This document shows positions 1 through 64,000 of a stretch of 64,000 nt of DNA, in pieces. The notes under the pieces are model-generated. The model was not told the origin of the DNA and did not search any database. It was given only the letters and a program-made list of their open reading frames with translations. This stretch comes from Wenyingzhuangia aestuarii (GTDB lineage Bacteria > Bacteroidota > Bacteroidia > Flavobacteriales > Flavobacteriaceae): positions 62,001 to 126,000 of the forward strand of contig NZ_JAATJG010000005.1 of assembly GCF_011927765.1 (NCBI RefSeq). Direction: 5' to 3'. The stretch's first letter is position 1. Every line of letters starts with the position of its first letter. The position numbers were made by a program, and so were the translations under genes.

Positions 1-1266
1 AATATTATCAAAGATGGAGAAGAAAAATTGAATGAATTAAATGATCAAATCTTAACGATCAACAAGGAAATTGAAGAAACAAATCTGTTTTTTGAAAACT
101 TTTTAAAAAAGAACACCAATATTACTTACGATAGATTAAATGCAGATAGCTCTATCTTAAAGGCAAAACTTTACATAGATGATCAAATAAATAAATCGTA
201 CGCAAGTGAAATTTATTTAAAAGAAAATGAATTAAAAGACAAACACGATCAAAAGATATCTGTTGCAAATCAGTTGGCTTTTCAGGCATCTAATACTGTT
301 ATGGATTTAATTCAAAAATTAAATAACGACTATGGATCTACAGAAGAGTTATTTCAGGTAAAAAAATTGGTCAATAATCAATATTCAAAAAACAGCAATA
401 GCAAAGAAAAAATTACGGGTAAAATAAACAAACTGTGGGTTTATTTATATGTAGATGATGATGATAATTATAGCTTAAGTGTAATTGCCAAATTCAAGAT
501 TTCCTCTAATTATAATGCAGAAATTTATAAAGCGGAATATTTAGAAGATGCCATAGGGAAAAACAAATTTTTATTAGATGCTGATGAACTTTTAAAAATT
601 AACACGTTTATGAATTCTCAATCCGAAGAAATGATAAGCGAAAGTGTCATCCAGAAAACTGAAAACCTCAGCAACAACAAAGATGGAACGAGTAGTTCTA
701 AAATTATTGTTCAAATGGATTCTTTGGTAAACGAAATTGACAATATGAGAAAAACATTAGAATACGAAACTAATGATACTCCACAACCCGAAACAGAATC
801 TTTTATTCCTCCTACTCAACTAGAACAAAATACGGATGATTCTTTAAGCGGTATGATGACTAAAATGAAGGAAACAGATGCTGAAATTACACAGCAAAAA
901 AATTTAAATTCCAAAAATCTAATCCTAGACAAAAAGATAAAAAAATACAAACGTAAAAGAGGTTTTCAAAAAACATTAATGTATTTGTCTTTAGCTGCTG
1001 GAGGGTACTTTACCTATTCTAGTATTGCTGCCAAAGGAGATTATGACGATGCTACAAATCTAGAAGATGCTGCAAAATATAGAGCTTTGGTAGAGGACAA
1101 CAACTTGTATTCATACATAGGGTATGGAGTAGCTACCTATAATTTATTTTGTGCTACCAGGTACAAAATAAAAAAGAACAAAGCCATAAAAGAAAAAGCG
1201 AAACTCAACACAGGAATTGGACTGGGTAAAAACTACACAGGACTTGCTCTCAGTTTTACTTTTTAA
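1..1266 (+). CDS. Partial uncharacterised membrane-associated protein (5' end outside window)
   Basis: I do not recognise this protein. The reading frame is open from the first base, so the true start lies outside the window; a TTG at 28 is only the first possible internal start. About 421 residues are visible. The first 300 are polar, Lys/Glu/Asn rich and partly coiled-coil-like. Two hydrophobic segments follow near visible residues 325-341 and 369-385, with a basic stretch between the second one and the C-terminus, which ends in Phe. The next gene starts 28 bp downstream on the same strand, so the two are probably co-transcribed with the FISUMP lipoprotein and the transglutaminase-like protein. 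A role at the cell envelope is inferred from that company only. Confidence 0.6.
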   Translation, partial: NIIKDGEEKLNELNDQILTINKEIEETNLFFENFLKKNTNITYDRLNADSSILKAKLYIDDQINKSYASEIYLKENELKDKHDQKISVANQLAFQASNTVMDLIQKLNNDYGSTEELFQVKKLVNNQYSKNSNSKEKITGKINKLWVYLYVDDDDNYSLSVIAKFKISSNYNAEIYKAEYLEDAIGKNKFLLDADELLKINTFMNSQSEEMISESVIQKTENLSNNKDGTSSSKIIVQMDSLVNEIDNMRKTLEYETNDTPQPETESFIPPTQLEQNTDDSLSGMMTKMKETDAEITQQKNLNSKNLILDKKIKKYKRKRGFQKTLMYLSLAAGGYFTYSSIAAKGDYDDATNLEDAAKYRALVEDNNLYSYIGYGVATYNLFCATRYKIKKNKAIKEKAKLNTGIGLGKNYTGLALSFTF

Positions 1267-1294
1267 AATTTACGAAACATTAAAAAAACTTGTT

Positions 1295-4200
1295 ATGATG
1301 ACAAAAAGTTTATTTAAATACATGGGAATCTGTTTAGCTGTCCTAATTTTTGCTTGTACTGCTGAATTTGACAACCCTTATGATTCCGAAGTTAACAAAC
1401 CTGAACTGTTTATAGGAAATGATTTAGGTTGGTATGGAGATCCTGGAAGTGAATACGCTCACATAGGTCTTTTACAACCCAAACAAGACACAACAGCTAT
1501 TTATAGCATACTAAACATAGGAAAAGGAATATTAACATTGGATTCTGTTACGTTTACTGGAGATTCTAAATTCTCTGGAAATTTTTCACGTTTTAAAAAC
1601 CTAGAATTACTACCGGGTAAAAAACAAGACCTGTCAATTACATTCTATTCTGACGATGTTAATAAATATGAAGGTGATATTAATTTTTATGCCAGTGCCT
1701 TAAATTTAAATGGAGACGGAACCCCTTTTCACTCTTTTAAAATAAAAGCAGAAACTATTGAAAATGGATCCGAAGGAGACGTAACCTTATCAACTCAAAA
1801 ACAAATTGATGATTTTAATTACACCCTAATTAATGGTAATTTAATTATTAGTGGTACAACACCTAACTCTATAACTAACCTCGATGGTTTAAAAACTTTA
1901 AAATCCATAAGTAAATCTCTACTTATAAAAAACAACAACTCTATTACCAATATTAATGGTCTAAAAAATTTAAATGCCATAGGTGGTTATTTAGACATTT
2001 CTAATAATTTAAAATTAACATCTTTAACAGGTTTAGAAAACCTTAGTGAAATACCTACTGATTTGGTGATTTCTGATAATATTTCTTTAAAATCTATTGC
2101 CTCTCTATCAAAAATTTTAAAAGTTGGTTATAGATTAGCTATTTTTAGAAACAACAGTTTAGAGGACTTAGAAGGATTGGATAATTTAATTTCTGTAGGT
2201 TCTGTAACTATTTCTGCTAATAAAGTTCAAAACCCAGAAACCCAGTCTACAAAAACAGCTACTTTTCAAATAAAAACATTAGACACATTAGATTCTAACT
2301 CCACTGTTAATCAAAAGACACAAGTAACAGTTGAAGATACAGATAGAATGTTTATACAGGATAATGTTAAATTAAAAAACTTATGTGCTTTAAGTAGTTT
2401 ATTTAATTCCAATGGTTTAACAGGAACTTATATTGTATCAGGAAATGCATTTAACCTATCTGAAGAAGGTTTTTCAAATGACAATTGTGCTGATGAAACA
2501 AGTAATATTGCTTTAGGAGATATTACGCTAACTACTCAGAATGAAATTAATACTTTTGACTATACAGGAATTACAGGAAAACTTACCATTAGCGAAACAA
2601 CTACAGGAGATATTAAAAACTTAAACTCTCTAATGGTTTTAAAAACAATTGGAGGAAATTTAGAAATTCATTCAAATAGTGAATTAGAAAATTTAAAAGG
2701 ATTAGATAATCTTACCGCAATTAAAGGAGATTTAAGTATAACCAATAATACACTTTTAAACAATTATTGTTCTATTTCTGAATTAGTTACAAATGATGCC
2801 ATTGAGGGAGAGTCTACAATAGACAATAATAAATACGACCCTACAAAACAAAATTTTATTGATGGAGACTGTACAGAAACATCTATTTTAAGAAATAATT
2901 TATCCTTAACAACTCAAGAAGAAGTCAATAGTTTTGATTATACTGAAATAACAGGAAACTTAACAATTTCTGGTTCAGCAATTAATGATCTTAGTCCATT
3001 AAGTAGCCTAACCACAGTAGGTGGTTTTGTGGGAATAACGAACACATCTTTAACAAAGACAAATGGATTAGAAAACTTAACTAAAATTGAAAAGTATTTA
3101 TTCATCTATAACAACGCTTCTTTAGATGATATTTCTAGCTTAAATAAGCTAACCTCTTTAACTTATTTACAAATTACAAGCAATGCTAACTTAACAAGTT
3201 TAGAAGGCTTAGAAGGTTTAGAAAAAATCACATCTACTACTGCAGGACTGATTATAGAAAATAACATCAAATTAGACGATATATCTGCACTTAGTAATAT
3301 TACTTCAACCGATATTCATTTTAAGGTAACAGGTAACTCATTATTAAAAGATTTTTGCGCATTTAGTACAAAAACCTTTAGCACTTATAATGTTTCTGGG
3401 AATGGATACGATCCAGACCAAGATGAAATTAAAAACAGTACAACTTGTGAAAAACCTACGGTATATAATGGTGCTTTATCAATTACCACACAAGCACAAA
3501 TAGAACAATACAGTGACATCACTGAAATTACGGGAAATTTAATCGTTTCTGGTTCAGCAATTAATGACCTTAGTCCATTAAGTAAGCTAACAACAGTAGG
3601 AGGTTCTGTGGCAATTCAATCAACGTCTATAACAAACTTAAATGGATTAGAAAACCTATCGGAGATTAATGGTGCTCAATTAAATCTATACAATAACACC
3701 AATTTAGAAGATATTTCTAGTCTTACAAAAATTAAAACACTAGGTAGTTTGTATATACAAACCAACAACAAACTAACTAACTTAGAGGGGTTAAACAATT
3801 TAGAAACCATTACTTCTGCTAGTGGTTTATATATAAGGGATAATAGTATACTTTCAGACATATCTGCTTTAGAAAATATTACTGAAATTAATTCTAAATT
3901 TTATGTTGTAAACAACACTTTATTAAAAGACTTCTGTCCATTTACTACCTTATTCAACGCACAAACTTTTAGCACTTATACTGTTTCTGGGAATGGATAC
4001 GACCCAGACCAAAATGAAATTAAAAACAGTAGTAGTTGTGAAAAACCTACGGTACATAATGGTGCTTTATCACTTACCACACAAGCACAAGTAGAACAAT
4101 ACAGTGACATCACAGAAATTACGGGAAACTTAACAATTGCTGGTTCAGCAATTAATGACCTTAGTCCATTAAGCAAGCTTACCACGGTAGGGGGTTATGT

Positions 4201-6379
4201 GTCTATTCAATCAACAGGAATCACTAAATTGAGCGGATTAGAAAACCTATCGGAGATTAATGGTGCTTACTTACAAGTCTATAACAACACCAGTTTAGAA
4301 GACATTTCTAGTCTTACAAAAATTAAAACATTGCCATATTTAATTGTATATAATAACGACAAGCTAACTAGCTTAGAGGGGCTAAACAATTTAGAAACCA
4401 TTACTTCTGCTAGTGGTTTATATATAAGGGATAATAGTATACTTTCAGACATATCTGCTTTAGAAAATATTACTGAAATTAATTCTAAATTTTATGTTGT
4501 AAACAACACTTTATTAAAAGACTTCTGTCCATTTACTACCTTATTCAACGCACAAACTTTTAGCACTTATACTGTTTCTGGGAATGGATACGACCCTAAT
4601 CAATCTCAAATTCAGAATAGTACAACTTGTGAAAAACCTACGGTATATAATGGTTCTTTATCACTTACTACACAAGCACAAATAGAACAATACAGTGACA
4701 TCACAGAAATTACGGGAAATTTAAACATTTCTGGTTCAGCAATTAATGACCTTAGTCCATTAAGTAAGCTAACAACAGTAGGAGGTTCTGTGGCAATTCA
4801 ATCAACGTCTATAACAAACTTAAATGGATTAGAAAACCTATTGGAGATTAATGGTGCTTACTTAAATGTATATAACAACACCAGTTTAGAAAATATTTCT
4901 AGTCTTACAAAAATTACAACACTAGGTAGTTTGTATATACAAACCAATAACAAACTAACTAGCTTAGAGGGGCTAAACAATTTACAAACCATTACTACTA
5001 CTGATGGTTTATATATATCGAATAATAGTATACTTTCAGACATATCTGCTTTAGAAAACATTACTGAAATTAATTCTAAATTTTATGTTGTAAACAACAC
5101 TTTATTAAAAGACTTCTGTCCATTTACTAGTTTATTCAACGCACAAACTTTTAGTAACTATACTGTTTATGGGAATGGATACGATCCTAATCAATCTCAA
5201 ATTCAGAATAGTACAACTTGTGAAAAACCTACGGTATATAATGGTAACCTAAATCTTTCTACTCAAACCCAAGTAGACCAATACAGGGACATCACTGAAA
5301 TTACTGGAAACTTAACTATTACTGGTTCAGCAATTAATGATCTTAGTCCATTAAGTAATCTTATCAAAATAGGCGGTTATATTGACATCAATAGTACATT
5401 TTTAACAAATCTTGAAGGATTGCAAAACATTCAAAATATTGGACTTCATTTATATATACGCAATAATGCATCTATAAAAAATATTTCAAGTTTAAAAAAT
5501 ATCACTACTATTGGATATCTATACATTTTCAACAATGATAGCTTAAGCTCTTTAGAAGGGTTAAACAATATAAAAACAATCACAACTACTAGTGGACTTG
5601 TAATCACACTAAATGATGCCTTAACAGATCTTTCTGCACTAAGTAACGTAACTTCTATTAATCATAATTTTGAAATTACCTTCAACCCTTTACTTAAAGA
5701 CTTCTGTTCATTTACTACATTGTTTAACGCACAAACTTTTAATAGTTATAAGGTTTCTGGTAACGGATACAATCCAAAACAAGATGAAGTTAAAAATAGT
5801 ACTAGTTGTAACTCTGATACGAGTACAACAGGAACGGTTACAGACAATAGCGGAAACACTTATAAAACAGTTACCATTGGTACCCAAACCTGGATGGCAG
5901 AAAATTTAAGAACTGCTGTAGACGGTAATGGCCAAGCAATTCCCAAAATAACCACAGATGCTAATTGGGGAGCCCTAGGAGACAATAATACCGACAAAGG
6001 ATATTACAGCACCAATGGAACTACATATTACTCTTGGGCAGCTGCAAACGAAGCTTGTCCACAAGGTTGGAGTTTACCATCTACTACTGATATGACTACT
6101 TTAAACACCTTTGTTCTTAACGATGGACATAGTAATGTTGGCACAGCTCTTAAATCTACTAGTATTTCTGGAACTGATGATTATGGGTTTAATGCAGTTC
6201 TTACGGGCATTAGAAGTTCTGGTAATGGAACATTAAATGGTACTGATAACATGTATTTATGGCTTGAAAACTCTAATACAACAACCGCCTCATATGTTTA
6301 TTTTTACGGTACGGTATTAAGATCTTCAAGTTCAGCAAATAAATCCTACGGATTCTGTGTTCGTTGTATCAAAGATTAA
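1295..6379 (+). CDS. Giant repeat lipoprotein with L-domain/LRR-like repeats and C-terminal FISUMP domain
   Basis: I place the start at ATG 1295, because it gives a lipoprotein signal peptide ending in the lipobox-like LIFAC; the longer frame starting at 1217 would overlap the previous gene by 50 bp and bury that signal. The mature protein of about 1,670 residues is probably anchored in the outer membrane. After an N-terminal beta-rich part (about residues 20-160) come seven units that open with a 'LTTQ..I..' strand and a 'ITGNLTISGSAINDLSPLS' strand, resembling receptor L-domain/leucine-rich beta-helix repeats; most end with a conserved Cys pair (KDFC ... SCEKP). From about residue 1512 to the end is a FISUMP domain (QTWMAENLR, ACPQGWSLPS, GFCVRCIKD), common in Bacteroidota and Fibrobacter surface proteins. 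The ligand is unknown; adhesion or surface binding is inference. Confidence 0.85.
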   Translation: MMTKSLFKYMGICLAVLIFACTAEFDNPYDSEVNKPELFIGNDLGWYGDPGSEYAHIGLLQPKQDTTAIYSILNIGKGILTLDSVTFTGDSKFSGNFSRFKNLELLPGKKQDLSITFYSDDVNKYEGDINFYASALNLNGDGTPFHSFKIKAETIENGSEGDVTLSTQKQIDDFNYTLINGNLIISGTTPNSITNLDGLKTLKSISKSLLIKNNNSITNINGLKNLNAIGGYLDISNNLKLTSLTGLENLSEIPTDLVISDNISLKSIASLSKILKVGYRLAIFRNNSLEDLEGLDNLISVGSVTISANKVQNPETQSTKTATFQIKTLDTLDSNSTVNQKTQVTVEDTDRMFIQDNVKLKNLCALSSLFNSNGLTGTYIVSGNAFNLSEEGFSNDNCADETSNIALGDITLTTQNEINTFDYTGITGKLTISETTTGDIKNLNSLMVLKTIGGNLEIHSNSELENLKGLDNLTAIKGDLSITNNTLLNNYCSISELVTNDAIEGESTIDNNKYDPTKQNFIDGDCTETSILRNNLSLTTQEEVNSFDYTEITGNLTISGSAINDLSPLSSLTTVGGFVGITNTSLTKTNGLENLTKIEKYLFIYNNASLDDISSLNKLTSLTYLQITSNANLTSLEGLEGLEKITSTTAGLIIENNIKLDDISALSNITSTDIHFKVTGNSLLKDFCAFSTKTFSTYNVSGNGYDPDQDEIKNSTTCEKPTVYNGALSITTQAQIEQYSDITEITGNLIVSGSAINDLSPLSKLTTVGGSVAIQSTSITNLNGLENLSEINGAQLNLYNNTNLEDISSLTKIKTLGSLYIQTNNKLTNLEGLNNLETITSASGLYIRDNSILSDISALENITEINSKFYVVNNTLLKDFCPFTTLFNAQTFSTYTVSGNGYDPDQNEIKNSSSCEKPTVHNGALSLTTQAQVEQYSDITEITGNLTIAGSAINDLSPLSKLTTVGGYVSIQSTGITKLSGLENLSEINGAYLQVYNNTSLEDISSLTKIKTLPYLIVYNNDKLTSLEGLNNLETITSASGLYIRDNSILSDISALENITEINSKFYVVNNTLLKDFCPFTTLFNAQTFSTYTVSGNGYDPNQSQIQNSTTCEKPTVYNGSLSLTTQAQIEQYSDITEITGNLNISGSAINDLSPLSKLTTVGGSVAIQSTSITNLNGLENLLEINGAYLNVYNNTSLENISSLTKITTLGSLYIQTNNKLTSLEGLNNLQTITTTDGLYISNNSILSDISALENITEINSKFYVVNNTLLKDFCPFTSLFNAQTFSNYTVYGNGYDPNQSQIQNSTTCEKPTVYNGNLNLSTQTQVDQYRDITEITGNLTITGSAINDLSPLSNLIKIGGYIDINSTFLTNLEGLQNIQNIGLHLYIRNNASIKNISSLKNITTIGYLYIFNNDSLSSLEGLNNIKTITTTSGLVITLNDALTDLSALSNVTSINHNFEITFNPLLKDFCSFTTLFNAQTFNSYKVSGNGYNPKQDEVKNSTSCNSDTSTTGTVTDNSGNTYKTVTIGTQTWMAENLRTAVDGNGQAIPKITTDANWGALGDNNTDKGYYSTNGTTYYSWAAANEACPQGWSLPSTTDMTTLNTFVLNDGHSNVGTALKSTSISGTDDYGFNAVLTGIRSSGNGTLNGTDNMYLWLENSNTTTASYVYFYGTVLRSSSSANKSYGFCVRCIKD
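2891..5820 (+). repeat. Five long coding repeats, period 579 then 591 bp
   Basis: Units start near 2891, 3470, 4061, 4652 and 5243. The last three start-to-start intervals are exactly 591 bp (197 codons) and the first is 579 bp. The anchor 'attaatga' recurs at 2981, 3560, 4151, 4742 and 5333 with the same spacing. Units 2 and 3 share a stretch of well over 100 identical bases (around 3820-3960 and 4411-4551), which implies recent duplication or gene conversion. Two more diverged units lie upstream, at about 1777 and 2516. Confidence 0.9.
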
Positions 6380-6396
6380 ACTAAAAACAAATTGTT

Positions 6397-7863
6397 ATGA
6401 AAAAGATCATCTATCTCCTAAGTCCTTTGTTGTTTATCTGTATAAATTCTTATGCCCAAACGGAAAAAGACTTGGAAGATGATTTTTTAAATTATCAAAA
6501 AAGTGAAGAGCAAAAATTTAAAAAATACAAAGACGATAGAGACAAAGAGTTTGCTAGTTTTTTAAAACAAGATTGGAAAATTATAAAAACAACGAAAGGT
6601 CATAAAGCTAGCTATGCAAAACCCAAACCAACCATACTTCCTAAGGTAGCAAAAACAAAACCGTTAAACATTCCTGCTCAAAAAATTGGGATCATCAAAA
6701 CAGAAATAAAAAAAGTTCCTATATCAAAAAGAAACATCCCAAGCCCTAAACCTATAAAGGAAGAAAAAAAACATCCTGTATCAGAAATAACTGTAGATTT
6801 TTACAATACAAAGTTTCTGTTTACCTATGATCAAAAATTTATAGTCTATCTAGATCGTTATGATGAAAAAAGCATTGCCAAATATTGGGAACTACTAAGT
6901 ACTACACAGTATTATAGCTTTTTAACCCAAACATTAAACATCAAAAAAACGCATCATTTAAACGATTGGGCCTACTATGTACTACTTCGTAAAATTTCAG
7001 AAAAACTCTACAAAAAAACAGCTTTAAACGAACAAAATCTTTTTATATGGTACTTATTGTCAAAAGCAGGCTATCAATGTAATGTGGCTAGAATAAATAA
7101 TAATAGTATTGCGCTTTTAGCTCCTTTTAAAAATACAGTGTACAACAAGCCATCTGTTACTATTAACAATAAAAATTTCTACATTATTACTCCTTATCAA
7201 CAAGGAGACAAAGTATACACTTACAAAAACAAGTATCCAGACACGCATTTGGTTTTAGATTTAAACATTTATCAACCTATACTTCTAGGAACCGCAACAA
7301 CAGAAAAACAACTTAAATTTAAAAACGGGACCAAAATGGAGCTTGTAAATGTTAGTTACAACCCTAACAACATGCTGTTTTACCAAGATATTTTACACTC
7401 CGATTTTAGTTTATATTTTGGAGCTTCTGTAAACAAAACCACCGAAGAAACCTTACTAAAACAATTAAAGCTAATTATTAAAGATCAAAACATAGACAAG
7501 GCTTTAAACACCCTTTTACATTTTGTTCAGCTAAGTTTTGAGTATAAAACTGATGGGGAACAATTTGGCTATGAAAAATACTTTTTTGTAGAAGAGTTAT
7601 TTCATTATCAATACTCCGATTGCGAAGATCGATCTATATTGTTTAGCTACTTAACCAAAAAGTTATTAAACTTAGAGGTGATTGGTTTGGAATTTCCAGG
7701 ACACTTGGCTACAGCGGTATTGGTCAATCAAAATATTAAAGGAGACTATATTCTTTATAAAGATAAAAGATATCTTGTTTGTGACCCAACCTACATCAAT
7801 GCCGACATAGGAATGACAATGCCTCAGTATAAAAATTCTAAAATAACAGTTATTGAACTATAA
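6397..7863 (+). CDS. Secreted transglutaminase-like cysteine protein
   Basis: A signal peptide (hydrophobic core, then SYAQ at about residues 18-21) sends this 488-residue protein to the periplasm or beyond. Residues 25-125 are Lys/Pro rich and look unstructured. The C-terminal quarter carries a transglutaminase-like papain fold triad: Cys409 in SDCEDRSILF, His436 in PGHLATAV and Asp463 in CDPTYINA. Such domains act as proteases, transglutaminases or peptide hydrolases. It starts 17 bp after the FISUMP lipoprotein and is probably in the same operon, so it may process or cross-link that protein; this is inference. A strong terminator hairpin lies just after the stop codon and ends the operon. 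Confidence 0.75.
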   Translation: MKKIIYLLSPLLFICINSYAQTEKDLEDDFLNYQKSEEQKFKKYKDDRDKEFASFLKQDWKIIKTTKGHKASYAKPKPTILPKVAKTKPLNIPAQKIGIIKTEIKKVPISKRNIPSPKPIKEEKKHPVSEITVDFYNTKFLFTYDQKFIVYLDRYDEKSIAKYWELLSTTQYYSFLTQTLNIKKTHHLNDWAYYVLLRKISEKLYKKTALNEQNLFIWYLLSKAGYQCNVARINNNSIALLAPFKNTVYNKPSVTINNKNFYIITPYQQGDKVYTYKNKYPDTHLVLDLNIYQPILLGTATTEKQLKFKNGTKMELVNVSYNPNNMLFYQDILHSDFSLYFGASVNKTTEETLLKQLKLIIKDQNIDKALNTLLHFVQLSFEYKTDGEQFGYEKYFFVEELFHYQYSDCEDRSILFSYLTKKLLNLEVIGLEFPGHLATAVLVNQNIKGDYILYKDKRYLVCDPTYINADIGMTMPQYKNSKITVIEL

Positions 7864-7892
7864 AGAAGTTCTTTAAAAAAACAATCATCATC

Positions 7893-7932
7893 AAATAGCC
7901 TTAAACATACAACTCTATGTTTAAGGCTATTT
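7893..7932 (+). terminator. Rho-independent terminator of the surface-protein operon
   Basis: Two perfectly complementary 17-base arms (7893-7909 and 7916-7932) enclose a six-base loop, followed by a T-rich stretch. It lies 30 bp after the stop of the transglutaminase-like gene. Confidence 0.85.
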
Positions 7933-8125
7933 ATTTCTAAAATACCTACAGAACAATTTTTAACATCTCTCCTATTGTTTAGCTTTTATACTTCTCCTTT
8001 TAATAAGAACTATAATTAGCCTTACTAAATGCTCTTACAGCAATATCGAATAAAACACACCTATCTGTATAAGAATAACTCTTGGGTGTAAAACAAAGCT
8101 TTTACAAGCTACTTTTTTAGAAATC

Positions 8126-8156
8126 AAAAACCCCGATGCAATATACATCAGGGTTT
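8126..8156 (-). terminator. Terminator-like hairpin downstream of the minus-strand lipoprotein gene
   Basis: The arms 8126-8138 and 8144-8156 pair with one G-U wobble when read on the minus strand, and a T-run is built into the 3' arm. Read on the plus strand the same position is a C-A mismatch, so the minus direction fits better. It lies about 120 bp past the lipoprotein stop codon. Confidence 0.6.
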
Positions 8157-8278
8157 TTTCTCAACTTACAACAAATACACTTAAAAACTCACTGTTGCTT
8201 TATAACACAACTTATCTAAAACTTAGGAACTGTATTTAGCATACATTGTTTATTAGATGAAATTGTGTGCAATTAGAA

Positions 8279-9844
8279 TTAACTTTTTATTTCTTCACAA
8301 ACTTTATCTAAGTCTAGATCTAACAAAAATTGATTACTATTTGAAGGTAACTCTACATTTGTTTTTTGTTTCCATCCATTGTAATAAGTTCCAAAATCAT
8401 ATCGTTTAGATTTATCTAATTTTACCACACGATCAGGGCTTTGTCCATTTTCTATTTTAGCATAAGGTTTCCAGCTATCGTTAGTACCTGTTTCCTTATA
8501 CATAATAGATACTGACGGTAAAATAGAAACACCTTCACATTCCAAATTAATATTAACATCTAAAAACTCATAGGCTATAGCTGTTTGTAAATTTAACAAT
8601 GAAGTCTTACATAAATTAGTTAACTCATTATAGATAGTGTTATTATTGGAATCGTATATTCTAAGAATTACATTATCTAAATTTGGTGCATTGTTTAAGT
8701 AAAGTGTACTTTGCCCTTTTCGAACATAAAACCTATTGTTAAAAACACTTTGATTTGGGTTAGCTGTAGGTACTAACTGAAATCTATAATATCCAGTTTC
8801 ATTAGCATTTAAAGTAATTCTATGGTATCCTCTACATGTTGGTTCGTACTTTAAAAAATAATCCAAATTCCAAAAACTTAAGTGAGTAGTTTCAAACACC
8901 ACACATAGTTTTCCGTTTTCACGTCCTACCGTACCTGTTTTTTCATGTACCCATTTAGCATCTTCTTCATCATAACTCCATATATCAATAGTTTCTCCTT
9001 CTTGAATTGGTTGATTGGTTTCTGGGTTAATTGTATTAGGATCAATATCCATACATACACTTATAGGTTTATCAAAAGACTTTACCTCTTCTCCCCCAAC
9101 AGTCATGTTTAAAGTTGTAAATCCAGCGGTTACAAACGCAATGTCTTGACTTTCACCATCAGGTGTATCTATTTCAGAAACTAAAAATCCTCCAGGATAG
9201 TTATCTGTACTTTCAGAATTACTTGGGTCAAAAGAACCTATATCTACAATTAAATCATTCCCCGATAACGTGTTTCCTTTTCTATCTAAAAAAGACGTGT
9301 TTTCTGGCAAAGTAATCACCAATTCTTGTTGTTTTGCTGCATCAGCTTCAACTTTTACAACAACTTCACTACTCGTTTTACCTCCTGTTAATGTTTCTGC
9401 AGATGTTGCAAACTTAACTCCTGTGGGAGCATCCGATTTTTTAACCATACTAATATCTATCAACTGATTAGATGTACCATTAAAAAATATAGTTTGTCTT
9501 TTATCTAAATACCCATCTTTTTTTAATAACAAATCAATTTCTATAGGATCCGATTCATCTATAATTTCCCCTTTATGGATTCCTACAGATATAAATCCAT
9601 TATCTACATTAAACTCTTTTGTTCCCCCAATAGTATAAACCTCATCAGATTTAGCTCCTATAAAAGAAACCTCTACATCGTTTATTTGTTCATTTGTTGC
9701 AGAGTTTTTTACAGAAATATCGGTGACACTGTTTACAGCATTTGGAGTGATTGATATCTTAAACTCATCTTGAAATTTCTTATCAATACATGATACTTGT
9801 CCGGCAAGTAAAATGGTAATTATTATATATTTTAATGTTTTCAT
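8279..9844 (-). CDS. Uncharacterised outer-membrane-type lipoprotein
   Basis: The 521-residue product has a lipoprotein signal peptide with Cys near residue 20 (LLAGQVSC). Residues 30-135 look like a carboxypeptidase-regulatory-like beta-sandwich ('GFISVGIHKG ... LLLKKDGYLDKRQ'). A middle region (about 145-330) ends in a motif 'CVVFETTHLSFWNLDYF', similar in style to the extracellular beta domains that precede 'HLSFWN' in other surface proteins. The last 190 residues are beta-rich with several Cys. No catalytic motif is visible. It is the last gene of a three-gene minus-strand operon (LuxR-type regulator, barrel, lipoprotein; gaps of 26 and 24 bp), so it probably works at the outer membrane with the barrel protein. 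Confidence 0.65.
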   Translation of the reverse strand: MKTLKYIIITILLAGQVSCIDKKFQDEFKISITPNAVNSVTDISVKNSATNEQINDVEVSFIGAKSDEVYTIGGTKEFNVDNGFISVGIHKGEIIDESDPIEIDLLLKKDGYLDKRQTIFFNGTSNQLIDISMVKKSDAPTGVKFATSAETLTGGKTSSEVVVKVEADAAKQQELVITLPENTSFLDRKGNTLSGNDLIVDIGSFDPSNSESTDNYPGGFLVSEIDTPDGESQDIAFVTAGFTTLNMTVGGEEVKSFDKPISVCMDIDPNTINPETNQPIQEGETIDIWSYDEEDAKWVHEKTGTVGRENGKLCVVFETTHLSFWNLDYFLKYEPTCRGYHRITLNANETGYYRFQLVPTANPNQSVFNNRFYVRKGQSTLYLNNAPNLDNVILRIYDSNNNTIYNELTNLCKTSLLNLQTAIAYEFLDVNINLECEGVSILPSVSIMYKETGTNDSWKPYAKIENGQSPDRVVKLDKSKRYDFGTYYNGWKQKTNVELPSNSNQFLLDLDLDKVCEEIKS

Positions 9845-9868
9845 AATGTTATGTGTTTAGGTTGTTTT

Positions 9869-10531
9869 TTAAAAAGAATAAGCCAGTCTTAAGGATAGAT
9901 AGGGTAAAAATTTGTTTTCCTTAAAACTATCTTGTAGTAATGCTTCTTGGTTTTTGGTTTGTTCAATAATACCTGTAGCATCTAAAGACATACTAGGTCC
10001 ATCAGCATCGTAATAAGTTCCTAACTCCACTCCAAAACCAAAACCAGATGTTGGCACAGCTCTACCAAATGCAATACCTGCATAGGGTAACAATCCTTCC
10101 CATTGGGCATTAATAAAAATATTACCTACATCATCAGAAGTAAAAACAACTTCTCCAATCTTAACTTCGTCTTTAAAAGAAAGTGTTACGTCTACATCAT
10201 TTTTAACAAAGTAACCAGCTCCTAAAACAAACCTAAATGCTTTACCAAAAGGAGCAATGTTAAAAAGTGCATCTATATGGTTAATATCAAACTCACCATC
10301 CACTAATAAGTCCTTTCCATCAATTTCATAATCAAAATCTTCCTGTTTGTATTTTAGAATACTGTAACGAGCTGTAGCCGAAAAATATTCGTTTATTTTA
10401 TAGGAATAATCTAAGCCTAAACCTGTTCCCAAATGAACGGCTAGTGCGTGCTTTTTTTCTTTTTCTCCTGTTTGTTGAGAAAAAAGATAACTTGTACATA
10501 GACAAATTAATAGAATCATTGTTTTTTTCAT
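9869..10531 (-). CDS. Small outer-membrane beta-barrel protein
   Basis: A signal peptide (ending around SYLFSQ, residues 14-19) is followed by about 200 residues of alternating, aromatic-rich beta strands with the final residue Phe, the usual C-terminal signature of outer-membrane barrels. It resembles the generic 8-10-strand barrel proteins of Bacteroidota rather than a porin with known substrate. It sits between a LuxR-type regulator gene and a lipoprotein gene on the same strand with short gaps, so the three are probably one transcript. The function is unknown; a complex with the lipoprotein is a reasonable guess. Confidence 0.7.
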   Translation of the reverse strand: MKKTMILLICLCTSYLFSQQTGEKEKKHALAVHLGTGLGLDYSYKINEYFSATARYSILKYKQEDFDYEIDGKDLLVDGEFDINHIDALFNIAPFGKAFRFVLGAGYFVKNDVDVTLSFKDEVKIGEVVFTSDDVGNIFINAQWEGLLPYAGIAFGRAVPTSGFGFGVELGTYYDADGPSMSLDATGIIEQTKNQEALLQDSFKENKFLPYLSLRLAYSF

Positions 10532-10557
10532 AGTTGTTATATTTAGTTTATAGTTAA

Positions 10558-11223
10558 TTATATAGGGTGCTTATCAATAAATAAAATGAGCTCTGATACT
10601 TTTTTTACTTCTAGCTTTTTGTACACGTTTTTTATATGAGAATGGACCGTTCCATAGGATATATTTAAGAACAAGGCTATTTCTTTTTGTGTATACCCAC
10701 CTATAAGAAGCTTTATCACTTCTTTTTCTCTTTTGGTTATTTTTTGAGTTTTTTCTATTGCCAATTTTGAAATATCATTATTAAAATTGGCAATAGTAAT
10801 AGCATATTTAGGAGTTCCTTTTTTAGTTCTATGTACCGTCATAGTAACACCTTCTACATTTCTCCAAGTCTTTTTTTGGTACCTAAGCTTATAATCTAAT
10901 TCTAAAAAACCATGGCCTCCTACTTTAAAAAAGAAAAAGGAATCTGCCAACGTAGTTACTGTAGAGGGATGCATTAAGTTTAAATAATAGAGATAGTCCT
11001 TATTTTTAAGTCTATTGTTTTCAAAACCATAGAATGTTTTAAAAGCATCATTTAAACAAACGGGCTTGTAAAATTCAACATCGTGTAGGGTTATTAATGA
11101 ATTTGATTGGTTGATTATTTCTAAAAACACCTCACAATCATGTATATTAACAAAGTCAACAGATTTGACTTTGATAGTATTGACAAGTTCATTTAATTCC
11201 TTTCTTAACGTATCTTTACACAT
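10558..11223 (-). CDS. LuxR-type transcription regulator with PAS-like N-terminal domain
   Basis: I start the gene at ATG 11223 (221 residues) rather than at the TTG at 11250. Residues 162-221 form a LuxR/NarL helix-turn-helix (ITKREKEVIKLL ... KEIALFLNISYGTVHSHIKNVYKKL). The N-terminal part has no receiver Asp motif; its layout (VCLNDAFKTFYGFENN ... LDYKLRYQKKTWRNVEG) looks PAS-like, so it probably senses a small molecule or protein directly. It is the first gene of the operon that encodes the barrel and lipoprotein and may autoregulate it. A 7-6-7 palindrome lies 94 bp upstream of its start. Confidence 0.8.
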   Translation of the reverse strand: MCKDTLRKELNELVNTIKVKSVDFVNIHDCEVFLEIINQSNSLITLHDVEFYKPVCLNDAFKTFYGFENNRLKNKDYLYYLNLMHPSTVTTLADSFFFFKVGGHGFLELDYKLRYQKKTWRNVEGVTMTVHRTKKGTPKYAITIANFNNDISKLAIEKTQKITKREKEVIKLLIGGYTQKEIALFLNISYGTVHSHIKNVYKKLEVKKVSELILFIDKHPI

Positions 11224-11544
11224 GTAATAAATAGCAATATAATTTAACAATCAACACCTTAACCAGAGGTATCTCTTAATTTTTATTTAAAACTATACTT
11301 TTAATCAGTGTTTTTCTATCCCCACAAAAGGGGATATTTTCTATTTTAAAAACATTTATCAATTCAGGAATTTTTACACTTCACAAAAACAATCTAAACA
11401 AGTAAAAGGCTGTAGGAGTAAGATTAAGACAACAAAAAGGGGGGAATAATTATTTTTTCTTATTTAGATCATTCAAAAATCAGTTACGCGTAAGCGTTAT
11501 TGATAGAATAGAAACGGCATAAAAGAGGTTCTTTAAGAAAAGAA
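11224..11544. other. Regulatory intergenic stretch
   Basis: About 320 bp between two minus-strand regulator genes. It contains the TATCCCC palindrome at 11317-11336, a G-run at 11441-11446, and a weak hairpin (arms 11528-11534 and 11539-11545) right at the stop codon of the upstream small LuxR-type gene. No coding frame is convincing and I found no exact TAnnTTTG box for the downstream operon. Confidence 0.5.
11317..11336. promoter_or_regulatory. Perfect palindrome TATCCCC-N6-GGGGATA
   Basis: The 7-base arms are perfectly complementary around a six-base spacer, with no T-run, so it looks like an operator rather than a terminator. It is 94 bp upstream of the LuxR-type regulator gene. A close copy with a truncated right arm stands before the sensor kinase gene at 12073-12090. 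Confidence 0.5.
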
Positions 11545-11916
11545 CTAATCCAACAAATGAAAAGCTTGAGCAAATAAAAACCAATCTATAGAGCGTTTTA
11601 TAGATAGTTTCTTGATGATTTTTTTTCTATGACTTGCTACTGTAGAGGTTTCTATAAACAGCTTAACTCCTATTTCTTTACTACAATATCCTCTAACAAT
11701 TAATTTTAAAATTTCTAACTCTCTAACCGTTAAACTCTTAATTTTTTTATAATTCGCTTTAATAAACGCTCTTTCTATTTTAAATCGCTCTACGGTTTTA
11801 ATGGCTTTGGGCAAGTCGTCGTAATCTAACGTAACGGATAACTCTACATTACGATCTCCTATATTTATTTCATATAAAATTTCTGACTCTATACGATTTT
11901 CTATATTTCTTAACAT
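11545..11916 (-). CDS. Small LuxR-type DNA-binding protein
   Basis: I chose ATG 11916 (123 residues); a TTG at 11940 would add eight residues. Residues 60-120 are a LuxR/NarL-type helix-turn-helix (LTVRELEILKLIVRGYCSKEIG, TSTVASHRKKIIKKL). The N-terminal 55 residues are too short for a receiver domain and show no phospho-acceptor motif. The gene stands alone, head-to-head with the 7TM sensor kinase gene (234 bp apart). It may be a partner or a simple regulator of this signalling cluster, but nothing in the sequence proves it. Confidence 0.75.
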   Translation of the reverse strand: MLRNIENRIESEILYEINIGDRNVELSVTLDYDDLPKAIKTVERFKIERAFIKANYKKIKSLTVRELEILKLIVRGYCSKEIGVKLFIETSTVASHRKKIIKKLSIKRSIDWFLFAQAFHLLD

Positions 11917-12072
11917 AGCTTTTAATTTTAGTTGAAACAATAGAGCTAATAAGAACTGTAATAAAAGGAATTTAGCTTGGCATAGAATTAAACAATGTTA
12001 TTTTTAACATATAAGCTCGGTCTCCTAACATATTTACTTAAAAAATGGCTAAACCTGTATTATTATAGTTTT

Positions 12073-12090
12073 TATCCCCTAAAAAGGGTA
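12073..12090. promoter_or_regulatory. Imperfect copy of the TATCCCC box upstream of the sensor kinase
   Basis: The left arm TATCCCC and an A-rich six-base spacer match the palindrome at 11317; the right arm is reduced to GGGTA. It lies 60 bp before the kinase start. Shared control of the two units is inferred from this similarity. Confidence 0.4.
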
Positions 12091-12149
12091 GCTGTTTTTA
12101 CATATAATAAAATTAGTTTTATAGCTTAGTAACCTCCTCATACTTAAGT

Positions 12150-13949
12150 ATGGTTTATAAAAAAAAAATGAAATTAAAATTCCTGTTTATACTCATTGTG
12201 CTTGTTTGTACTAATCTTCAAGCCCAATTTAAATTAGAGGGTAATATTTTTCTACTTGATAAATATGATGACCAAATCACTTTAGAGGATGCCATTAATT
12301 TAGAAACAAAAGGCCTTTTTAACATCCCCTATAAAACTGAAACTTATTTCTTTTTAGAGGGTAAAGAAGCCGGATGGTTAGTTATTAACATCCCTAAACA
12401 AGAGCAAGGTCTTTGGATTAGCATCCAAAATTCACTCTTAGAAGAATTAAATTTTTATCAACACTATAACAACATTAAAAAAGAACTCAGCCCTAATAAG
12501 GGATATCGTTTTCCTATAGTGTCAATCGCTAAAAACACAACTCCTTGTAAACTCTATATAAGAACAAAAGATGCATTAAGTTATAGAACCGAATTTATTA
12601 TAAAATCCTATAATTTAAAGGAGTACGAAGCAACCATGCAAAAAGATTATTTTGTAATAGGTTCTTACGCTTTTGGCTTGTTGGTGCTGTTAATATCTGC
12701 TTCAATAATATTTCTTTACAAAAAAAAGTTTGCCGTTTTGTGGTACATGATCCACTTAACTGCCTTAATTATAGAATACCTAATTTCTACAGGTACTTTT
12801 AGTCAATGGTTTGTAAGTAACGATCTAATTTTAACCTATGGATTAGATCATTTTTCTTTATTAATTTCTACCATGGCTCTTTCAGAATTTTTTAGGAACT
12901 TTTACGCATATGGTAAAAAAACAATGTTCTGTAAACATATTTATTTAGCCATAAGTATTGCCTGTGGTCTGGCCGCAATTTTTTCTATAGTAGATGGACT
13001 TTATGGAAATATGTACAATGTTGAATTTTATTCACAAACAATATTAAACTACGCATCATTACTTTCATTAATAATTCATTTCATCTTAGTTTTTTATAGG
13101 GTAATTCCTCTTTACTTATTCTTTGCTTTCTTACTACCTGTATTAGGAATTTTTGCAAACTTAGGCGATTTTAAAAACTATTTTAACAACCCTAACATCA
13201 CTTATTTTATTTTTCAGTCTGTGTATCTTGGAATTTTAATTGAAGTAATTGTGATCATCTTTTACATTATTAAAGAATCTGTAGATGGAGAACTATTGTC
13301 TGTTAAATTATCCAAAGAGAATAACGAGTTAAAAAATAATTTTCAGGAAGAAATACTAACAATACAAGAAGTACATCAAAATGCACTGGTAAACGATGTA
13401 CATGATTCTTTTGGTGGATACATAGAAGCCTTAAAACTTAACTTATTACAAAAAGATTTAAATGGTGATAAAATAAATACAATCCTAAATTCTTTTAAAA
13501 AAGATTATCGTTTTTTATTAAACTCATTATACATTCCAAACATAAATTCTACCAATTTTGAAGAGGCTATCCTGGATTATGTGAATAAAATGAATCAACT
13601 ATCTAAAGCTGTTATTTCGTACAATAGCGAAAAAGATAAGTTTATAACGATACCTCAAAACACGGCAAAACTATTGTTTAAATCTGTTTCAGAATTAACC
13701 ACAAATGCAATTAAACATGCCAATGCAAATCAAATAAACATCAATTTAATACTAACCGATTCTAAAATAGCTCTTAATATTAAAGATGATGGAAAAGGTT
13801 TTAAAAAGAGTGATATTAAAAACACGTCTTTTGGTTTAACAAGTATTAAAGACAGAATTGAGTCTCTTAATGGAATCTTTATTTTAAATTCTACCAAAGA
13901 AAAAGGAACAGAAATTATAATGGAGTTAAGTTTAAATGAGCCTTCTTAA
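12150..13949 (+). CDS. 7TM-type sensor histidine kinase
   Basis: The 599-residue protein has a signal-like N-terminus, an extracytoplasmic beta domain (about 27-160, 7TMR-DISMED2-like), seven predicted membrane segments (about 168-376), a short coiled coil, then a HisKA_3-type dimerisation domain with the phospho-accepting His418 in NDVHDSFGG, and a HATPase domain (about 505-595: ELTTNAIKHA, DDGKGF, SFGLTSIKDRIE). HisKA_3 kinases pair with NarL/LuxR-type response regulators; a suitable one lies at 18727 and no other receiver is in the window. The start may also be ATG 12168. Its stop overlaps the start of the catalase-related gene by 14 bp, so the two are probably translated together. Confidence 0.85.
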   Translation: MVYKKKMKLKFLFILIVLVCTNLQAQFKLEGNIFLLDKYDDQITLEDAINLETKGLFNIPYKTETYFFLEGKEAGWLVINIPKQEQGLWISIQNSLLEELNFYQHYNNIKKELSPNKGYRFPIVSIAKNTTPCKLYIRTKDALSYRTEFIIKSYNLKEYEATMQKDYFVIGSYAFGLLVLLISASIIFLYKKKFAVLWYMIHLTALIIEYLISTGTFSQWFVSNDLILTYGLDHFSLLISTMALSEFFRNFYAYGKKTMFCKHIYLAISIACGLAAIFSIVDGLYGNMYNVEFYSQTILNYASLLSLIIHFILVFYRVIPLYLFFAFLLPVLGIFANLGDFKNYFNNPNITYFIFQSVYLGILIEVIVIIFYIIKESVDGELLSVKLSKENNELKNNFQEEILTIQEVHQNALVNDVHDSFGGYIEALKLNLLQKDLNGDKINTILNSFKKDYRFLLNSLYIPNINSTNFEEAILDYVNKMNQLSKAVISYNSEKDKFITIPQNTAKLLFKSVSELTTNAIKHANANQININLILTDSKIALNIKDDGKGFKKSDIKNTSFGLTSIKDRIESLNGIFILNSTKEKGTEIIMELSLNEPS

Positions 13950-14952
13950 ATCTAATAAGAATATGTTTAGTAAAACTGAGTTAAAATACATTCAAGAGAT
14001 TCAAGATAAAATGTCTGCTTACATAAGTAGCTCTTACAAAAAAGGGGCTACAGAAAGAGATGCACATCCAAAAACCTTAGGATTGGTAAAAGGCTATTTT
14101 AGTATAGAACCCAACTTGCCTAACGAATTAAAACAAGGAATTTTTGGTACTCAAAATAAATACCCTGTACTGATTCGTTATTCTAATGGAAACCATAAAA
14201 TACAATCAGATCTTAAAAAAGATATTAGAGGAATTAGCCTAAAATTAATAGCTGTTAGTGGCCAAAGAACTCCGGATAGTCTTGAAAAAAACACGCAAGA
14301 TTTTCTATTAATGTCTCATGCTACAATGCCTTTTGGAACGCTTAAAAAGTTTAGAGATGTAATTGTAAGTACAATTAACTCTTCTTTATTTTTAAAGCTA
14401 AAATGGTTGTTAACCAACTTAAAAACAGCCAAGCTTGTAAAAAAATCAAAACTTAGTCATCAATCTTTAAGTACTATTAATTACTGGAGTACTACTACCT
14501 ATGCCTTTGGAAATACGATGGTTAAATACAAGCTTACCCCATCGGTACATATTCACAAAAAATTTACAATAGACAATTCTTATAATAGATTAGCTAACAG
14601 ACTAAAACAAGAGTTAGCTACACAAGAAATAGCTTATGATTTTTGTATTCAGTTTTACAAAAACGAAAAGGAAACACCAACCAAGGACATGTCTGTAGAA
14701 TGGGATGAAAAATTAAGTCCTTTTAAAAAAGTAGCAAGCCTTACAATTCCCAAACAAGTAGTAGGCAAACATGTTAAACTCAATCAAAAAATAACCTATT
14801 CACTAACCAATAGTCTTTTGGAACACAAAGCTGTTGGAGAGTTAAATAATGTTAGAATTAAGGTATACAAGGCATTAGCTGAACTAAGACATCATTTAAA
14901 CAACAACAATCCAAAGTACGAACCTACCCTAGAGGATTTTAAGAACTTATAG
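13936..14952 (+). CDS. Catalase-related haem protein (y4iL/SrpA-like group)
   Basis: At 338 residues it is much shorter than true catalases and fits the catalase-like haem proteins that include hydroperoxide-converting enzymes. Visible landmarks: the distal His44 in RDAHPKTLG (catalase VHAKG), the haem-pocket stretch IRYSNG ... KDIRGISLKL (71-104), and a C-terminal R307-x-x-x-Y311 matching the catalase proximal Arg/Tyr. Where catalases carry the distal Asn, my reading is Ser127-His128, so ordinary H2O2 dismutation is doubtful. ATG 13963 is an alternative start. It overlaps the kinase gene by 14 bp and the convergent COX-like gene by 6 bp. A role in handling lipid hydroperoxides made by the neighbour is inference; a simple peroxide-protection role is the alternative. 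Confidence 0.75.
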   Translation: MSLLKSNKNMFSKTELKYIQEIQDKMSAYISSSYKKGATERDAHPKTLGLVKGYFSIEPNLPNELKQGIFGTQNKYPVLIRYSNGNHKIQSDLKKDIRGISLKLIAVSGQRTPDSLEKNTQDFLLMSHATMPFGTLKKFRDVIVSTINSSLFLKLKWLLTNLKTAKLVKKSKLSHQSLSTINYWSTTTYAFGNTMVKYKLTPSVHIHKKFTIDNSYNRLANRLKQELATQEIAYDFCIQFYKNEKETPTKDMSVEWDEKLSPFKKVASLTIPKQVVGKHVKLNQKITYSLTNSLLEHKAVGELNNVRIKVYKALAELRHHLNNNNPKYEPTLEDFKNL

Positions 14953-16563
14953 TTTTTGAGACACTTTGTTGTAATTAAAGTTTACAGCACTATGAGTCTC
15001 TTCGGTAAAGTCTACAATAGATTTTACACTACTAAATTGCTGAATAAGCTTCCAACCTAAGGGACTAAATGTTTGTTCATTAAACACGTTTTCGGACAAC
15101 AAAGGATTTGTTAACGCATGTGAAAAAGCATCACTAGCAATCATTTGTAACATTAAATTTCCTAAAATAGGTTTCTCTTCGTACAAAGGATTTTTAGGAG
15201 GGTCTTGGGCCAAAGCTCCTATCACCAAATCAACCTTTTCTACATCTCCATCATACAAGCTATTCAGAATACTTAATTGATCTTTGTCTTTTGTTATATC
15301 AGACATTTTTTTAGGTCTAGCATTAAAGAATTTAGTCATAGAACCCGAAAACTGTTCACAATAATCTGCATAGGAAGTTAACTTAGATGCTCTTGAAATA
15401 AATAAAGTCATCAGTTCTGCCTCTTTCATAAAGTCTGGAGTATTCATTAATGTCATCTTACCCGCTTTTTGATAAGACAACTGTTCTAAAATAGAAGTGA
15501 TTGAGTTCTCTTCTACAAACTGATTGTTAAATCTAAAAACATCTTTGGTGGCATAAACTTTTCCGTTGAATTGCATGTGATCTGGAATCATAGAATGCCA
15601 TCGGTAGAGCAAATTAAACTCTGTAGAAATCCAATTATTTCTATACCAATTTTTCTTGGGAGCATAGGTGGTGTCTAATTCAAACTTCATCCATTTAAAA
15701 GGTTTTAAATGGTTTACATAATCTTCTACAACAACCTTAATTAAAATTACAATCAATATATTTCTTGTTGTCTGAAAAATTTGTTCATCTCCCCAATTAT
15801 ATTCCTTTTCAAGCTGACGGGCTATTTTATTATGCAATCTTAAAAACAGCGTATTAATGGTACTATGCGAAACGGTAGAATTTCCTCTTCCCAATCCCGT
15901 AGCATAAAATTTTCTTTTTTTAGCATCGTCTTTCCATAACTCCCTGTATACAGTAGGCAAATAAGAAATATATTCTAACTCTTTAAAGGCGGATTTAACC
16001 TCTAAGTTTTCATCAAATAAATAAGGAGGAAATTCTTTACCCTTTATGATTTGAGAGAATAATGTACCTCCTTTATGACTCCTTAAAGCATTTGTGGTGG
16101 TTTTGTTCAATCCATAAAGCTGACACAAGTCTATTTCGTGATTAGAAGTATTTTTTCTAAGGTCCTTAAAATCAATTCTAAAAAAAGCATCTGTAAACCA
16201 TTGTGCAAACCCCATAAACAACAGAGATGTTCTATGGCAAGGCTCCATGGGTTTTCCGTTTCTTATAAAAGCATCAATCACCTTACTTATAGGCGGTAGT
16301 GTTTGTTGATGTTCTTCTTTTGCTACAGGTAAAAGTCTATTGTTATAGGTTTTATCTTTTAAACTTTCCCATGATGTATAATTGTTGACCTCCCATGCAT
16401 CTGGATTTTTTAAATCGGGCATAAAAAAACAACGATCATTACGCTGTACCATAGTGCCAGGAGCTGCTATTTCTGAATAAGTACTAAAAGGATAAGGTCT
16501 AGACGGTTTAGATTGTATGTTACTGTTAATAACCCATTTAGATAATTGTTTATTGAACCCCAT
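14947..16563 (-). CDS. Cyclooxygenase-like animal-type haem peroxidase
   Basis: This 538-residue protein follows the animal COX fold in order: FAQWFTDAFF (119-128), IDLCQLYG (144-151), QIIKGKEFPP (171-180), LRLHNKIARQL (241-251), GDEQIFQTTRNILI (258-271), EDYVNHL (280-286) and EFNLLYRWHSMIPD (315-328). Tyr320 and His323 match the COX catalytic Tyr385 and proximal His388; Gln121 matches Gln203. The distal peroxidase His207 is replaced by Asp125. No signal peptide, EGF or membrane-binding domain is visible, so it is probably cytoplasmic or peripheral. Known relatives (COX, alpha-dioxygenase, linoleate diol synthase) oxygenate fatty acids. Its 3' end overlaps the catalase-related gene; its start is 39 bp from the divergent papain-like gene. 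The substrate is unknown. Confidence 0.8.
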   Translation of the reverse strand: MGFNKQLSKWVINSNIQSKPSRPYPFSTYSEIAAPGTMVQRNDRCFFMPDLKNPDAWEVNNYTSWESLKDKTYNNRLLPVAKEEHQQTLPPISKVIDAFIRNGKPMEPCHRTSLLFMGFAQWFTDAFFRIDFKDLRKNTSNHEIDLCQLYGLNKTTTNALRSHKGGTLFSQIIKGKEFPPYLFDENLEVKSAFKELEYISYLPTVYRELWKDDAKKRKFYATGLGRGNSTVSHSTINTLFLRLHNKIARQLEKEYNWGDEQIFQTTRNILIVILIKVVVEDYVNHLKPFKWMKFELDTTYAPKKNWYRNNWISTEFNLLYRWHSMIPDHMQFNGKVYATKDVFRFNNQFVEENSITSILEQLSYQKAGKMTLMNTPDFMKEAELMTLFISRASKLTSYADYCEQFSGSMTKFFNARPKKMSDITKDKDQLSILNSLYDGDVEKVDLVIGALAQDPPKNPLYEEKPILGNLMLQMIASDAFSHALTNPLLSENVFNEQTFSPLGWKLIQQFSSVKSIVDFTEETHSAVNFNYNKVSQKL

Positions 16564-16602
16564 ATTTTAGTATCTTAACATTTCTCTATAAATATATTAA
16601 AA

Positions 16603-17631
16603 ATGAGCGCTGTAATTTCTGATGAACTACAAGATTTTATCAATAACTTAGAACAAGGTGATATTATTATGCACCACGCGCATGGATTTCTTTCTGAATC
16701 TATTAGAGCTTTAGACGGAAGCAACTATAACCATTGTTCTATTTACGACAAAGATGGTTATGTTTATGAATCTGTTACTGGAGGTATCAAAAAAAAAGAA
16801 TTAAAGGAAAGTATAGCAAAGCAAAAAACAGCTGCTATTACAAACTTTAGATTAGATAATCTCCCAGAAGATAAAAGTTTATTGATAGAAACCATAGAAA
16901 AATATCATACTAGTAATATTTATGCTTATGATCAAATTGTATTATTAGCCATGATTTTACTAAAAAAAGAACTTGCTCTAGACAATCCCGAAACAAGATC
17001 TTTTGTAGAAAACTTCCTAATATATACAACAAACTTTTTAACCAACCTTTTTGATCCAAATAATAAAAATGAAATTTGTTCTGAAGTTATATACAGAGCT
17101 TATGAAGAAGTTGCTAATCATACTGGAAATACAGATTTCCATATGGTTATTGATATAGATGAATCTATGATCCCTTATGATGAGGATAAGAAAATACTCG
17201 TAAAAAAAATAAAGCGTATTTTAAAAAACAACAAATCATTACATTTTGACACCAAAGCGCTAAAAAAATTAAAAAGAAAAAAAACGGGAGTTAGTAGACA
17301 AGAAATAGAAGAAAGTTTTAAAAGAATGCTCCCTATTCTAGAAAAAAGAAAACTAGCCAAAAAAGGGGGTATTCGTAAAGGAAACAAACTTTTACTTCCA
17401 AGAGGAATCTATAGTAGAGAATTTGTACGCGATGAAATAAAGAATTGGGATAAGAATATTAAGTATTTTGAAAGAACAAATCCAGAGACTGCTAAACTGT
17501 TAAAAAAAATTAATATTCATAACTTTATTACACCTGCAAATATTTCGGTACACTGTCTGAATGCTAAAAAACTAAACACCTTTAAAACAGGAATTGAGTA
17601 CGATTCAAATTGCCCATTTTGTGCTATTTAA
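16603..17631 (+). CDS. Permuted papain-fold protein, YiiX/NlpC-LRAT-like
   Basis: Residues 15-180 match the circularly permuted NlpC/P60 (YiiX/YaeF, LRAT-like) fold: LEQGDIIMHHA (16-26), His44 in NYNHCSIY, Glu56 in YVYES and the nucleophile Cys159 in NEICSEVIYRAY. Members of this superfamily act as acyltransferases, thioesterases or lipases, and YiiX-type proteins are thought to act on lipids. A Lys-rich tail of about 160 residues has no match I recognise and ends in a CPFC motif at 337-340, three residues before the C-terminus of this 342-residue protein. No signal peptide is present. It is divergent from the COX-like gene with a 39-bp shared upstream region and convergent, with a 4-bp overlap, with the next gene. 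Confidence 0.7.
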   Translation: MSAVISDELQDFINNLEQGDIIMHHAHGFLSESIRALDGSNYNHCSIYDKDGYVYESVTGGIKKKELKESIAKQKTAAITNFRLDNLPEDKSLLIETIEKYHTSNIYAYDQIVLLAMILLKKELALDNPETRSFVENFLIYTTNFLTNLFDPNNKNEICSEVIYRAYEEVANHTGNTDFHMVIDIDESMIPYDEDKKILVKKIKRILKNNKSLHFDTKALKKLKRKKTGVSRQEIEESFKRMLPILEKRKLAKKGGIRKGNKLLLPRGIYSREFVRDEIKNWDKNIKYFERTNPETAKLLKKINIHNFITPANISVHCLNAKKLNTFKTGIEYDSNCPFCAI

Positions 17632-18650
17632 ACTTTAAAAAATCTAATCACTAGCTTTATAAACCACCCTTTTTTAAACTTAAATTTTCTATAAACATCA
17701 TAAGTTCCATGCTGTTTTTTGATTAAAAAAGACTGCGAAAATTCTTTTTCATTTAAATCTGTCGTTTTAAGACCATACCTAATATCGTTAACAACTAACT
17801 GGTTATTTATAAGTGAAAAAGAATACCAGTGATTTAATATGTTTTTTAACTTACTTACAACAACCAATAGTTCTGCATCGTTATAATCAACTAAATCTTC
17901 GTTTACTTTTATGTGAACAAACTTAATTTCTTTTGTTTTTTGAAAAATAGAATAATAACCTATTAAATAACTACCATCCTTAGCTCTTACGTTTACAGTC
18001 CACAAGATAGCATTTCCAAATGTGGGCTTAATTTCAGTTTCATAAGACAATACTCCTTGGACTTCCAAGGCTTTAGCAAACACTTTTTGTATATAAAAGC
18101 TTAAGCAATACGTTAATAATAAATAGGTAAAAGCTATACATATAGGTACATAAACCAAATACGGATTAGCTATTTTAAAAAGAAAAAATAGCTGAATGAT
18201 CATTGTCAAACTAAAAAAGAAATCAATAATTGAAATACTTTTAGTTGCTACAACTTTCTTAAAAGGATAAAATAAATAAACTCCCCATGAAGTAAATAAA
18301 TCTAAAACCAAGTGTGAAAACAGAATAATAAAAAAACCAAGACTGCAAAACCAAAAATTATTGGATCCTATAAAGTGAAACTTAAATAAAATGAAAGAAA
18401 ACAATATGGATAAAGGTATATGAACTAGTATAGAATGTGTCCATTTTCTATGGTTTTCTAGGTAATAAAGGTTTGATTTAAGTTTTTTATTTAAAAAGTC
18501 AATATCTGGCAAAAAACCTACAAAAGCACCTATAGCAAAAGCTATTAAAGTAGCCGTTAGATCATTCCACGAATTGTTTCTTACTAAAGTTTCTTTAAAC
18601 AAAACAACTCCTAAGGTAGCTCCAACGGAAACATGAGAATCAATAAACAT
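17628..18650 (-). CDS. YdjM/DUF457-like membrane-bound metal-dependent hydrolase
   Basis: The N-terminal 200 residues carry the YdjM family signature: SHVSVGA with His6, LPDIDF (Asp49, Asp51), NHRKWTHS (His67, His72) and SHLVLDLFTSWG followed by YPFKK, set among five or so membrane helices. In this family the His/Asp residues are thought to bind metal in the inner membrane; the substrate is not established. The last 140 residues form a soluble, beta-rich domain that I do not recognise. It is convergent with the papain-like gene (4-bp overlap) and divergent from the response regulator gene. Confidence 0.75.
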   Translation of the reverse strand: MFIDSHVSVGATLGVVLFKETLVRNNSWNDLTATLIAFAIGAFVGFLPDIDFLNKKLKSNLYYLENHRKWTHSILVHIPLSILFSFILFKFHFIGSNNFWFCSLGFFIILFSHLVLDLFTSWGVYLFYPFKKVVATKSISIIDFFFSLTMIIQLFFLFKIANPYLVYVPICIAFTYLLLTYCLSFYIQKVFAKALEVQGVLSYETEIKPTFGNAILWTVNVRAKDGSYLIGYYSIFQKTKEIKFVHIKVNEDLVDYNDAELLVVVSKLKNILNHWYSFSLINNQLVVNDIRYGLKTTDLNEKEFSQSFLIKKQHGTYDVYRKFKFKKGWFIKLVIRFFKV

Positions 18651-18713
18651 CTTTACTTTTTAAATTAATAAACATATAATACTTTAGTACTATACACAAT
18701 TCAAATATTCTCA

Positions 18714-18721
18714 TATTTTTG
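18714..18721 (+). promoter_or_regulatory. -7 promoter box TATTTTTG of the response regulator gene
   Basis: An exact TAnnTTTG box ends five bases before ATG 18727. It shows that an upstream GTG at 18721 lies inside the promoter and cannot be the start, and suggests a leaderless or nearly leaderless mRNA. I see no clear -33 TTTG at the usual distance. Confidence 0.5.
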
Positions 18722-18726
18722 TGTGT

Positions 18727-19338
18727 ATGAGCGAATTAACGAAAAAATATAGAATAATTTTAGCAGATGACAATCGTTTTTTTTCTGATGCCTTAAAAAG
18801 CTATTTAGAAAACAACGAATGTTTTAAGATTGTGGCTATTTGCAACACGATAAAAAGCACTATTATTAATACAAATAACGTTGATTTTGATCTGCTGATC
18901 CTAGATTTAAGTTTTAAAGGGATTAATTCTATAAACTATTTAAAGGACATTAGACCTGACCATAAAATATTTAAAATCATTTGTTTAAGTAGTTTTGACA
19001 ATGCCATTCTACAACAAGAAATTATTGATTTAGGTGTAGACTATATGGCTAGTAAAAACGACTCCATTGAAACGTTTCCTTTACTCATAAAAAATGTAAT
19101 GGAAAGTAATATTGATGCTATATGCAATCAAAAAAAACAAGCAACTCTGTCTGAAAGACAAATTGAAATCATCAAAGCTTGTTATGAATATTCTACTGAA
19201 AAAGACATCGCAGATTCACTTAACATCAGTATCAATACCTTAAAATCTCACAAACAAAATATCTTTTCTATTCTAAACGTAAAAAACAATATAGAACTTA
19301 TCAAATTTGCAATTAAAGAAGGATTATTAATTACCTAA
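18727..19338 (+). CDS. NarL/LuxR-type response regulator
   Basis: The 203-residue protein has an N-terminal receiver domain (about 7-125) with the acidic pair at 14-15 (LADDNRF), the phospho-acceptor Asp60 in LLILDLSF, Ser at LSSFDN and Lys at ASKND, and a C-terminal LuxR-type helix-turn-helix (about 140-200: LSERQIEIIKACYEY ... ISINTLKSHKQNIFSIL). It is an orphan in its immediate vicinity; the HisKA_3-type kinase at 12150 is a plausible partner because the family pairing fits and no other receiver is present in the window. A bidirectional terminator follows. Confidence 0.9.
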   Translation: MSELTKKYRIILADDNRFFSDALKSYLENNECFKIVAICNTIKSTIINTNNVDFDLLILDLSFKGINSINYLKDIRPDHKIFKIICLSSFDNAILQQEIIDLGVDYMASKNDSIETFPLLIKNVMESNIDAICNQKKQATLSERQIEIIKACYEYSTEKDIADSLNISINTLKSHKQNIFSILNVKNNIELIKFAIKEGLLIT

Positions 19339-19390
19339 ATAATGAATATAAATTCATTATTTCCCCGTTAAAATATTTTATATATAAACA

Positions 19391-19419
19391 AAAAAACGAT
19401 GTTTAAAACATCGTTTTTT
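19391..19419. terminator. Bidirectional terminator
   Basis: Arms of about 13 bases centred on cgatgtt/aacatcg are flanked by an A-run on the left and a T-run on the right. It lies between the convergent response regulator and GDPD genes and can stop both. Confidence 0.8.
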
Positions 19420-19450
19420 TTGTAACACTATTATAGTCAACTAACCGTTT

Positions 19451-20251
19451 CTATAATGAATTCTTTTTCAACATCTCCAAGAGAAGTTCTGGTTCATTAG
19501 TTGTCATAAAATCTATATTTTGATGAAGTAAAACGTCCATCTCTTCCTTTTTATTCACCGTCCAAGAGTTTACAGACATTCCTAAATCTTGAGCTTCTTG
19601 AATCCAAGTAGGGTGTTTTTTATACACTTTGTAATTGTAATTAATACCTGTGTATCCTACTGCTAGAGCTTCTTTAGGAGTTTTATCACCATTTAAGTAC
19701 GCAACCTCAGCAGAAGAATCCAATTGATGTACCAATTTTCCTGCATCAAAATCAAAACAAATATAAGCAACCATAGATTTTCCTTGTAAGCTATCAACCA
19801 TTGCTACTGCCATTTGAGTTAACAATAAAGTACGCTCTTTTCCTGATGGAGCTGATTTTATTTCTAAAATTAATTTAGTGTCGGTCTGTTTTAAACCTTC
19901 TTTTAAATACGCTTCTAAAGTAGGAATCTGTTCTCCGTTAGCCAATGTTTTAGTTAACAATTGCTCATAAGTACTATGTTCTATTTCCATTCCCATAAAA
20001 TCAGCATCATGATTTACCACAGGAATACTGTCTTTGGTTAAATTTACATCAAACTCAGCTCCATAACATTTTAATGCTATTGCTTTTTGAAGTGATGCTA
20101 TGGAATTCTCTGGTAAATTTTCTTGTTTCCAAGCTCCTCTATGTGCAATAACTTTTGTGTGACTCATTTTATTACAAGCAACCATTATCAGTAATAAAAA
20201 TAAGGTACAAAACCTATTTGTACTAATTTTATCAAATACTATTTTTATCAT
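19451..20251 (-). CDS. Secreted glycerophosphodiester phosphodiesterase, lipoprotein
   Basis: GDPD enzymes split glycerophosphodiesters into an alcohol and glycerol-3-phosphate. The 266-residue protein shows the family core: His37-Arg38 in VIAHRGA, Glu48-Asn49 in PENS, Glu66 and Asp68 in GAEFDVN, His81-Asp82 in VNHDADF, then LILEIK and the late NSWTVN strand. An N-terminal hydrophobic segment ends in VAC (Cys26), a lipobox, so it is an envelope lipoprotein. It is the last gene of the SusCD operon, four bases after the metallophosphatase stop. It probably finishes degradation of a phosphodiester brought in or cut by its neighbours. Confidence 0.88.
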   Translation of the reverse strand: MIKIVFDKISTNRFCTLFLLLIMVACNKMSHTKVIAHRGAWKQENLPENSIASLQKAIALKCYGAEFDVNLTKDSIPVVNHDADFMGMEIEHSTYEQLLTKTLANGEQIPTLEAYLKEGLKQTDTKLILEIKSAPSGKERTLLLTQMAVAMVDSLQGKSMVAYICFDFDAGKLVHQLDSSAEVAYLNGDKTPKEALAVGYTGINYNYKVYKKHPTWIQEAQDLGMSVNSWTVNKKEEMDVLLHQNIDFMTTNEPELLLEMLKKNSL

Positions 20252-20255
20252 TTTC

Positions 20256-22235
20256 TTATCTCATTTTTAAGGCAAACGCTTTAGGACGAACCATAGTTTC
20301 TTGATATACATTGCCAAACCTATCTGTCACTTTAATTTCTAAGGTAGTGTCTGCTGCAGAAGCTTCTACCTTAAACAAATGTGAGGTTTCATTAGTTGTA
20401 AAGGCCGAAGTTGGTGTAGCTCCGTTGTTTAACCTAAAAGCTTCATAGGAAACAATATGTAAAGGGTCTTTTGCCTGAATTCTTTTTACAGTTAACGGTT
20501 TACCTTGCTCAGTAACTTCAATGTTCCAGTTCTTTTCATAACCCCAAATATTAATCAATACCTGATTATTTATATTTTTTTGAGCATAACTACCCGCATA
20601 TGTTGCCATTAACGACTCGCTTACATTTGGAGCAAAAGTAGCCGCAGTAATTTCAACTGAATTTAAATCGTAAGTACGGAATTGATAGTTTTCTTCATAG
20701 CCAATACTTTTGTATTTCCATTGCAACTCTCTATTATTTATATTCCAAACTCCATACCCTCCTGGACTCCCATCTTTACATAGATGATTGTCTGCATAAT
20801 TATTTTTACCTGTCCACCACCAAGTAGCACATATAGCTCCTGTATTGTGTTCCATAATATTTACTTGTTCTTCAACCGTATAATTTTCATGTAAATGTCC
20901 AGACAACACATGTACTTCTGTAAAAGGAGCTAACAAATCTATTAAGGCATCTCCATTGTGTAAATAAACTTCATTTAGCTGATTTCCTTCTGAATCTAGT
21001 GTAGGTCTCTTATACAAGGGGGTATGCATGGCCAAAATAATTGGGGTAGATTTATCGGTAACACTTGCTAAATCTTTTGCCAACCATTGTAGTTGTGTTG
21101 TATTGATGTTATAATTGTAATTACGACTTCCTACAGTTCCTATAGAACCTCCTGTATTGATATACTCTACATCATCTAAGACTACATAGTGAATAGCTCC
21201 TAAGTTAAAGGAGTAATAAGTAGGTCCTAAAATGTTTCTATAGGCATGTTCTGCCTCCCAATCATTAGCGTAATAAGGATCGTAATCATGATTTCCTATC
21301 AAATTAAACACAGAACAGTTTAACTGATTCATGTACGATACATATTCATTTAAACCAAAGTTATTTTTATACCAATACAAATCCCAAGTCATGTCTCCCA
21401 AAGTTAAAGCATATACTTTGGTACCTTCTGCCTTGTATTTGTCAATAGTTGCATTTACATCGGGCAACACTTTACTCGTAAATTGGTCTATATCGTTATT
21501 TCTGTTAGCTAAATGCCAATCTGCCATGGGAATAACTACGTGTTTTTGATTGTCCACTTTTATTAATGAAAAATCTTTTTGCTCTACTACAGTTGTATTA
21601 CTGCTCAATCGTTTAAAAAATTGTGGAGCATTTCCTACAGTGGCTACTTCATAATTTCCAGGAATAGAAATAAAAACAAATCCTGTTTTTTTAAGAGAGG
21701 GTAAGTAATATACCCCCTCATTATTTGTAACTGTTACTTCGTGACCATCGGACACGGTGACTCCTGAAACTCCAACTCCATCGGCATATACCAAACCTTT
21801 TACAGTCATTCCTTCAACATCTGGAATACTTACATTGGCTACCACATTAAGCAACAAACTTCCTAATGCCAATTGTTCGGCATTTCTTTCTACCAATATT
21901 TGATAGGTTCCTGTACTAAAATCATCTGGCAAATTAAAACTTGCGGTATTGTGACTTACAGTAGTTACCTCACAACGATAACGAATGTCTGGATTAGAAG
22001 AAGAAATCAACAATACATCATCTCCTTCCAAAAAACCTTTTCCTGTTAAAGACACCGTTCCTCCTGTGACTACCTCTATACTTGAAGGGATGGAAACTCC
22101 AGTAATCTTAAAAGAATTCTCTTCTATATTGTCTATGTTGTTTTGACAACTTGCAAAACCTAGTCCTATTCCACTTAAACTTGCAACAGTGGTTAACCCA
22201 CCTATTTTTATAAACTTTCTTCTTGTTTGTTTCAT
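20256..22235 (-). CDS. Tat-exported calcineurin-like metallophosphoesterase
   Basis: The N-terminus carries a Tat motif (TRRKFIK) and a Cys at residue 30, so it is probably a Tat-exported lipoprotein. Residues 42-135 are an IPT/TIG-like beta-sandwich, 140-220 a calcineurin N-terminal-like domain (GVSGVTVSDGHEVTVTNNEG), 230-500 the metallophosphoesterase core with Asp239/His241 (MADWHLAN), Asp281 (TLGDMTWD), GNHDYD (314-319), MHTPLYK and SGHLHENY, and the remainder a C-terminal accessory domain. Such enzymes hydrolyse phosphomono- or diesters with two metals. It sits between the BACON lipoprotein and the GDPD gene in the SusCD operon; the substrate is unknown. Confidence 0.88.
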   Translation of the reverse strand: MKQTRRKFIKIGGLTTVASLSGIGLGFASCQNNIDNIEENSFKITGVSIPSSIEVVTGGTVSLTGKGFLEGDDVLLISSSNPDIRYRCEVTTVSHNTASFNLPDDFSTGTYQILVERNAEQLALGSLLLNVVANVSIPDVEGMTVKGLVYADGVGVSGVTVSDGHEVTVTNNEGVYYLPSLKKTGFVFISIPGNYEVATVGNAPQFFKRLSSNTTVVEQKDFSLIKVDNQKHVVIPMADWHLANRNNDIDQFTSKVLPDVNATIDKYKAEGTKVYALTLGDMTWDLYWYKNNFGLNEYVSYMNQLNCSVFNLIGNHDYDPYYANDWEAEHAYRNILGPTYYSFNLGAIHYVVLDDVEYINTGGSIGTVGSRNYNYNINTTQLQWLAKDLASVTDKSTPIILAMHTPLYKRPTLDSEGNQLNEVYLHNGDALIDLLAPFTEVHVLSGHLHENYTVEEQVNIMEHNTGAICATWWWTGKNNYADNHLCKDGSPGGYGVWNINNRELQWKYKSIGYEENYQFRTYDLNSVEITAATFAPNVSESLMATYAGSYAQKNINNQVLINIWGYEKNWNIEVTEQGKPLTVKRIQAKDPLHIVSYEAFRLNNGATPTSAFTTNETSHLFKVEASAADTTLEIKVTDRFGNVYQETMVRPKAFALKMR

Positions 22236-22250
22236 TTTAATTTAGTGGTT

Positions 22251-23462
22251 TTACTCAACAATTGTCACTTTAATATCATCTATAAAAATTCTATTCTTTC
22301 CTTTTCCAACTCCTTTTAAAAGATAATCTCCTCCTAAGAATTTTAATTGTGTTTCCGAAGTTGCTCCTGTAATGGTAAACTCATACTGAGACCTTTCTTC
22401 TTCCCAAATTAAAGTACAATCAGGGTCTGTAGCGTAGTCTGGCCAATTGTCTACAGTTATAGAACTTACACTTGTTTCTCCATCACCAATTACACTTACT
22501 TTTAAAGTATGATCATCTTGTGTACCTCCTTTAGTTTTATAAGGCACTGCTTTAAAACTTACTTTTACGGTAGTAGCTTCTTCTAAACCGGTTAATCTTG
22601 GCGATATTAAATCTCCTCCATAACTTGTTCTTCCAAGTTTTACAAAACCAGGACGAGCATAAACTACTTGTTGATTGCTTGCGAATTCATTTTCTGTACT
22701 TGTCCACCCTTTTGCCAATTCATCTGCTGTCCACACATCATCCATCCTACCTTCTCCAGAATACGTGTAAAAAACAGGACTTCCATAGTTTAACCAATCA
22801 AAATTTTCTTCTAAAATAACATCTCCAGCAGACTGTGTAATTGTAATTTCTGTGTCTAAGGTAGGATGACCTTCTGCGCTAATTTTTACAGTAGCTACAC
22901 GCTCTTCTCCTCTGTTTTTTACGGCAATTAAATTCAATTCATTTTCAGTAAGTGTTACTTCTGACAACCAATCTCCATCTACCAAAGTGTATGTCCAATT
23001 TACATTGGCTTTTACCGGAATAGAAAAAGTAGTAGCTGCCGAAGGAACAGAAATGCCCTCTGCTGCATTTTCTACCACTATAAATGGAATGTTTGCAATT
23101 TGATCCACTCTAAACAATACAGGTTGCTCTTCTCCATTAACTACAAAAGCAAAATTTATAGTCCTAGCATCAAAGGTTAAATTTTCATCTACAATAAATT
23201 TAAAAATTCCATCATCCTCTCCTTCATTTGGAAAGGCTTGTGCCCAAGTAGCCTCATTTTGAGCTACAATTTTCCAGGGTCTGTTAGAGCGTACTACATA
23301 ACTTTGAGTAATCCCTTGGGTATCTGCAGAAATTCCTGTTGGTTGATCTTCTATAACAAAATAAGGATCTCCGGAAAACTCATTTTCATCATTGGTACAA
23401 GACGTTAATCCTGTAAGACAAATAACTAATAAGGTATAGAACAACCTTACAATTCTCTGCAT
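22251..23462 (-). CDS. BACON-domain surface lipoprotein
   Basis: I start at ATG 23462, since it gives a clean signal peptide ending in GLTSC; an ATG at 23486 adds eight residues. Two BACON-type beta domains follow (about 30-125 and 125-210; 'SNRPWKIVAQNEATW', 'ANVNWTYTLVDGDWL'), then a C-terminal jelly-roll-like region (about 215-400) with 'EENFDWL' and 'IFIDDIKVTIVE', typical of choice-of-anchor or carbohydrate-binding-like modules. BACON proteins in Sus-type loci are usually surface substrate-binding proteins. It lies between susD and the metallophosphoesterase gene. Confidence 0.75.
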   Translation of the reverse strand: MQRIVRLFYTLLVICLTGLTSCTNDENEFSGDPYFVIEDQPTGISADTQGITQSYVVRSNRPWKIVAQNEATWAQAFPNEGEDDGIFKFIVDENLTFDARTINFAFVVNGEEQPVLFRVDQIANIPFIVVENAAEGISVPSAATTFSIPVKANVNWTYTLVDGDWLSEVTLTENELNLIAVKNRGEERVATVKISAEGHPTLDTEITITQSAGDVILEENFDWLNYGSPVFYTYSGEGRMDDVWTADELAKGWTSTENEFASNQQVVYARPGFVKLGRTSYGGDLISPRLTGLEEATTVKVSFKAVPYKTKGGTQDDHTLKVSVIGDGETSVSSITVDNWPDYATDPDCTLIWEEERSQYEFTITGATSETQLKFLGGDYLLKGVGKGKNRIFIDDIKVTIVE

Positions 23463-23506
23463 TGTAAATACATTATTGGTATACATATTTTTTATTTTTC
23501 TGATTC

Positions 23507-25075
23507 TTAATTTTCTTGTATAGCTTGTTTACTCCACCATATTGGGGTTTTCATAGTATTCCCTCCCATATGACTAATAGCTGCTTCGGAGTTAACCGCA
23601 TTGGTGGCCAATGTAGTGGTAGGATAAGCAAACCTTGTTGGTAATGTATAATCATTAAACACTGTTCCATTTCCTATGGTTAATTCTGGATATCCGGTTC
23701 TTCTATATTCATGATAAGCTTCCATACCCACCCAGAATAGAGCCAAGTATTTTTGATTCCCAATCAATTCATCTTTATTGGTAGCCAAATCCCAAGAGGC
23801 CAATTCGGATGCTAATAAATTATCAATATCTTCATTGCTAACCACTACAGGAACTTCACTAAACTGACCTCTTTCTGCCCATTTTTCTACAGAAGCTCTA
23901 ATAGCAGTTTCATAATATGTTTTTGCAACAGCTTCTCCTCCAGGAATCCATCCTTTTAAAGCAGCTTCGGCCAAAATAAACTGTACTTCTGCATAATCCA
24001 TAAAAGTACCAGGAGCTTCTGCTCTTGCTAACACAGCCGCATTTAACCAAGCACTTCCTCTATCGGCATCATTCTGATCTTGTTCTGAAACTCCTGAAAT
24101 GGTTCCTTTCCAAACATTGTCTGGATTTACACTAACATTCGGATTTTTCTTTCCTATGATTGGCAAACGAGGATCTACAAAAGTTTCATTTCCATTAATA
24201 TCTGTCACTACAGTCATTTTAATAAGCTGTTCTGTTAACTTTCTTCCAGAACTCGTAAAACTTCCTTCGTTATAATCTGAAAATTGACTTCTGTAAGGGT
24301 CTATTCCAGAAAACACTACAGTTGCATTGTCATTATTAGAACTAAATATTGGGTAGCTAGTTGGATTGTTTAATACTTCTAATATTTTAGTAGCGACATT
24401 CATTTCTGCACGTCCACTAACTCTCATTAGCAAACGTAAATACAAGGAGTTGTTAAACTTTTGCCATTGTTCCATAGACCCGTTATACATACCATCCAAA
24501 GAAGGTTTTACAAATACAGGAGCTTCAGCGTAAATATTGTTAGCTGCTTTTAAATCTTCAAACATCTGTTCGTAGACTTCTTGTTGAGTATCAAAAACGG
24601 GTTTGGTAGTTCCATTGGCTTTTCTAGCTGTAAAAGCTTCGGAATAAGGAACATCTCCAAACATATCTGTTAGATTAGACATATACAATACTTTTAATGT
24701 AAGTGCTATGGCTTCTAAAGATCTATCACCTTGTTCTATACTTAAATCATACATATGTGTTACATTATTCCCGTAACGAGCATAAGCATTCCATACACTT
24801 TGCCAATTGGCATCACTTATAAAATAACGGTGCTCTTGTCTTGTAGTTCCTCCTGTAAAAGCAGTAAACTGTATCAACTCATTGTTCCAATACCAAGTAT
24901 AATTTTGCCAAAATTTAGCTCCGTTATACAATAAAGGTTCAAACATACCAGTAGCTTGTATTTGCCCTACATTAGTAGTGTTCGGATTGGTATTTATCTC
25001 TTCAAAATCTGAAGTACATGCATTGTTTATCAATGCAAATACTATTGTAGCTATAATAATTTTTAACTTGTTCAT
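23507..25075 (-). CDS. SusD/RagB-like outer-membrane nutrient-binding lipoprotein
   Basis: This 522-residue lipoprotein (lipobox ending NNAC at residue 20) has the SusD-like helical fold of the second SusD subfamily: 'DFEEINTNPN' at the N-terminus, 'YMSNLTDMFGDVPYSEAF', 'NSLYLRLLMRVSG', 'FILAEAALKGW' and 'LALFWVGMEAYHEYRRTG'. SusD proteins sit on the SusC barrel and close over the ligand at the cell surface. It begins 11 bp after the susC stop. The downstream phosphoesterases suggest a phosphorylated ligand rather than a plain glycan. Confidence 0.93.
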   Translation of the reverse strand: MNKLKIIIATIVFALINNACTSDFEEINTNPNTTNVGQIQATGMFEPLLYNGAKFWQNYTWYWNNELIQFTAFTGGTTRQEHRYFISDANWQSVWNAYARYGNNVTHMYDLSIEQGDRSLEAIALTLKVLYMSNLTDMFGDVPYSEAFTARKANGTTKPVFDTQQEVYEQMFEDLKAANNIYAEAPVFVKPSLDGMYNGSMEQWQKFNNSLYLRLLMRVSGRAEMNVATKILEVLNNPTSYPIFSSNNDNATVVFSGIDPYRSQFSDYNEGSFTSSGRKLTEQLIKMTVVTDINGNETFVDPRLPIIGKKNPNVSVNPDNVWKGTISGVSEQDQNDADRGSAWLNAAVLARAEAPGTFMDYAEVQFILAEAALKGWIPGGEAVAKTYYETAIRASVEKWAERGQFSEVPVVVSNEDIDNLLASELASWDLATNKDELIGNQKYLALFWVGMEAYHEYRRTGYPELTIGNGTVFNDYTLPTRFAYPTTTLATNAVNSEAAISHMGGNTMKTPIWWSKQAIQEN

Positions 25076-25086
25076 TTTCTATGGGT

Positions 25087-28000
25087 TTAAAATGAAAATT
25101 TAACATTGAAACCGTAAGACCTTGTCATAGGGAAAGACATGGTTTCTATTCCTTTGTAGATATTGGATCCGTTTAACATTCCTGTTTCTGGATCGTATTG
25201 AGGAAACTCTGTAATAGTAAACAAATTGGTGGCAAACACTCCTAAACTTACATCGTTTAAGTACTTTGTTTTCTCTAAAATTCGTTGTGGTAGTTTATAG
25301 TCTAACCTTAATTCTCTTAATTTTAAATAAGAATTGCTAAACGTATTGGTTTCTACATTGTTACGGTTCCATATATAAGAATTGTAATAAGTTTGAATAC
25401 TTTTAGTAATTGTAGTATTCTTTACATAAGATGTAGTTCCATCTGCATTAGCTACAGCATTTACTCCGTTGTGTACCAAACCATCATACCTTCCTTCTAA
25501 AGAGTTTTTCAACTTACCTTGATAAGACAATGCAAAGTTGGTTACAGAATAAGTATGTCCTCCTAACTGACCTGTAAAATTAGCACTTAAAGAAAAGTTT
25601 TTATACTTAAAACGTTGTACAATACCACCTCTCCAGTCCGGATTTACACTTCCTATTTTTCTATCGGGTGATTCATCTAGAATAGGATAACCATCTGCAT
25701 TTACTAAATGCATTCCTGAAGCATCTTGCTCTACTCCATTTTCGTCTACATACACAGCTCCTTCTGGGGCTCTTTGAAATCCACGTCCGTAGATAACATG
25801 CATTTCTTGACCTACATAAGAGTTTACATATACTCTACCTCCAATGGTCGTTCCCATATCTGTTTGTAAAGGTTCGTCAGAATCCCATCCTTCTTGTAAA
25901 CTCACTAACTTGTTTTTGTTTTTTGACCATGTAAGATCAAAAGACCATTCAAAATTTGGTGTTTTTACAGGTACTACATGAGCGGCAACTTCTATTCCTC
26001 GGTTGGTAATTTTACCTGCATTAATCTTTAACCCTGTGGCTCCAGTAATTTGATCAACTCCTACAGAAACAATTTGATTAGTGGTTGATGAGTGATACAA
26101 AGTAACATCCAAACCTAAACGGTTTTTAAAAAATCTTGTATCTAATCCTGCCTCCCAACTTTCTACATTTTCTGGTTTTATTAAAGGATCTGGAATAGTT
26201 CCTGGTAAGGTATATCCTCCAGAATAAGAAGAGGTTGAATAATATTGATCTAAGGAATATGGAGAAGTATCGTTCCCTACATTTGCCCAAGACATTCTTA
26301 ATTTTGTAAAATCTACCCAAGAAAGATTCTTTCTAAAATCGAAAATTTCATTGACCAAAATACTTGCTGCTACCGATGGGTAAAAGAATGACCAATTGTT
26401 TTTAGAAAGTGTACTAGACCAATCGTTACGCCCTGTAATATCTAAATAATACGTATCATCCCAACTTAAAGAAGCCAATCCGTACACACTATTCACTACT
26501 TTTTTAGTTCTATAATGATAAGGATCAGGAATAACTCCTGTTGGTAAATTGGTGGTGTGATAAATACCTTCTTCTCCTAACTGACCTAATGTAATTTTGC
26601 TATTATAATACTCATTAACTCTATTGTTGGCTCCTACCATAGCGGTAATTCCAAATTTACCTTGTATCAAATCGTTATTCGTATAGCGTAACATCATTTC
26701 GTTATTGTTTTCTATTACTCTAACGGTTTGTTCTCTATAAAACCCGTTTTGATAATCGGCAGTGTAAAAAGGTCTACGTTGTGTTCTAAATTCATCTGAC
26801 CAATCTAATCCTGAATTTATTTTAAATTCAAGCCCTTTCATGATATCGAAACTAAAACCAATATTTCCAAAAACTCTGTTCTTATCTTGTGTGTTTAATT
26901 CCTCATATAAAGATCTGTAAGGATTAAATCCATTAGCTGATGGAAATACCAAACCTTGACCGTTTTCTCCTTGGGCAGCCCAATTGGCATAGTTATATCT
27001 TCCGTTAAAATATTCTTCTTTCCAATCGTTAATACTATTGGTATTAAATCCCCAAGCCAACGCATACATGGGATTGTTCTCGTTATACCCTCCTCCAGGC
27101 ATATTTTCACTTTCTTTTCTAGTGTAATTAATCTTTGTATTTAATTTAATTCTATCTGTAACCGGAGTGTTTAAGGATAAAGAAATGGTTTTTCTATCAA
27201 AACCAGTGTTGGGTAAAATCCATTCGTTTTTAAAATCTGTAAAAGAGAAACGTGTAGAAGTTCCACGTCCGTTATTACCACTTACACTAATGGTATTACT
27301 TTTGGTAACTCCTGTTTCAAACAAACCTGTGTACCAATCATCTTTATAAGTAAAAGGGAGTTTTGTAAACTCTCCTGTATCCCAATTTTTGGAACCGTAC
27401 AAATAGCGAAGTTTATCTTCATCAAACTTTTCTCCAAAAGTATAACGAGAATAATGTCTAGATACAGCAGTTCCATCATTAGTCATATCAGGAGTTAATT
27501 CCCATAAAGAGAATTCACTCTGTCCCATGTCAGAACCATTCCCGTATTCTGTTTGAAAATCTGGGAAATATCCGGCTTTGTCAAAGGTGATAGAGGAATT
27601 TATAGTAACCCCAATCCCTTTAGTTTTTTTACCAGATTTGGTGGTTATTAAAATAGCTCCATTTGCGGCTCTAGATCCATACAATGCTGCTGCAGCTGGT
27701 CCTTTTAACACAGAAACAGATTCGATATCATCTGGATTTAAATCACTAATTCCGTTTCCGTAATCTATAGGAGCATCTCCTTGTGCATAATTACTAACAC
27801 TTCTTGTAGAGGTAATTCCAGAAGTAATAGGCACTCCATCTACTACAAATAGAGCTTCATTGCTTCCATAATTTAAAGATTGATCTCCACGTAAGGTAAC
27901 CCTTACAGATCCGCTTGGTCCTGTACCTGCCTGATCAAAAGTTAAACCTGCTACTTTACCAGACATTCCGTTAATCCAGTTTCCTGTTACTGTTTTGGTT

Positions 28001-28692
28001 AAATCTTCTTCATTCACTTTAGCTACCGAATATCCTAAAGACTTTTCTTCTCTAGAAATATTCAATGCGGTAACAACTACTTCACTTAGTTTTGTTACAT
28101 CTTCTTTTAAAACAACTTTAAGCTGAGTTTTATTTTGTACAGAGATTTCTTGAGTAACATATCCGTTAAAAGAAACGACCAATACAGGATTTTTAGTTGT
28201 TACGTTGATGGTGAAATTCCCATCAAAATCTGATATTACTTGGTTGGTGGTTCCTTTTTCTAAAACCGTAACCACAGGTAAAGGGGTTTCCATTTCATCG
28301 ATTACCACACCTGTTATTTTTGTTATAGCTGATTTTGTATTGCTAAGTTGTTGTACCGAAATACTGTTATTGATACGCTTAAATTGTAATTTAACTTTAG
28401 AAGTTAGTTCTTCTAATATTCTTAAAACAGATATATTTTTTGCTTTGATTGTAATCTCTTTATCTATTTTTTTAAGAGATTGATCATATATAAAATAATA
28501 ATCTGTTTTAGATTCTACTTCTTTTAAAATTTCTAATGGGGTTGCATCTATTTTTAAAATTGATATCTTTGTTTCTGCCAGATTTTGACCGAATGCAAAT
28601 TTTGCAAACATTGGATTGGCAAAAAATAAAATAGCTAAATAAACAGACAATTTTGTGACCATTTTGACAAAAGGGTGTTTAATTAAGTTCAT
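25087..28692 (-). CDS. SusC/RagA TonB-dependent outer-membrane transporter with STN domain
   Basis: The 1,201-residue protein has a signal peptide, a secretin/TonB short N-terminal (STN) domain at about 45-115, a carboxypeptidase-like beta-sandwich at about 125-205 (TGVVIDEMETPLPVV ... VVSFNGYVTQEI), a plug domain (about 215-355, with GPAAAALYGSRAANGAI) and a 22-strand barrel ending in FNVKFSF. The STN domain signals to a FecR anti-sigma factor, and a FecR/ECF sigma pair is encoded directly upstream on the same strand. It imports the ligand captured by SusD, using TonB energy. Confidence 0.95.
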   Translation of the reverse strand: MNLIKHPFVKMVTKLSVYLAILFFANPMFAKFAFGQNLAETKISILKIDATPLEILKEVESKTDYYFIYDQSLKKIDKEITIKAKNISVLRILEELTSKVKLQFKRINNSISVQQLSNTKSAITKITGVVIDEMETPLPVVTVLEKGTTNQVISDFDGNFTINVTTKNPVLVVSFNGYVTQEISVQNKTQLKVVLKEDVTKLSEVVVTALNISREEKSLGYSVAKVNEEDLTKTVTGNWINGMSGKVAGLTFDQAGTGPSGSVRVTLRGDQSLNYGSNEALFVVDGVPITSGITSTRSVSNYAQGDAPIDYGNGISDLNPDDIESVSVLKGPAAAALYGSRAANGAILITTKSGKKTKGIGVTINSSITFDKAGYFPDFQTEYGNGSDMGQSEFSLWELTPDMTNDGTAVSRHYSRYTFGEKFDEDKLRYLYGSKNWDTGEFTKLPFTYKDDWYTGLFETGVTKSNTISVSGNNGRGTSTRFSFTDFKNEWILPNTGFDRKTISLSLNTPVTDRIKLNTKINYTRKESENMPGGGYNENNPMYALAWGFNTNSINDWKEEYFNGRYNYANWAAQGENGQGLVFPSANGFNPYRSLYEELNTQDKNRVFGNIGFSFDIMKGLEFKINSGLDWSDEFRTQRRPFYTADYQNGFYREQTVRVIENNNEMMLRYTNNDLIQGKFGITAMVGANNRVNEYYNSKITLGQLGEEGIYHTTNLPTGVIPDPYHYRTKKVVNSVYGLASLSWDDTYYLDITGRNDWSSTLSKNNWSFFYPSVAASILVNEIFDFRKNLSWVDFTKLRMSWANVGNDTSPYSLDQYYSTSSYSGGYTLPGTIPDPLIKPENVESWEAGLDTRFFKNRLGLDVTLYHSSTTNQIVSVGVDQITGATGLKINAGKITNRGIEVAAHVVPVKTPNFEWSFDLTWSKNKNKLVSLQEGWDSDEPLQTDMGTTIGGRVYVNSYVGQEMHVIYGRGFQRAPEGAVYVDENGVEQDASGMHLVNADGYPILDESPDRKIGSVNPDWRGGIVQRFKYKNFSLSANFTGQLGGHTYSVTNFALSYQGKLKNSLEGRYDGLVHNGVNAVANADGTTSYVKNTTITKSIQTYYNSYIWNRNNVETNTFSNSYLKLRELRLDYKLPQRILEKTKYLNDVSLGVFATNLFTITEFPQYDPETGMLNGSNIYKGIETMSFPMTRSYGFNVKFSF

Positions 28693-28738
28693 AAAAAATG
28701 TTTAATAATTTCTTTAATTAGTTATTGTTAATCGCTAG

Positions 28739-28777
28739 CAGTCTGTTTTACTCGCCAAAGTATCTTATAACAGACTG
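28739..28777. promoter_or_regulatory. Inverted repeat upstream of susC
   Basis: Nine-base arms (cagtctgtt 28739-28747 and its complement 28769-28777) enclose 21 bases that include an almost canonical -7-like TACTTTG on the minus strand. A T-run follows only on the plus strand, so it is no terminator for the minus-strand operon. It may be an operator or leader hairpin between fecR and susC. Confidence 0.35.
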
Positions 28778-28832
28778 TTTTTTTTTATTTAGTAGTAGGT
28801 AGTTTCGTTTTCTTTATGCCATAAAATTTATT

Positions 28833-29801
28833 TTAATGATTACACTTTCCTAAAATTTGAATCTCTTTAGAAGAAATAAATTTGTAGGATAAATTAGGTT
28901 TTACAAAGGTGATGTTATCTAGTATGTTTTTTAAAGAAGCATTTTTAAACACTCCTGTAAATGAACAGTTTTGACTATTTTTATCTTCTAAGTGTATTTT
29001 AACATTGAACCATTTTTCTAGTTTTGGAATTGCTGTTGCTAACTTTTCATCATCAAAACTTAAAACACCATCTTTCCAACCTAAAAACTGAGCTAATACT
29101 ACCTTTTGTTTTTGAATACTTTTGCTCTTTTTATTAAAGTTTACCTGATAGGAAGGAGTTAAAATCATCTCATCTTCTCCTTGAATACCTACACTAATTT
29201 TTCCAGTAGCAAGAGTTACTTCTACATCATCTTGATCTTGATAAGCTTTGATGTTAAAAGTAGTCCCCAATACTTTAGTAGTAACCATTGGAGTTTTGAC
29301 TATAAATGGATGTGTTGGATTTTTTTGAACATTAAAAAAAGCCTCTCCTGTTAATGTTACTTCTCTAGTAGTTTTGTTAAAGGTTTCTGGAAATCTAATT
29401 TCACTACCACTATTTAAGTTTACTATAGAACCATCTGGCAAAGTCACTGTTAACTTTTTACCGTACTCTGCTCTTTTAATAATAGTTTGTGCCACAGCGT
29501 AAGTGTTCTCTATTTGTAGTTTAGATGAAAAATACCAACTACCACCAGCTACTGTAATCGACAATACTAATATTGCAGCTATTCTTAACCAGGCACTAAT
29601 GAATTTCTTATTTTTTGCTTTATGAATGTTTGAATATATTTCTTGTTCAACCATAGACTTATGCCTATCGTTAAAAAAAATATGTTGTTCATTTTTTGCC
29701 AACATTTTTTCCTCAAATAATTCTAAAACTTTTTGTTCTTCTTTAGAAAGATTTCCTTTTTGCCTCTTGTTAATTAATTCTTTTAATTCTTTTTCTGTCA
29801 T
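28833..29801 (-). CDS. FecR-type anti-sigma factor
   Basis: The 322-residue protein has a cytoplasmic N-terminus (about 1-65) that would bind the sigma factor, one membrane segment (about 69-90), a periplasmic FecR domain (about 110-210: YGKKLTVTLPDGSIVNLNSGSEIRFPE, split here into its known blocks, and TGEAFFNV) and a C-terminal DUF4974/STN-like domain (about 245-320). It relays the ligand-bound state of the STN-containing SusC to the ECF sigma factor encoded 135 bp upstream. This is the standard Bacteroidota cell-surface signalling layout. Confidence 0.93.
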   Translation of the reverse strand: MTEKELKELINKRQKGNLSKEEQKVLELFEEKMLAKNEQHIFFNDRHKSMVEQEIYSNIHKAKNKKFISAWLRIAAILVLSITVAGGSWYFSSKLQIENTYAVAQTIIKRAEYGKKLTVTLPDGSIVNLNSGSEIRFPETFNKTTREVTLTGEAFFNVQKNPTHPFIVKTPMVTTKVLGTTFNIKAYQDQDDVEVTLATGKISVGIQGEDEMILTPSYQVNFNKKSKSIQKQKVVLAQFLGWKDGVLSFDDEKLATAIPKLEKWFNVKIHLEDKNSQNCSFTGVFKNASLKNILDNITFVKPNLSYKFISSKEIQILGKCNH

Positions 29802-29936
29802 TTTTTTATGGGTCTATACTAGTATATACCCAAACCTCTTTTCCTTTCACGGTTAAAAAGTGAGGCTTAACGTTATGTTTATATCTAAAGGCTTCGTTAA
29901 TGTTTAGTTAACAAAAAAGAAAGATGAAGTTGTTAT

Positions 29937-30497
29937 TTACCTAGAATAACTAATAAAAAGAAGAAAAGAAATTACTTTTCCCATATGGATTCTAAGAGAC
30001 TTTACAGCTATAGATAGTTGATTTTCTACAGTTCGTTTAGAGATACCTATCTTTTGTGCAATCTCTTCGTTATCCAATCCTTCATAACGACTCAAAGTAA
30101 AAATTTCACGGCATTTAGCAGGAAGATTGTTTATGTAATGACGTAATCGTAAGTTGGTTTCATCAAAATCGTGATGCAATTCTATAACAGAGTCTATAGT
30201 TAACTCTCTACAGACCTCTAATTGAACCTGATTGAATTTTTTATCTCTTAGTGAATTGTATACCTTATAACGTACTGCTTGATGCAAGTAGGCTTCTATA
30301 TTATTTGGAGAAACTTCTTTTCTTCTCTTCCAATAATCTAACCATACTTCCTGTATAACATCTTTGGCTTCTGCTTCATCCATAATAAGTGACTTGCCAA
30401 AAATGTATAATTGTTCCCATAACCTACTATACAAAGTACTGTAAGCTATTTCATCATTATTAGTAATACGTTTTGCTAGTTCGGTACTAGAAAGCAT
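29937..30497 (-). CDS. ECF RNA polymerase sigma factor
   Basis: The 186-residue protein has sigma region 2 (about 20-85: SLIMDEAEAKDVIQEVWLDYW) and region 4 (about 120-175: LPAKCREIFTLSRYEG, NEEIAQKIGISKRTVENQL). It matches the sigma-70 factors paired with FecR in Bacteroidota. It is the first gene of the block sigma-fecR-susC-susD-BACON-phosphoesterase-GDPD and should activate the transport genes when the ligand is present. Confidence 0.93.
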   Translation of the reverse strand: MLSSTELAKRITNNDEIAYSTLYSRLWEQLYIFGKSLIMDEAEAKDVIQEVWLDYWKRRKEVSPNNIEAYLHQAVRYKVYNSLRDKKFNQVQLEVCRELTIDSVIELHHDFDETNLRLRHYINNLPAKCREIFTLSRYEGLDNEEIAQKIGISKRTVENQLSIAVKSLRIHMGKVISFLLFISYSR

Positions 30498-30608
30498 TGT
30501 TCCTTTTTTTAAGGCTGCAATGTACTTAAAATATAAACTGTCTATATTATTGGAATGTTAACCTTTGGTTTAACTCCTTCAACTACAGATTGTATAAAAA
30601 TGATGTGT

Positions 30609-31160
30609 TTAAAACTGATAACTATAACGAACATAAAAGTCTTTCCCCTTCTTATCAAAAGAAAAACTAGTCGTGTTTACTGTTCTTTTTCTAGTAAAGA
30701 TATAAGAAGATAGTACGCCTAGAACAGCACCTACAGCAACATCCTCTACAAAATGCTTATCTGCATACACCCTACTAAAACCAGTATACGCAGCAACGGT
30801 ATAGGCAGGTATTCCATATTTCCATCCATATCTTTTTTGCATAAAGGCTGCACTTTGAAATGTAATAGAAGTATGTCCTGATGGAAAGGAATTTAAATTT
30901 TCCCCATTGGGTCTTTCTTTTTTAGTAACCGCCTTTAACCCTAAGGTTAATGCTGTATTAAAAACAAAAGCTTTCCCATGCATAAAGGTTCCGTCTAAAT
31001 CTTTTTCTAACCAAGTAGACCCCAAAGCAATAAAAGGCATGGAATACAATCCATAATCTCCTATTTTTTCTATGGTAGACTGGGCTTCTGCTTTAATGTT
31101 TACCATTAAAAACACCGTAGCTATTAAAAAGAACCGATTAAGCCTCTCCAACTGTACCAA
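30609..31160 (-). CDS. PAP2-family phosphatase
   Basis: The 183-residue protein has a signal peptide and the three PAP2 motifs: KKERPNG (about 80-86), FPSGHTS (about 92-98) and SRVYADKHFVEDV (about 129-141). PAP2 enzymes remove phosphate from lipid phosphates such as phosphatidic acid or undecaprenyl diphosphate; its last residues (YVRYSYQF) suggest outer-membrane or periplasmic location. No ATG is available in front of the signal peptide; TTG 31160 or TTG 31151 must be used. The start overlaps the end of the DUF3467 gene by 23 bp, which suggests translational coupling. Confidence 0.82.
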   Translation of the reverse strand: MVQLERLNRFFLIATVFLMVNIKAEAQSTIEKIGDYGLYSMPFIALGSTWLEKDLDGTFMHGKAFVFNTALTLGLKAVTKKERPNGENLNSFPSGHTSITFQSAAFMQKRYGWKYGIPAYTVAAYTGFSRVYADKHFVEDVAVGAVLGVLSSYIFTRKRTVNTTSFSFDKKGKDFYVRYSYQF

Positions 31161-31449
31161 AATTTATGGGGTAATCTTGTTGTTCAAACTCTTTAATCTC
31201 TCCTACCTGAGCTTCAAAACGGTTAATATTGTCTATTAAAGCTTGAGCCAAACGTTTTGCATGTTGTGGAGTTAAAATTATTCTAGATTTTACTTTTGCT
31301 TTTGGAGCTCCAGGCATAATATTTACAAAGTCAACTACAAATTCAGAGTTAGAATGATTGATAATTGCCAAGTTAGAGTAAGTTCCCTCTGCCACCTCTG
31401 GTGATAATTCTATATTAATATTTCCTTCTTTATTTTTTGACTGCTCCAT
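31138..31449 (-). CDS. DUF3467 family protein
   Basis: This 103-residue protein matches DUF3467, a small conserved family often found near rpoC in Bacteroidota: 'SNLAIINHSNSEFVVDFVNI', 'PKAKVKSRIILTPQHAKRL' and 'ALIDNINRFE'. Its biochemical role is not established. It follows rpoC after a strong terminator and is probably transcribed with the overlapping PAP2 gene. Confidence 0.85.
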   Translation of the reverse strand: MEQSKNKEGNINIELSPEVAEGTYSNLAIINHSNSEFVVDFVNIMPGAPKAKVKSRIILTPQHAKRLAQALIDNINRFEAQVGEIKEFEQQDYPINFGTVGEA

Positions 31450-31496
31450 GTAATATTGATTATTGATGCTCTAAAATAGAACTAATTTTAAACAAA

Positions 31497-31525
31497 AAAA
31501 AACGGATTCCAATGGAATCCGTTTT
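31497..31525 (-). terminator. Terminator of the rpoBC transcript
   Basis: Twelve-base arms (31499-31510 and 31514-31525) form a tight hairpin, followed on the minus strand by a run of nine or more T. It lies 24 bp after the rpoC stop. Confidence 0.88.
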
Positions 31526-31548
31526 CTTTATCTTAAAGTTACTAAATA

Positions 31549-34500
31549 CTATTCTTCAATAGTGCTAGCTCCAATACTTTGTTCTATTTCCTCTTTAGGA
31601 CCTACGATAATATTATTGTAAGATCTCATACCTGTACCAGCAGGTATCTTTTTACCAACAATAACGTTTTCTTTCAATCCTTCTAAGTAATCAATTTTAC
31701 CATTAACAGCTGCTTCATTCAACACTTTCGTTGTTTCCTGGAACGATGCTGCAGAGATAAATGATTTTGTTTGTAAAGATGCTCTTGTAATACCTTGTAA
31801 GATTTGCTCTGCCGTTGCCGGTTTAGCATCTCTTGCTTCGATTAAAGCTTTATCTTCACGTTTCAATCTAGAGTTTTCATCTCTTAACTCACGAGAGCTA
31901 ATAATTTGACCAGCCTTGTAAGTATCAGAAGCTCCTGCCTCTTCAATCACTTTCATACCATAAATCTCATCATTCTTCTCAATAAAGTCATTCTTGTGAA
32001 CTAAAGAGTTCTCTAAGAATAAAGTGTCTCCAGAATCAATAATTCTAACTTTACGCATCATTTGACGTACTACTACCTCATAATGCTTATCGTTAATTCT
32101 TACCCCTTGTAAACGGTAAACTTCCTGAATTTCATTCACAATATATTGTTGTACTGCAGAAGGTCCTTGAATTCTCAAGATGTCTTCTGGAGTTACAGAA
32201 CCATCAGATAAAGCCATACCTGCTTTAACATAATCATTCTCTTGTACTAAGATTTGGTTAGATAACTTAATTAAGTATTTCTTAACATCTCCAAATTTAG
32301 ACTCAACAATAATTTCACGGTTACCACGCTTAATTTTACCAAAAGAAACAACACCGTCAGTTTCTGCAACTACTGCAGGGTTAGATGGGTTACGTGCTTC
32401 AAATAATTCAGTTACACGAGGTAAACCTCCAGTAATATCCCCTGCCTTTCCAGACTTACGAGGGATCTTAACTAATGTTTTACCAATTTCAATTTCTTCA
32501 TCATCACTTACCATTAAGTGTGCACCTAAAGGTAATGAGTAAGAACGTTGTGTATTTCCATCAGCATCTTGAATTAATAAAGCAGGAATTTTCTTCTTGT
32601 CTTTAGATTCAATAATTACTTTTTCTTGGAAACCTGTTTGCTCATCAATTTCTACAGAGTAGTTAATACCTTGTTGTAAATCTTCAAAGACAACCTTACC
32701 TCCAAACTCAGAAACAATAACTCCGTTAAATGGATCCCATTGACAGATAGCATCTCCTTTGTTAATACTTGTTTGACCATTTACAAAAATGTACGATCCA
32801 TAAGGAATAACAGTGTTACTTAAAACAGTTCCTATTTTTTCATCAATAATTTTAGCTTCAGCAGTACGAGAAATAACAATCTCTACAACTTCCCCTTGTG
32901 GATTTTTACCAGCAACAGTTACCAAATCATCAATCACTAATTTACCACTAAACTTAGCAGTTAATTTGTTGTCTTCAGAAATGTTTCCGGCTACCCCTCC
33001 AACGTGGAATGTACGTAATGTTAACTGTGTACCAGGCTCTCCAATAGACTGTGCAGCAATAACTCCAACAGATTCTCCTATTTGAACCATATCACGTGTA
33101 GACATCGATTGTCCATAACACTTAGAACAGATACCTCTCTTCGTTTCACATGTTAATGGAGAACGTACTTCTACAGTATCTAATCCTGATGCTTCAACAA
33201 TAGCAGCTAATTCTTCTGTAATCTCAGCTCCTGCAGGAACTAAAACTTCATGCTCAATAGGATCTTTAATATCGTGTAATGCAACACGACCAGTAATACG
33301 CTCACTTAAAGATTCTACAATTTCATCATTTTTCTTTAATGGAGATACTTCCAATCCTCTTAAAGTACCACAGTCAAATTCGTTCACAATTACATCTTGT
33401 GCAACATCAACCAAACGACGTGTTAAGTATCCAGCATCGGCAGTTTTTAAGGCCGTATCGGCAAGTCCCTTACGGGCACCGTGCGTAGAAATAAAGTACT
33501 CTAAAATGGATAAACCTTCCTTAAAGTTAGATAAAATTGGGTTTTCAATAATTTCTCCTCCTGATGAAGTAGATTTTTTAGGCTTAGCCATCAATCCACG
33601 CATACCAGTTAACTGACGAATTTGCTCCTTAGAACCACGGGCTCCAGAATCAAGCATCATAAATACAGAGTTAAATCCTTGTTGATCTTCTCTCAAACGT
33701 TTCATAGACAATTCTGTCAATTGATTGTTTGTAGATCCCCATATATCAATAACCTGGTTGTAACGTTCTTTGTTCGTTAACATACCCATGTTATAGTTTT
33801 GGATAATTACATCCACTTCCACATTCGCATCAGCAATCATTTGCTTCTTCTCAGCTGGAATAATAATATCTCCTAATGAGAATGACAATCCACCTCTAAA
33901 GGCAAATTTGAATCCCATGTCTTTAATATTATCTAAGAACTTACCTGTTGTAGGAATATCTGTAGTTTTTAAAACTTTAGCAATAATTCCACGTAAAGAT
34001 TTCTTAGTTAAAATATCATTGATATATCCTGCAGCAGCGGGTACATGTTCATTAAACAAGACTCTACCAACTGTAGTTTCAATAATTCTAGTTACCTGAT
34101 TTCCGTTTTCGTCAATATCTTGAGTTCTAACTTTAATACCAGCATTTAAGTCTACCGCTTTTTCATTAAAAGCAATAGTTACTTCTTCTGGAGAATAGAA
34201 AGTTAATCCTTGTCCTTTAACTTTATAGTTTTCATCAGTAACTCTTAATTTGGTCATGTAGTAAAGACCCAATACCATATCCTGAGAAGGTACCGTAATT
34301 GGAGCACCGTTTGCAGGGTTTAAGATAGAGTGAGATCCTAACAATAACATTTGAGCTTCCAAAATTGCTTCTGGTCCTAAAGGTAAGTGAACAGCCATCT
34401 GATCCCCATCAAAATCGGCGTTAAATGCCGAACATACTAATGGGTGTAACTGAATCGCTTTTCCTTCAATTAATTTAGGTTGGAACGCTTGGATACCTAA

Positions 34501-35847
34501 ACGGTGTAACGTAGGGGCACGGTTTAATAAAACAGGGTGTCCTTTAATTACATTTTCCAAAATATCCCAAACTACAGGCTCTTTTTTGTCTATAATTTTC
34601 TTAGCAGATTTTACGGTTTTTACAACACCACGCTCAATCAACTTACGGATGATAAATGGTTTGTACAGTTCAGCTGCCATATCCTTAGGGATACCACATT
34701 CTGATAAAGCCAAAGTAGGTCCAACAACAATTACCGAACGAGCAGAATAATCTACACGCTTACCAAGTAAGTTTTGACGGAAACGACCTTGCTTACCTTT
34801 TAATGAATCTGATAAAGATTTTAAAGGTCTGTTAGATTCTGTTTTTACTGCTGATGATTTACGAGTGTTATCAAATAAAGAATCTACAGATTCTTGTAAC
34901 ATACGTTTTTCGTTACGTAAAATAACTTCAGGAGCCTGAATTTCTACCAAACGCTTTAAACGGTTGTTACGGATAATTACTCTACGGTATAAATCATTTA
35001 AATCAGAAGTTGCAAAACGACCTCCATCTAAAGGAACTAAAGGACGTAATTCTGGTGGAATCACCGGAATAGCCTTTAAAATCATCCATGATGGATTGTT
35101 GTCTCTGTTCTTTTGAGATTCACGGAAAGCTTCAACAACATTCAAACGCTTTAAAGCCTCTGTTTTACGTTGCTTAGAAGTTTCTGTGTTTGCTTTGTGT
35201 CTTAATTCATAAGATAAAGAATCTAAATCAATACGATCTAACAATTCAATCAAACACTCCGCTCCCATTTTAGCAATAAATTTGTTTGGATCTGTATCGT
35301 CCAAATATCTATTGTCTAAAGGAACTGTTTCTAAAATATCTAAATACTCCTCTTCTGTTAAGAAATCCATTTTTTGCAATGGAGTTCCATCTAATTGAGT
35401 TGCATTACCGGGTTGAATTACTACGTATCTCTCGTAGTAAATAATCATATCTAACTTTTTAGAAGGTAAACCTAAAAGGTAACCCATTTTGTTAGGTAAT
35501 GATCTAAAGTACCAAATATGAGCAATAGGCACCACTAAATTAATGTGTCCTACTCTATCTCTACGTACCTTCTTTTCTGTTACTTCTACACCACATCGAT
35601 CACATACAATACCTTTGTAACGAATTCTCTTGTATTTTCCACAAGCACATTCGAAATCCTTAATAGGTCCAAAGATACGCTCACAAAATAAACCATCTCT
35701 CTCTGGTTTATGTGTACGGTAGTTGATTGTTTCTGGCTTTAGCACCTCTCCATGTGAAGCCTCTAAAATAGACTCTGGTGATGCTAAACCAATAGAAATT
35801 TTTTCAAATTTCTTTTGTGTAGGGTTTTTATCGTTATTTCTTGCCAT
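31549..35847 (-). CDS. rpoC: DNA-directed RNA polymerase subunit beta'
   Basis: The start is ATG 35847 (MARNNDKN..., about 1,432 residues); a start at 35880 would add eleven residues without homology. It shows the N-terminal zinc site ([20 protein letters not shown]), the catalytic [14 protein letters not shown] with three Asp for Mg2+, the trigger loop/bridge region, and the second zinc site ([11 protein letters not shown]). The protein forms the clamp and half of the active site of RNA polymerase. It follows rpoB after an 84-bp spacer that contains an inverted repeat. Confidence 0.98.
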
Positions 35848-35864
35848 GATTTCTTTTTTAGTCT

Positions 35865-35913
35865 TTAGTACTAAGTACAAAGTAGTAGGTTTTAATACTT
35901 GCTACTTTGTACT
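35865..35913. repeat. Inverted repeat with AGTAC/GTACT words in the rpoB-rpoC spacer
   Basis: Twelve-base arms agtacaaagtag (35874-35885) and its complement (35902-35913) enclose 16 bases; a smaller palindrome ttagtactaa lies at 35865-35874. Both are built from the word AGTAC/GTACT. It is in an essential operon yet has no T-run, so it is a possible mobile intergenic repeat or RNA processing site. Confidence 0.55.
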
Positions 35914-35931
35914 CTTTACTTAATACTCTAG

Positions 35932-38900
35932 TTATTCTTCTAATCGTACGTCTAATCCTAAACCTTTCAATTCGTGCATTAACACGTTGAATGATTCCGG
36001 TAAACCTGGTTCTGGCATAGGCTCTCCTTTTACGATAGCTTCGTAAGTTTTAGCTCTACCAATAACATCATCAGACTTAACCGTTAAAATTTCACGTAAA
36101 ATATTAGATGCTCCATAGGCCTCTAATGCCCATACTTCCATCTCTCCAAAACGTTGACCTCCAAATTGAGCTTTACCTCCTAATGGCTGTTGTGTAATTA
36201 GTGAGTAAGGTCCAATAGAACGTGCGTGCATCTTATCATCAATCATGTGACCTAACTTAATCATGTAAATCACCCCTACTGTTGCAGGTTGATCAAAACG
36301 CTCTCCAGTTCCTCCATCATATAAATAAGTATGTCCAAATCTTGGAATACCTGCTTCATCTGTTAAGGCATTAATTTGATCTAATTTTGCTCCATCAAAA
36401 ATTGGTGTTGCATACGTTTGATCTAATTTTTGTCCTGCCCATCCTAAAACAGTTTCGTAAATCTGTCCAATGTTCATACGAGATGGTACCCCTAATGGGT
36501 TCAATACGATGTCTACTGGTGTTCCGTCTTCTAAGAATGGCATTTCTTCTTGACGTACAATACGAGCAACAATACCTTTGTTACCGTGACGTCCTGCCAT
36601 CTTATCTCCAACTTTTAACTTACGTTTCTTAGCTATATAAATTTTTGCTAATTTTAAAACACCTGCTGGTAATTCATCTCCAATAGTAATAGAGAATTTC
36701 TTACGTCTAAGTGCTCCTTGTAAATCACTTACTTTAATCTTATAGTTGTGAATTAATTCTGCAACTAAATTGTTTAAGTTATCATCTGTAGTCCAAGCTC
36801 CTTTAGTTAAATGCGTAAAGTCTGTAACAGAGTTTAACATTTTTAAAGTATACTTTTTACCTTTAGGGAAAACTTCTTCTCCTAAATCGTTTTGAACTCC
36901 TTGAGATGTTTTACCTGAAATTAAAGTAAACAACTTGTCTATTAATGTATCTTTTAAAGATTCAAAGTCATGAGTGTACTGAGCTTCTAATGTCTCAATT
37001 TGCTCTTTATCTCTAACTCTCTTAGATTTATCTTTAACAGCTTTCTTAAATAATTTCTTACCAATTACAACTCCTCTTAAAGATGGAGAAGCTTTTAAAG
37101 AAGCATCTTTTACATCACCAGCTTTGTCTCCAAAAATAGCACGTAATAATTTTTCTTCTGGTGTAGGATCAGATTCTCCTTTTGGAGTAATCTTACCAAT
37201 TAAAATATCTCCAGGTTTTACTTCAGCACCAATACGAATCATTCCGTTTTCATCTAAGTCTTTAGTAGCCTCTTCAGAAACGTTAGGAATATCGTTGGTT
37301 AATTCTTCAGCACCTAACTTTGTATCTCTTACGTCTAATGAATATTCATCAATGTGGATAGAAGTAAAAATATCTTCTCTTACCACTTTTTCAGAAATCA
37401 CAATCGCATCCTCAAAGTTATATCCCTGCCAAGGCATAAAGGCAACTTTCATGTTACGTCCTAAGGCTAATTCACCTTTTTGTGTAGCATAACCTTCACA
37501 CAATACTTGTCCTTCTTCAACTACATCTCCAACTTTTACAATTGGCTTTAAGTTGATAGAAGTTCCTTGGTTAGTTTTTCTAAACTTAATTAAGTTATAA
37601 GTAATTTCGCTAGAATCAAAACTTACAGAAGCTTCCTCCTCAGTTCTTTCATAACGAATAGTAATCTTATTTGCATCTACATAAATAACCTCACCTGTTC
37701 CTTGTGCGTTGATTAAGATTCTTGAATCTTTAGCAACTCTACGCTCTAAACCTGTTCCTACAATAGGAGCTTCAGGACGTAATAATGGTACAGCTTGTCT
37801 CATCATGTTAGATCCCATCAAAGCACGGTTGGCATCATCGTGTTCTAAGAAAGGAATCAAAGAAGCTGAAATAGAGGCAATCTGGTTTGGAGATACATCC
37901 ATATAGTCAATGTCTTGTGGAGTAACAACTGGATAATCAGCTTCTTCACGAGCAATAACTTTTTCTAACTGAATTTGTCCGTCATCTGCAATAGCAATGT
38001 TTGACTGAGCAAATTTCATTCCTTCTTCTTCTTCAGCACTTAAATAAATAGGAGCATCAACAGTGTTAACTTTTCCTTCAGTTACTTTGTGGTAAGCTGT
38101 TTCTATAAATCCTAAATTGTTCACTTTTGCATATACAGCTAAAGATGAAATCAATCCAATGTTTGGACCTTCAGGAGTTTCAATAGGACATAAACGACCG
38201 TAGTGAGTATAGTGAACATCACGAACCTCAAATCCTGCTCTTTCTCTAGATAAACCTCCAGGTCCTAAAGCGGATAATCTACGTTTGTGAGTAATCTCTG
38301 CTAATGGATTCGTTTGATCCATAAACTGAGACAACTGGTTGGTTCCAAAGAATGAGTTAATTACAGAAGATAAAGTCTTCGCGTTAATTAAGTCAATCGG
38401 TGTAAACACCTCGTTATCACGTACATTCATACGTTCTCTAATCGTACGAGCCATACGAGATAAACCAACTCCAAATTGAGCTGCTAATTGTTCACCTACT
38501 GTACGTACACGTCTGTTAGATAAGTGGTCAATATCATCAATTTCCGCCTTAGAGTTTACCAACTCAATTAGGTTCTTGATAATAGTGATAATATCATTTT
38601 TAGTTAAAACTTTAGCGTCTAAAGACTCATTTAATCCTAACTTCTTGTTCATTCTAAAACGTCCTACTTCACCTAAGTTGTAACGTTGCTCAGAGAAGAA
38701 TAATTTTTCAATAATTCCTCTTGCAGTTTCCTCATCTGGCGGCTCAGCATTACGTAATTGTCTATAGATATGTTCTACGGCTTCTTTTTCAGAGTTGGTA
38801 GGATCCTTTTGTAAGGTGTTGTGGATAATAGCATAATCACCATTTCCATTATCTTCTCTATGTAATAAAATTGTTTTTACTCCTGTATCAACAATCTCAT

Positions 38901-39744
38901 CAATGTGTTCTTTATCTAAAACAGTATCACGATCAAATACAATCTCGTTACGTTCTATAGAAACAACTTCTCCTGTATCTTCATCTACAAAGTCTTCAAA
39001 CCATGTTCTTAATACACGAGCAGCTAATTTTCTTCCTAATACTTTCTTTAATCCAGACTTAGAAACTTTAACTTCTTCTGCAAGGTCAAAAATCTCTAAA
39101 ATGTCCTTATCTCTCTCAAATCCAATTGCACGGAATAAAGTAGTAACAGGTAATTTTTTCTTTCTATCAATATAAGCATACATTACTTGATTGATATCGG
39201 TAGCAAATTCAATCCAAGATCCTTTAAAAGGAATTACTCTTGCTGAATATAATTTTGTACCGTTTGCATGGAAAGATTGTCCAAAGAATACCCCTGGAGA
39301 ACGGTGTAATTGAGAAACGATAACACGCTCTGCACCGTTAATAATGAATGTACCTGAGTTGGTCATGTAAGGAACAGTACCTAAGTACACATCTTGCACA
39401 ATTGTCTCAAAATCCTCATGTTCAGGATCTGTACAATACAATTTCAATCTAGCTTTTAATGGTAAACTATAAGTTAATCCACGTTCTATACACTCTTCTA
39501 AAGAGTATCTAGGCGGATCTACAAAATAGTCTAAAAATTCTAACACAAAGTTGTTTCTTGTGTCAGTAATTGGAAAATTGTCCATAAAGGTTTTGTACAA
39601 ACCTTCATCGCTTCTTTCGTCAGCCTTAGTTTTCAACTGGAAAAAGTCTTGGAAAGACTTAATCTGAATATCTAAAAAGTCCGGATATTCTGTACTTAGT
39701 TTGGCTGAAGCAAAGTTAACTCTTGTATTATTTTTCGTTGCCAA
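35932..39744 (-). CDS. rpoB: DNA-directed RNA polymerase subunit beta
   Basis: The 1,270-residue product covers the whole beta subunit: N-terminal lobes, the rifampicin pocket ([29 protein letters not shown] region, seen as [16 protein letters not shown] and [12 protein letters not shown]), the GHKG-like flap and the C-terminal '[24 protein letters not shown]' segment that contacts beta'. Length and sequence are normal for Flavobacteriaceae. It is preceded by two consecutive hairpins after rplL. Confidence 0.98.
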
Positions 39745-39806
39745 AGGTGAAAAAATTTAAATGAATTAATAATTCGTTTTTCTTTTTGTAAGCTCATTTT
39801 TGGTCT

Positions 39807-39833
39807 GCGTTAAATAAGGAACTATTTAAACGC
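39807..39833 (-). promoter_or_regulatory. Second hairpin in the rplL-rpoB spacer
   Basis: On the minus strand GCGTT and AAATA pair with TATTT and AACGC across a six-base loop, leaving one bulged T. It comes directly after the T-run of the first hairpin at 39841-39876 and lies about 60 bp before rpoB. It may be a processing site. Confidence 0.5.
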
Positions 39834-39840
39834 AAAAAAT

Positions 39841-39876
39841 GGTTTAGGTCTATCCCCTAAGGGAAAGACCTAAACC
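39841..39876 (-). terminator. Attenuator-like hairpin between rplL and rpoB
   Basis: Eleven paired bases (ggtttaggtct with its complement), one mismatch and four more pairs around a small loop are followed on the minus strand by ATTTTTTG. It begins 23 bp after the rplL stop. In E. coli a partial terminator at the same place lowers rpoBC relative to ribosomal proteins; the same role is inferred. Confidence 0.75.
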
Positions 39877-39899
39877 TATAAGGTTTTGTATCGTAAAGA

Positions 39900-40268
39900 T
39901 TACTTTAACTCTACACTAGCACCAACTTCTTCTAATGAAGTTTTGATTCCTTCTGCTTCTTCTTTAGAAACACCTTCTTTAATTGCAGATGGAGTTCCAT
40001 CAACTAAAGCTTTAGCTTCTTTTAATCCTAATCCAGTTAATTCTTTAACAGCTTTAACTACTTTTAACTTAGAAGCTCCTGCTTCAGTTAAAATAACGTC
40101 AAATTCACTCTTCTCTTCAGCAGCTTCACCACCTCCAGCAGCACCACCTACAACTACAGCAGCAGCTGGTTCGATACCGTACTCATCTTTTAAGATAGTA
40201 GCTAATTCATTTACTTCTTTAACTGTTAAGTTAACTAATTGTTCTGCGAAATCTTTTAATTCTGCCAT
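39900..40268 (-). CDS. rplL: Ribosomal protein bL12 (L7/L12)
   Basis: The 122-residue protein has the N-terminal dimerisation part ([18 protein letters not shown]), an Ala/Gly-rich hinge (about 35-52) and the conserved C-terminal factor-binding domain ([33 protein letters not shown]). It forms the ribosomal stalk with uL10, encoded just upstream, and recruits translation GTPases. Confidence 0.98.
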
Positions 40269-40329
40269 TTTGATTCTTTTTTTCGTTTATTTAAAAACGT
40301 GTTGTATTATAATTTATTTGTGCGCGTAA

Positions 40330-40866
40330 TTATTCTGCTGCTTCTTCTGTAGATGCTTCTACAGCTTCACCAGCTCTATCTGTACGTTCTTCATTAGTTA
40401 ACGCTGAAACAACGTTTTTAATAGGAGACTGTAAGATAGTGATGATATCACCAATTAACTCTTCTTTAGATTTAATTGCAACTAATGCAGGTAATTGATC
40501 AGCTCCAACATAAACTTCATCAGCTATGTAAGCACCTTTCAATAAAGGTCTCTCTGCTTTAGATTTCTTAAAGAAATCTTGAATTACTTTCGCAGGAGCG
40601 TTAGCTACTGTTGCGTAAAACACAGATGTATTTCCTTTTAAAGTTGATGGTAAATCACCAAAGTCTTTATCAGACTTTTCCATTGCTTTTTCTAGCAATG
40701 TATTTTTCACTACAGATAATTTAATATCTGCCTTAAAACAAGCTCTTCTTAAGTTAGAAGTAGTTGCAGCATCTAATCCTGAAATATCAGCTAAATAGAT
40801 TACTGAATTCTCCGCTAATTGGCTTGTTAAATCTTCAATTACTTGAAATTTTTCTTCTCTTGTCAT
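40330..40866 (-). CDS. rplJ: Ribosomal protein uL10
   Basis: This is the stalk base protein that anchors bL12 dimers on the large subunit. The 178 residues show the family blocks 'SVIYLADISGLDAATTSNLR', 'DIKLSVVKNTLLEKAM' and an acidic, Ala/Glu-rich C-terminus. It lies between rplA and rplL in the standard order. Confidence 0.97.
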   Translation of the reverse strand: MTREEKFQVIEDLTSQLAENSVIYLADISGLDAATTSNLRRACFKADIKLSVVKNTLLEKAMEKSDKDFGDLPSTLKGNTSVFYATVANAPAKVIQDFFKKSKAERPLLKGAYIADEVYVGADQLPALVAIKSKEELIGDIITILQSPIKNVVSALTNEERTDRAGEAVEASTEEAAE

Positions 40867-40889
40867 TGTCTATGAGTTTTAACAGCTAA

Positions 40890-41579
40890 TTAAAGCGATT
40901 TAAGGTCTAATTGTACTGAAGGAGACTGTGTAGAAGAGATAAATGCACTCTTAATGTAAGTTCCTTTAGCAGCAGTAGGCTTTAACTTAATAATAGTTTG
41001 AATTAATTCGTTAGCGTTTTCAGAAATTTTAGCAGCATCAAAAGAAACTTTTCCAATTGCAGCGTGTACAATTCCAGTCTTATCTACTTTAAAATCAATC
41101 TTACCAGCTTTTACTTCTTTTACTGCCTTAGCAATATCCATAGTAACTGTACCTGTCTTAGGGTTAGGCATTAATCCTCTTGGTCCTAAAACACGTCCTA
41201 ACGGTCCTAATTTACCCATACAAGATGGCATCGTGATGATCACATCAACATCTGTCCAACCTGCTTTAATTTTTGCTAAGTACTCGTCTAATCCAACGTA
41301 GTCTGCACCAGCTTCTTTAGCTTCTGCTTCTTTGTCTGGAGTAACTAATGCTAGTACTTTAACGTCTTTTCCTGTTCCGTGTGGTAATGTTACAACTCCA
41401 CGAACCATTTGATTTGCTTTTCTAGGATCTACTCCTAAACGGATAGCAAGATCTACAGATGCATCAAAATTTGCAGATGTAATATCTTTCACTAATGTTG
41501 ATGCCTCATTCAAAGAATAAACTTTTGAACTGTCAATCTTAGCTTTAGCTTCCTTTTGCTTTTTTGTTAATTTTGCCAT
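40890..41579 (-). CDS. rplA: Ribosomal protein uL1
   Basis: The 229-residue protein carries the uL1 signature in the '[20 protein letters not shown]' block and the C-terminal '[20 protein letters not shown]'. It binds 23S rRNA at the L1 stalk and in many bacteria also represses its own mRNA. It starts 18 bp after rplK and belongs to the same operon. Confidence 0.98.
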
Positions 41580-41597
41580 GTTTACTTCGTTTATTGA

Positions 41598-42035
41598 TTA
41601 AAATGGAGCATCTCCGCTTATAGTTATACCCATTGATCTTGCAGTACCTGCGATCATTTTCATTCCTGACTCTACAGTAAATGCATTTAAGTCAGGCATC
41701 TTGTCTTCTGCGATAGTCTTAACCTGATCCCAAGATATACTTGCAACCTTTTTACGGTTAGGTTCTCCAGATCCGCTCTTTAATTTAGCAGCTTCTAAAA
41801 TTTGAACTGCAGCTGGAGGAGTTTTAACAACAAACTCAAAAGATTTATCAGAATACACAGTAATTGCTACTGGTAATACTTTCCCTTGTTTGTCTTGAGT
41901 TCTAGCATTAAATTGCTTACAGAACTCCATAATGTTAACTCCGGCAGCACCTAAAGCAGGACCTACTGGTGGTGAAGGATTTGCTTGCCCTCCCTTTACC
42001 TGTAATTTTACAATCTTACTTACTTCTTTTGCCAT
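41598..42035 (-). CDS. rplK: Ribosomal protein uL11
   Basis: The 145-residue protein shows the N-terminal '[19 protein letters not shown]' loop, where thiostrepton-type antibiotics and release factors act, and the C-terminal RNA-binding part ending in '[13 protein letters not shown]'. It follows nusG after 81 bp. Confidence 0.98.
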
Positions 42036-42116
42036 TTTTAATATAAAATTAAATTAAACCTTGTGTTATCGTTTGGAAGCAAAACACAAAATTAACTTGT
42101 AACACTCTTTTGTTTC

Positions 42117-42671
42117 TTATGATATTTTATCTACTTGCATATAGCTTAATTCCAATGGTGTTTTTCTACCAAAGATTTTAACCATAACTTCAAGTTTTCT
42201 CTTCTCTTCGTGAATAACCTCAATAGTACCATCAAAACCATTAAAGGGTCCGTCAATTACTTTTACAGTCTCTCCTAATACGTAAGGAATCGCAATATTA
42301 TGATCTGGTTGAACTGTTAATTCATCAACCTTACCTAACATTCTATTAATCTCACTTTGTCTCATAGGAACAGGCTCTCCTCCTTTTGTCTCACCTAAAA
42401 AACCAATAACTCCTGTTACGGCTTTAATTACGTGAGGAACTTCTCCTGCTAAATTTGCTTCTACCATTACATAACCTGGAAAATAAACACGTTCACGTGT
42501 AGATTTCTTTCCGTTACGAACTTGAACAACTTTTTCTGTTGGCACTAATACTTGATCTACATAATCAGATAATCCAAGACGTGAAATTTCATTTTCAATA
42601 TAGGTTTTCACCTTATTTTCTTGACCACCAATAGCCCTTACTACATACCACTTCTTTACAGAATCAGCCAT
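42117..42671 (-). CDS. nusG: Transcription elongation factor NusG
   Basis: The 184-residue protein has the NGN domain (KKWYVVRAIGGQENKVKTYI, YFPGYVMVEA) and a C-terminal KOW domain (GETVKVIDGPFNGFDGTI). It binds RNA polymerase and couples it to Rho or ribosomes. It starts nine bases after secE. Confidence 0.97.
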   Translation of the reverse strand: MADSVKKWYVVRAIGGQENKVKTYIENEISRLGLSDYVDQVLVPTEKVVQVRNGKKSTRERVYFPGYVMVEANLAGEVPHVIKAVTGVIGFLGETKGGEPVPMRQSEINRMLGKVDELTVQPDHNIAIPYVLGETVKVIDGPFNGFDGTIEVIHEEKRKLEVMVKIFGRKTPLELSYMQVDKIS

Positions 42672-42680
42672 AATTTACTT

Positions 42681-42872
42681 TTACTTTAAAATATTAAAAA
42701 ACCACTCTAGGCCTGTTTGAAAAAATTGATCCACTACAAACACTGTTAATGCGAAAATAATCGTAAAAATAGCAACTACTACAGTAGATTTTTGAGCTTC
42801 TTCTTTAGATACCCATGTCATTTCATCCTTTAACTCAATAAACGATGACTTTATGTAATTAATAATATTCAT
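42681..42872 (-). CDS. secE: Preprotein translocase subunit SecE
   Basis: A single-helix SecE of 63 residues: an amphipathic N-terminal part (IKSSFIELKDEMTWVSKEEA) followed by one membrane segment (about 29-50). It stabilises SecY. It is the first gene of the secE-nusG-rplKAJL-rpoBC block, with a promoter just upstream. Confidence 0.95.
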   Translation of the reverse strand: MNIINYIKSSFIELKDEMTWVSKEEAQKSTVVVAIFTIIFALTVFVVDQFFQTGLEWFFNILK

Positions 42873-42894
42873 TTTCTTCTCTTAAAAAGTCGTG

Positions 42895-42936
42895 CAAAGA
42901 TATAAAATTATTCAACATGCGAATAATTTTATATCT
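42895..42936 (-). promoter_or_regulatory. secE promoter -7 box inside a large AT-rich inverted repeat
   Basis: On the minus strand an exact TATCTTTG box (plus 42895-42902) lies 22 bp before secE. It overlaps one end of a perfect 16-base inverted repeat (42898-42913 and 42921-42936, loop of seven). No clean TTTG stands 19 bases upstream. The repeat could be an operator or affect promoter melting. Confidence 0.5.
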
Positions 42937-42954
42937 TTTTTTAACTTGATTGGT

Positions 42955-42984
42955 AAAAAAAGGAATTATATAAAATATAATTCC
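42955..42984 (-). terminator. Terminator of the tuf-tRNA(Trp) transcript
   Basis: Ten-base AT-rich arms (42962-42971 and 42975-42984) with a three-base loop are followed on the minus strand by seven T. It lies 15 bp after the tRNA-Trp 3' end. Confidence 0.75.
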
Positions 42985-42999
42985 TTCGTTCCTTATTAG

Positions 43000-43072
43000 C
43001 ACGGGCGGAGAGACTCGAACTCCCGACACCTGGTTTTGGAGACCAGTGCTCTACCAACTGAGCTACGCCCGT
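43000..43072 (-). tRNA. tRNA-Trp (anticodon CCA)
   Basis: A 73-base cloverleaf: seven-base acceptor stem ACGGGCG/CGCCCGT, anticodon stem CTGGT/ACCAG with loop CTCCAAA, and a normal T loop (GTTCGAGTC). The CCA tail is not encoded. It sits between tuf and secE, as usual in Bacteroidota. Confidence 0.96.
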
Positions 43073-43078
43073 AAAATT

Positions 43079-43102
43079 GGAGCTTGCTTTAAAACAAGCT
43101 CC
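43079..43102 (-). promoter_or_regulatory. Hairpin between tuf and tRNA-Trp
   Basis: Eight-base arms (ggagcttg at 43079-43086 and its complement at 43095-43102) with a loop of eight. The following T-run on the minus strand is only four long, so it may be a leaky terminator or a processing site between tuf mRNA and the tRNA. Confidence 0.5.
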
Positions 43103-43123
43103 TTATTTTTATATGTCTTACGA

Positions 43124-44308
43124 CTATAAGATTTCAGTTACCTGACCAGCACCTACTGTTCTACCTCCTTCACGGATAGCAAAACGTAAACCAATGTTCA
43201 TTGCAATTGGAGAGTGTAAATCAACTGTAATAGTTAAGTTATCTCCTGGCATTACCATTTCAACTCCATCAGGTAAGTTAATAGTACCTGTTACGTCAGT
43301 TGTACGTACGTAAAACTGTGGACGGTAGTTGTTGTGGAATGGAGTGTGACGTCCACCTTCTTCTTTCTTTAAGATATAAACCTCAGCTTTGAATTTATCG
43401 TGTGGAGTTACAGAACCTGGCTTACAGATTACCATTCCTCTTTTGATATCTTCTTTTGCAATACCTCTTAATAAGATACCTACGTTATCTCCAGCTTCAC
43501 CTCTATCTAATATCTTACGGAACATTTCAACTCCTGTAATAGTAGAAACTAATTTCTCAGCTCCCATACCAATAATATCAACAGAATCTCCAGTGTTAGC
43601 TACTCCAGTTTCGATACGTCCTGTAGCAACAGTACCACGACCAGTAATAGAGAATACATCTTCGATAGGCATTAAGAAATCTTTCTCAACCTCACGAACT
43701 GGCTCTTCAATCCACTCATCAACAGCAGCCATTAATTCCATAATAGAATCAACCCACTTAGGCTCATTGTTTAACCCTCCTAAAGCAGATCCTTGGATTA
43801 CTGGAGTGTTATCACCATCATAGTCGTAGAAAGATAACAATTCACGAACTTCCATGTCAACTAACTCTAATAACTCCTCATCATCAACCATATCAACTTT
43901 GTTCAAGAAAACAACGATACGAGGAATACCAACCTGACGTCCTAATAAGATGTGTTCACGAGTCTGTGGCATTGGTCCATCAGTAGCAGCAACTACTAAA
44001 ATAGCACCATCCATTTGAGCAGCTCCAGTTACCATGTTCTTTACGTAATCCGCGTGACCAGGACAGTCAACGTGAGCGTAGTGACGGTTAGCTGTAGAAT
44101 ACTCTACGTGAGAAGTGTTAATAGTAATACCTCTTTCTTTTTCTTCTGGTGCGTTATCGATAGAGTCGAAAGATCTCAATTCTGATAAACCAGCGTTAGC
44201 TAATACTGTAGTAATAGCAGCAGTTAAAGTAGTTTTACCGTGGTCAACGTGTCCGATTGTACCGATGTTTAAGTGCGGTTTCGAACGGTCAAATGTTTCC
44301 TTTGCCAT
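43124..44308 (-). CDS. tuf: Elongation factor Tu
   Basis: The 394-residue protein has all G motifs: G1 [10 protein letters not shown], the switch region [13 protein letters not shown]3 DCPGHADY, G4 NKVD, G5 SAL. It delivers aminoacyl-tRNA to the ribosome. It is flanked by four tRNA genes upstream and tRNA-Trp downstream on the same strand and is probably co-transcribed with them. Confidence 0.98.
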
Positions 44309-44374
44309 GATTATTAATTTTAATTCTTAGTTATATAAATTAGTGTTTATTTTAAACCTTTTTAATCCTTATTG

Positions 44375-44447
44375 AGCCAATGACCGGATTTGAACCGGTG
44401 ACCTCATCCCTACCAAGGATGCGCTCTACCAACTGAGCTACACCGGC
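44375..44447 (-). tRNA. tRNA-Thr (anticodon GGT)
   Basis: A 73-base cloverleaf with anticodon stem CATCC/GGATG and loop TTGGTAG. The acceptor stem GCCGGTG pairs with CATTGGC using two G-U pairs. CCA is not encoded. It is the last of four tRNAs before tuf. Confidence 0.95.
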
Positions 44448-44462
44448 TTGGGTTTTAAATTG

Positions 44463-44535
44463 AGCGAAAGACCGGGTTCGAACCGGCGACATTCAGCTTG
44501 GAAGGCTGACGCTCTACCAACTGAGCTACTTTCGC
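44463..44535 (-). tRNA. tRNA-Gly (anticodon TCC)
   Basis: A 73-base cloverleaf with acceptor stem GCGAAAG/CTTTCGC, anticodon stem TCAGC/GCTGA and loop CTTCCAA. CCA is not encoded. It lies 15 bp upstream of tRNA-Thr(GGT). Confidence 0.95.
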
Positions 44536-44586
44536 GATTTACTGATTTTCATCAGAAAGAACTTAATATTACTTAAGCCTTAATTG

Positions 44587-44668
<82 letters not shown>

Positions 44669-44706
44669 TTACCTTAAAATGTAAAAGAACGACTTTCTTT
44701 TTTTTG

Positions 44707-44780
44707 AGCCGATAATAGGACTCGAACCTACGACCTGCTGATTACAAATCAGCTGCTCTAGCCAGCTGAGCTATATCGGC
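44707..44780 (-). tRNA. tRNA-Thr (anticodon TGT)
   Basis: A 74-base cloverleaf with acceptor stem GCCGATA/TATCGGC, anticodon stem CTGAT/ATCAG and loop TTTGTAA. It is the first gene of the tRNA-tuf block and follows the promoter at 44831-44861 by about 50 bp. Confidence 0.95.
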
Positions 44781-44798
44781 TTTTAAATAGTCGCTGCA

Positions 44799-44831
44799 AA
44801 TAAAAAGCAGCCCGCTATCTTAACGGACTGC
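44799..44831 (-). terminator. Terminator of the xerC-hpf transcript
   Basis: On the minus strand GCAGTCCGT pairs with GCGGGCTGC (nine pairs, two of them G-U) and is followed by TTTTTATTT. Its 5' arm begins at the last base of the tRNA-operon -7 box, so the tRNA promoter fires from inside it. Confidence 0.7.
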
Positions 44832-44861
44832 AAATTTATAAAGTTTTAGATATCAACCAAA
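44831..44861 (-). promoter_or_regulatory. Consensus Bacteroidota promoter of the tRNA-tuf operon
   Basis: Read on the minus strand: TTTG (44861-44858), 19 bases, then TAAATTTG (44838-44831). Both boxes and the 19-base spacing match the housekeeping consensus TTTG-N19-TAnnTTTG exactly. It is the best promoter I found in the window and drives tRNA genes and tuf. Confidence 0.85.
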
Positions 44862-44887
44862 AAAAAAACGAAATATTTTTATTTTTT

Positions 44888-45193
44888 TTAATGTTGAAGT
44901 TCTCTTTCCTTTTCTTTGATCTTCATTAACTGTCTTTTCATGGAATCCGCACACAAATTTATCCCTTCTTCAAAAGTCTTCGCTTCTTTTTTCACCATTA
45001 AGTCATGACCCGGAATATTTAACTTCAATTCAGTTACTTTATTCTCTTTCTCACTGGTTTGTTGCACTTTTAAAAACACATCTCCATCAACTATTTTGTC
45101 ATGATATTTCTCTAAGCTTTCTACCTTTTTGTTTACAAATACAACCAAATCTTTGTCTGCTGTAAAATTTACTGACTGAACATTTATTTTCAT
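44888..45193 (-). CDS. hpf: Ribosome hibernation-promoting factor (short HPF/RaiA type)
   Basis: The 101-residue protein matches the HPF/sigma-54 modulation family: 'MKINVQSVNFTADKDLVVFV', 'KVESLEKYHD' and 'HDLMVKKEAKTFEEGINLCAD'. It lacks the C-terminal dimerisation domain of long HPF. It binds the 30S decoding site in resting cells. It starts five bases after xerC and shares its transcript. Confidence 0.92.
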   Translation of the reverse strand: MKINVQSVNFTADKDLVVFVNKKVESLEKYHDKIVDGDVFLKVQQTSEKENKVTELKLNIPGHDLMVKKEAKTFEEGINLCADSMKRQLMKIKEKERELQH

Positions 45194-45198
45194 ACGAA

Positions 45199-46104
45199 TT
45201 ACTTTTTTTTAGCACTTCTAGGGTGTGCTTGATTATACACTTGCTTCAATTTGTCTAGACTATTATGGGTGTAAACTTGTGTAGCCGCTAAACTTGAGTG
45301 CCCTAACAACTCTTTTACCGAATTCAAATCTGCCCCATTGTTAACCAAATCCGTTGCGTAAGAATGTCTTAATACGTGTGGACTTTTCTTTTGCTTCGTC
45401 GTGACCTTACTAAAGTAGGAATTTATAATTCGATACACAAGAGCATTGTACATTTTAACTCCTTTTTTCGTCACAAAAAAAGAGTCACTATCGCCAATAA
45501 TCTGCGCTCTTTCTTTTAAATATTCTTCTATTTCATTAACAACTTCCTTGTACACAGGTAGAATACGCTCTTTATTTCTTTTCCCTAAAACCTTTATGGT
45601 TTTTTCTTTAAGATCTACATCTTTATACCTTAAACCGATGATTTCAGCCTGTCTTATGCCTGTTGCATAGAGCAAATGAATAATTAACTTGTTTCTTTTC
45701 TGCTCAAAAACGCTAAAAGTGTCATCTGTAATCAACATGGCTTCTTCAATCTCTCGTTCGTTAAAAGGGATCATTATTTTCTTAGCCGTTTTTAAACTTT
45801 TTTGATTTGACAAAGGATTTTTATCAACCTCTCCTACTTTTAACAGAAAGGAATAAAATGATTTTAAAGAGGTAATTTTTCTATTCACAGAACGATTGCC
45901 AATGTTTTTATGATTTAAAAACACAATCCAAGATCTTATATAAACATGCTCAACCTCCTTAACATCAACTACTTGAAAATCTGACTCCAGAAATTCAAAA
46001 AAATCAAGAATGTCTTTTTGGTAAGCAGTAGTTGTATGTTTTGAATAGTTTTTTTCTAAAGACAAGTAGTCTATAAACTTCGTAAGCAACTCCATCAGCA
46101 TCAA
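45199..46104 (-). CDS. xerC: Tyrosine recombinase XerC/XerD type
   Basis: The 301-residue enzyme has the N-terminal SAM-like core-binding domain (about 5-90) and the catalytic domain with the Arg in TGIRQAEI, HVLRHSYATDL (His-x-x-Arg), LLGHSSLAATQVYTH (His and nucleophilic Tyr). With its partner it resolves chromosome dimers at dif. ATG 46095 is an equally good start. The neighbourhood (rpsU, hpf, tRNAs) is the usual chromosomal one in Flavobacteriaceae, so this is the housekeeping recombinase and not part of a mobile element. Confidence 0.9.
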   Translation of the reverse strand: MMLMELLTKFIDYLSLEKNYSKHTTTAYQKDILDFFEFLESDFQVVDVKEVEHVYIRSWIVFLNHKNIGNRSVNRKITSLKSFYSFLLKVGEVDKNPLSNQKSLKTAKKIMIPFNEREIEEAMLITDDTFSVFEQKRNKLIIHLLYATGIRQAEIIGLRYKDVDLKEKTIKVLGKRNKERILPVYKEVVNEIEEYLKERAQIIGDSDSFFVTKKGVKMYNALVYRIINSYFSKVTTKQKKSPHVLRHSYATDLVNNGADLNSVKELLGHSSLAATQVYTHNSLDKLKQVYNQAHPRSAKKK

Positions 46105-46125
46105 TTATTTAAATGGAAGGTACAA

Positions 46126-46154
46126 AAAAACCCTGTGAAATTCACAGGGTTTTT
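46126..46154 (-). terminator. Terminator after rpsU
   Basis: Fourteen-base arms (46126-46139 and 46141-46154), GC-rich in the middle (ccctgtga), end in a T-run on the minus strand. It separates rpsU from xerC. Confidence 0.85.
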
Positions 46155-46170
46155 GTTTTGAAAAAGCTAA

Positions 46171-46368
46171 TTATGCTTGTTCTTCGTTTGTTCTTAAACG
46201 CTGAACGTAAGAAGCTTTGATTCTTTGTTTACGATTGACAACAGAAGGTTTATTAAACTGCTGACGTTCACGTAAATTTTTCATCGTTTTTGTACGATCG
46301 AATTTTCTTTTAAAACGTTTTAACGCTCTATCGATATTTTCTCCGTCTTTTATAGGAATGATTAACAT
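46171..46368 (-). CDS. rpsU: Ribosomal protein bS21
   Basis: The 65-residue, Arg/Lys-rich protein starts with LIIPIKDGENIDRALKRFKR, the family signature. In Flavobacterium bS21 takes part in hiding the 3' end of 16S rRNA, which explains why most mRNAs lack Shine-Dalgarno sequences. Its own gene has a full-strength one (46376-46386) and an own promoter and terminator, consistent with autoregulation by bS21 level. Confidence 0.96.
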   Translation of the reverse strand: MLIIPIKDGENIDRALKRFKRKFDRTKTMKNLRERQQFNKPSVVNRKQRIKASYVQRLRTNEEQA

Positions 46369-46375
46369 ACTGAGG

Positions 46376-46386
46376 CACCTCCTTTC
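46376..46386 (-). promoter_or_regulatory. Extended Shine-Dalgarno sequence of rpsU
   Basis: On the minus strand GAAAGGAGGTG is complementary over eleven bases to the usual 3' end of 16S rRNA; nine bases separate the core AGGAGG from the ATG. No other gene start I examined in the window has anything comparable. Confidence 0.9.
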
Positions 46387-46432
46387 ATCGTCGTGATATA
46401 TTTTAAATGTGGTTATTTCTAATTTTGGACTG

Positions 46433-46440
46433 CAAAGATA
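46433..46440 (-). promoter_or_regulatory. -7 box TATCTTTG of rpsU
   Basis: An exact TAnnTTTG box on the minus strand, about 64 bases before the rpsU start codon. No clean TTTG is present 19 bases upstream. Confidence 0.55.
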
Positions 46441-46464
46441 GTTTTAAATAATGATATAAAGTCC

Positions 46465-47604
46465 TTATTTTAAAATATTTCTAGAAATCACTACTTTTTG
46501 TATTTCAGTAGTTCCTTCTCCTATAGTACACAGCTTGCTATCTCTATAAAACTTCTCTACAGGAAACTCTTTGGTATACCCATATCCTCCATGAATTTGA
46601 ACGGCTTCATTAGCTACTCTTACACAGGTTTCTGAAGCAAACATTTTAGCCATAGCTCCAATGGTCGTCATTTTTTCTCCTAATTCTTTTTTGGCAGCAG
46701 CTTTATGGGTCAACAATTCTGAAGCTTCTATTTCCGTTGCCATGTCTGCCAATTTAAACGAAACTCCTTGAAAAGATGAGATTGGCTTTCCAAACTGTAT
46801 TCTTTCTTTAGAGTACTTTAAAGCGGCTTCATAAGCACCTTTGGCAATTCCTATAGACAAGGCTGCTATAGAAATTCTTCCTCCGTCTAAGATTTTCATA
46901 GATTGAATAAATCCATCTCCTACTTCTCCTAACACATTTTCTTTAGGAACTCTACAGTTATCAAAAACCAATTCTGCAGTTTCTGAAGCTCGCATTCCTA
47001 ATTTATCTTCTTTTTTTCCTGAACTAAATCCTGGGGTTCCTTTTTCAATCGCAAAAGCAGTCATTCCATGGGAATCTCCTTTTTCACCAGTTCTTACAAT
47101 AACTACAGCAATATCTCCACTAATAGCATGGGTAATAAAGTTTTTAGCTCCGTTAATCACATATTCATCACCATCCAAAACGGCTGTTGTGCTCATTCCT
47201 CCTGCATCAGAACCTGTATTGTGCTCCGTTAATCCCCAAGCACCAATCCATTCACCAGTGGCTAATTTAGGCAGCCACTTCTTTTTTTGCGCTTCGTTAC
47301 CAAATTGCAAAATATGACCAGTACATAAAGAATTATGCGCAGCAACAGACAGTCCTATAGAAGGATCTACTTTAGAAATTTCTTCTATTACCGTAATGTA
47401 TTCATGATAACTTAACCCAGAACCTCCATAGGCTTCTGGTACCAAAACTCCCATAAATCCCATTTCTCCTAGCGACTTGAATAGTTCTACGGGGAAAACT
47501 TGAGACTCGTCCCATTGATAAATATTTGGTGTGATGTGAATTTTAGCAAAATCTTTAATCGATTGTGCTATCATTTTTTGGGTTTCATTCGTCTCGAAAT
47601 TCAT
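46465..47604 (-). CDS. Acyl-CoA dehydrogenase
   Basis: The 379-residue flavoprotein covers the whole family: N-terminal helical domain, 'GAWGLTEHNTGSDAGGM' FAD/substrate strand, 'DGGRISIAALSIGIAKGAYE', and the C-terminal 'QIHGGYGYTKEFPVEKFYRD' and 'IGEGTTEIQKVVISRNIL', where the Glu acts as the base in short/medium-chain enzymes. It oxidises acyl-CoA to enoyl-CoA, passing electrons to ETF. Chain-length preference cannot be read reliably. It is downstream of the HhH protein gene with 21 bp between. Confidence 0.93.
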   Translation of the reverse strand: MNFETNETQKMIAQSIKDFAKIHITPNIYQWDESQVFPVELFKSLGEMGFMGVLVPEAYGGSGLSYHEYITVIEEISKVDPSIGLSVAAHNSLCTGHILQFGNEAQKKKWLPKLATGEWIGAWGLTEHNTGSDAGGMSTTAVLDGDEYVINGAKNFITHAISGDIAVVIVRTGEKGDSHGMTAFAIEKGTPGFSSGKKEDKLGMRASETAELVFDNCRVPKENVLGEVGDGFIQSMKILDGGRISIAALSIGIAKGAYEAALKYSKERIQFGKPISSFQGVSFKLADMATEIEASELLTHKAAAKKELGEKMTTIGAMAKMFASETCVRVANEAVQIHGGYGYTKEFPVEKFYRDSKLCTIGEGTTEIQKVVISRNILK

Positions 47605-47625
47605 TCAAAAAAGATTTTAGTTGTT

Positions 47626-48480
47626 TTAGTGAGCCTGCAAATATAAACTTATTAAGTCAAACTTATCTACCGGAAAATTGCTTATTGTTTTTAACACTGC
47701 TAAATTCTGAATTTCAGCCACTTCTTTTCTATAGTCAATGATAGATTTAGCTTGTTTATAATTTATATAAACAATACTACTTAACTCACTAACAGTTGCT
47801 TTATTCACATTTATCTTTTTTATATGGGGTGTGGATAAAATTTGGAATTCTTTTTTTAAACGCAATAAAACTTCTGGAGGCAAGCCCCAAACTTCATCTA
47901 TTTGGGAATTATAAGTAAAACCTTGTAGTTTTTCTCTGTACTTTACAATTCTGTTGGCTCTAGTCTCTCCAATTCCCTTAATAGTAATCAACTCCTTAAC
48001 AGTAGCTTTGTTAAGGTCTTTAACAACCATTTTTTTAGCTACTATCTTTTTCTTTTGTGCTGTTTTACGGGTAACCCATTCTGGAAATTTAAAATAAGGT
48101 GCTAGTTGATGCAATAAAGAATCTGATACTTTAGTAACCTTTTTAAAGTCTTCAACGGAATTGATGTACTTTTCTGTTTTTCTATACGCCAACAATCGAT
48201 CTATTTCTGCTACAGACATTCCTAACTGATACGCTTTATAGTCACTTAAATAATTAGGATTAAAAGGCTTTAAAACATAGTCAGAACTCTCTACTTGTGA
48301 CAAACTATCTAACTGTTTCTGAATATTTTGAGCAATGGGACTTAACTCATATCCTGTATCCTTATTCTTAAACTCAAAAAAATAGAGAAAGGCTTGTACC
48401 AACAAGACAACTACAATCAATACAAAAATCCCATTTCGTTGACTTTTTGAGTAACTGAAATGGGATTTGAAAATTTTCAT
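47626..48480 (-). CDS. Membrane-anchored helix-hairpin-helix (ComEA-like) protein
   Basis: One N-terminal membrane segment (about 16-35) is followed by three helix-hairpin-helix repeats: 'MSVAEIDRLLAYRKTEKYI' (about 82-100), 'DLNKATVKELITIKGIGETR' (about 155-175) and 'NVNKATVSELSSIVYINYKQ' (about 225-245). HhH domains of this kind bind DNA without sequence preference. Related Bacteroidota proteins are annotated as ComEA-like, but natural transformation is not shown here. It lies between the symporter and acyl-CoA dehydrogenase genes. Confidence 0.82.
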   Translation of the reverse strand: MKIFKSHFSYSKSQRNGIFVLIVVVLLVQAFLYFFEFKNKDTGYELSPIAQNIQKQLDSLSQVESSDYVLKPFNPNYLSDYKAYQLGMSVAEIDRLLAYRKTEKYINSVEDFKKVTKVSDSLLHQLAPYFKFPEWVTRKTAQKKKIVAKKMVVKDLNKATVKELITIKGIGETRANRIVKYREKLQGFTYNSQIDEVWGLPPEVLLRLKKEFQILSTPHIKKINVNKATVSELSSIVYINYKQAKSIIDYRKEVAEIQNLAVLKTISNFPVDKFDLISLYLQAH

Positions 48481-48499
48481 ACGAAAAGATACTTTTAAG

Positions 48500-50110
48500 T
48501 TAGTCTTCTACTTTATGTTTAATAGCTGTTAAATAGCGTTTAATTTCTTGTTTGGCTTTAGGGGCTAAGATAATTAATCCTAAAACATTTGGAAATACCA
48601 TGGCAAAAATCATAGAATCAGAAAACTCTACTACCGAATTTAAACTAGAAGAAGCTCCTACAATAATTACGAATAAAAATAAGACTTTATAAGTAGTATC
48701 GGCCAATTTACTTTTTCCAAAAAGATAACTCCATCCCTGAATTCCATAATAAGACCAAGACAACATGGTTGAAAATGCAAATAAAATAACCGCAATGGTT
48801 AAGACTACAGAAAAGTGTGGAATGGCAGAATCAAAAGCGGCAGAAGTTAAATCTACTCCTCCTAATTTTTGTCCCGATCCATTCATAACTACATTACTAC
48901 CTTCTAAATTGGCATATTCAAACAAGCTATATTTTAAATTCGTAATAACAATCACCAAAGCAGTCATGGTACAAATAACAACAGTGTCTACAAAAGGTCC
49001 AATACTGGCAACGATACCTTCACTTGCAGGAAATTTAGTTTTTACAGCGGCATGCGCAATAGATGCAGAACCGACTCCTGCCTCATTAGAAAAAGCAGCT
49101 CTCTGAAAACCTACAATCATCACCCCCACAACACCTCCTAACAAGGCATCACTCTCAAAAGCACCTTTCCATATTTGAACAGCTGCATTAGGAATCATAT
49201 CAAAATTCTTAAAAATGATAATTAATGAAGCTCCCACAAATAAAATTCCCATAAACGGAACAATCTTTTCGGTTACTTTTCCAATTCTTTTAATTCCTCC
49301 AATAATCACAATTCCAACCAAAGCCGCTAAAACCAATCCAAAAATAAATCCTGATTCCAATCCGGTTAGTGACATGAATTGTGCAGTAGCTTGGTTAGAT
49401 TGAAACATGTTTCCTCCTCCAAAAGAACCTCCTACAACAAAAATGGCATACATAATAGCTAATACCTTACCTAGGCCAGCCATGTTTTTTTCTTTTAATC
49501 CCTTTTTTAAGTAATACATAGGTCCTCCGTAGATTTTACCATCTGCTCCTACCTCTCTATACTTAACTCCTAAAGTAGCTTCTACTAGTTTTGTAGACAT
49601 TCCTAAAAAACCTGCTAAAATCATCCATATAATAGCACCCGGTCCTCCTAAAGCAATAGCTACGGCTACCCCTGCAATATTTCCTAACCCAACAGTAGCA
49701 GACAATGCTGCTGTTAAAGCCTGAAAATGTGTAACTTCTCCAATAACAGGTGTTATTTTTCTTTCTTTGTTAGATTCAGCTACATCTATAATTTTTTCAA
49801 TACTTTCTCCTTCTTCGTATGCGTGATCTAACGCATCGTAATCTCCTTTGGTTGCTTTAATGGCTACTCCCAAAAGACGAATATTAGCAAACTTAAAATA
49901 CAGGGTAAAAAACAAAGCCCCTAATAATAAAACAATCAATACAATAGGTACATTTTTAGGTCCTATAGGAACGGAGTAGAACACAACTTGTGTGACTGCG
50001 TGAGAAATGGGTTGAAAGTTTTCCTCTATCACCTCATCTATAGAAGCAAAAGTGATGGTTGGAATTAATAATACAATTAGACTTAGTAGTTGTTTGATTA
50101 GTTTACTCAT
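48500..50110 (-). CDS. Sodium:alanine/glycine symporter (AGCS family)
   Basis: The 536-residue protein has about eleven membrane helices and the AGCS signature 'ATVGLGNIAGVAVAIALGGP' with 'AAFSNEAGVGSASIAHAA' later. It takes up alanine or glycine with Na+. The first 25 residues look like an extra signal-like helix, common in Bacteroidota members. Its start overlaps the end of the potassium channel gene by 8 bp. Confidence 0.93.
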   Translation of the reverse strand: MSKLIKQLLSLIVLLIPTITFASIDEVIEENFQPISHAVTQVVFYSVPIGPKNVPIVLIVLLLGALFFTLYFKFANIRLLGVAIKATKGDYDALDHAYEEGESIEKIIDVAESNKERKITPVIGEVTHFQALTAALSATVGLGNIAGVAVAIALGGPGAIIWMILAGFLGMSTKLVEATLGVKYREVGADGKIYGGPMYYLKKGLKEKNMAGLGKVLAIMYAIFVVGGSFGGGNMFQSNQATAQFMSLTGLESGFIFGLVLAALVGIVIIGGIKRIGKVTEKIVPFMGILFVGASLIIIFKNFDMIPNAAVQIWKGAFESDALLGGVVGVMIVGFQRAAFSNEAGVGSASIAHAAVKTKFPASEGIVASIGPFVDTVVICTMTALVIVITNLKYSLFEYANLEGSNVVMNGSGQKLGGVDLTSAAFDSAIPHFSVVLTIAVILFAFSTMLSWSYYGIQGWSYLFGKSKLADTTYKVLFLFVIIVGASSSLNSVVEFSDSMIFAMVFPNVLGLIILAPKAKQEIKRYLTAIKHKVED

Positions 50111-51095
50111 AAATTTCTTTAAATTTTTTAATTTGTTCAGGCCTTCCTAAAACGATTAATTTACAGTGGGGTTCTAAAATCATTTTTGATGACGGGTTGA
50201 CAATATATTCATCTTCTGAAGTGATAAAACCAATAACGTTGCACCCTGAATTTCTGCGAACGTCTAAATCTTGAATAGATTTCATCATATATTCTTCTGG
50301 CAATTCATCAACACCAATTTCTTCTAAATTGGCATTGGAATCTCCTTCCATATTAATTCTATTCACAAACTCAACTAAATCTGGAGTAACTAATAACGAA
50401 GCCATGTGATCTCCTCCCAACTTATCGGGCATAATTACATGATTGGCTCCTGCTATTTTTAATTTCTCAGTAGCATTTTCATCATTAGCCCTACTAACAA
50501 TATTTAGTTTGGAATTTAATTGTCTTGAAGACAGCACAATATACACATTATTAGCATCCGAAGGTAAAGCGGCTATTAAATGGGATGCTTTTGCTATTCC
50601 TGCATTTTTTAAAGCAAGATCACTTGTGGCATCTCCTTTTACAAATTGTACATCTTGGTACATAGGATTTTCTATAAATTCCTCTTTTTGCTCAATAACC
50701 ACACAAGTTTTGTTAAACTTCTTTAGCTTTTCATAAGACTGTCTACCGTTTCTACCAAAACCACAAATAATGGTATGCCCTTCTAACTTGGCAATTTCTT
50801 TTAACTCTTTTTTGATACGAAAAGCTTCCATAAGTACATTGTTTGAAAAAAAATCTGAAATAACAGTTACCAAGTATCCATATACACCAATACTCATTAA
50901 CAATAATAAAATGGTAAAAAGTTTACCTGCACTATCTAAAGGTTGTACCTCTCCAAAACCAACAGTGGTAATGGTAATAATGGTCATAAAAAAAGCATTT
51001 ACTAACGTATAGTCAAATGCCAAAAAGAAAACTACAGTTCCTATAGCTAGAACAACAGCAAATAAAAATAACCCTTTATATATTTTGTTTAGCAT
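50103..51095 (-). CDS. Two-TM potassium channel with RCK (TrkA-N/TrkA-C) domains
   Basis: Residues 5-95 contain two membrane helices and the pore motif TTVGFGE (about 43-49). Residues 110-230 form the TrkA-N/RCK Rossmann domain (HTIICGFGRNGRQ), and 250-330 the TrkA-C domain. It is a gated K+ channel of the MthK/Kch type. It overlaps the symporter gene by 8 bp and follows the PspC gene after six bases, so the three are probably co-transcribed. Confidence 0.93.
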   Translation of the reverse strand: MLNKIYKGLFLFAVVLAIGTVVFFLAFDYTLVNAFFMTIITITTVGFGEVQPLDSAGKLFTILLLLMSIGVYGYLVTVISDFFSNNVLMEAFRIKKELKEIAKLEGHTIICGFGRNGRQSYEKLKKFNKTCVVIEQKEEFIENPMYQDVQFVKGDATSDLALKNAGIAKASHLIAALPSDANNVYIVLSSRQLNSKLNIVSRANDENATEKLKIAGANHVIMPDKLGGDHMASLLVTPDLVEFVNRINMEGDSNANLEEIGVDELPEEYMMKSIQDLDVRRNSGCNVIGFITSEDEYIVNPSSKMILEPHCKLIVLGRPEQIKKFKEIYE

Positions 51096-51101
51096 ACAGT
51101 T

Positions 51102-51329
51102 CTATAAATCAAACACAGAGGTTCGTTTGGTACGAATCATATCTTTTAATTTTAATAAAAAAGCCAAGGTTAGGTAAATTCCAAAAGAAACTCCTAAGGT
51201 TACAAATGATATGTACACAAAGAACAAACGCACATTGGCTGTTCTCATCCCTAACCGATCTGCCAGTCTTGAAGAAACATCAAAACCATGTCTTTCAAAA
51301 AAATGGCGAATTTTAGTAATCAAAGTCAT
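51102..51329 (-). CDS. PspC-domain small membrane protein
   Basis: The 75-residue protein shows the PspC-like pattern of an N-terminal amphipathic stretch with 'RLADRLGMRTANVRLFFVYISF' (21-plus residues, here cited in part) and one or two membrane segments (about 35-65). PspC proteins take part in envelope stress sensing in some bacteria; here only the fold is suggested. It is the first gene before the K+ channel. Confidence 0.72.
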   Translation of the reverse strand: MTLITKIRHFFERHGFDVSSRLADRLGMRTANVRLFFVYISFVTLGVSFGIYLTLAFLLKLKDMIRTKRTSVFDL

Positions 51330-51440
51330 CGTAAAAAATCAATATGCTGCAAGTTAATAAAATGACACTAGTAATAACAATTAAGTTTCTACATTATCGG
51401 GTATAAAAACTATATTTACCCTCCCATAAACATTAAAAAG

Positions 51441-53555
51441 ATGACAAATATTGATAATGCTTTACAAGTAGCAAAGCTTACAAATATATCTGAAGGAAAG
51501 GTAAACACCATTTTAAACTTTTTAAATGAAGGAGCTACCATTCCATTTATTGCCCGATACAGAAAAGACCAAACTGGTGGTTTAGAGGATTTTGAGATTT
51601 TTAACATCCAAAAACAATCGGTATTAGTGGATGAGATTATCAAAAGAAAAGCACATATACTAGAAACGCTTGACAATCAAAATATAACCGATGCTACCTT
51701 ACGAAACAGAATTGAAAACTCTTGGGACAAAAAAGAGTTGGAAGATTTGTTTTTGCCTTATAAAACCAAACGTAAAACCAAAGCAAGTGTTGCTAAAGAA
51801 AACGGATTGGAAGGTTTGGCTAAAATAATTATGTCTCAAAACGCTACTGATGTAAATGCTAGTCGTTTTGTAAAAGGAGCTATTAAAACAGAAGAAGATG
51901 CCATTGCAGGTGCTTTGGATATTGTTAGTGAATGGATTGCAGAGCATAGTTATAGTAGAAATCAGTTAAGAAGGTTATATACTAGAGACGGACTTTTAAC
52001 AAGTAAAGTAAAAAAAGGGAAAGAGCAAGAAGCTCAAACTTATAAAACCTATTTTGAGTTTGAACAAAAAGCAACCAGAGTACCATCGCATCGAGTATTG
52101 GCAATTTTAAGAGCTACGGAAGAAGGTTTGTTAACTTCTGGAATTTCTATAGACAAACAAACAGCCATTGCTTTGCTAGAAAAAAACTTTATAAAAGGTA
52201 ACAATCAAGCAAGTAAACTATTACAACAAGCCATAGCAAGTACGTATAGCAAAAACTTAAAGCCTGCTTTAGAAAAAGAGCTTATCAAAGAAATAAAACT
52301 AAAAGCCGATATAGATGCAGTAAACGTGTTTTCTAAAAACTTAGAACAACTTTTATTGGCAAGTCCTATTGGTAAAAAAAGAGTATTGGCTATAGACCCT
52401 GGTTTTAAAACAGGTTGTAAAGTGGTTTGTTTAAACGCTCAAGGAGATTTGTTAGAAGACACTGTAATCTACCCTCATCCTCCACAGCAACAGCGTAGTA
52501 AAAGTATAGATAAAGTAGTACAACTACTAAATAAGCATAAAATTAAGGCAATTGCTATTGGGAACGGAACTGCGGGTAGAGAAACCGAAAGCTTGATAAA
52601 ATCTATGAATCTTGCCAAAGACATTGCCGTGTATTTGGTCAACGAAAACGGTGCATCTATTTACTCCGCTTCTGAAATTGGTAGAGAAGAATTCCCTAAC
52701 CACGATATTACAGTTCGTGGCTCAGTAAGTATTGGTAGGCGATTAATGGATCCTTTAGCAGAGCTGGTTAAAATTGATCCAAAGTCTATTGGAGTTGGCC
52801 AGTATCAACACGATGTGGATCAAACTTTGTTAAAGTCGGAATTAGATCATATTGTAGAAAGATGCGTAAATAAAATTGGAGTGCGACTAAATACTGCTAG
52901 CAAATATTTATTGCAATACATATCGGGAATTGGACCTGCTCTGGCTCAAAACATTGTAGATTATAGAACCGAAAACGGAAAGTTTACCAACATCAATCAA
53001 CTTAAAAAAGTTCCTAGACTGGGTAACAAAGCTTTTGAACAATGTGCTGGTTTTTTACGTTTACAAGGAGATCAACCTTTAGATAATACGGGAATTCACC
53101 CTGAATTGTACAAAGAAGTAAATCAAATAGCTAAAAAACTAAACGTTCCTATTCCTGATTTAATTGGAAATGAAAAAGCCTTGACTTTGGTAGATGATGA
53201 AGAATTACAAGAAAAAATTGGAGTTTTATCGTTAACGGATTTATTAAACGAACTGGCTAAACCAAATCAGGATCCAAGAAATCAAGACGATCAGTTGGTT
53301 TTTGATGAAAACATTACCAACATCAATCACTTGTACGAAGGAATGATTTTAAAAGGACAAGTAAGTAATATTACCAACTTTGGTGCTTTTATAGATTTGG
53401 GAATTAAAGAAAATGGCTTGGTTCATATTTCTCAAATTACCGATAAGTTTATTTCATCACCTAATGATGTGCTACAACTAAACCAGATAGTAAACGTTAA
53501 AGTAATTCAATTAGACCTAGATCAGAAAAGAATTGGTTTGACTATGAAATTTTAA
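51441..53555 (+). CDS. tex: Tex-family RNA-binding transcription accessory protein
   Basis: The 704-residue protein follows the Tex domain order: N-terminal helical domain, YqgF/RNase H-like domain (about 320-440, VLAIDPGFKTGCKVV), helix-hairpin-helix (about 490-550, ISGIGPALAQNIVDYR) and a C-terminal S1 RNA-binding domain (about 630-704, GQVSNITNFGAFIDLGIKEN). Tex binds nucleic acid during transcription; its exact role is not settled. It is followed on the same strand by map and a sirtuin gene. Confidence 0.95.
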   Translation: MTNIDNALQVAKLTNISEGKVNTILNFLNEGATIPFIARYRKDQTGGLEDFEIFNIQKQSVLVDEIIKRKAHILETLDNQNITDATLRNRIENSWDKKELEDLFLPYKTKRKTKASVAKENGLEGLAKIIMSQNATDVNASRFVKGAIKTEEDAIAGALDIVSEWIAEHSYSRNQLRRLYTRDGLLTSKVKKGKEQEAQTYKTYFEFEQKATRVPSHRVLAILRATEEGLLTSGISIDKQTAIALLEKNFIKGNNQASKLLQQAIASTYSKNLKPALEKELIKEIKLKADIDAVNVFSKNLEQLLLASPIGKKRVLAIDPGFKTGCKVVCLNAQGDLLEDTVIYPHPPQQQRSKSIDKVVQLLNKHKIKAIAIGNGTAGRETESLIKSMNLAKDIAVYLVNENGASIYSASEIGREEFPNHDITVRGSVSIGRRLMDPLAELVKIDPKSIGVGQYQHDVDQTLLKSELDHIVERCVNKIGVRLNTASKYLLQYISGIGPALAQNIVDYRTENGKFTNINQLKKVPRLGNKAFEQCAGFLRLQGDQPLDNTGIHPELYKEVNQIAKKLNVPIPDLIGNEKALTLVDDEELQEKIGVLSLTDLLNELAKPNQDPRNQDDQLVFDENITNINHLYEGMILKGQVSNITNFGAFIDLGIKENGLVHISQITDKFISSPNDVLQLNQIVNVKVIQLDLDQKRIGLTMKF

Positions 53556-53597
53556 ACAAAAAAAAGTAATTTTAGTTTTAATTAAAAAATATACAAA

Positions 53598-54362
53598 ATG
53601 TCTATCACAAAAGAGTCTGAACTTATTGGAATGAAAAAAATTAGTGAAGTGGTTGGAACTACACTAAAATTAATGATAGCACATGCAACTGTAGGTATGT
53701 CTACCAAAGAATTAGATGAATATGGAGGTGAAATTTTAAGAAGTTACGGAGCAAAGTCTGCACCTTATGAAACTTACGACTTTCCTGGTTACACTTGCAT
53801 TAGTGTAAACAAAGAAGCAGCACACGGAATTCCATCTGAAAATAAAATTCTAAAAGAAGGTGATCTGATAAATATTGATGTTTCGGCTGAGTTAAATGGA
53901 TTTTGGTCAGACAATGGAGCTTCTTTTGTGCTTGGAAAAGATATACATCATCATCAACCACTTGTTAACGCTTCTAAAAACATTCTAAAAAAAGCAGTTC
54001 ACAATATTAAAGGAGGCGTTAAAATAGCTGATATTGGACAAATCATTGAAACGGAAGCTAAAAAACAGGGATTTAAAGTTATTAAAAATTTAGCAGGGCA
54101 CGGAGTGGGAAGAAGTTTGCACGAAGAACCTGAAAATATTTTAAATTACAGAGTCAAATCAAACCGTGAAAGATTTAAAAAGAATACAACAGTAGCTATA
54201 GAAACTTTTATATCAACAAAATCTACCATTGCTTTAGAGTTAAATGATGGTTGGACGTTGGTTGGTGATAAAGGAGGGTATGTTACACAACATGAACAAA
54301 CTATATTGGTTACTGATAAAGAGCCTGTAATTTTAACTGAATCTAACGAGATTTGGAATTAA
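53598..54362 (+). CDS. map: Type I methionine aminopeptidase
   Basis: The 254-residue enzyme has the metal ligands of the family in order: the substrate His in AAHGIPS, Asp in INIDVSAELNGFWSDNG (two Asp), His in LAGHGVGRSLHE, Glu in VAIETF and Glu in QHEQTI. It removes the initiator Met. Its N-terminus is short, without the zinc finger of eukaryotic enzymes. It lies 42 bp after tex. Confidence 0.95.
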   Translation: MSITKESELIGMKKISEVVGTTLKLMIAHATVGMSTKELDEYGGEILRSYGAKSAPYETYDFPGYTCISVNKEAAHGIPSENKILKEGDLINIDVSAELNGFWSDNGASFVLGKDIHHHQPLVNASKNILKKAVHNIKGGVKIADIGQIIETEAKKQGFKVIKNLAGHGVGRSLHEEPENILNYRVKSNRERFKKNTTVAIETFISTKSTIALELNDGWTLVGDKGGYVTQHEQTILVTDKEPVILTESNEIWN

Positions 54363-54368
54363 CATCAC

Positions 54369-55046
54369 ATGAAAAACTTAGTGATTCTTACAGGAGCAGG
54401 TATTAGTGCCGAAAGTGGCATTAAAACTTTTAGAGATAGCAACGGTTTGTGGGAAAACCACGATGTGATGGAAGTGGCTTCTATTGATGGATGGTCTAAA
54501 AATCCTGCATTGATGCTAGATTTTTACAATCAGCGTAGGACACAAGCAGAAACAGTATTTCCTAACAAAGCACATTTGTTTTTAGCTGAATTACAAAAAA
54601 AATACAACGTTCAAATTATAACCCAAAATGTAGATGATTTGCACGAACGTGCTGGTAGCAAACAAGTATTGCATTTACACGGAAAATTATCAGAAGCTAA
54701 AAGCAGTAAAAACTCCAATTATATAATTGACATTACAGGTAAACAAATCAAATTAGGAGACGTTTGCCCACAAGGACATCAACTAAGACCTAATATTGTT
54801 TGGTTTGGAGAAGAAGTTCCTATGTTGGACAAAGCTGCTAGTATTTGCGAAACTGCCAATATATTTGTAATTATCGGAACCAGTTTACAAGTTTACCCAG
54901 CTGCTAGCTTAGTTGACTATATTCCTAAAGATTGTCCTGTATATATAATAGACCCAAAGGTAGATGAAATAAATATTCCGAAACACTACATATGTATTAA
55001 AGAATCCGCAGTAGCTAGTCTGCCTTTTTTACACACCTATTTATAA
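54369..55046 (+). CDS. Sirtuin NAD-dependent protein deacylase, zinc-cysteine-poor
   Basis: The 225-residue protein has the class III sirtuin motifs: LTGAGISAESGIKTFRD, TQNVDDLHERAG, the catalytic His in LHLHGKL and VVIGTSLQVYPA-like 'VIIGTSLQVYPAAS'. The pair Tyr-x-x-Arg in DFYNQRR is the hallmark of SIRT5-type desuccinylases. The zinc module is reduced: only one Cys (DVCPQGHQ) is left where the two CxxC pairs usually stand. It starts six bases after map and ends before a bidirectional terminator. Confidence 0.92.
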   Translation: MKNLVILTGAGISAESGIKTFRDSNGLWENHDVMEVASIDGWSKNPALMLDFYNQRRTQAETVFPNKAHLFLAELQKKYNVQIITQNVDDLHERAGSKQVLHLHGKLSEAKSSKNSNYIIDITGKQIKLGDVCPQGHQLRPNIVWFGEEVPMLDKAASICETANIFVIIGTSLQVYPAASLVDYIPKDCPVYIIDPKVDEINIPKHYICIKESAVASLPFLHTYL

Positions 55047-55048
55047 CA

Positions 55049-55078
55049 AAAAAGCGAACACCTAGATGTTCGCTTTTT
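55049..55078. terminator. Bidirectional terminator
   Basis: Twelve-base arms (55049-55060, 55067-55078) around a six-base loop, with A-run before and T-run after. It serves the convergent sirtuin and nitric-oxide reductase genes. Confidence 0.85.
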
Positions 55079-55091
55079 TTACTATTACTAT

Positions 55092-57308
55092 TTATTTTTT
55101 CTTAAAACAGTAAATAGTTTCTTTTATAGTAAACAAACAGAAGTAATAAATTCCAAAAGAGAAAATAACATCTCCTACAATTCGCATCCATTTTAATACT
55201 TGTACTGTTGGTGAGTATAACAATTCTGAATCTCTAGCAAAACTATATCCTTTAGTTATAGAGGTATAAGCTTGAATAATTCCAATAGGTAACAAACTCA
55301 ACATTACCATAGCAACCAATCCAATGTTTAACAACCAAAAGGCTCTTTTTAAATAGTTGCTATCCCAAACTCTATCAGAATAAAAACGAAGACAAATAAT
55401 AATGAATCCCATTCCTAACAATCCGTACACTCCAAACAAAGCGGTATGCGCATGAACAGCTGTAGTGTTTAATCCTTGAATGTAATACAATGCAATTGGC
55501 GGGTTAATTAAAAATCCAAACACTCCAGCTCCTACCAAATTCCAAAAGGAAACTCCTATAAAGAAATAGATAGGCCATTTAAATTTCTGAATCCATGGAT
55601 TGCTTTTTAGCAAATTCCAATTTTCTCTAATTTCAAATCCCATTAAGGTTAACGGCACTACTTCTAAAGCACTAAAAGTAGCTCCCAAAGCAATGGCTTG
55701 TACTGGTGTTCCAGAAAAATACAAGTGATGTAAAGTCCCTATAATTCCACCTGCTAAGAAAATAGTTGCCGAAGCTATAGAAGCTTTTCCAGCTGTTTTA
55801 GCGGATATAATTTTCATTCTAGAAAATATAAACGCAATCACCACCGTTGCAAATACTTCAAAGAAACCTTCCACCCACAAGTGTACTAGCCACCATCTCC
55901 AGTAATTAATTACCGGTAAACTACTGTTTTCTCCATACACCAATCCAGAGAAAAAGAACATCCCGATAGCCATTACAGAAATCAATAAAATGATTAATAG
56001 ATGTTTAGAATCATCGTTCTTTTTAATGGCATAAATAATATGTCGTCCCACCATTACTACCCATAATACCAAACCTATTCCTAAGAAAATTTGCCAGAAT
56101 CTACCTAAATCCATGTACTCATATCCTTGGTGGCCAAAGAAAAAATTGGTTGTTAAATCTAAAAACTGGTGAACACCTAACCACTCTCCCATCATAGAAC
56201 CTAACACAATAACCAATAAGGCTCCAAACAAAAAGTTAATTCCAAATACTTGGTATTTCATTTCTTTACCACTAATCATAGGTGCTAAAAACAATCCTGT
56301 GGCTAGCCATGTAGCAGCAATCCAAAATACAGCCAATTGTGTGTGCCATGTTCTTGTTACTGAATATGGTAAGAAGCTAGACAAATCAAAACCAAAGAAC
56401 GATTGTCCTTCTACGGTATAATGAACTGTAACCGCTCCTAATACCACCTGTAAAGCTATTAATAGAGATATTACTATAAAATATTTTAATACTGATTTTT
56501 GAGATTTTGTAAACTTTAACTTTTCTAAAGGATCTGTTTTTGGATTGTTTACAGCTTCTCCTTTTTCATGGTTTGATAAATAATAGTACGTTAAAATCCC
56601 CACAAATAAAATCAATAAAACAATAGAAAATCCAGACCAAATTTGTGAATCTACAGTAATGGTATTCTCTATTAAGGGTTCGTGTGGCCAGTTAGAAGTA
56701 TATGTATAGTCTTTCTCGGGTCTGTTGGTACTCGCTGCCCAAGATGTCCAAAATAAAAAAGAATTTAACTGTGCCAATTTTGCAACATCTGTTAAAGCTC
56801 CTTTGGGAATTGCGTACTTTTCGTATCCGTTAGCAAAAACATCTGCATAATGTTTAGCGTTTGCTTGAATAGCCAAATAACGTGCTTGTGATATCTGGAT
56901 GCTCTCATCTGATGGATTAAACGTATTTGTTTTTACATCTTTAACCAATCTTGCTTTTAACGCTCCTTGTTGTTCAACATTTAAAAAGTTATAGTTTTTA
57001 TTAAAATCTTTCTTTGCCCAATAATCTAACAAAAAGACAGCTTCTCTGTGAATCCAATCTGCAGACCAATCTGGTGCTACATAACTACCGTGCCCCCAAA
57101 TAGAACCTACTTCCATTCCTCCAATAGATTCCCATACGTTTTGCCCTATCTGAATATCGGCTTTGGTAAAAACAACTTCTCCTGTTTCTTTTACAACAAC
57201 CGTTTTAGGAATTGGGGGCTGCTTTTGGTAAACCTCCGTTCCTACCCATATTAGTGCGACAAAAGACAACACTATTACGCTACTAAATACAATCCAAACT
57301 TTTTTCAT
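55092..57308 (-). CDS. norZ: Quinol-dependent nitric-oxide reductase (qNOR)
   Basis: The 738-residue protein has the N-terminal periplasmic extension typical of qNOR (about 30-215, GQNVWESIGGMEVGSIWGHG) fused to the 12-helix catalytic NorB part. Visible are the haem-ligand helix 'RTWHTQLAVFWIAATWLATG', 'WWLVHLWVEGFFEVFATVV' with the Glu near FeB, and 'IGTLHHLYFSGTP' with the His pair for FeB. It reduces NO to N2O with quinol as donor, for detoxification or partial denitrification; no other denitrification gene is in the window. A palindrome overlaps its probable -7 box. Confidence 0.95.
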   Translation of the reverse strand: MKKVWIVFSSVIVLSFVALIWVGTEVYQKQPPIPKTVVVKETGEVVFTKADIQIGQNVWESIGGMEVGSIWGHGSYVAPDWSADWIHREAVFLLDYWAKKDFNKNYNFLNVEQQGALKARLVKDVKTNTFNPSDESIQISQARYLAIQANAKHYADVFANGYEKYAIPKGALTDVAKLAQLNSFLFWTSWAASTNRPEKDYTYTSNWPHEPLIENTITVDSQIWSGFSIVLLILFVGILTYYYLSNHEKGEAVNNPKTDPLEKLKFTKSQKSVLKYFIVISLLIALQVVLGAVTVHYTVEGQSFFGFDLSSFLPYSVTRTWHTQLAVFWIAATWLATGLFLAPMISGKEMKYQVFGINFLFGALLVIVLGSMMGEWLGVHQFLDLTTNFFFGHQGYEYMDLGRFWQIFLGIGLVLWVVMVGRHIIYAIKKNDDSKHLLIILLISVMAIGMFFFSGLVYGENSSLPVINYWRWWLVHLWVEGFFEVFATVVIAFIFSRMKIISAKTAGKASIASATIFLAGGIIGTLHHLYFSGTPVQAIALGATFSALEVVPLTLMGFEIRENWNLLKSNPWIQKFKWPIYFFIGVSFWNLVGAGVFGFLINPPIALYYIQGLNTTAVHAHTALFGVYGLLGMGFIIICLRFYSDRVWDSNYLKRAFWLLNIGLVAMVMLSLLPIGIIQAYTSITKGYSFARDSELLYSPTVQVLKWMRIVGDVIFSFGIYYFCLFTIKETIYCFKKK

Positions 57309-57399
57309 TTCTTCTAATACTTATTGATTTATACTCTTATGATTTTTTGATTTTGTTTTTTACGTAAAAACTTTTGCCAAAGGTATAGAAACATTTTTA

Positions 57400-57421
57400 A
57401 AACGGACAAATTTATCCGTTT
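57400..57421. promoter_or_regulatory. Palindromic operator over the norZ -7 box
   Basis: Arms aaacgga (57400-57406) and its complement (57415-57421) enclose eight bases whose inner six (aaattt) are also palindromic; only one pair is mismatched. On the minus strand the centre reads TAAATTTG, an exact -7 box, about 100 bp before norZ. A repressor bound here would block the promoter, as expected for an NO-responsive regulator. Which regulator binds is unknown. Confidence 0.65.
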
Positions 57422-57511
57422 ATTTTTAATTGGATGAATTAAGTAATCTAGAATAATGATTGTGAGCTAAAAACAACACAAAATATACATCTATAGAACC
57501 AATCATATTCT

Positions 57512-57519
57512 TATTTTTG
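57512..57519 (+). promoter_or_regulatory. -7 box TATTTTTG before the DUF1853 gene
   Basis: An exact TAnnTTTG box ends five bases before ATG 57525, which suggests a leaderless or nearly leaderless transcript. No clear -33 box is present. Confidence 0.45.
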
Positions 57520-57524
57520 CTTAT

Positions 57525-58340
57525 ATGACTACATTAGAAAGATTAGAATATCAATATGAAGGTTTACGAGTACAACCCAATTTATGGAAAGAGGATTCGT
57601 TTTTTGACTATCCACAAATTGATGTTCCTTTTACTAAAAATATCCTTTTAACAGATATTGACACTAGCAAGCATCATCGACTGGGAAAATTGGTAGAAGT
57701 CTTTTATCATAAAAATTTAGAAGCACAAACAGGTTATACTCCCCTAGCCAATAATGTGCAAATTCAAATAGACAAGCATCAAACCATTGGAGAGTTAGAT
57801 TATATCTGTACTACTCCGCAAGGAACTACACACATAGAACTTACCTACAAATTTTACTTGTACAAAACCGACAAAACTTACGAGTTAGATAGATGGGTAG
57901 GTCCTAACTTAAAAGATTCCTTAATTCAAAAACTAACCAAATTAAAAGAAAAACAGTTTCCTTTAATTCACAATCCTATTTGCAAAGCATTGTTTGCCAA
58001 CAAAGGCATTGCTACAGATAACATTATCCAAAACGTGCATTTTAAAGCACAACTATACATTCCTTTAAGTTTAAAGAATCATACATTTTCACATATTAAT
58101 AATGATTGCATTAAAGGCTACTACATTAGTGTAAAAGAAATAGATTTTTTATTTCCGCTAGCCTTATATCACGTTCCCGTAAAACAAGATTGGTTAATAG
58201 ATCCTAGTCATAATAAAGATTGGATACCATTTGTAGATGCCAAACCACTTATATTAGAACAAATAGCAGTACAACACAGCCCGTTAATTTGGATAAAAAG
58301 AAATGATATTTTTGAACGATTTTTTATTACGTTTTGGTAA
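57525..58340 (+). CDS. DUF1853 family protein, nuclease-like
   Basis: The 271-residue protein matches DUF1853: 'HHRLGKLVEVFYHKNLEAQTG' region (cited in part), 'IGELDYICTTPQGTTHIELT' and 'KFYLYKTDKTYELDRWVGPN'. The arrangement Glu...GELD...E-x-x-Y-K is what PD-(D/E)XK nuclease folds show, but activity is not established for the family. It precedes rlmF on the same strand by 38 bp, although rlmF appears to have its own -7 box. Confidence 0.75.
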   Translation: MTTLERLEYQYEGLRVQPNLWKEDSFFDYPQIDVPFTKNILLTDIDTSKHHRLGKLVEVFYHKNLEAQTGYTPLANNVQIQIDKHQTIGELDYICTTPQGTTHIELTYKFYLYKTDKTYELDRWVGPNLKDSLIQKLTKLKEKQFPLIHNPICKALFANKGIATDNIIQNVHFKAQLYIPLSLKNHTFSHINNDCIKGYYISVKEIDFLFPLALYHVPVKQDWLIDPSHNKDWIPFVDAKPLILEQIAVQHSPLIWIKRNDIFERFFITFW

Positions 58341-58352
58341 TCTAGTTTCTAC

Positions 58353-58360
58353 TACCTTTG
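58353..58360 (+). promoter_or_regulatory. -7 box TACCTTTG of rlmF
   Basis: An exact TAnnTTTG box 18 bases before ATG 58379. A TTG at 58358 lies inside the box and is therefore not the rlmF start. Confidence 0.45.
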
Positions 58361-58378
58361 CAACAAATAAAACAAGTA

Positions 58379-59224
58379 ATGCACTCTAACAATCCTTTTG
58401 TAGAAGATTATAATTTTGAAGAATTAATAGCCGTAAATCCTAATTTATCGACTCATGTTTTTACCAACGAATACGGAAATAAAACGCTAAAGTTTGCAGA
58501 TAAATTAGCTGTTAAAGAATTAAATAAAGCTTTACTAAAACAGCATTATCAATTGTCTTTTTGGGATATTCCTGAAAATAATTTATGTCCGCCAATACCA
58601 GGAAGACTAGATTATTTATTGCATGTACATGATTTATTAGCTCCTAAAAAAGAAGTTTCTCTTTTAGATATTGGAACGGGAGCCAATTTAATTTATCCTA
58701 TTCTAGGAACTTGTCATTTTAATTGGAAATGCACTGCCAGCGAAGTAGATAAAGATTCTGTTAATAATGCACTAAACATTATAGAACAAAATCCCCTTTT
58801 AACTAGTATTGATATTAGACATCAACAGTTTAAAAATTCCATATTAGACAACATCATTCAACCTAATGATTTTTTTGATGTAGTTGTTTGCAACCCTCCA
58901 TTCTTTAAAAATTCTTTTGATGCTGACCAGAAGAATAAGCGAAAAGTAAAAAACTTAAAGCTTGAAGAAACTGAAACCTTAAACTTTGGTGGTCGTTCTA
59001 ACGAATTGTGGTACAAAGGTGGTGAAGAAGCTTTTGTAAAAAACATGGCTTTGGAAAGTGAAAAATATAAATCTCAAGTAACGTGGTTTACTTCTTTAGT
59101 TTCACAAAAAGAGAATTTAAAAAATATTAAAAGAGCCGTTAACAAAACCCATCCTACAGAAGTTAAAATTGTAGATATGGAACAAGGAAACAAAAAAAGT
59201 AGATTTATTGCTTGGCGATTTTAA
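58379..59224 (+). CDS. rlmF: 23S rRNA (adenine-1618-N6)-methyltransferase
   Basis: I start at ATG 58379 (281 residues), since the upstream TTG lies in a promoter box. The family opening 'HSNNPFVEDYNFEELI', the SAM-binding LLDIGTGAN (about 100-108) and the catalytic VVCNPPFF (about 169-176, NPPF motif of N6-adenine methyltransferases) are all present, as is the later 'FGGRSNELWYKGGEEAFV'. It methylates A1618 of 23S rRNA. Confidence 0.93.
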   Translation: MHSNNPFVEDYNFEELIAVNPNLSTHVFTNEYGNKTLKFADKLAVKELNKALLKQHYQLSFWDIPENNLCPPIPGRLDYLLHVHDLLAPKKEVSLLDIGTGANLIYPILGTCHFNWKCTASEVDKDSVNNALNIIEQNPLLTSIDIRHQQFKNSILDNIIQPNDFFDVVVCNPPFFKNSFDADQKNKRKVKNLKLEETETLNFGGRSNELWYKGGEEAFVKNMALESEKYKSQVTWFTSLVSQKENLKNIKRAVNKTHPTEVKIVDMEQGNKKSRFIAWRF

Positions 59225-59260
59225 AAAACCCCTTATTTTTAAAACACAAAATTATAAAAT

Positions 59261-59827
59261 ATGAAAACATATTCTAAGACTTACAGAATTATACATTGGT
59301 CTATTGCCATTGCCATGCTTCTTTTATTAATTACCATCTTTTTAAGGTCTACTTGGTTAAACAAATACAATGTTGCAGAAATTCTTGAATCTTTTCTAAA
59401 CAAAGAAGAAACTGTAATTACCCACGAACAAGCAATTAAATTAGCTAAGAGTATTAGAAAACCTATGTGGAATTGGCATATCTATTTAGGATATTTATTA
59501 ACGGGATTGTTTGCCATTCGTTTTGCTTTGCCTGTATTTGGCGAAATGAAATTTCAAAATCCTTTGGATAAAAACACAACTCCTAAAGACAAATTTAAAG
59601 CTTGGACTTATATTATTTTTTACATCTGTATTACAGCTTCTTTAGTCACAGGTCTTTTAATTGTTTTTGGACCAAAGTCTATTCATCACTTAATGGAAGA
59701 AATTCATGTATTGTCTATTTACTACTTTATAGCTTATTTAGTTTTACATTATGCAGGAGTATTACTTGCTGAGTTTAAAGATGAAAAAGGAATTATTTCT
59801 AGAATTATAAGCGGAGGAAAAAAATAA
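59261..59827 (+). CDS. Cytochrome b561-type membrane haem protein
   Basis: The 188-residue protein has four membrane helices with His12 (RIIHWSIA), His73 (WNWHIYLG), His149 (EEIHVLS) and His163 (VLHYAGV), which fit the haem b ligands of bacterial cytochrome b561. Such proteins move electrons between quinol and periplasmic partners. A 30-residue loop after helix 1 is longer than in E. coli CybB. It stands 36 bp after rlmF and is followed by a terminator. Confidence 0.85.
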   Translation: MKTYSKTYRIIHWSIAIAMLLLLITIFLRSTWLNKYNVAEILESFLNKEETVITHEQAIKLAKSIRKPMWNWHIYLGYLLTGLFAIRFALPVFGEMKFQNPLDKNTTPKDKFKAWTYIIFYICITASLVTGLLIVFGPKSIHHLMEEIHVLSIYYFIAYLVLHYAGVLLAEFKDEKGIISRIISGGKK

Positions 59828-59840
59828 GATGTTATTATAA

Positions 59841-59878
59841 ATAAAAAAAGCTCACTTTTAAAAGTGAGCTTTTTTTAT
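59841..59878. terminator. Bidirectional terminator
   Basis: A 38-bp perfect palindrome (19-base arms meeting at 59859/59860) with A-run and T-run ends, between the convergent cytochrome and propeller-Dabb genes. Confidence 0.88.
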
Positions 59879-59889
59879 GGATTGTATTT

Positions 59890-61440
59890 TTATTCTTTTA
59901 AACTAATTTTAGTCCAATAATCCATTACCAATACATCTGCTAATAAAGGTCCTACTTTTGCTACCAAAGCTAAATGATCTTTGTGATTTAAATAGATATC
60001 TCTAGAAGCTTCATCTTTAAAGGTTACAAAAAAACAATGTGTAAATCCTTTACTATGCCCTTCTTTACTAATATTTATTCCCCATTCAAAATCTAATATT
60101 TCGGGAATTTTATTTTGTAAAGCTTTAAAACCTTCTACAGCATTATCTATTTCCTCTGTAGTTGCGGTTTCTATGTATTTAAGATTTACTACATGTCTTA
60201 AAACTTTTGTTTCTAAAGTTTTACTTTCTTTTTCGTTAACATTCACTTTGTACGAAAAAAGATTTTTCACACTATTATCCACAGAACCTGCTAAAAAGAA
60301 AAGATCTTGACCTATTTTTTGTGAAGCCATTCCATAATAAATAGGATAGCCTGTTTCTAAAAACCCAGTAGGTATTAATATTCCATCTTTATTTAATGTA
60401 CACAACTGTATACTTTCGTCATCTCTAGTTGCTATCGCAACTACTGCCTCATCATTGTTAACCTTTAAAATTTCAATACGGGTTTGCCCAGCTAATTTTG
60501 TTTGCTCATTATTTACCAATACAGAATGTGGTACCAATTCTCCTTTGTTGGTCACTTTAAAAACACTAACACCATCACCATGGTAAACAAAATTTGTATT
60601 CTTTATCCACCCAGTTGCTCTCTTGTAATATTTGTGATGTCTATGACCAACAACTACATAATGATGATTACCAAGCGTTACTCCATCTACAGGATATGTT
60701 CCCGTTAAATATCTATCTACAGTATTGTCAGAAATACTATTTATAGCTTTAAAACGACCGTTAGCATATACTCTAAAACTACTTATTCCATTATCTTGAA
60801 ATCCTCCTGTAAACAAAAATGTTTTTCCTTTAATTTGATGCGCATACATTCCAATAATACCATCGGTATGTATTTCATCGGTATCTTTCATAGATTGTAC
60901 ATGCGTTAATTTTCCATCTGCATGAATTTTAAAACAACTCAGTCCAGGTGTTTCTCGTTCCAAACCACCTACAAAAAGATATGAGCTCTTTTTAATGTGA
61001 ATTACTTTTAAGGTTATTACAACTCCCAAATGTGTTTCTGCTGTATCTTTTACCACAAAAACTCTTTGCAAACTTCCATCTTTTTCAATTTTAAAAACCT
61101 CTACAGCATCTCCCCCTTTATTTCCTACAAATAAATAATCTGATCCTTGAATACGGTCTGCTACCATACCCCTTGCAGGTCCTTTTTTATGAGACAATTC
61201 ATAAGTCCCTACAGAATTTAATACTCCTTTAGAGTTCATGCTAAAAGCATCTACAAAAGGTCCATCTCCACCAGAATACACATAATGTTTTTGGTCTATT
61301 TGATAGGTAACAGCTGTTACCGTATTGTTCTTAGTTTTTTGGGAATTTATTTCTACTAAGGATGTTTGCCTGTTTTCTTTTGTTTGTGAAAATCCAATAC
61401 ACGTTGTTAAAAAGAATACGAATACAATAATTTGTTTCAT
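59890..61440 (-). CDS. Secreted beta-propeller protein fused to a C-terminal Dabb domain
   Basis: A signal peptide (ending near IGFSQ) is followed by about 360 residues of repeated 'V.....DG.L' blades ('FKIEKDGSLQRVF', 'FKIHADGKLTHVQ', 'FRVYANGRFKAIN', 'FKVTNKGELVPHS', 'CTLNKDGILIPTG'), a six- or seven-bladed propeller similar to lactonase-like proteins. Residues from about 405 to 510 are a Dabb (stress-responsive alpha/beta barrel) domain: 'VLRHVVNLKYIETATTEEI', 'THCFFVTFKDEASRDIYLNH', 'VGPLLADVLVMDYW'. I know no characterised protein with this pairing. It starts six bases after the GlcG-like gene, so the two share a transcript. Confidence 0.75.
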   Translation of the reverse strand: MKQIIVFVFFLTTCIGFSQTKENRQTSLVEINSQKTKNNTVTAVTYQIDQKHYVYSGGDGPFVDAFSMNSKGVLNSVGTYELSHKKGPARGMVADRIQGSDYLFVGNKGGDAVEVFKIEKDGSLQRVFVVKDTAETHLGVVITLKVIHIKKSSYLFVGGLERETPGLSCFKIHADGKLTHVQSMKDTDEIHTDGIIGMYAHQIKGKTFLFTGGFQDNGISSFRVYANGRFKAINSISDNTVDRYLTGTYPVDGVTLGNHHYVVVGHRHHKYYKRATGWIKNTNFVYHGDGVSVFKVTNKGELVPHSVLVNNEQTKLAGQTRIEILKVNNDEAVVAIATRDDESIQLCTLNKDGILIPTGFLETGYPIYYGMASQKIGQDLFFLAGSVDNSVKNLFSYKVNVNEKESKTLETKVLRHVVNLKYIETATTEEIDNAVEGFKALQNKIPEILDFEWGINISKEGHSKGFTHCFFVTFKDEASRDIYLNHKDHLALVAKVGPLLADVLVMDYWTKISLKE

Positions 61441-61446
61441 TTTTAT

Positions 61447-61941
61447 TTAATTTAAAATTGATTTAGCACCTACTGTGGCAATGGCATGATCTTGCTCTAT
61501 GGTACCTCCACTCACTCCAATAGCACCTATAATTTTTCCTTGCTTATTTTTGATAGGGATTCCTCCAGGAAAGGTAATCAAACCACCATTAGATAATTCT
61601 ATATTATATATAATACCACCTGGTTGAGTTAATTTTCCTAACTCTCCTGTAGCAATATTAAAATACCTAGCTGTTTTGGCTTTTTTAATAGAAACGTCAA
61701 TACTACCTAAAAAAGAATCATCCATACGGACAAACGATTTTAAGTTAGCTCCCGCATCTACAACAGCAATATTTACCAAAACTCCCGTTTTTTCTGCTGC
61801 TGCTTTGGCAGCTAAAACTGCCTTTAAAGCCTCATTATCTGTAATGTCATTTGATGTTTGAGCGTGCCCTGAATAAAAATTAAAACTAGCTATTAATAGA
61901 ACTAATAAAAATCTTTTGGTTAGTGTTTGCTTTTTTCTCAT
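61447..61941 (-). CDS. Exported GlcG/HbpS-like haem-binding-family protein
   Basis: I start at ATG 61941, which gives a signal peptide (MRKKQTLTKRFLLVLLIASF, then SGHAQ) and a 164-residue protein; upstream codons to 62010 run through the palindrome at 61991. The mature part matches the GlcG/HbpS (DUF336) fold: 'AAEKTGVLVNIAVVDAGANL', 'KAKTARYFN', 'FPGGIPIKNKQGKIIGAIGV', 'SGGTIEQDHAIATVGA'. Members bind haem or cobalamin-like ligands, often as sensors or stress proteins. It is followed after six bases by the propeller-Dabb gene. Confidence 0.85.
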   Translation of the reverse strand: MRKKQTLTKRFLLVLLIASFNFYSGHAQTSNDITDNEALKAVLAAKAAAEKTGVLVNIAVVDAGANLKSFVRMDDSFLGSIDVSIKKAKTARYFNIATGELGKLTQPGGIIYNIELSNGGLITFPGGIPIKNKQGKIIGAIGVSGGTIEQDHAIATVGAKSILN

Positions 61942-61990
61942 TGTAAATTTTGTATTAAAAAAGCAAACATCATAAATACAAACCGTAAAA

Positions 61991-62010
61991 GTGTTGAACA
62001 AGTTCAACAC
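61991..62010. promoter_or_regulatory. 20-bp palindrome between crp-type and glcG-like genes
   Basis: Perfect nine-base arms GTGTTGAAC/GTTCAACAC meet over two bases. It contains TTGA-N6-TCAA, the half-site layout of FNR boxes. It lies 50 bp upstream of the glcG-like start and 10 bp after the Crp/Fnr-type gene. Only four T follow, so it is a better operator than terminator. Confidence 0.55.
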
Positions 62011-62019
62011 ACTAACTTT

Positions 62020-62595
62020 TTACTCTTTCTTTTTTTTAATTTTACTTAAAAACTCATGGGTAATTCCTAGGTAACTTGAAATTTGTCTGTCCGTTAATTT
62101 TGATGCTATTTCTGAATAAGTATCTATAAAATATTGATATCGTTCTTTTGCCGTTAAACTATGATTTCTAACCAACCTCCTTTGCCAAGCTGCAATAGAT
62201 TTTTGAGACATAATACGAAAGAGTTTTTCTACAACGGGCAATTCTTCATATAAAGATTGTTTGTTAGATTTATCTATTAACAAAACCTTACTATCTTCTA
62301 ATGCCTGTATGTTTAAATCGGAAGGAGTTTGATTCATAAAACTATCTAAATCCATTAACCACCAATCTTTAGCTGCAAAATACAAAGTGTTTTCATTCCC
62401 CTTTTTATCAAGCGTAAAAACTCTAAAACATCCTTCTAACACAAAACCTTCAAATTTACAGATGTTCCCTTGTGTTAATAAAAATTCTCCTTTTTGAATT
62501 GTGTAAGGCTGAAAGTGGTCACATATTTTATTCATGTCAGAATTAGAAATTTCTACATTTTTTAAAATATTTTCTTTCAGTAAATTCTTATTCAT
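62020..62595 (-). CDS. Crp/Fnr-family transcription regulator
   Basis: The start is ATG 62595 (191 residues); a TTG at 62634 falls inside the -7 box. Residues 20-125 are a cyclic-nucleotide-binding-type beta barrel (QKGEFLLTQGNICKFEGFVLEGCFRVF, in part) without the Arg/Ser of true cAMP sites and without an Fe-S Cys cluster. The C-terminal part is a short helix-turn-helix (LTDRQISSYLGITHEFLSKI) typical of Bacteroidota Crp-like proteins. It precedes the glcG-like and propeller-Dabb genes and probably controls them through the palindrome at 61991. Confidence 0.88.
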   Translation of the reverse strand: MNKNLLKENILKNVEISNSDMNKICDHFQPYTIQKGEFLLTQGNICKFEGFVLEGCFRVFTLDKKGNENTLYFAAKDWWLMDLDSFMNQTPSDLNIQALEDSKVLLIDKSNKQSLYEELPVVEKLFRIMSQKSIAAWQRRLVRNHSLTAKERYQYFIDTYSEIASKLTDRQISSYLGITHEFLSKIKKKKE

Positions 62596-62631
62596 TTCTA
62601 ATAGTGTTAACGATGAATGGTGCTCTTCTAA

Positions 62632-62639
62632 CAAATATA
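62632..62639 (-). promoter_or_regulatory. -7 box TATATTTG of the Crp/Fnr-type gene
   Basis: An exact TAnnTTTG box on the minus strand, 36 bases before the ATG. A TTTG stands 23 bases upstream, longer than the usual 19. Confidence 0.5.
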
Positions 62640-62679
62640 TTTATTTTTAAATAACATCTTAACAAACTAAATGACACAA

Positions 62680-62709
62680 AAAAGCTCACTTAAAAAAAAG
62701 TGAGCTTTT
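62680..62709 (-). terminator. Terminator after the transaldolase gene
   Basis: Twelve-base arms (62680-62691 and 62698-62709) centred on gctcactt, with a T-run on the minus strand. It separates transaldolase from the Crp/Fnr-type gene. Confidence 0.82.
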
Positions 62710-62730
62710 GTATAAATTACAAAGTACTAA

Positions 62731-63381
62731 TTACATACTTTTTGCAGCTTCTAAAAAAGTAGCCAATCCGCTATCTGTTAAAGGATGTCTCATTAATCCT
62801 TCAATAGCAGATAAAGGACCAGTCATAACATCGGCACCAATTTTAGCACAATCTACAATATGCATTGTATGTCTCACCGATGCTGCTAAAATTTCAGTTT
62901 CAAAACCGTAATTGTCATATACTTCTCTAATCTCTTGAACTAAATGTAAACCATCCGTAGAAATATCATCTAAACGTCCAATAAATGGAGATACATAAGT
63001 TGCTCCAGCTTTAGCCGCTAACAAAGCTTGTCCTACAGAAAACACTAAAGTTACGTTGGTTTTAATTCCTTTGCTAGAAAAGTATTTACATGCTTTAATT
63101 CCATCTTTAATCATAGGTAATTTTACTACAATTTGAGGGTTTAAAGCCGCTAAAGCTTCTCCTTCTTTTACCATAGTATCAAAATCTACAGAAAGTACCT
63201 CAGCACTTACATCTCCATCTACAGCATCGCAAATATCACGGTAGTGTTGTAAAATGTTCTCAGCTCCAGAGATTCCTTCTTTTGCCATTAATGATGGATT
63301 GGTAGTAACTCCATCTAATACTCCTAATGCTTGCGCTTCTTTAATTTGATCAAGATTAGCAGTGTCTATAAAAAACTTCAT
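62731..63381 (-). CDS. Transaldolase / fructose-6-phosphate aldolase-like protein
   Basis: The 216-residue TIM barrel belongs to the short transaldolase group (MKFFIDTANLDQIKEA, GVTTNPSLMAKEG) with the Schiff-base Lys87 in PQIVVKLPM and 'TNVTLVFSVGQALLAAKAGA'. It transfers or cleaves a dihydroxyacetone unit in the pentose phosphate pathway; transaldolase and aldolase activity cannot be told apart with confidence by eye. It lies downstream of a sugar porter gene on the same strand (61 bp gap), which suggests joint use in pentose or hexose metabolism. Confidence 0.92.
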   Translation of the reverse strand: MKFFIDTANLDQIKEAQALGVLDGVTTNPSLMAKEGISGAENILQHYRDICDAVDGDVSAEVLSVDFDTMVKEGEALAALNPQIVVKLPMIKDGIKACKYFSSKGIKTNVTLVFSVGQALLAAKAGATYVSPFIGRLDDISTDGLHLVQEIREVYDNYGFETEILAASVRHTMHIVDCAKIGADVMTGPLSAIEGLMRHPLTDSGLATFLEAAKSM

Positions 63382-63442
63382 ATTGATTGATTTTAATTTA
63401 TGTAAAGTGATACATTTTTAAATGCATCTATTTTGATTTTAT

Positions 63443-64000
63443 TTATTTTTTCCAAAGTTTTTCCATCTCTTCTAATGTTTTCCCTTTTGTTTCTGGAACA
63501 TATTTAATAATAAAAAACATGGCTATTAAACTCATAATTCCGTAAACCCAATAAGCAAAACCATGATTAAATTTTTCTGTTAAAGCCGAATTGTCATTCA
63601 TCATTGGAAAAGTTAAAGATACCAAGTAGTTAGAAATCCATTGTGCTGCTACAGCAATTGCTAAAGCTCTTCCTCTAATTTTATTTGGAAAAATTTCAGC
63701 CAACAATACCCAGGCAACAGGCCCCCAACTCATTGCAAAACTTGCTACATACAACATCATGCAAAACAAAGCTAAATACCCTGTAGCTCCAGCAAAAAAC
63801 ACAAACCCTAAACTAAGCATAGCTATTGCCATTCCTAAAGCACCAATAACCATTAAAGGTTTTCTTCCGTACTTGTCTACTGTTTTTACAGCAATAATGG
63901 TAAATAAGAAATTTACTACACCTACAATAATGGTCATTAACAAAGCACTATCTGTTCCTGATGAAATCGTTTTAAAAATTTCAGGAGCATAATACAAAAC
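63443..64000 (-). CDS. Partial MFS sugar porter (N-terminal half outside window)
   Basis: The frame stays open to the last base (V-L-Y-Y-A-P at the edge), so this is the C-terminal six-helix half of a longer transporter. Sugar-porter landmarks are present: 'NVVLYYAP'-like entry to helix 7, DKYGRKPL (loop 8-9), 'WGPVAWVLLAEIFPNKIRGRA' (cited in part) and the C-terminal PETKGKTLEEME. It moves a sugar such as xylose or glucose, probably with H+. With the transaldolase gene downstream, a pentose pathway is plausible. Confidence 0.9.
   Translation of the reverse strand, partial: VLYYAPEIFKTISSGTDSALLMTIIVGVVNFLFTIIAVKTVDKYGRKPLMVIGALGMAIAMLSLGFVFFAGATGYLALFCMMLYVASFAMSWGPVAWVLLAEIFPNKIRGRALAIAVAAQWISNYLVSLTFPMMNDNSALTEKFNHGFAYWVYGIMSLIAMFFIIKYVPETKGKTLEEMEKLWKK

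Follow-up and report, generated by a model that had tools for sequence, protein, structure and literature searches.

Introduction

Cyclooxygenase (COX), the enzyme blocked by aspirin, carries out two haem reactions in one protein. Its distal histidine serves the peroxidase step, and forming its tyrosyl radical requires the cleavage of a peroxide.

Among bacterial relatives, the linoleate 10S-dioxygenase (10S-DOX) of Nostoc has been characterised. It has the same distal Asp as the protein analysed here and oxygenates C18 acids (PMC13049297), and a catalase-related partner cleaves its hydroperoxide (PMC13049297, PMC9410191). In fungi, the dioxygenases (DOXs) of Coprinopsis retain the distal His (PMC9579011), and changing this residue to Gln in an 8R-DOX merely reduced activity (PMC13049297). 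A 2026 review describes the peroxidase activity of DOXs as little known (PMC13049297, section 6). Here, we analyse a COX-like gene and its neighbours in a window, i.e. the whole stretch of 64,000 nucleotides from Wenyingzhuangia aestuarii (Table 1).

Table 1. Features of the locus, with positions in the window.
Feature	Position	Strand	Evidence
LuxR-type regulator, far side of kinase	10558..11250	-	GerE 3.1e-15; 56% identical homologue adjoins kinase in L014
7TM-type sensor histidine kinase	12150..13949	+	HATPase_c 9.4e-10; 7TMR-DISM_7TM 0.002, below cutoff
Catalase-related haem protein, 338 aa	13936..14952	+	profile A4 and predicted fold
Probable distal His44 of catalase-related protein	14065..14067	+	H in 13/16 rows, N in 3/16
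Arg307-x3-Tyr311-x6-Arg318, catalase-type proximal Tyr motif	14854..14889	+	R in 15, Y in 16, R in 16 of 16 rows; found by spacing, not residue alignment
COX-like haem dioxygenase, 538 aa	14947..16563	-	ORF and homology
Tyr320 (catalytic, COX Tyr385) to His323 (proximal, COX His388)	15595..15606	-	phmmer and profile alignments; Y in 91/91, H in 90/91 rows
Lys287, channel position of COX Ser353 / 10S-DOX Thr310	15703..15705	-	profile alignment
Tyr282 (COX Tyr348)	15718..15720	-	profile alignment; 91/91 rows
Arg226, COX Val291 position, possible distal Arg	15886..15888	-	profile alignment; R 72, H 13, N 3, other 3 of 91 rows
Distal motif Gln121-W-F-T-Asp125 (Asp over COX His207)	16189..16203	-	phmmer and profile alignments; Q, T, D in 91/91 rows
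Permuted papain-like (C92/YiiX-type) protein	16603..17631	+	Peptidase_C92 8.3e-5, below Pfam cutoff
YdjM-type membrane protein	17628..18650	-	PF04307 3.4e-27; homologue in 4/6 flavobacterial loci
LuxR-type response regulator	18721..19338	+	Response_reg 1.3e-11, GerE 2e-12; homologue in 4/6 flavobacterial loci

Results

A COX-like protein with an aspartate at the distal site

An earlier note on this DNA had proposed a bacterial COX-like enzyme, and the reading frame is present where it was placed, on the minus strand, with EFNLLYRWHSMIPD, Tyr320, His323, Gln121 and Asp125 numbered as given there. The description of GDEQIFQTTRNILI and EDYVNHL as matching COX nearly word for word is fair when the protein is aligned to COX. 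The match to human COX-2 is far above chance (phmmer, 2.4e-44) and rises to 1.6e-107 with a 36-sequence family profile. The protein also passes the gathering cutoff of PF03098 (1e-35; score 123.8 bits, cutoff 25), which places it in the peroxidase-cyclooxygenase superfamily. Judged by these matches, it is a cyclooxygenase-like haem protein. Lys287 is found in 5 of 91 aligned rows, all flavobacterial (the window, L002, L014, L015 and L016); elsewhere the position holds mostly Thr (42), Ala (21) or Ser (15).

The phmmer and family-profile alignments both set AQWFTD over AQHFTH without gaps, so Asp125 sits on COX His207 (COX-1 numbering, obtained by counting chain positions in the profile alignment). 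The distal Asp occurs in all 91 aligned rows, which come from several phyla, include the window and count both L002 and L014, apparently one locus since contig number and coordinates are the same. It is equally present in those 23 of the best 80 of 457 loci that were picked independently of an Asp-bearing search pattern, and in all 32 loci of a whole-protein search, mostly Nostocaceae, three of which (L094, L096 and L097) are L048, L014 and L016 again. The Asp being invariant among the sequences read, we rejected a lone, private loss of the distal His in this protein. The earlier proposal of an oxygenase with a lost or changed peroxidase step is partly supported. We also considered a substitute distal His from the COX Val291 position: His stands there in 13 of 91 rows, but the window protein has Arg226.

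A catalase-related neighbour

The adjoining gene was absent from the earlier note. It lies tail-to-tail with the COX-like gene, their 3' ends overlapping by 6 bp; being convergent, the pair cannot form one transcript. Single-sequence searches of its product against Pfam, NCBIfam and the PDB gave no match. It was recognised as catalase-related solely by a profile of its family and by its modelled fold. Profile A4 of the neighbour family matches 3e4w (2.6e-14), catalases and the coral allene oxide synthase 1u5u (1.2e-8), and the AF2 model (pLDDT 87.1) finds 3e4y, 3e4w and 1u5u as best folds. We take the R-x3-Y-x6-R spacing to be the proximal Tyr motif of catalases. On the distal side, Arg41-x2-His44 has the spacing of R64-x2-H67 in the coral enzyme (residues from PMC5617202), and the three rows with Asn for this His are partners from Nitrosospira. 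In its own genome the profile has a single match, the one adjoining the COX-like gene.

Relatives and their partner genes

A scan of named genomes returned 457 relatives, the best 80 of which were examined; only some search matches were given locus numbers. The ORF set omits L001, L003 and L004; L005 and L012 come from a single strain, on two of its plasmids; and the 12 plasmid records with a match contributed loci from 9.

Genes for a second haem enzyme are frequent near these relatives. Among the best 80 of 457 loci, a catalase-related gene lies at most 1 kb from the COX-like gene in 16 and 1.8-3.8 kb away in 6, a P450 gene lies within 100 bp in 19 (one a 123-aa fragment), and two (L035 and L072) encode DOX-P450 fusions. 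None of these partners was found in 33 of the best 80 of 457 loci, a count that includes several incomplete loci and relies on a P450 profile built from two sequences; adding a general P450 motif to the search of these 80 gave no further gene. Eight Nitrosomonas-type loci, four of them among the six with the more distant catalase-related gene, have a common downstream gene; the single member of it that was examined encodes a lipoxygenase. In L067, a Tle1-type lipase domain is fused N-terminal of the DOX. A catalase-related gene is found in the flank (about 1.5 kb) of 28 of 30 Nostocaceae loci, and 9 of the 32 loci from the mostly Nostocaceae search agree with the published 10S-DOX residues in each of ten positions compared, with Phe143 as anchor.

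Seven genomes of the genus comprise two with both the COX-like and the catalase-related gene and five with neither, save a weak catalase match in one. Distances between COX-like proteins correlate with those between catalase-related proteins (r 0.94 for 26 loci, after dropping the duplicate L002 and the partial L015), a value that shared ancestry inflates and that drops to 0.53 in 11 thinned loci; none of 5000 permutations reached either value. Apart from the genome that holds the window, searches of 395 genomes of the phylum and 397 of the family gave no full-length relative; weak partial matches numbered 2 and 3, respectively, so the COX-like gene is rare and patchy in both. Of 49 stretches in the viral collection that matched a search pattern, none encodes a relative.

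A flavobacterial gene set

Six flavobacterial loci, from Wenyingzhuangia and Aquimarina, share more than the pair. The kinase gene ends 14 bp inside the catalase-related gene, and a kinase homologue with a conserved VHDSF box occurs in all five testable loci. The C92-type gene is divergent from the COX-like gene and has a homologue in 6/6 loci, with Y-x-H and CSE conserved. The grouping of a COX-like/catalase-related pair with C92-type, kinase and often regulator genes in six flavobacterial loci is new here; among the open-access papers listed by literature searches, no title or abstract opening describes a flavobacterial cassette of this type. The combination of the pair with a C92-type protein, a 7TM kinase and often a LuxR-type regulator suggests, from gene content, a regulated oxylipin cassette, which marine flavobacteria would carry as a unit.

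Discussion

We consider it likely that the window encodes a fatty-acid dioxygenase with the COX fold, broadly similar in kind to the cyanobacterial linoleate 10S-DOX, and that a separate enzyme of catalase fold receives its hydroperoxide. With His323 as proximal ligand, the haem would generate a Tyr320 radical that takes a hydrogen from an unsaturated fatty acid, after which O2 would add and the fatty-acid hydroperoxide would be released. The following step, which COX performs at its own peroxidase site, would here probably fall to the adjacent catalase-related haem protein. With Tyr311 as ligand and His44 on the distal side, this protein would break the O-O bond, giving a lyase, allene-oxide or epoxyalcohol product. 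The Gln121/Asp125/Arg226 pocket may provide only enough peroxide turnover to prime Tyr320. Substrates would probably be external unsaturated fatty acids, e.g. of algal origin. Several observations count against this reading. The fatty acids of one Wenyingzhuangia species are mainly saturated, branched or hydroxylated (PMC10971456). The COX-like protein has 38% identity to a 10S-DOX-type sequence, another clade and Lys287, and the listed partners are missing from 33 of the best 80 of 457 loci. On the partner side there are Ala43 and Ser127, the Asn for His in three Nitrosospira proteins and the convergent pair.

The COX-like protein might instead retain its own functional peroxidase, in which Asp125 accepts the proton and Arg226 assists, as in dye-decolorizing peroxidases (DyPs), the second protein being unneeded for activation or hydroperoxide reduction. 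In a B-class DyP, H2O2 is deprotonated by the distal Asp while the Arg holds the cavity open (PMC6153280, PMC4420034). Arg226 makes such a pair possible, and the alignment puts both Asp125 and Arg226 at distal positions. Arg is present in 72 of 91 rows, and the invariance of the Asp argues for a functional role rather than decay. Yet Asp persists in the 19 of 91 rows that lack the Arg (13 with His), and the protein folds like COX rather than like a DyP. We find this reading somewhat unlikely.

The strong form of the earlier note, a peroxidase-dead oxygenase in which Asp125 is a loss of function, agrees with the absence of a distal His from the COX-like protein in both alignments and with the partial conservation of this residue in alpha-dioxygenases (PMC8720084). 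A neutral loss would nevertheless be expected to drift, and the Asp is fixed both in the 91 rows, across several phyla, and in the 32 loci of the whole-protein search. The Tyr radical would, as in COX, still require peroxide cleavage, and we regard outright loss of the peroxidase as unlikely.

That the protein is a genuine cyclooxygenase, converting C20 fatty acids into prostaglandin-like endoperoxides, is very improbable: the solved structures closest to the model are COX-1 and COX-2, but the alignments replace Arg120 by Asn15, Ser530 by Ala479 (neither COX residue being kept in the profile alignment) and Gly526 by Ile475, residue 1 of the model aligns at COX residue 106, so that it lacks the EGF-like part and most of the membrane helices, and the characterised bacterial relative uses C18 acids. 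Just as improbable is an enzyme with no link to fatty-acid hydroperoxide synthesis as in COX or 10S-DOX, namely an alpha-dioxygenase or a peroxidase acting on halides or phenols. These belong to the same Pfam family, but plant alpha-dioxygenase and lacto/myeloperoxidase are far more remote in sequence and fold, Tyr320 and Trp322 are kept in 91/91 rows, and lipid-oxidation partners lie near many relatives.

The preferred reading, a dioxygenase passing its hydroperoxide to a second haem enzyme, can tentatively be extended to a flavobacterial circuit, which we put at rather less than an even chance. The C92-type hydrolase may, speculatively, free the fatty acid, the DOX would turn it into a hydroperoxide and the catalase-related enzyme would convert this into a signal or volatile, while kinase and regulator would detect either the fatty acid or the product, the Asp/Arg pair serving priming only. 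If true, this would be a bacterial two-component lipid-mediator circuit in which the peroxidase job of COX has shifted to a second protein. The Asp swap marks a large bacterial family that probably oxygenates fatty acids and passes what it makes to another haem protein, encoded next to it. Such a family, with its invariant distal Asp and its frequent place beside a second haem enzyme, would offer a test of the role of the distal His and of the origin of the combined steps of COX. The flavobacterial cassette adds a regulatory system, and thus a way to ask if bacteria make and sense oxylipins, e.g. when touching algae.

Comparison with known systems

The window protein resembles the 10S-DOX of Nostoc punctiforme (UniProt B2J5P4) in its COX fold, its equivalents of Tyr348, Tyr385 and His388, an FTDxF motif that holds the distal Asp, Ile and Ala in place of COX Gly526 and Ser530, and a catalase-related partner gene, which in Nostoc encodes the 10S-hydroperoxide lyase. 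It differs in being 38% identical (190/494) to the 10S-DOX-type locus L114, in having Lys287 in place of Thr310, in an N terminus about 34 residues shorter, without the three membrane helices that characterise 10S-DOX, and in a locus with convergent pair order and extra kinase and C92-type genes. In a midpoint-rooted FastTree tree without support values, it groups with Wenyingzhuangia, Aquimarina and then Ruegeria, outside the Nostocaceae clade of 10S-DOX type. We rejected strict 10S-DOX orthology because clade, Lys287 and N terminus differ.

Animal COX-1/2 share with it the fold, Gln203, Tyr348, Tyr385 and His388, whereas the window protein has the distal Asp and no Arg120, Ser530 or EGF-like part, and the two haem functions of its system are probably divided between two proteins. 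The partner has the same fold as the coral catalase-related allene oxide synthase/hydroperoxide lyase, and shares with it three Arg, the distal His and the Tyr ligand (residues from PMC5617202). In the coral, this enzyme forms a fusion with a lipoxygenase, whereas the window counterpart is a separate gene adjoining the COX-like gene; by counting, Ala43 and Ser127 of the window protein stand in the places of coral Thr66 and Asn137, where 5 and 8 of 16 rows of the catalase-related family have the coral-type Thr and Asn. Finally, the fungal linoleate diol synthase family, DOX-P450 fusions like the bacterial relatives L035 and L072, also couples a COX-like dioxygenase to a second haem enzyme, but there the partner is a P450 and in the window it is catalase-like.

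The distal aspartate as a family trait

The COX-like ORF cannot start earlier, because an in-frame TAA lies two codons 5' of its ATG. Its product matches PF03098 (1e-35) and human COX-2 (E 2.4e-44). In a profile alignment with the latter, from which all COX numbers are counted as chain positions, Gln121 and Asp125 fall on COX Gln203 and His207, and Tyr320 and His323 on Tyr385 and His388, as the earlier note had claimed. Tyr282, Arg226, Lys287, Ile475, Ala479 and Asn15 correspond to COX Tyr348, Val291, Ser353, Gly526, Ser530 and Arg120, respectively.

Features of the window and of loci carrying COX-like relatives
Feature	Position	Strand	Length
COX-like ORF	14947-16563	minus	538 aa
Catalase-related gene	13936-14952	plus	
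Kinase	12150-13949		
C92-type gene	16603-17631		
YdjM-type gene	17628-18650		
Response regulator	18721-19338		
COX-like/catalase pair, IS-flanked	L006:2593-9569		
COX-like protein, proximal Ser	L040:4857-6422		
COX-like/P450 fusion, Mesorhizobium	L035:4908-7817		
COX-like/P450 fusion, Methylocapsa	L072:4899-8063		
Lipoxygenase	L075:6523-8190		
Lipase/dioxygenase fusion	L067:3702-6536		

The distal Asp marks the COX-like family among the sequences compared. We aligned 91 rows, namely the window protein, ten loci from relatives and plasmids, and 80 named-genome loci (the best 80 of 457); L002 and L014 are both counted and are apparently one locus. Gln121, Thr124, Asp125, Tyr282, Tyr320 and Trp322 occur in every row and His323 in 90. 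The named-genome scan pattern itself includes the Asp, and loci were therefore split by the pattern matched: all 23 loci among these 80 that match a second, independent pattern and not the Asp-bearing one have Asp. So do all 32 loci taken from whole-protein searches (30 from the Nostocaceae family, the other two being L014 and L016 again). With a cyanobacterial query, 71 of 192 Nostocaceae-family genomes gave a match, many being short stretches of distant peroxidase-like frames. Nine of the 32 loci carry the published residues of the Nostoc linoleate 10S-dioxygenase (10S-DOX) at all ten checked positions, with Phe143 as anchor, and eight of these have exactly its published length, 542 aa. The 10S-DOX motif is published as F143-TDS-F, so a characterised enzyme already carries the His-to-Asp change; the passage of the review that compares COX and DOXs gives their difference at the His207 position without further comment there (PMC13049297). 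The change noted in the window protein is a family trait.

In 13 relatives (L031, L039, L044, L046, L057, L075, L076, L081, L082, L086, L088, L089, L092) His replaces Arg at the COX Val291 position, and a distal His might there come from another helix. The COX-like protein of a Pseudomonadales MAG (L040) has Ser for the proximal His.

A catalase-related neighbour

Single-sequence searches of Pfam, NCBIfam and PDB gave nothing for the catalase-related protein. A 16-member profile matched a mycobacterial catalase-related protein (2.6e-14), coral allene oxide synthase (AOS; 1.2e-8) and also catalases; in a fold comparison the predicted model (pLDDT 87.1) came closest to the mycobacterial protein and coral AOS, with catalases next. 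Arg41, His44, Arg81, Arg307, Tyr311 and Arg318 are kept, the last three at catalase spacing. Coral AOS numbers follow PMC5617202. Nitrosospira proteins (L088, L076, L057) have Asn for the distal His.

The profile has one match in the own genome, at the window locus. Two of seven genomes of the genus have both genes, the second apparently being that of L014 (Wenyingzhuangia). The other five lack a COX-like match, and four of them a catalase-related one; the fifth has a weak match in a 501-aa frame. Distances of the two proteins correlate over 26 loci (r 0.94) and over the 11 loci more than 35% apart (r 0.53), each with 0/5000 permutations, shared ancestry inflating both values. Genomes G063 and G076 (L129 and L128), both of the same order, have catalase-related genes, and the relatives search found no COX-like match in them.

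Partner genes of relatives

Among the best 80 of 457 named-genome loci, a catalase-related gene lies within 1 kb in 16 and at 1.8-3.8 kb in six, a P450 within 100 bp in 19 (a fragment in L028), and P450 is fused to the COX-like part in L035 and L072, both with the distal Asp. A gene common to eight Nitrosomonas-type loci (Nitrosomonas/Nitrosospira) lies directly downstream of the COX-like one; it is a lipoxygenase by Pfam in L075, the sole member tested, and by BLAST grouping in L057, L076, L082, L086, L088, L089 and L092. In four of these loci, all counted within the six, there is a catalase-related gene at 1.8-3.2 kb as well. No partner of any of these kinds, lipoxygenase included, was found in 33 of the 80, some of which are truncated at contig ends, the P450 profile being made from two sequences. 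The catalase-related gene lies within a flank of about 1.5 kb in 28 of 30 Nostocaceae loci. Regions from nine of the twelve plasmid records with a match were compared, with a catalase-like neighbour in four (L006, L007, L010, L011), a P450 in three (L008, L009, L013) and neither in two (L005, L012). The substrates of catalase-related enzymes, lipoxygenases and some P450s in known systems are fatty acids or fatty-acid hydroperoxides, so the partner genes support a role in lipid oxygenation.

In cyanobacterial L067, Pfam places a Tle1-like lipase domain fused ahead of the dioxygenase; L070, L071 and L090 have long frames as well.

A flavobacterial cassette and the distribution of COX-like relatives

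We compared the window with five flavobacterial loci (L014-L018) from four genomes. Window included, the catalase-related gene (partial in L015) and the C92-type gene (25-34% identity) are present in 6/6, the response regulator and the YdjM-type gene each in 4/6, and the kinase in all five testable loci, the L015 contig stopping inside the catalase-related gene. The kinase VHDSF box is kept in 5/5, and Y-x-H and CSE of the C92-type proteins in 6/6. Neither kinase nor C92-type homologues were found in the remaining loci of the ORF set (E 1e-4). The Peptidase_C92 match lies under the Pfam cutoff, so these proteins are at most candidate hydrolases. The gene order on one strand of L017 is kinase, regulator, catalase-related, C92-type, COX-like, and neighbouring genes overlap or stand a few bases apart if the first possible start codons are used; in the window these are rearranged, the haem pair being convergent with a 6 bp overlap.

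In a midpoint-rooted FastTree, read as topology only, the window protein groups with Wenyingzhuangia and Aquimarina, then Ruegeria, and Nostocaceae 10S-DOX-type sequences lie in a different part. Full-length relatives are rare nearby: two of 99 related genomes, own genome included, and the own genome only among 395 phylum and 397 family genomes. Relatives also occur in twelve plasmid records. This patchy distribution suits horizontal transfer. The L006 pair, on a Methylobacterium plasmid, may be mobile, as it is flanked by transposase genes of the IS3 and IS5 families.

Comparison with known oxygenases

Residues, fold and gene neighbourhood are established here directly. The COX-like enzyme would form a hydroperoxide via Tyr320, which the catalase-related protein would then consume. 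Nostoc 10S-DOX converts oleate and linoleate to 10S-hydroperoxides (PMC13049297), and a separate catalase-related lyase transforms that of linoleate (PMC13049297, PMC9410191). Product specificity is tied to the COX Ser353/10S-DOX Thr310 position (PMC13049297); because Lys287 occupies it, which argues against a plain copy, a 10S product is not simply to be assumed for the window enzyme. One might speculate that Lys287 holds the substrate carboxylate. In one Wenyingzhuangia species iso-branched saturated and hydroxylated acids predominate in the fatty-acid profile (PMC10971456), which points to substrates from outside the cell.

The interest of the locus is twofold: the two COX reactions likely split between two haem proteins, and a flavobacterial cassette with a linked sensor. 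The earlier note, which read an oxygenase with a lost or changed peroxidase step, was right on the residues and is supported in part as to the interpretation; loss of peroxidase chemistry is not to be assumed, because Asp125 and Arg226 resemble the distal Asp/Arg pair of dye-decolorizing peroxidases (PMC6153280). In a fungal 8R-DOX, distal His to Gln merely reduced catalysis (PMC13049297). Finally, the bacterial COX-like/P450 fusions recall the fungal linoleate diol synthases.
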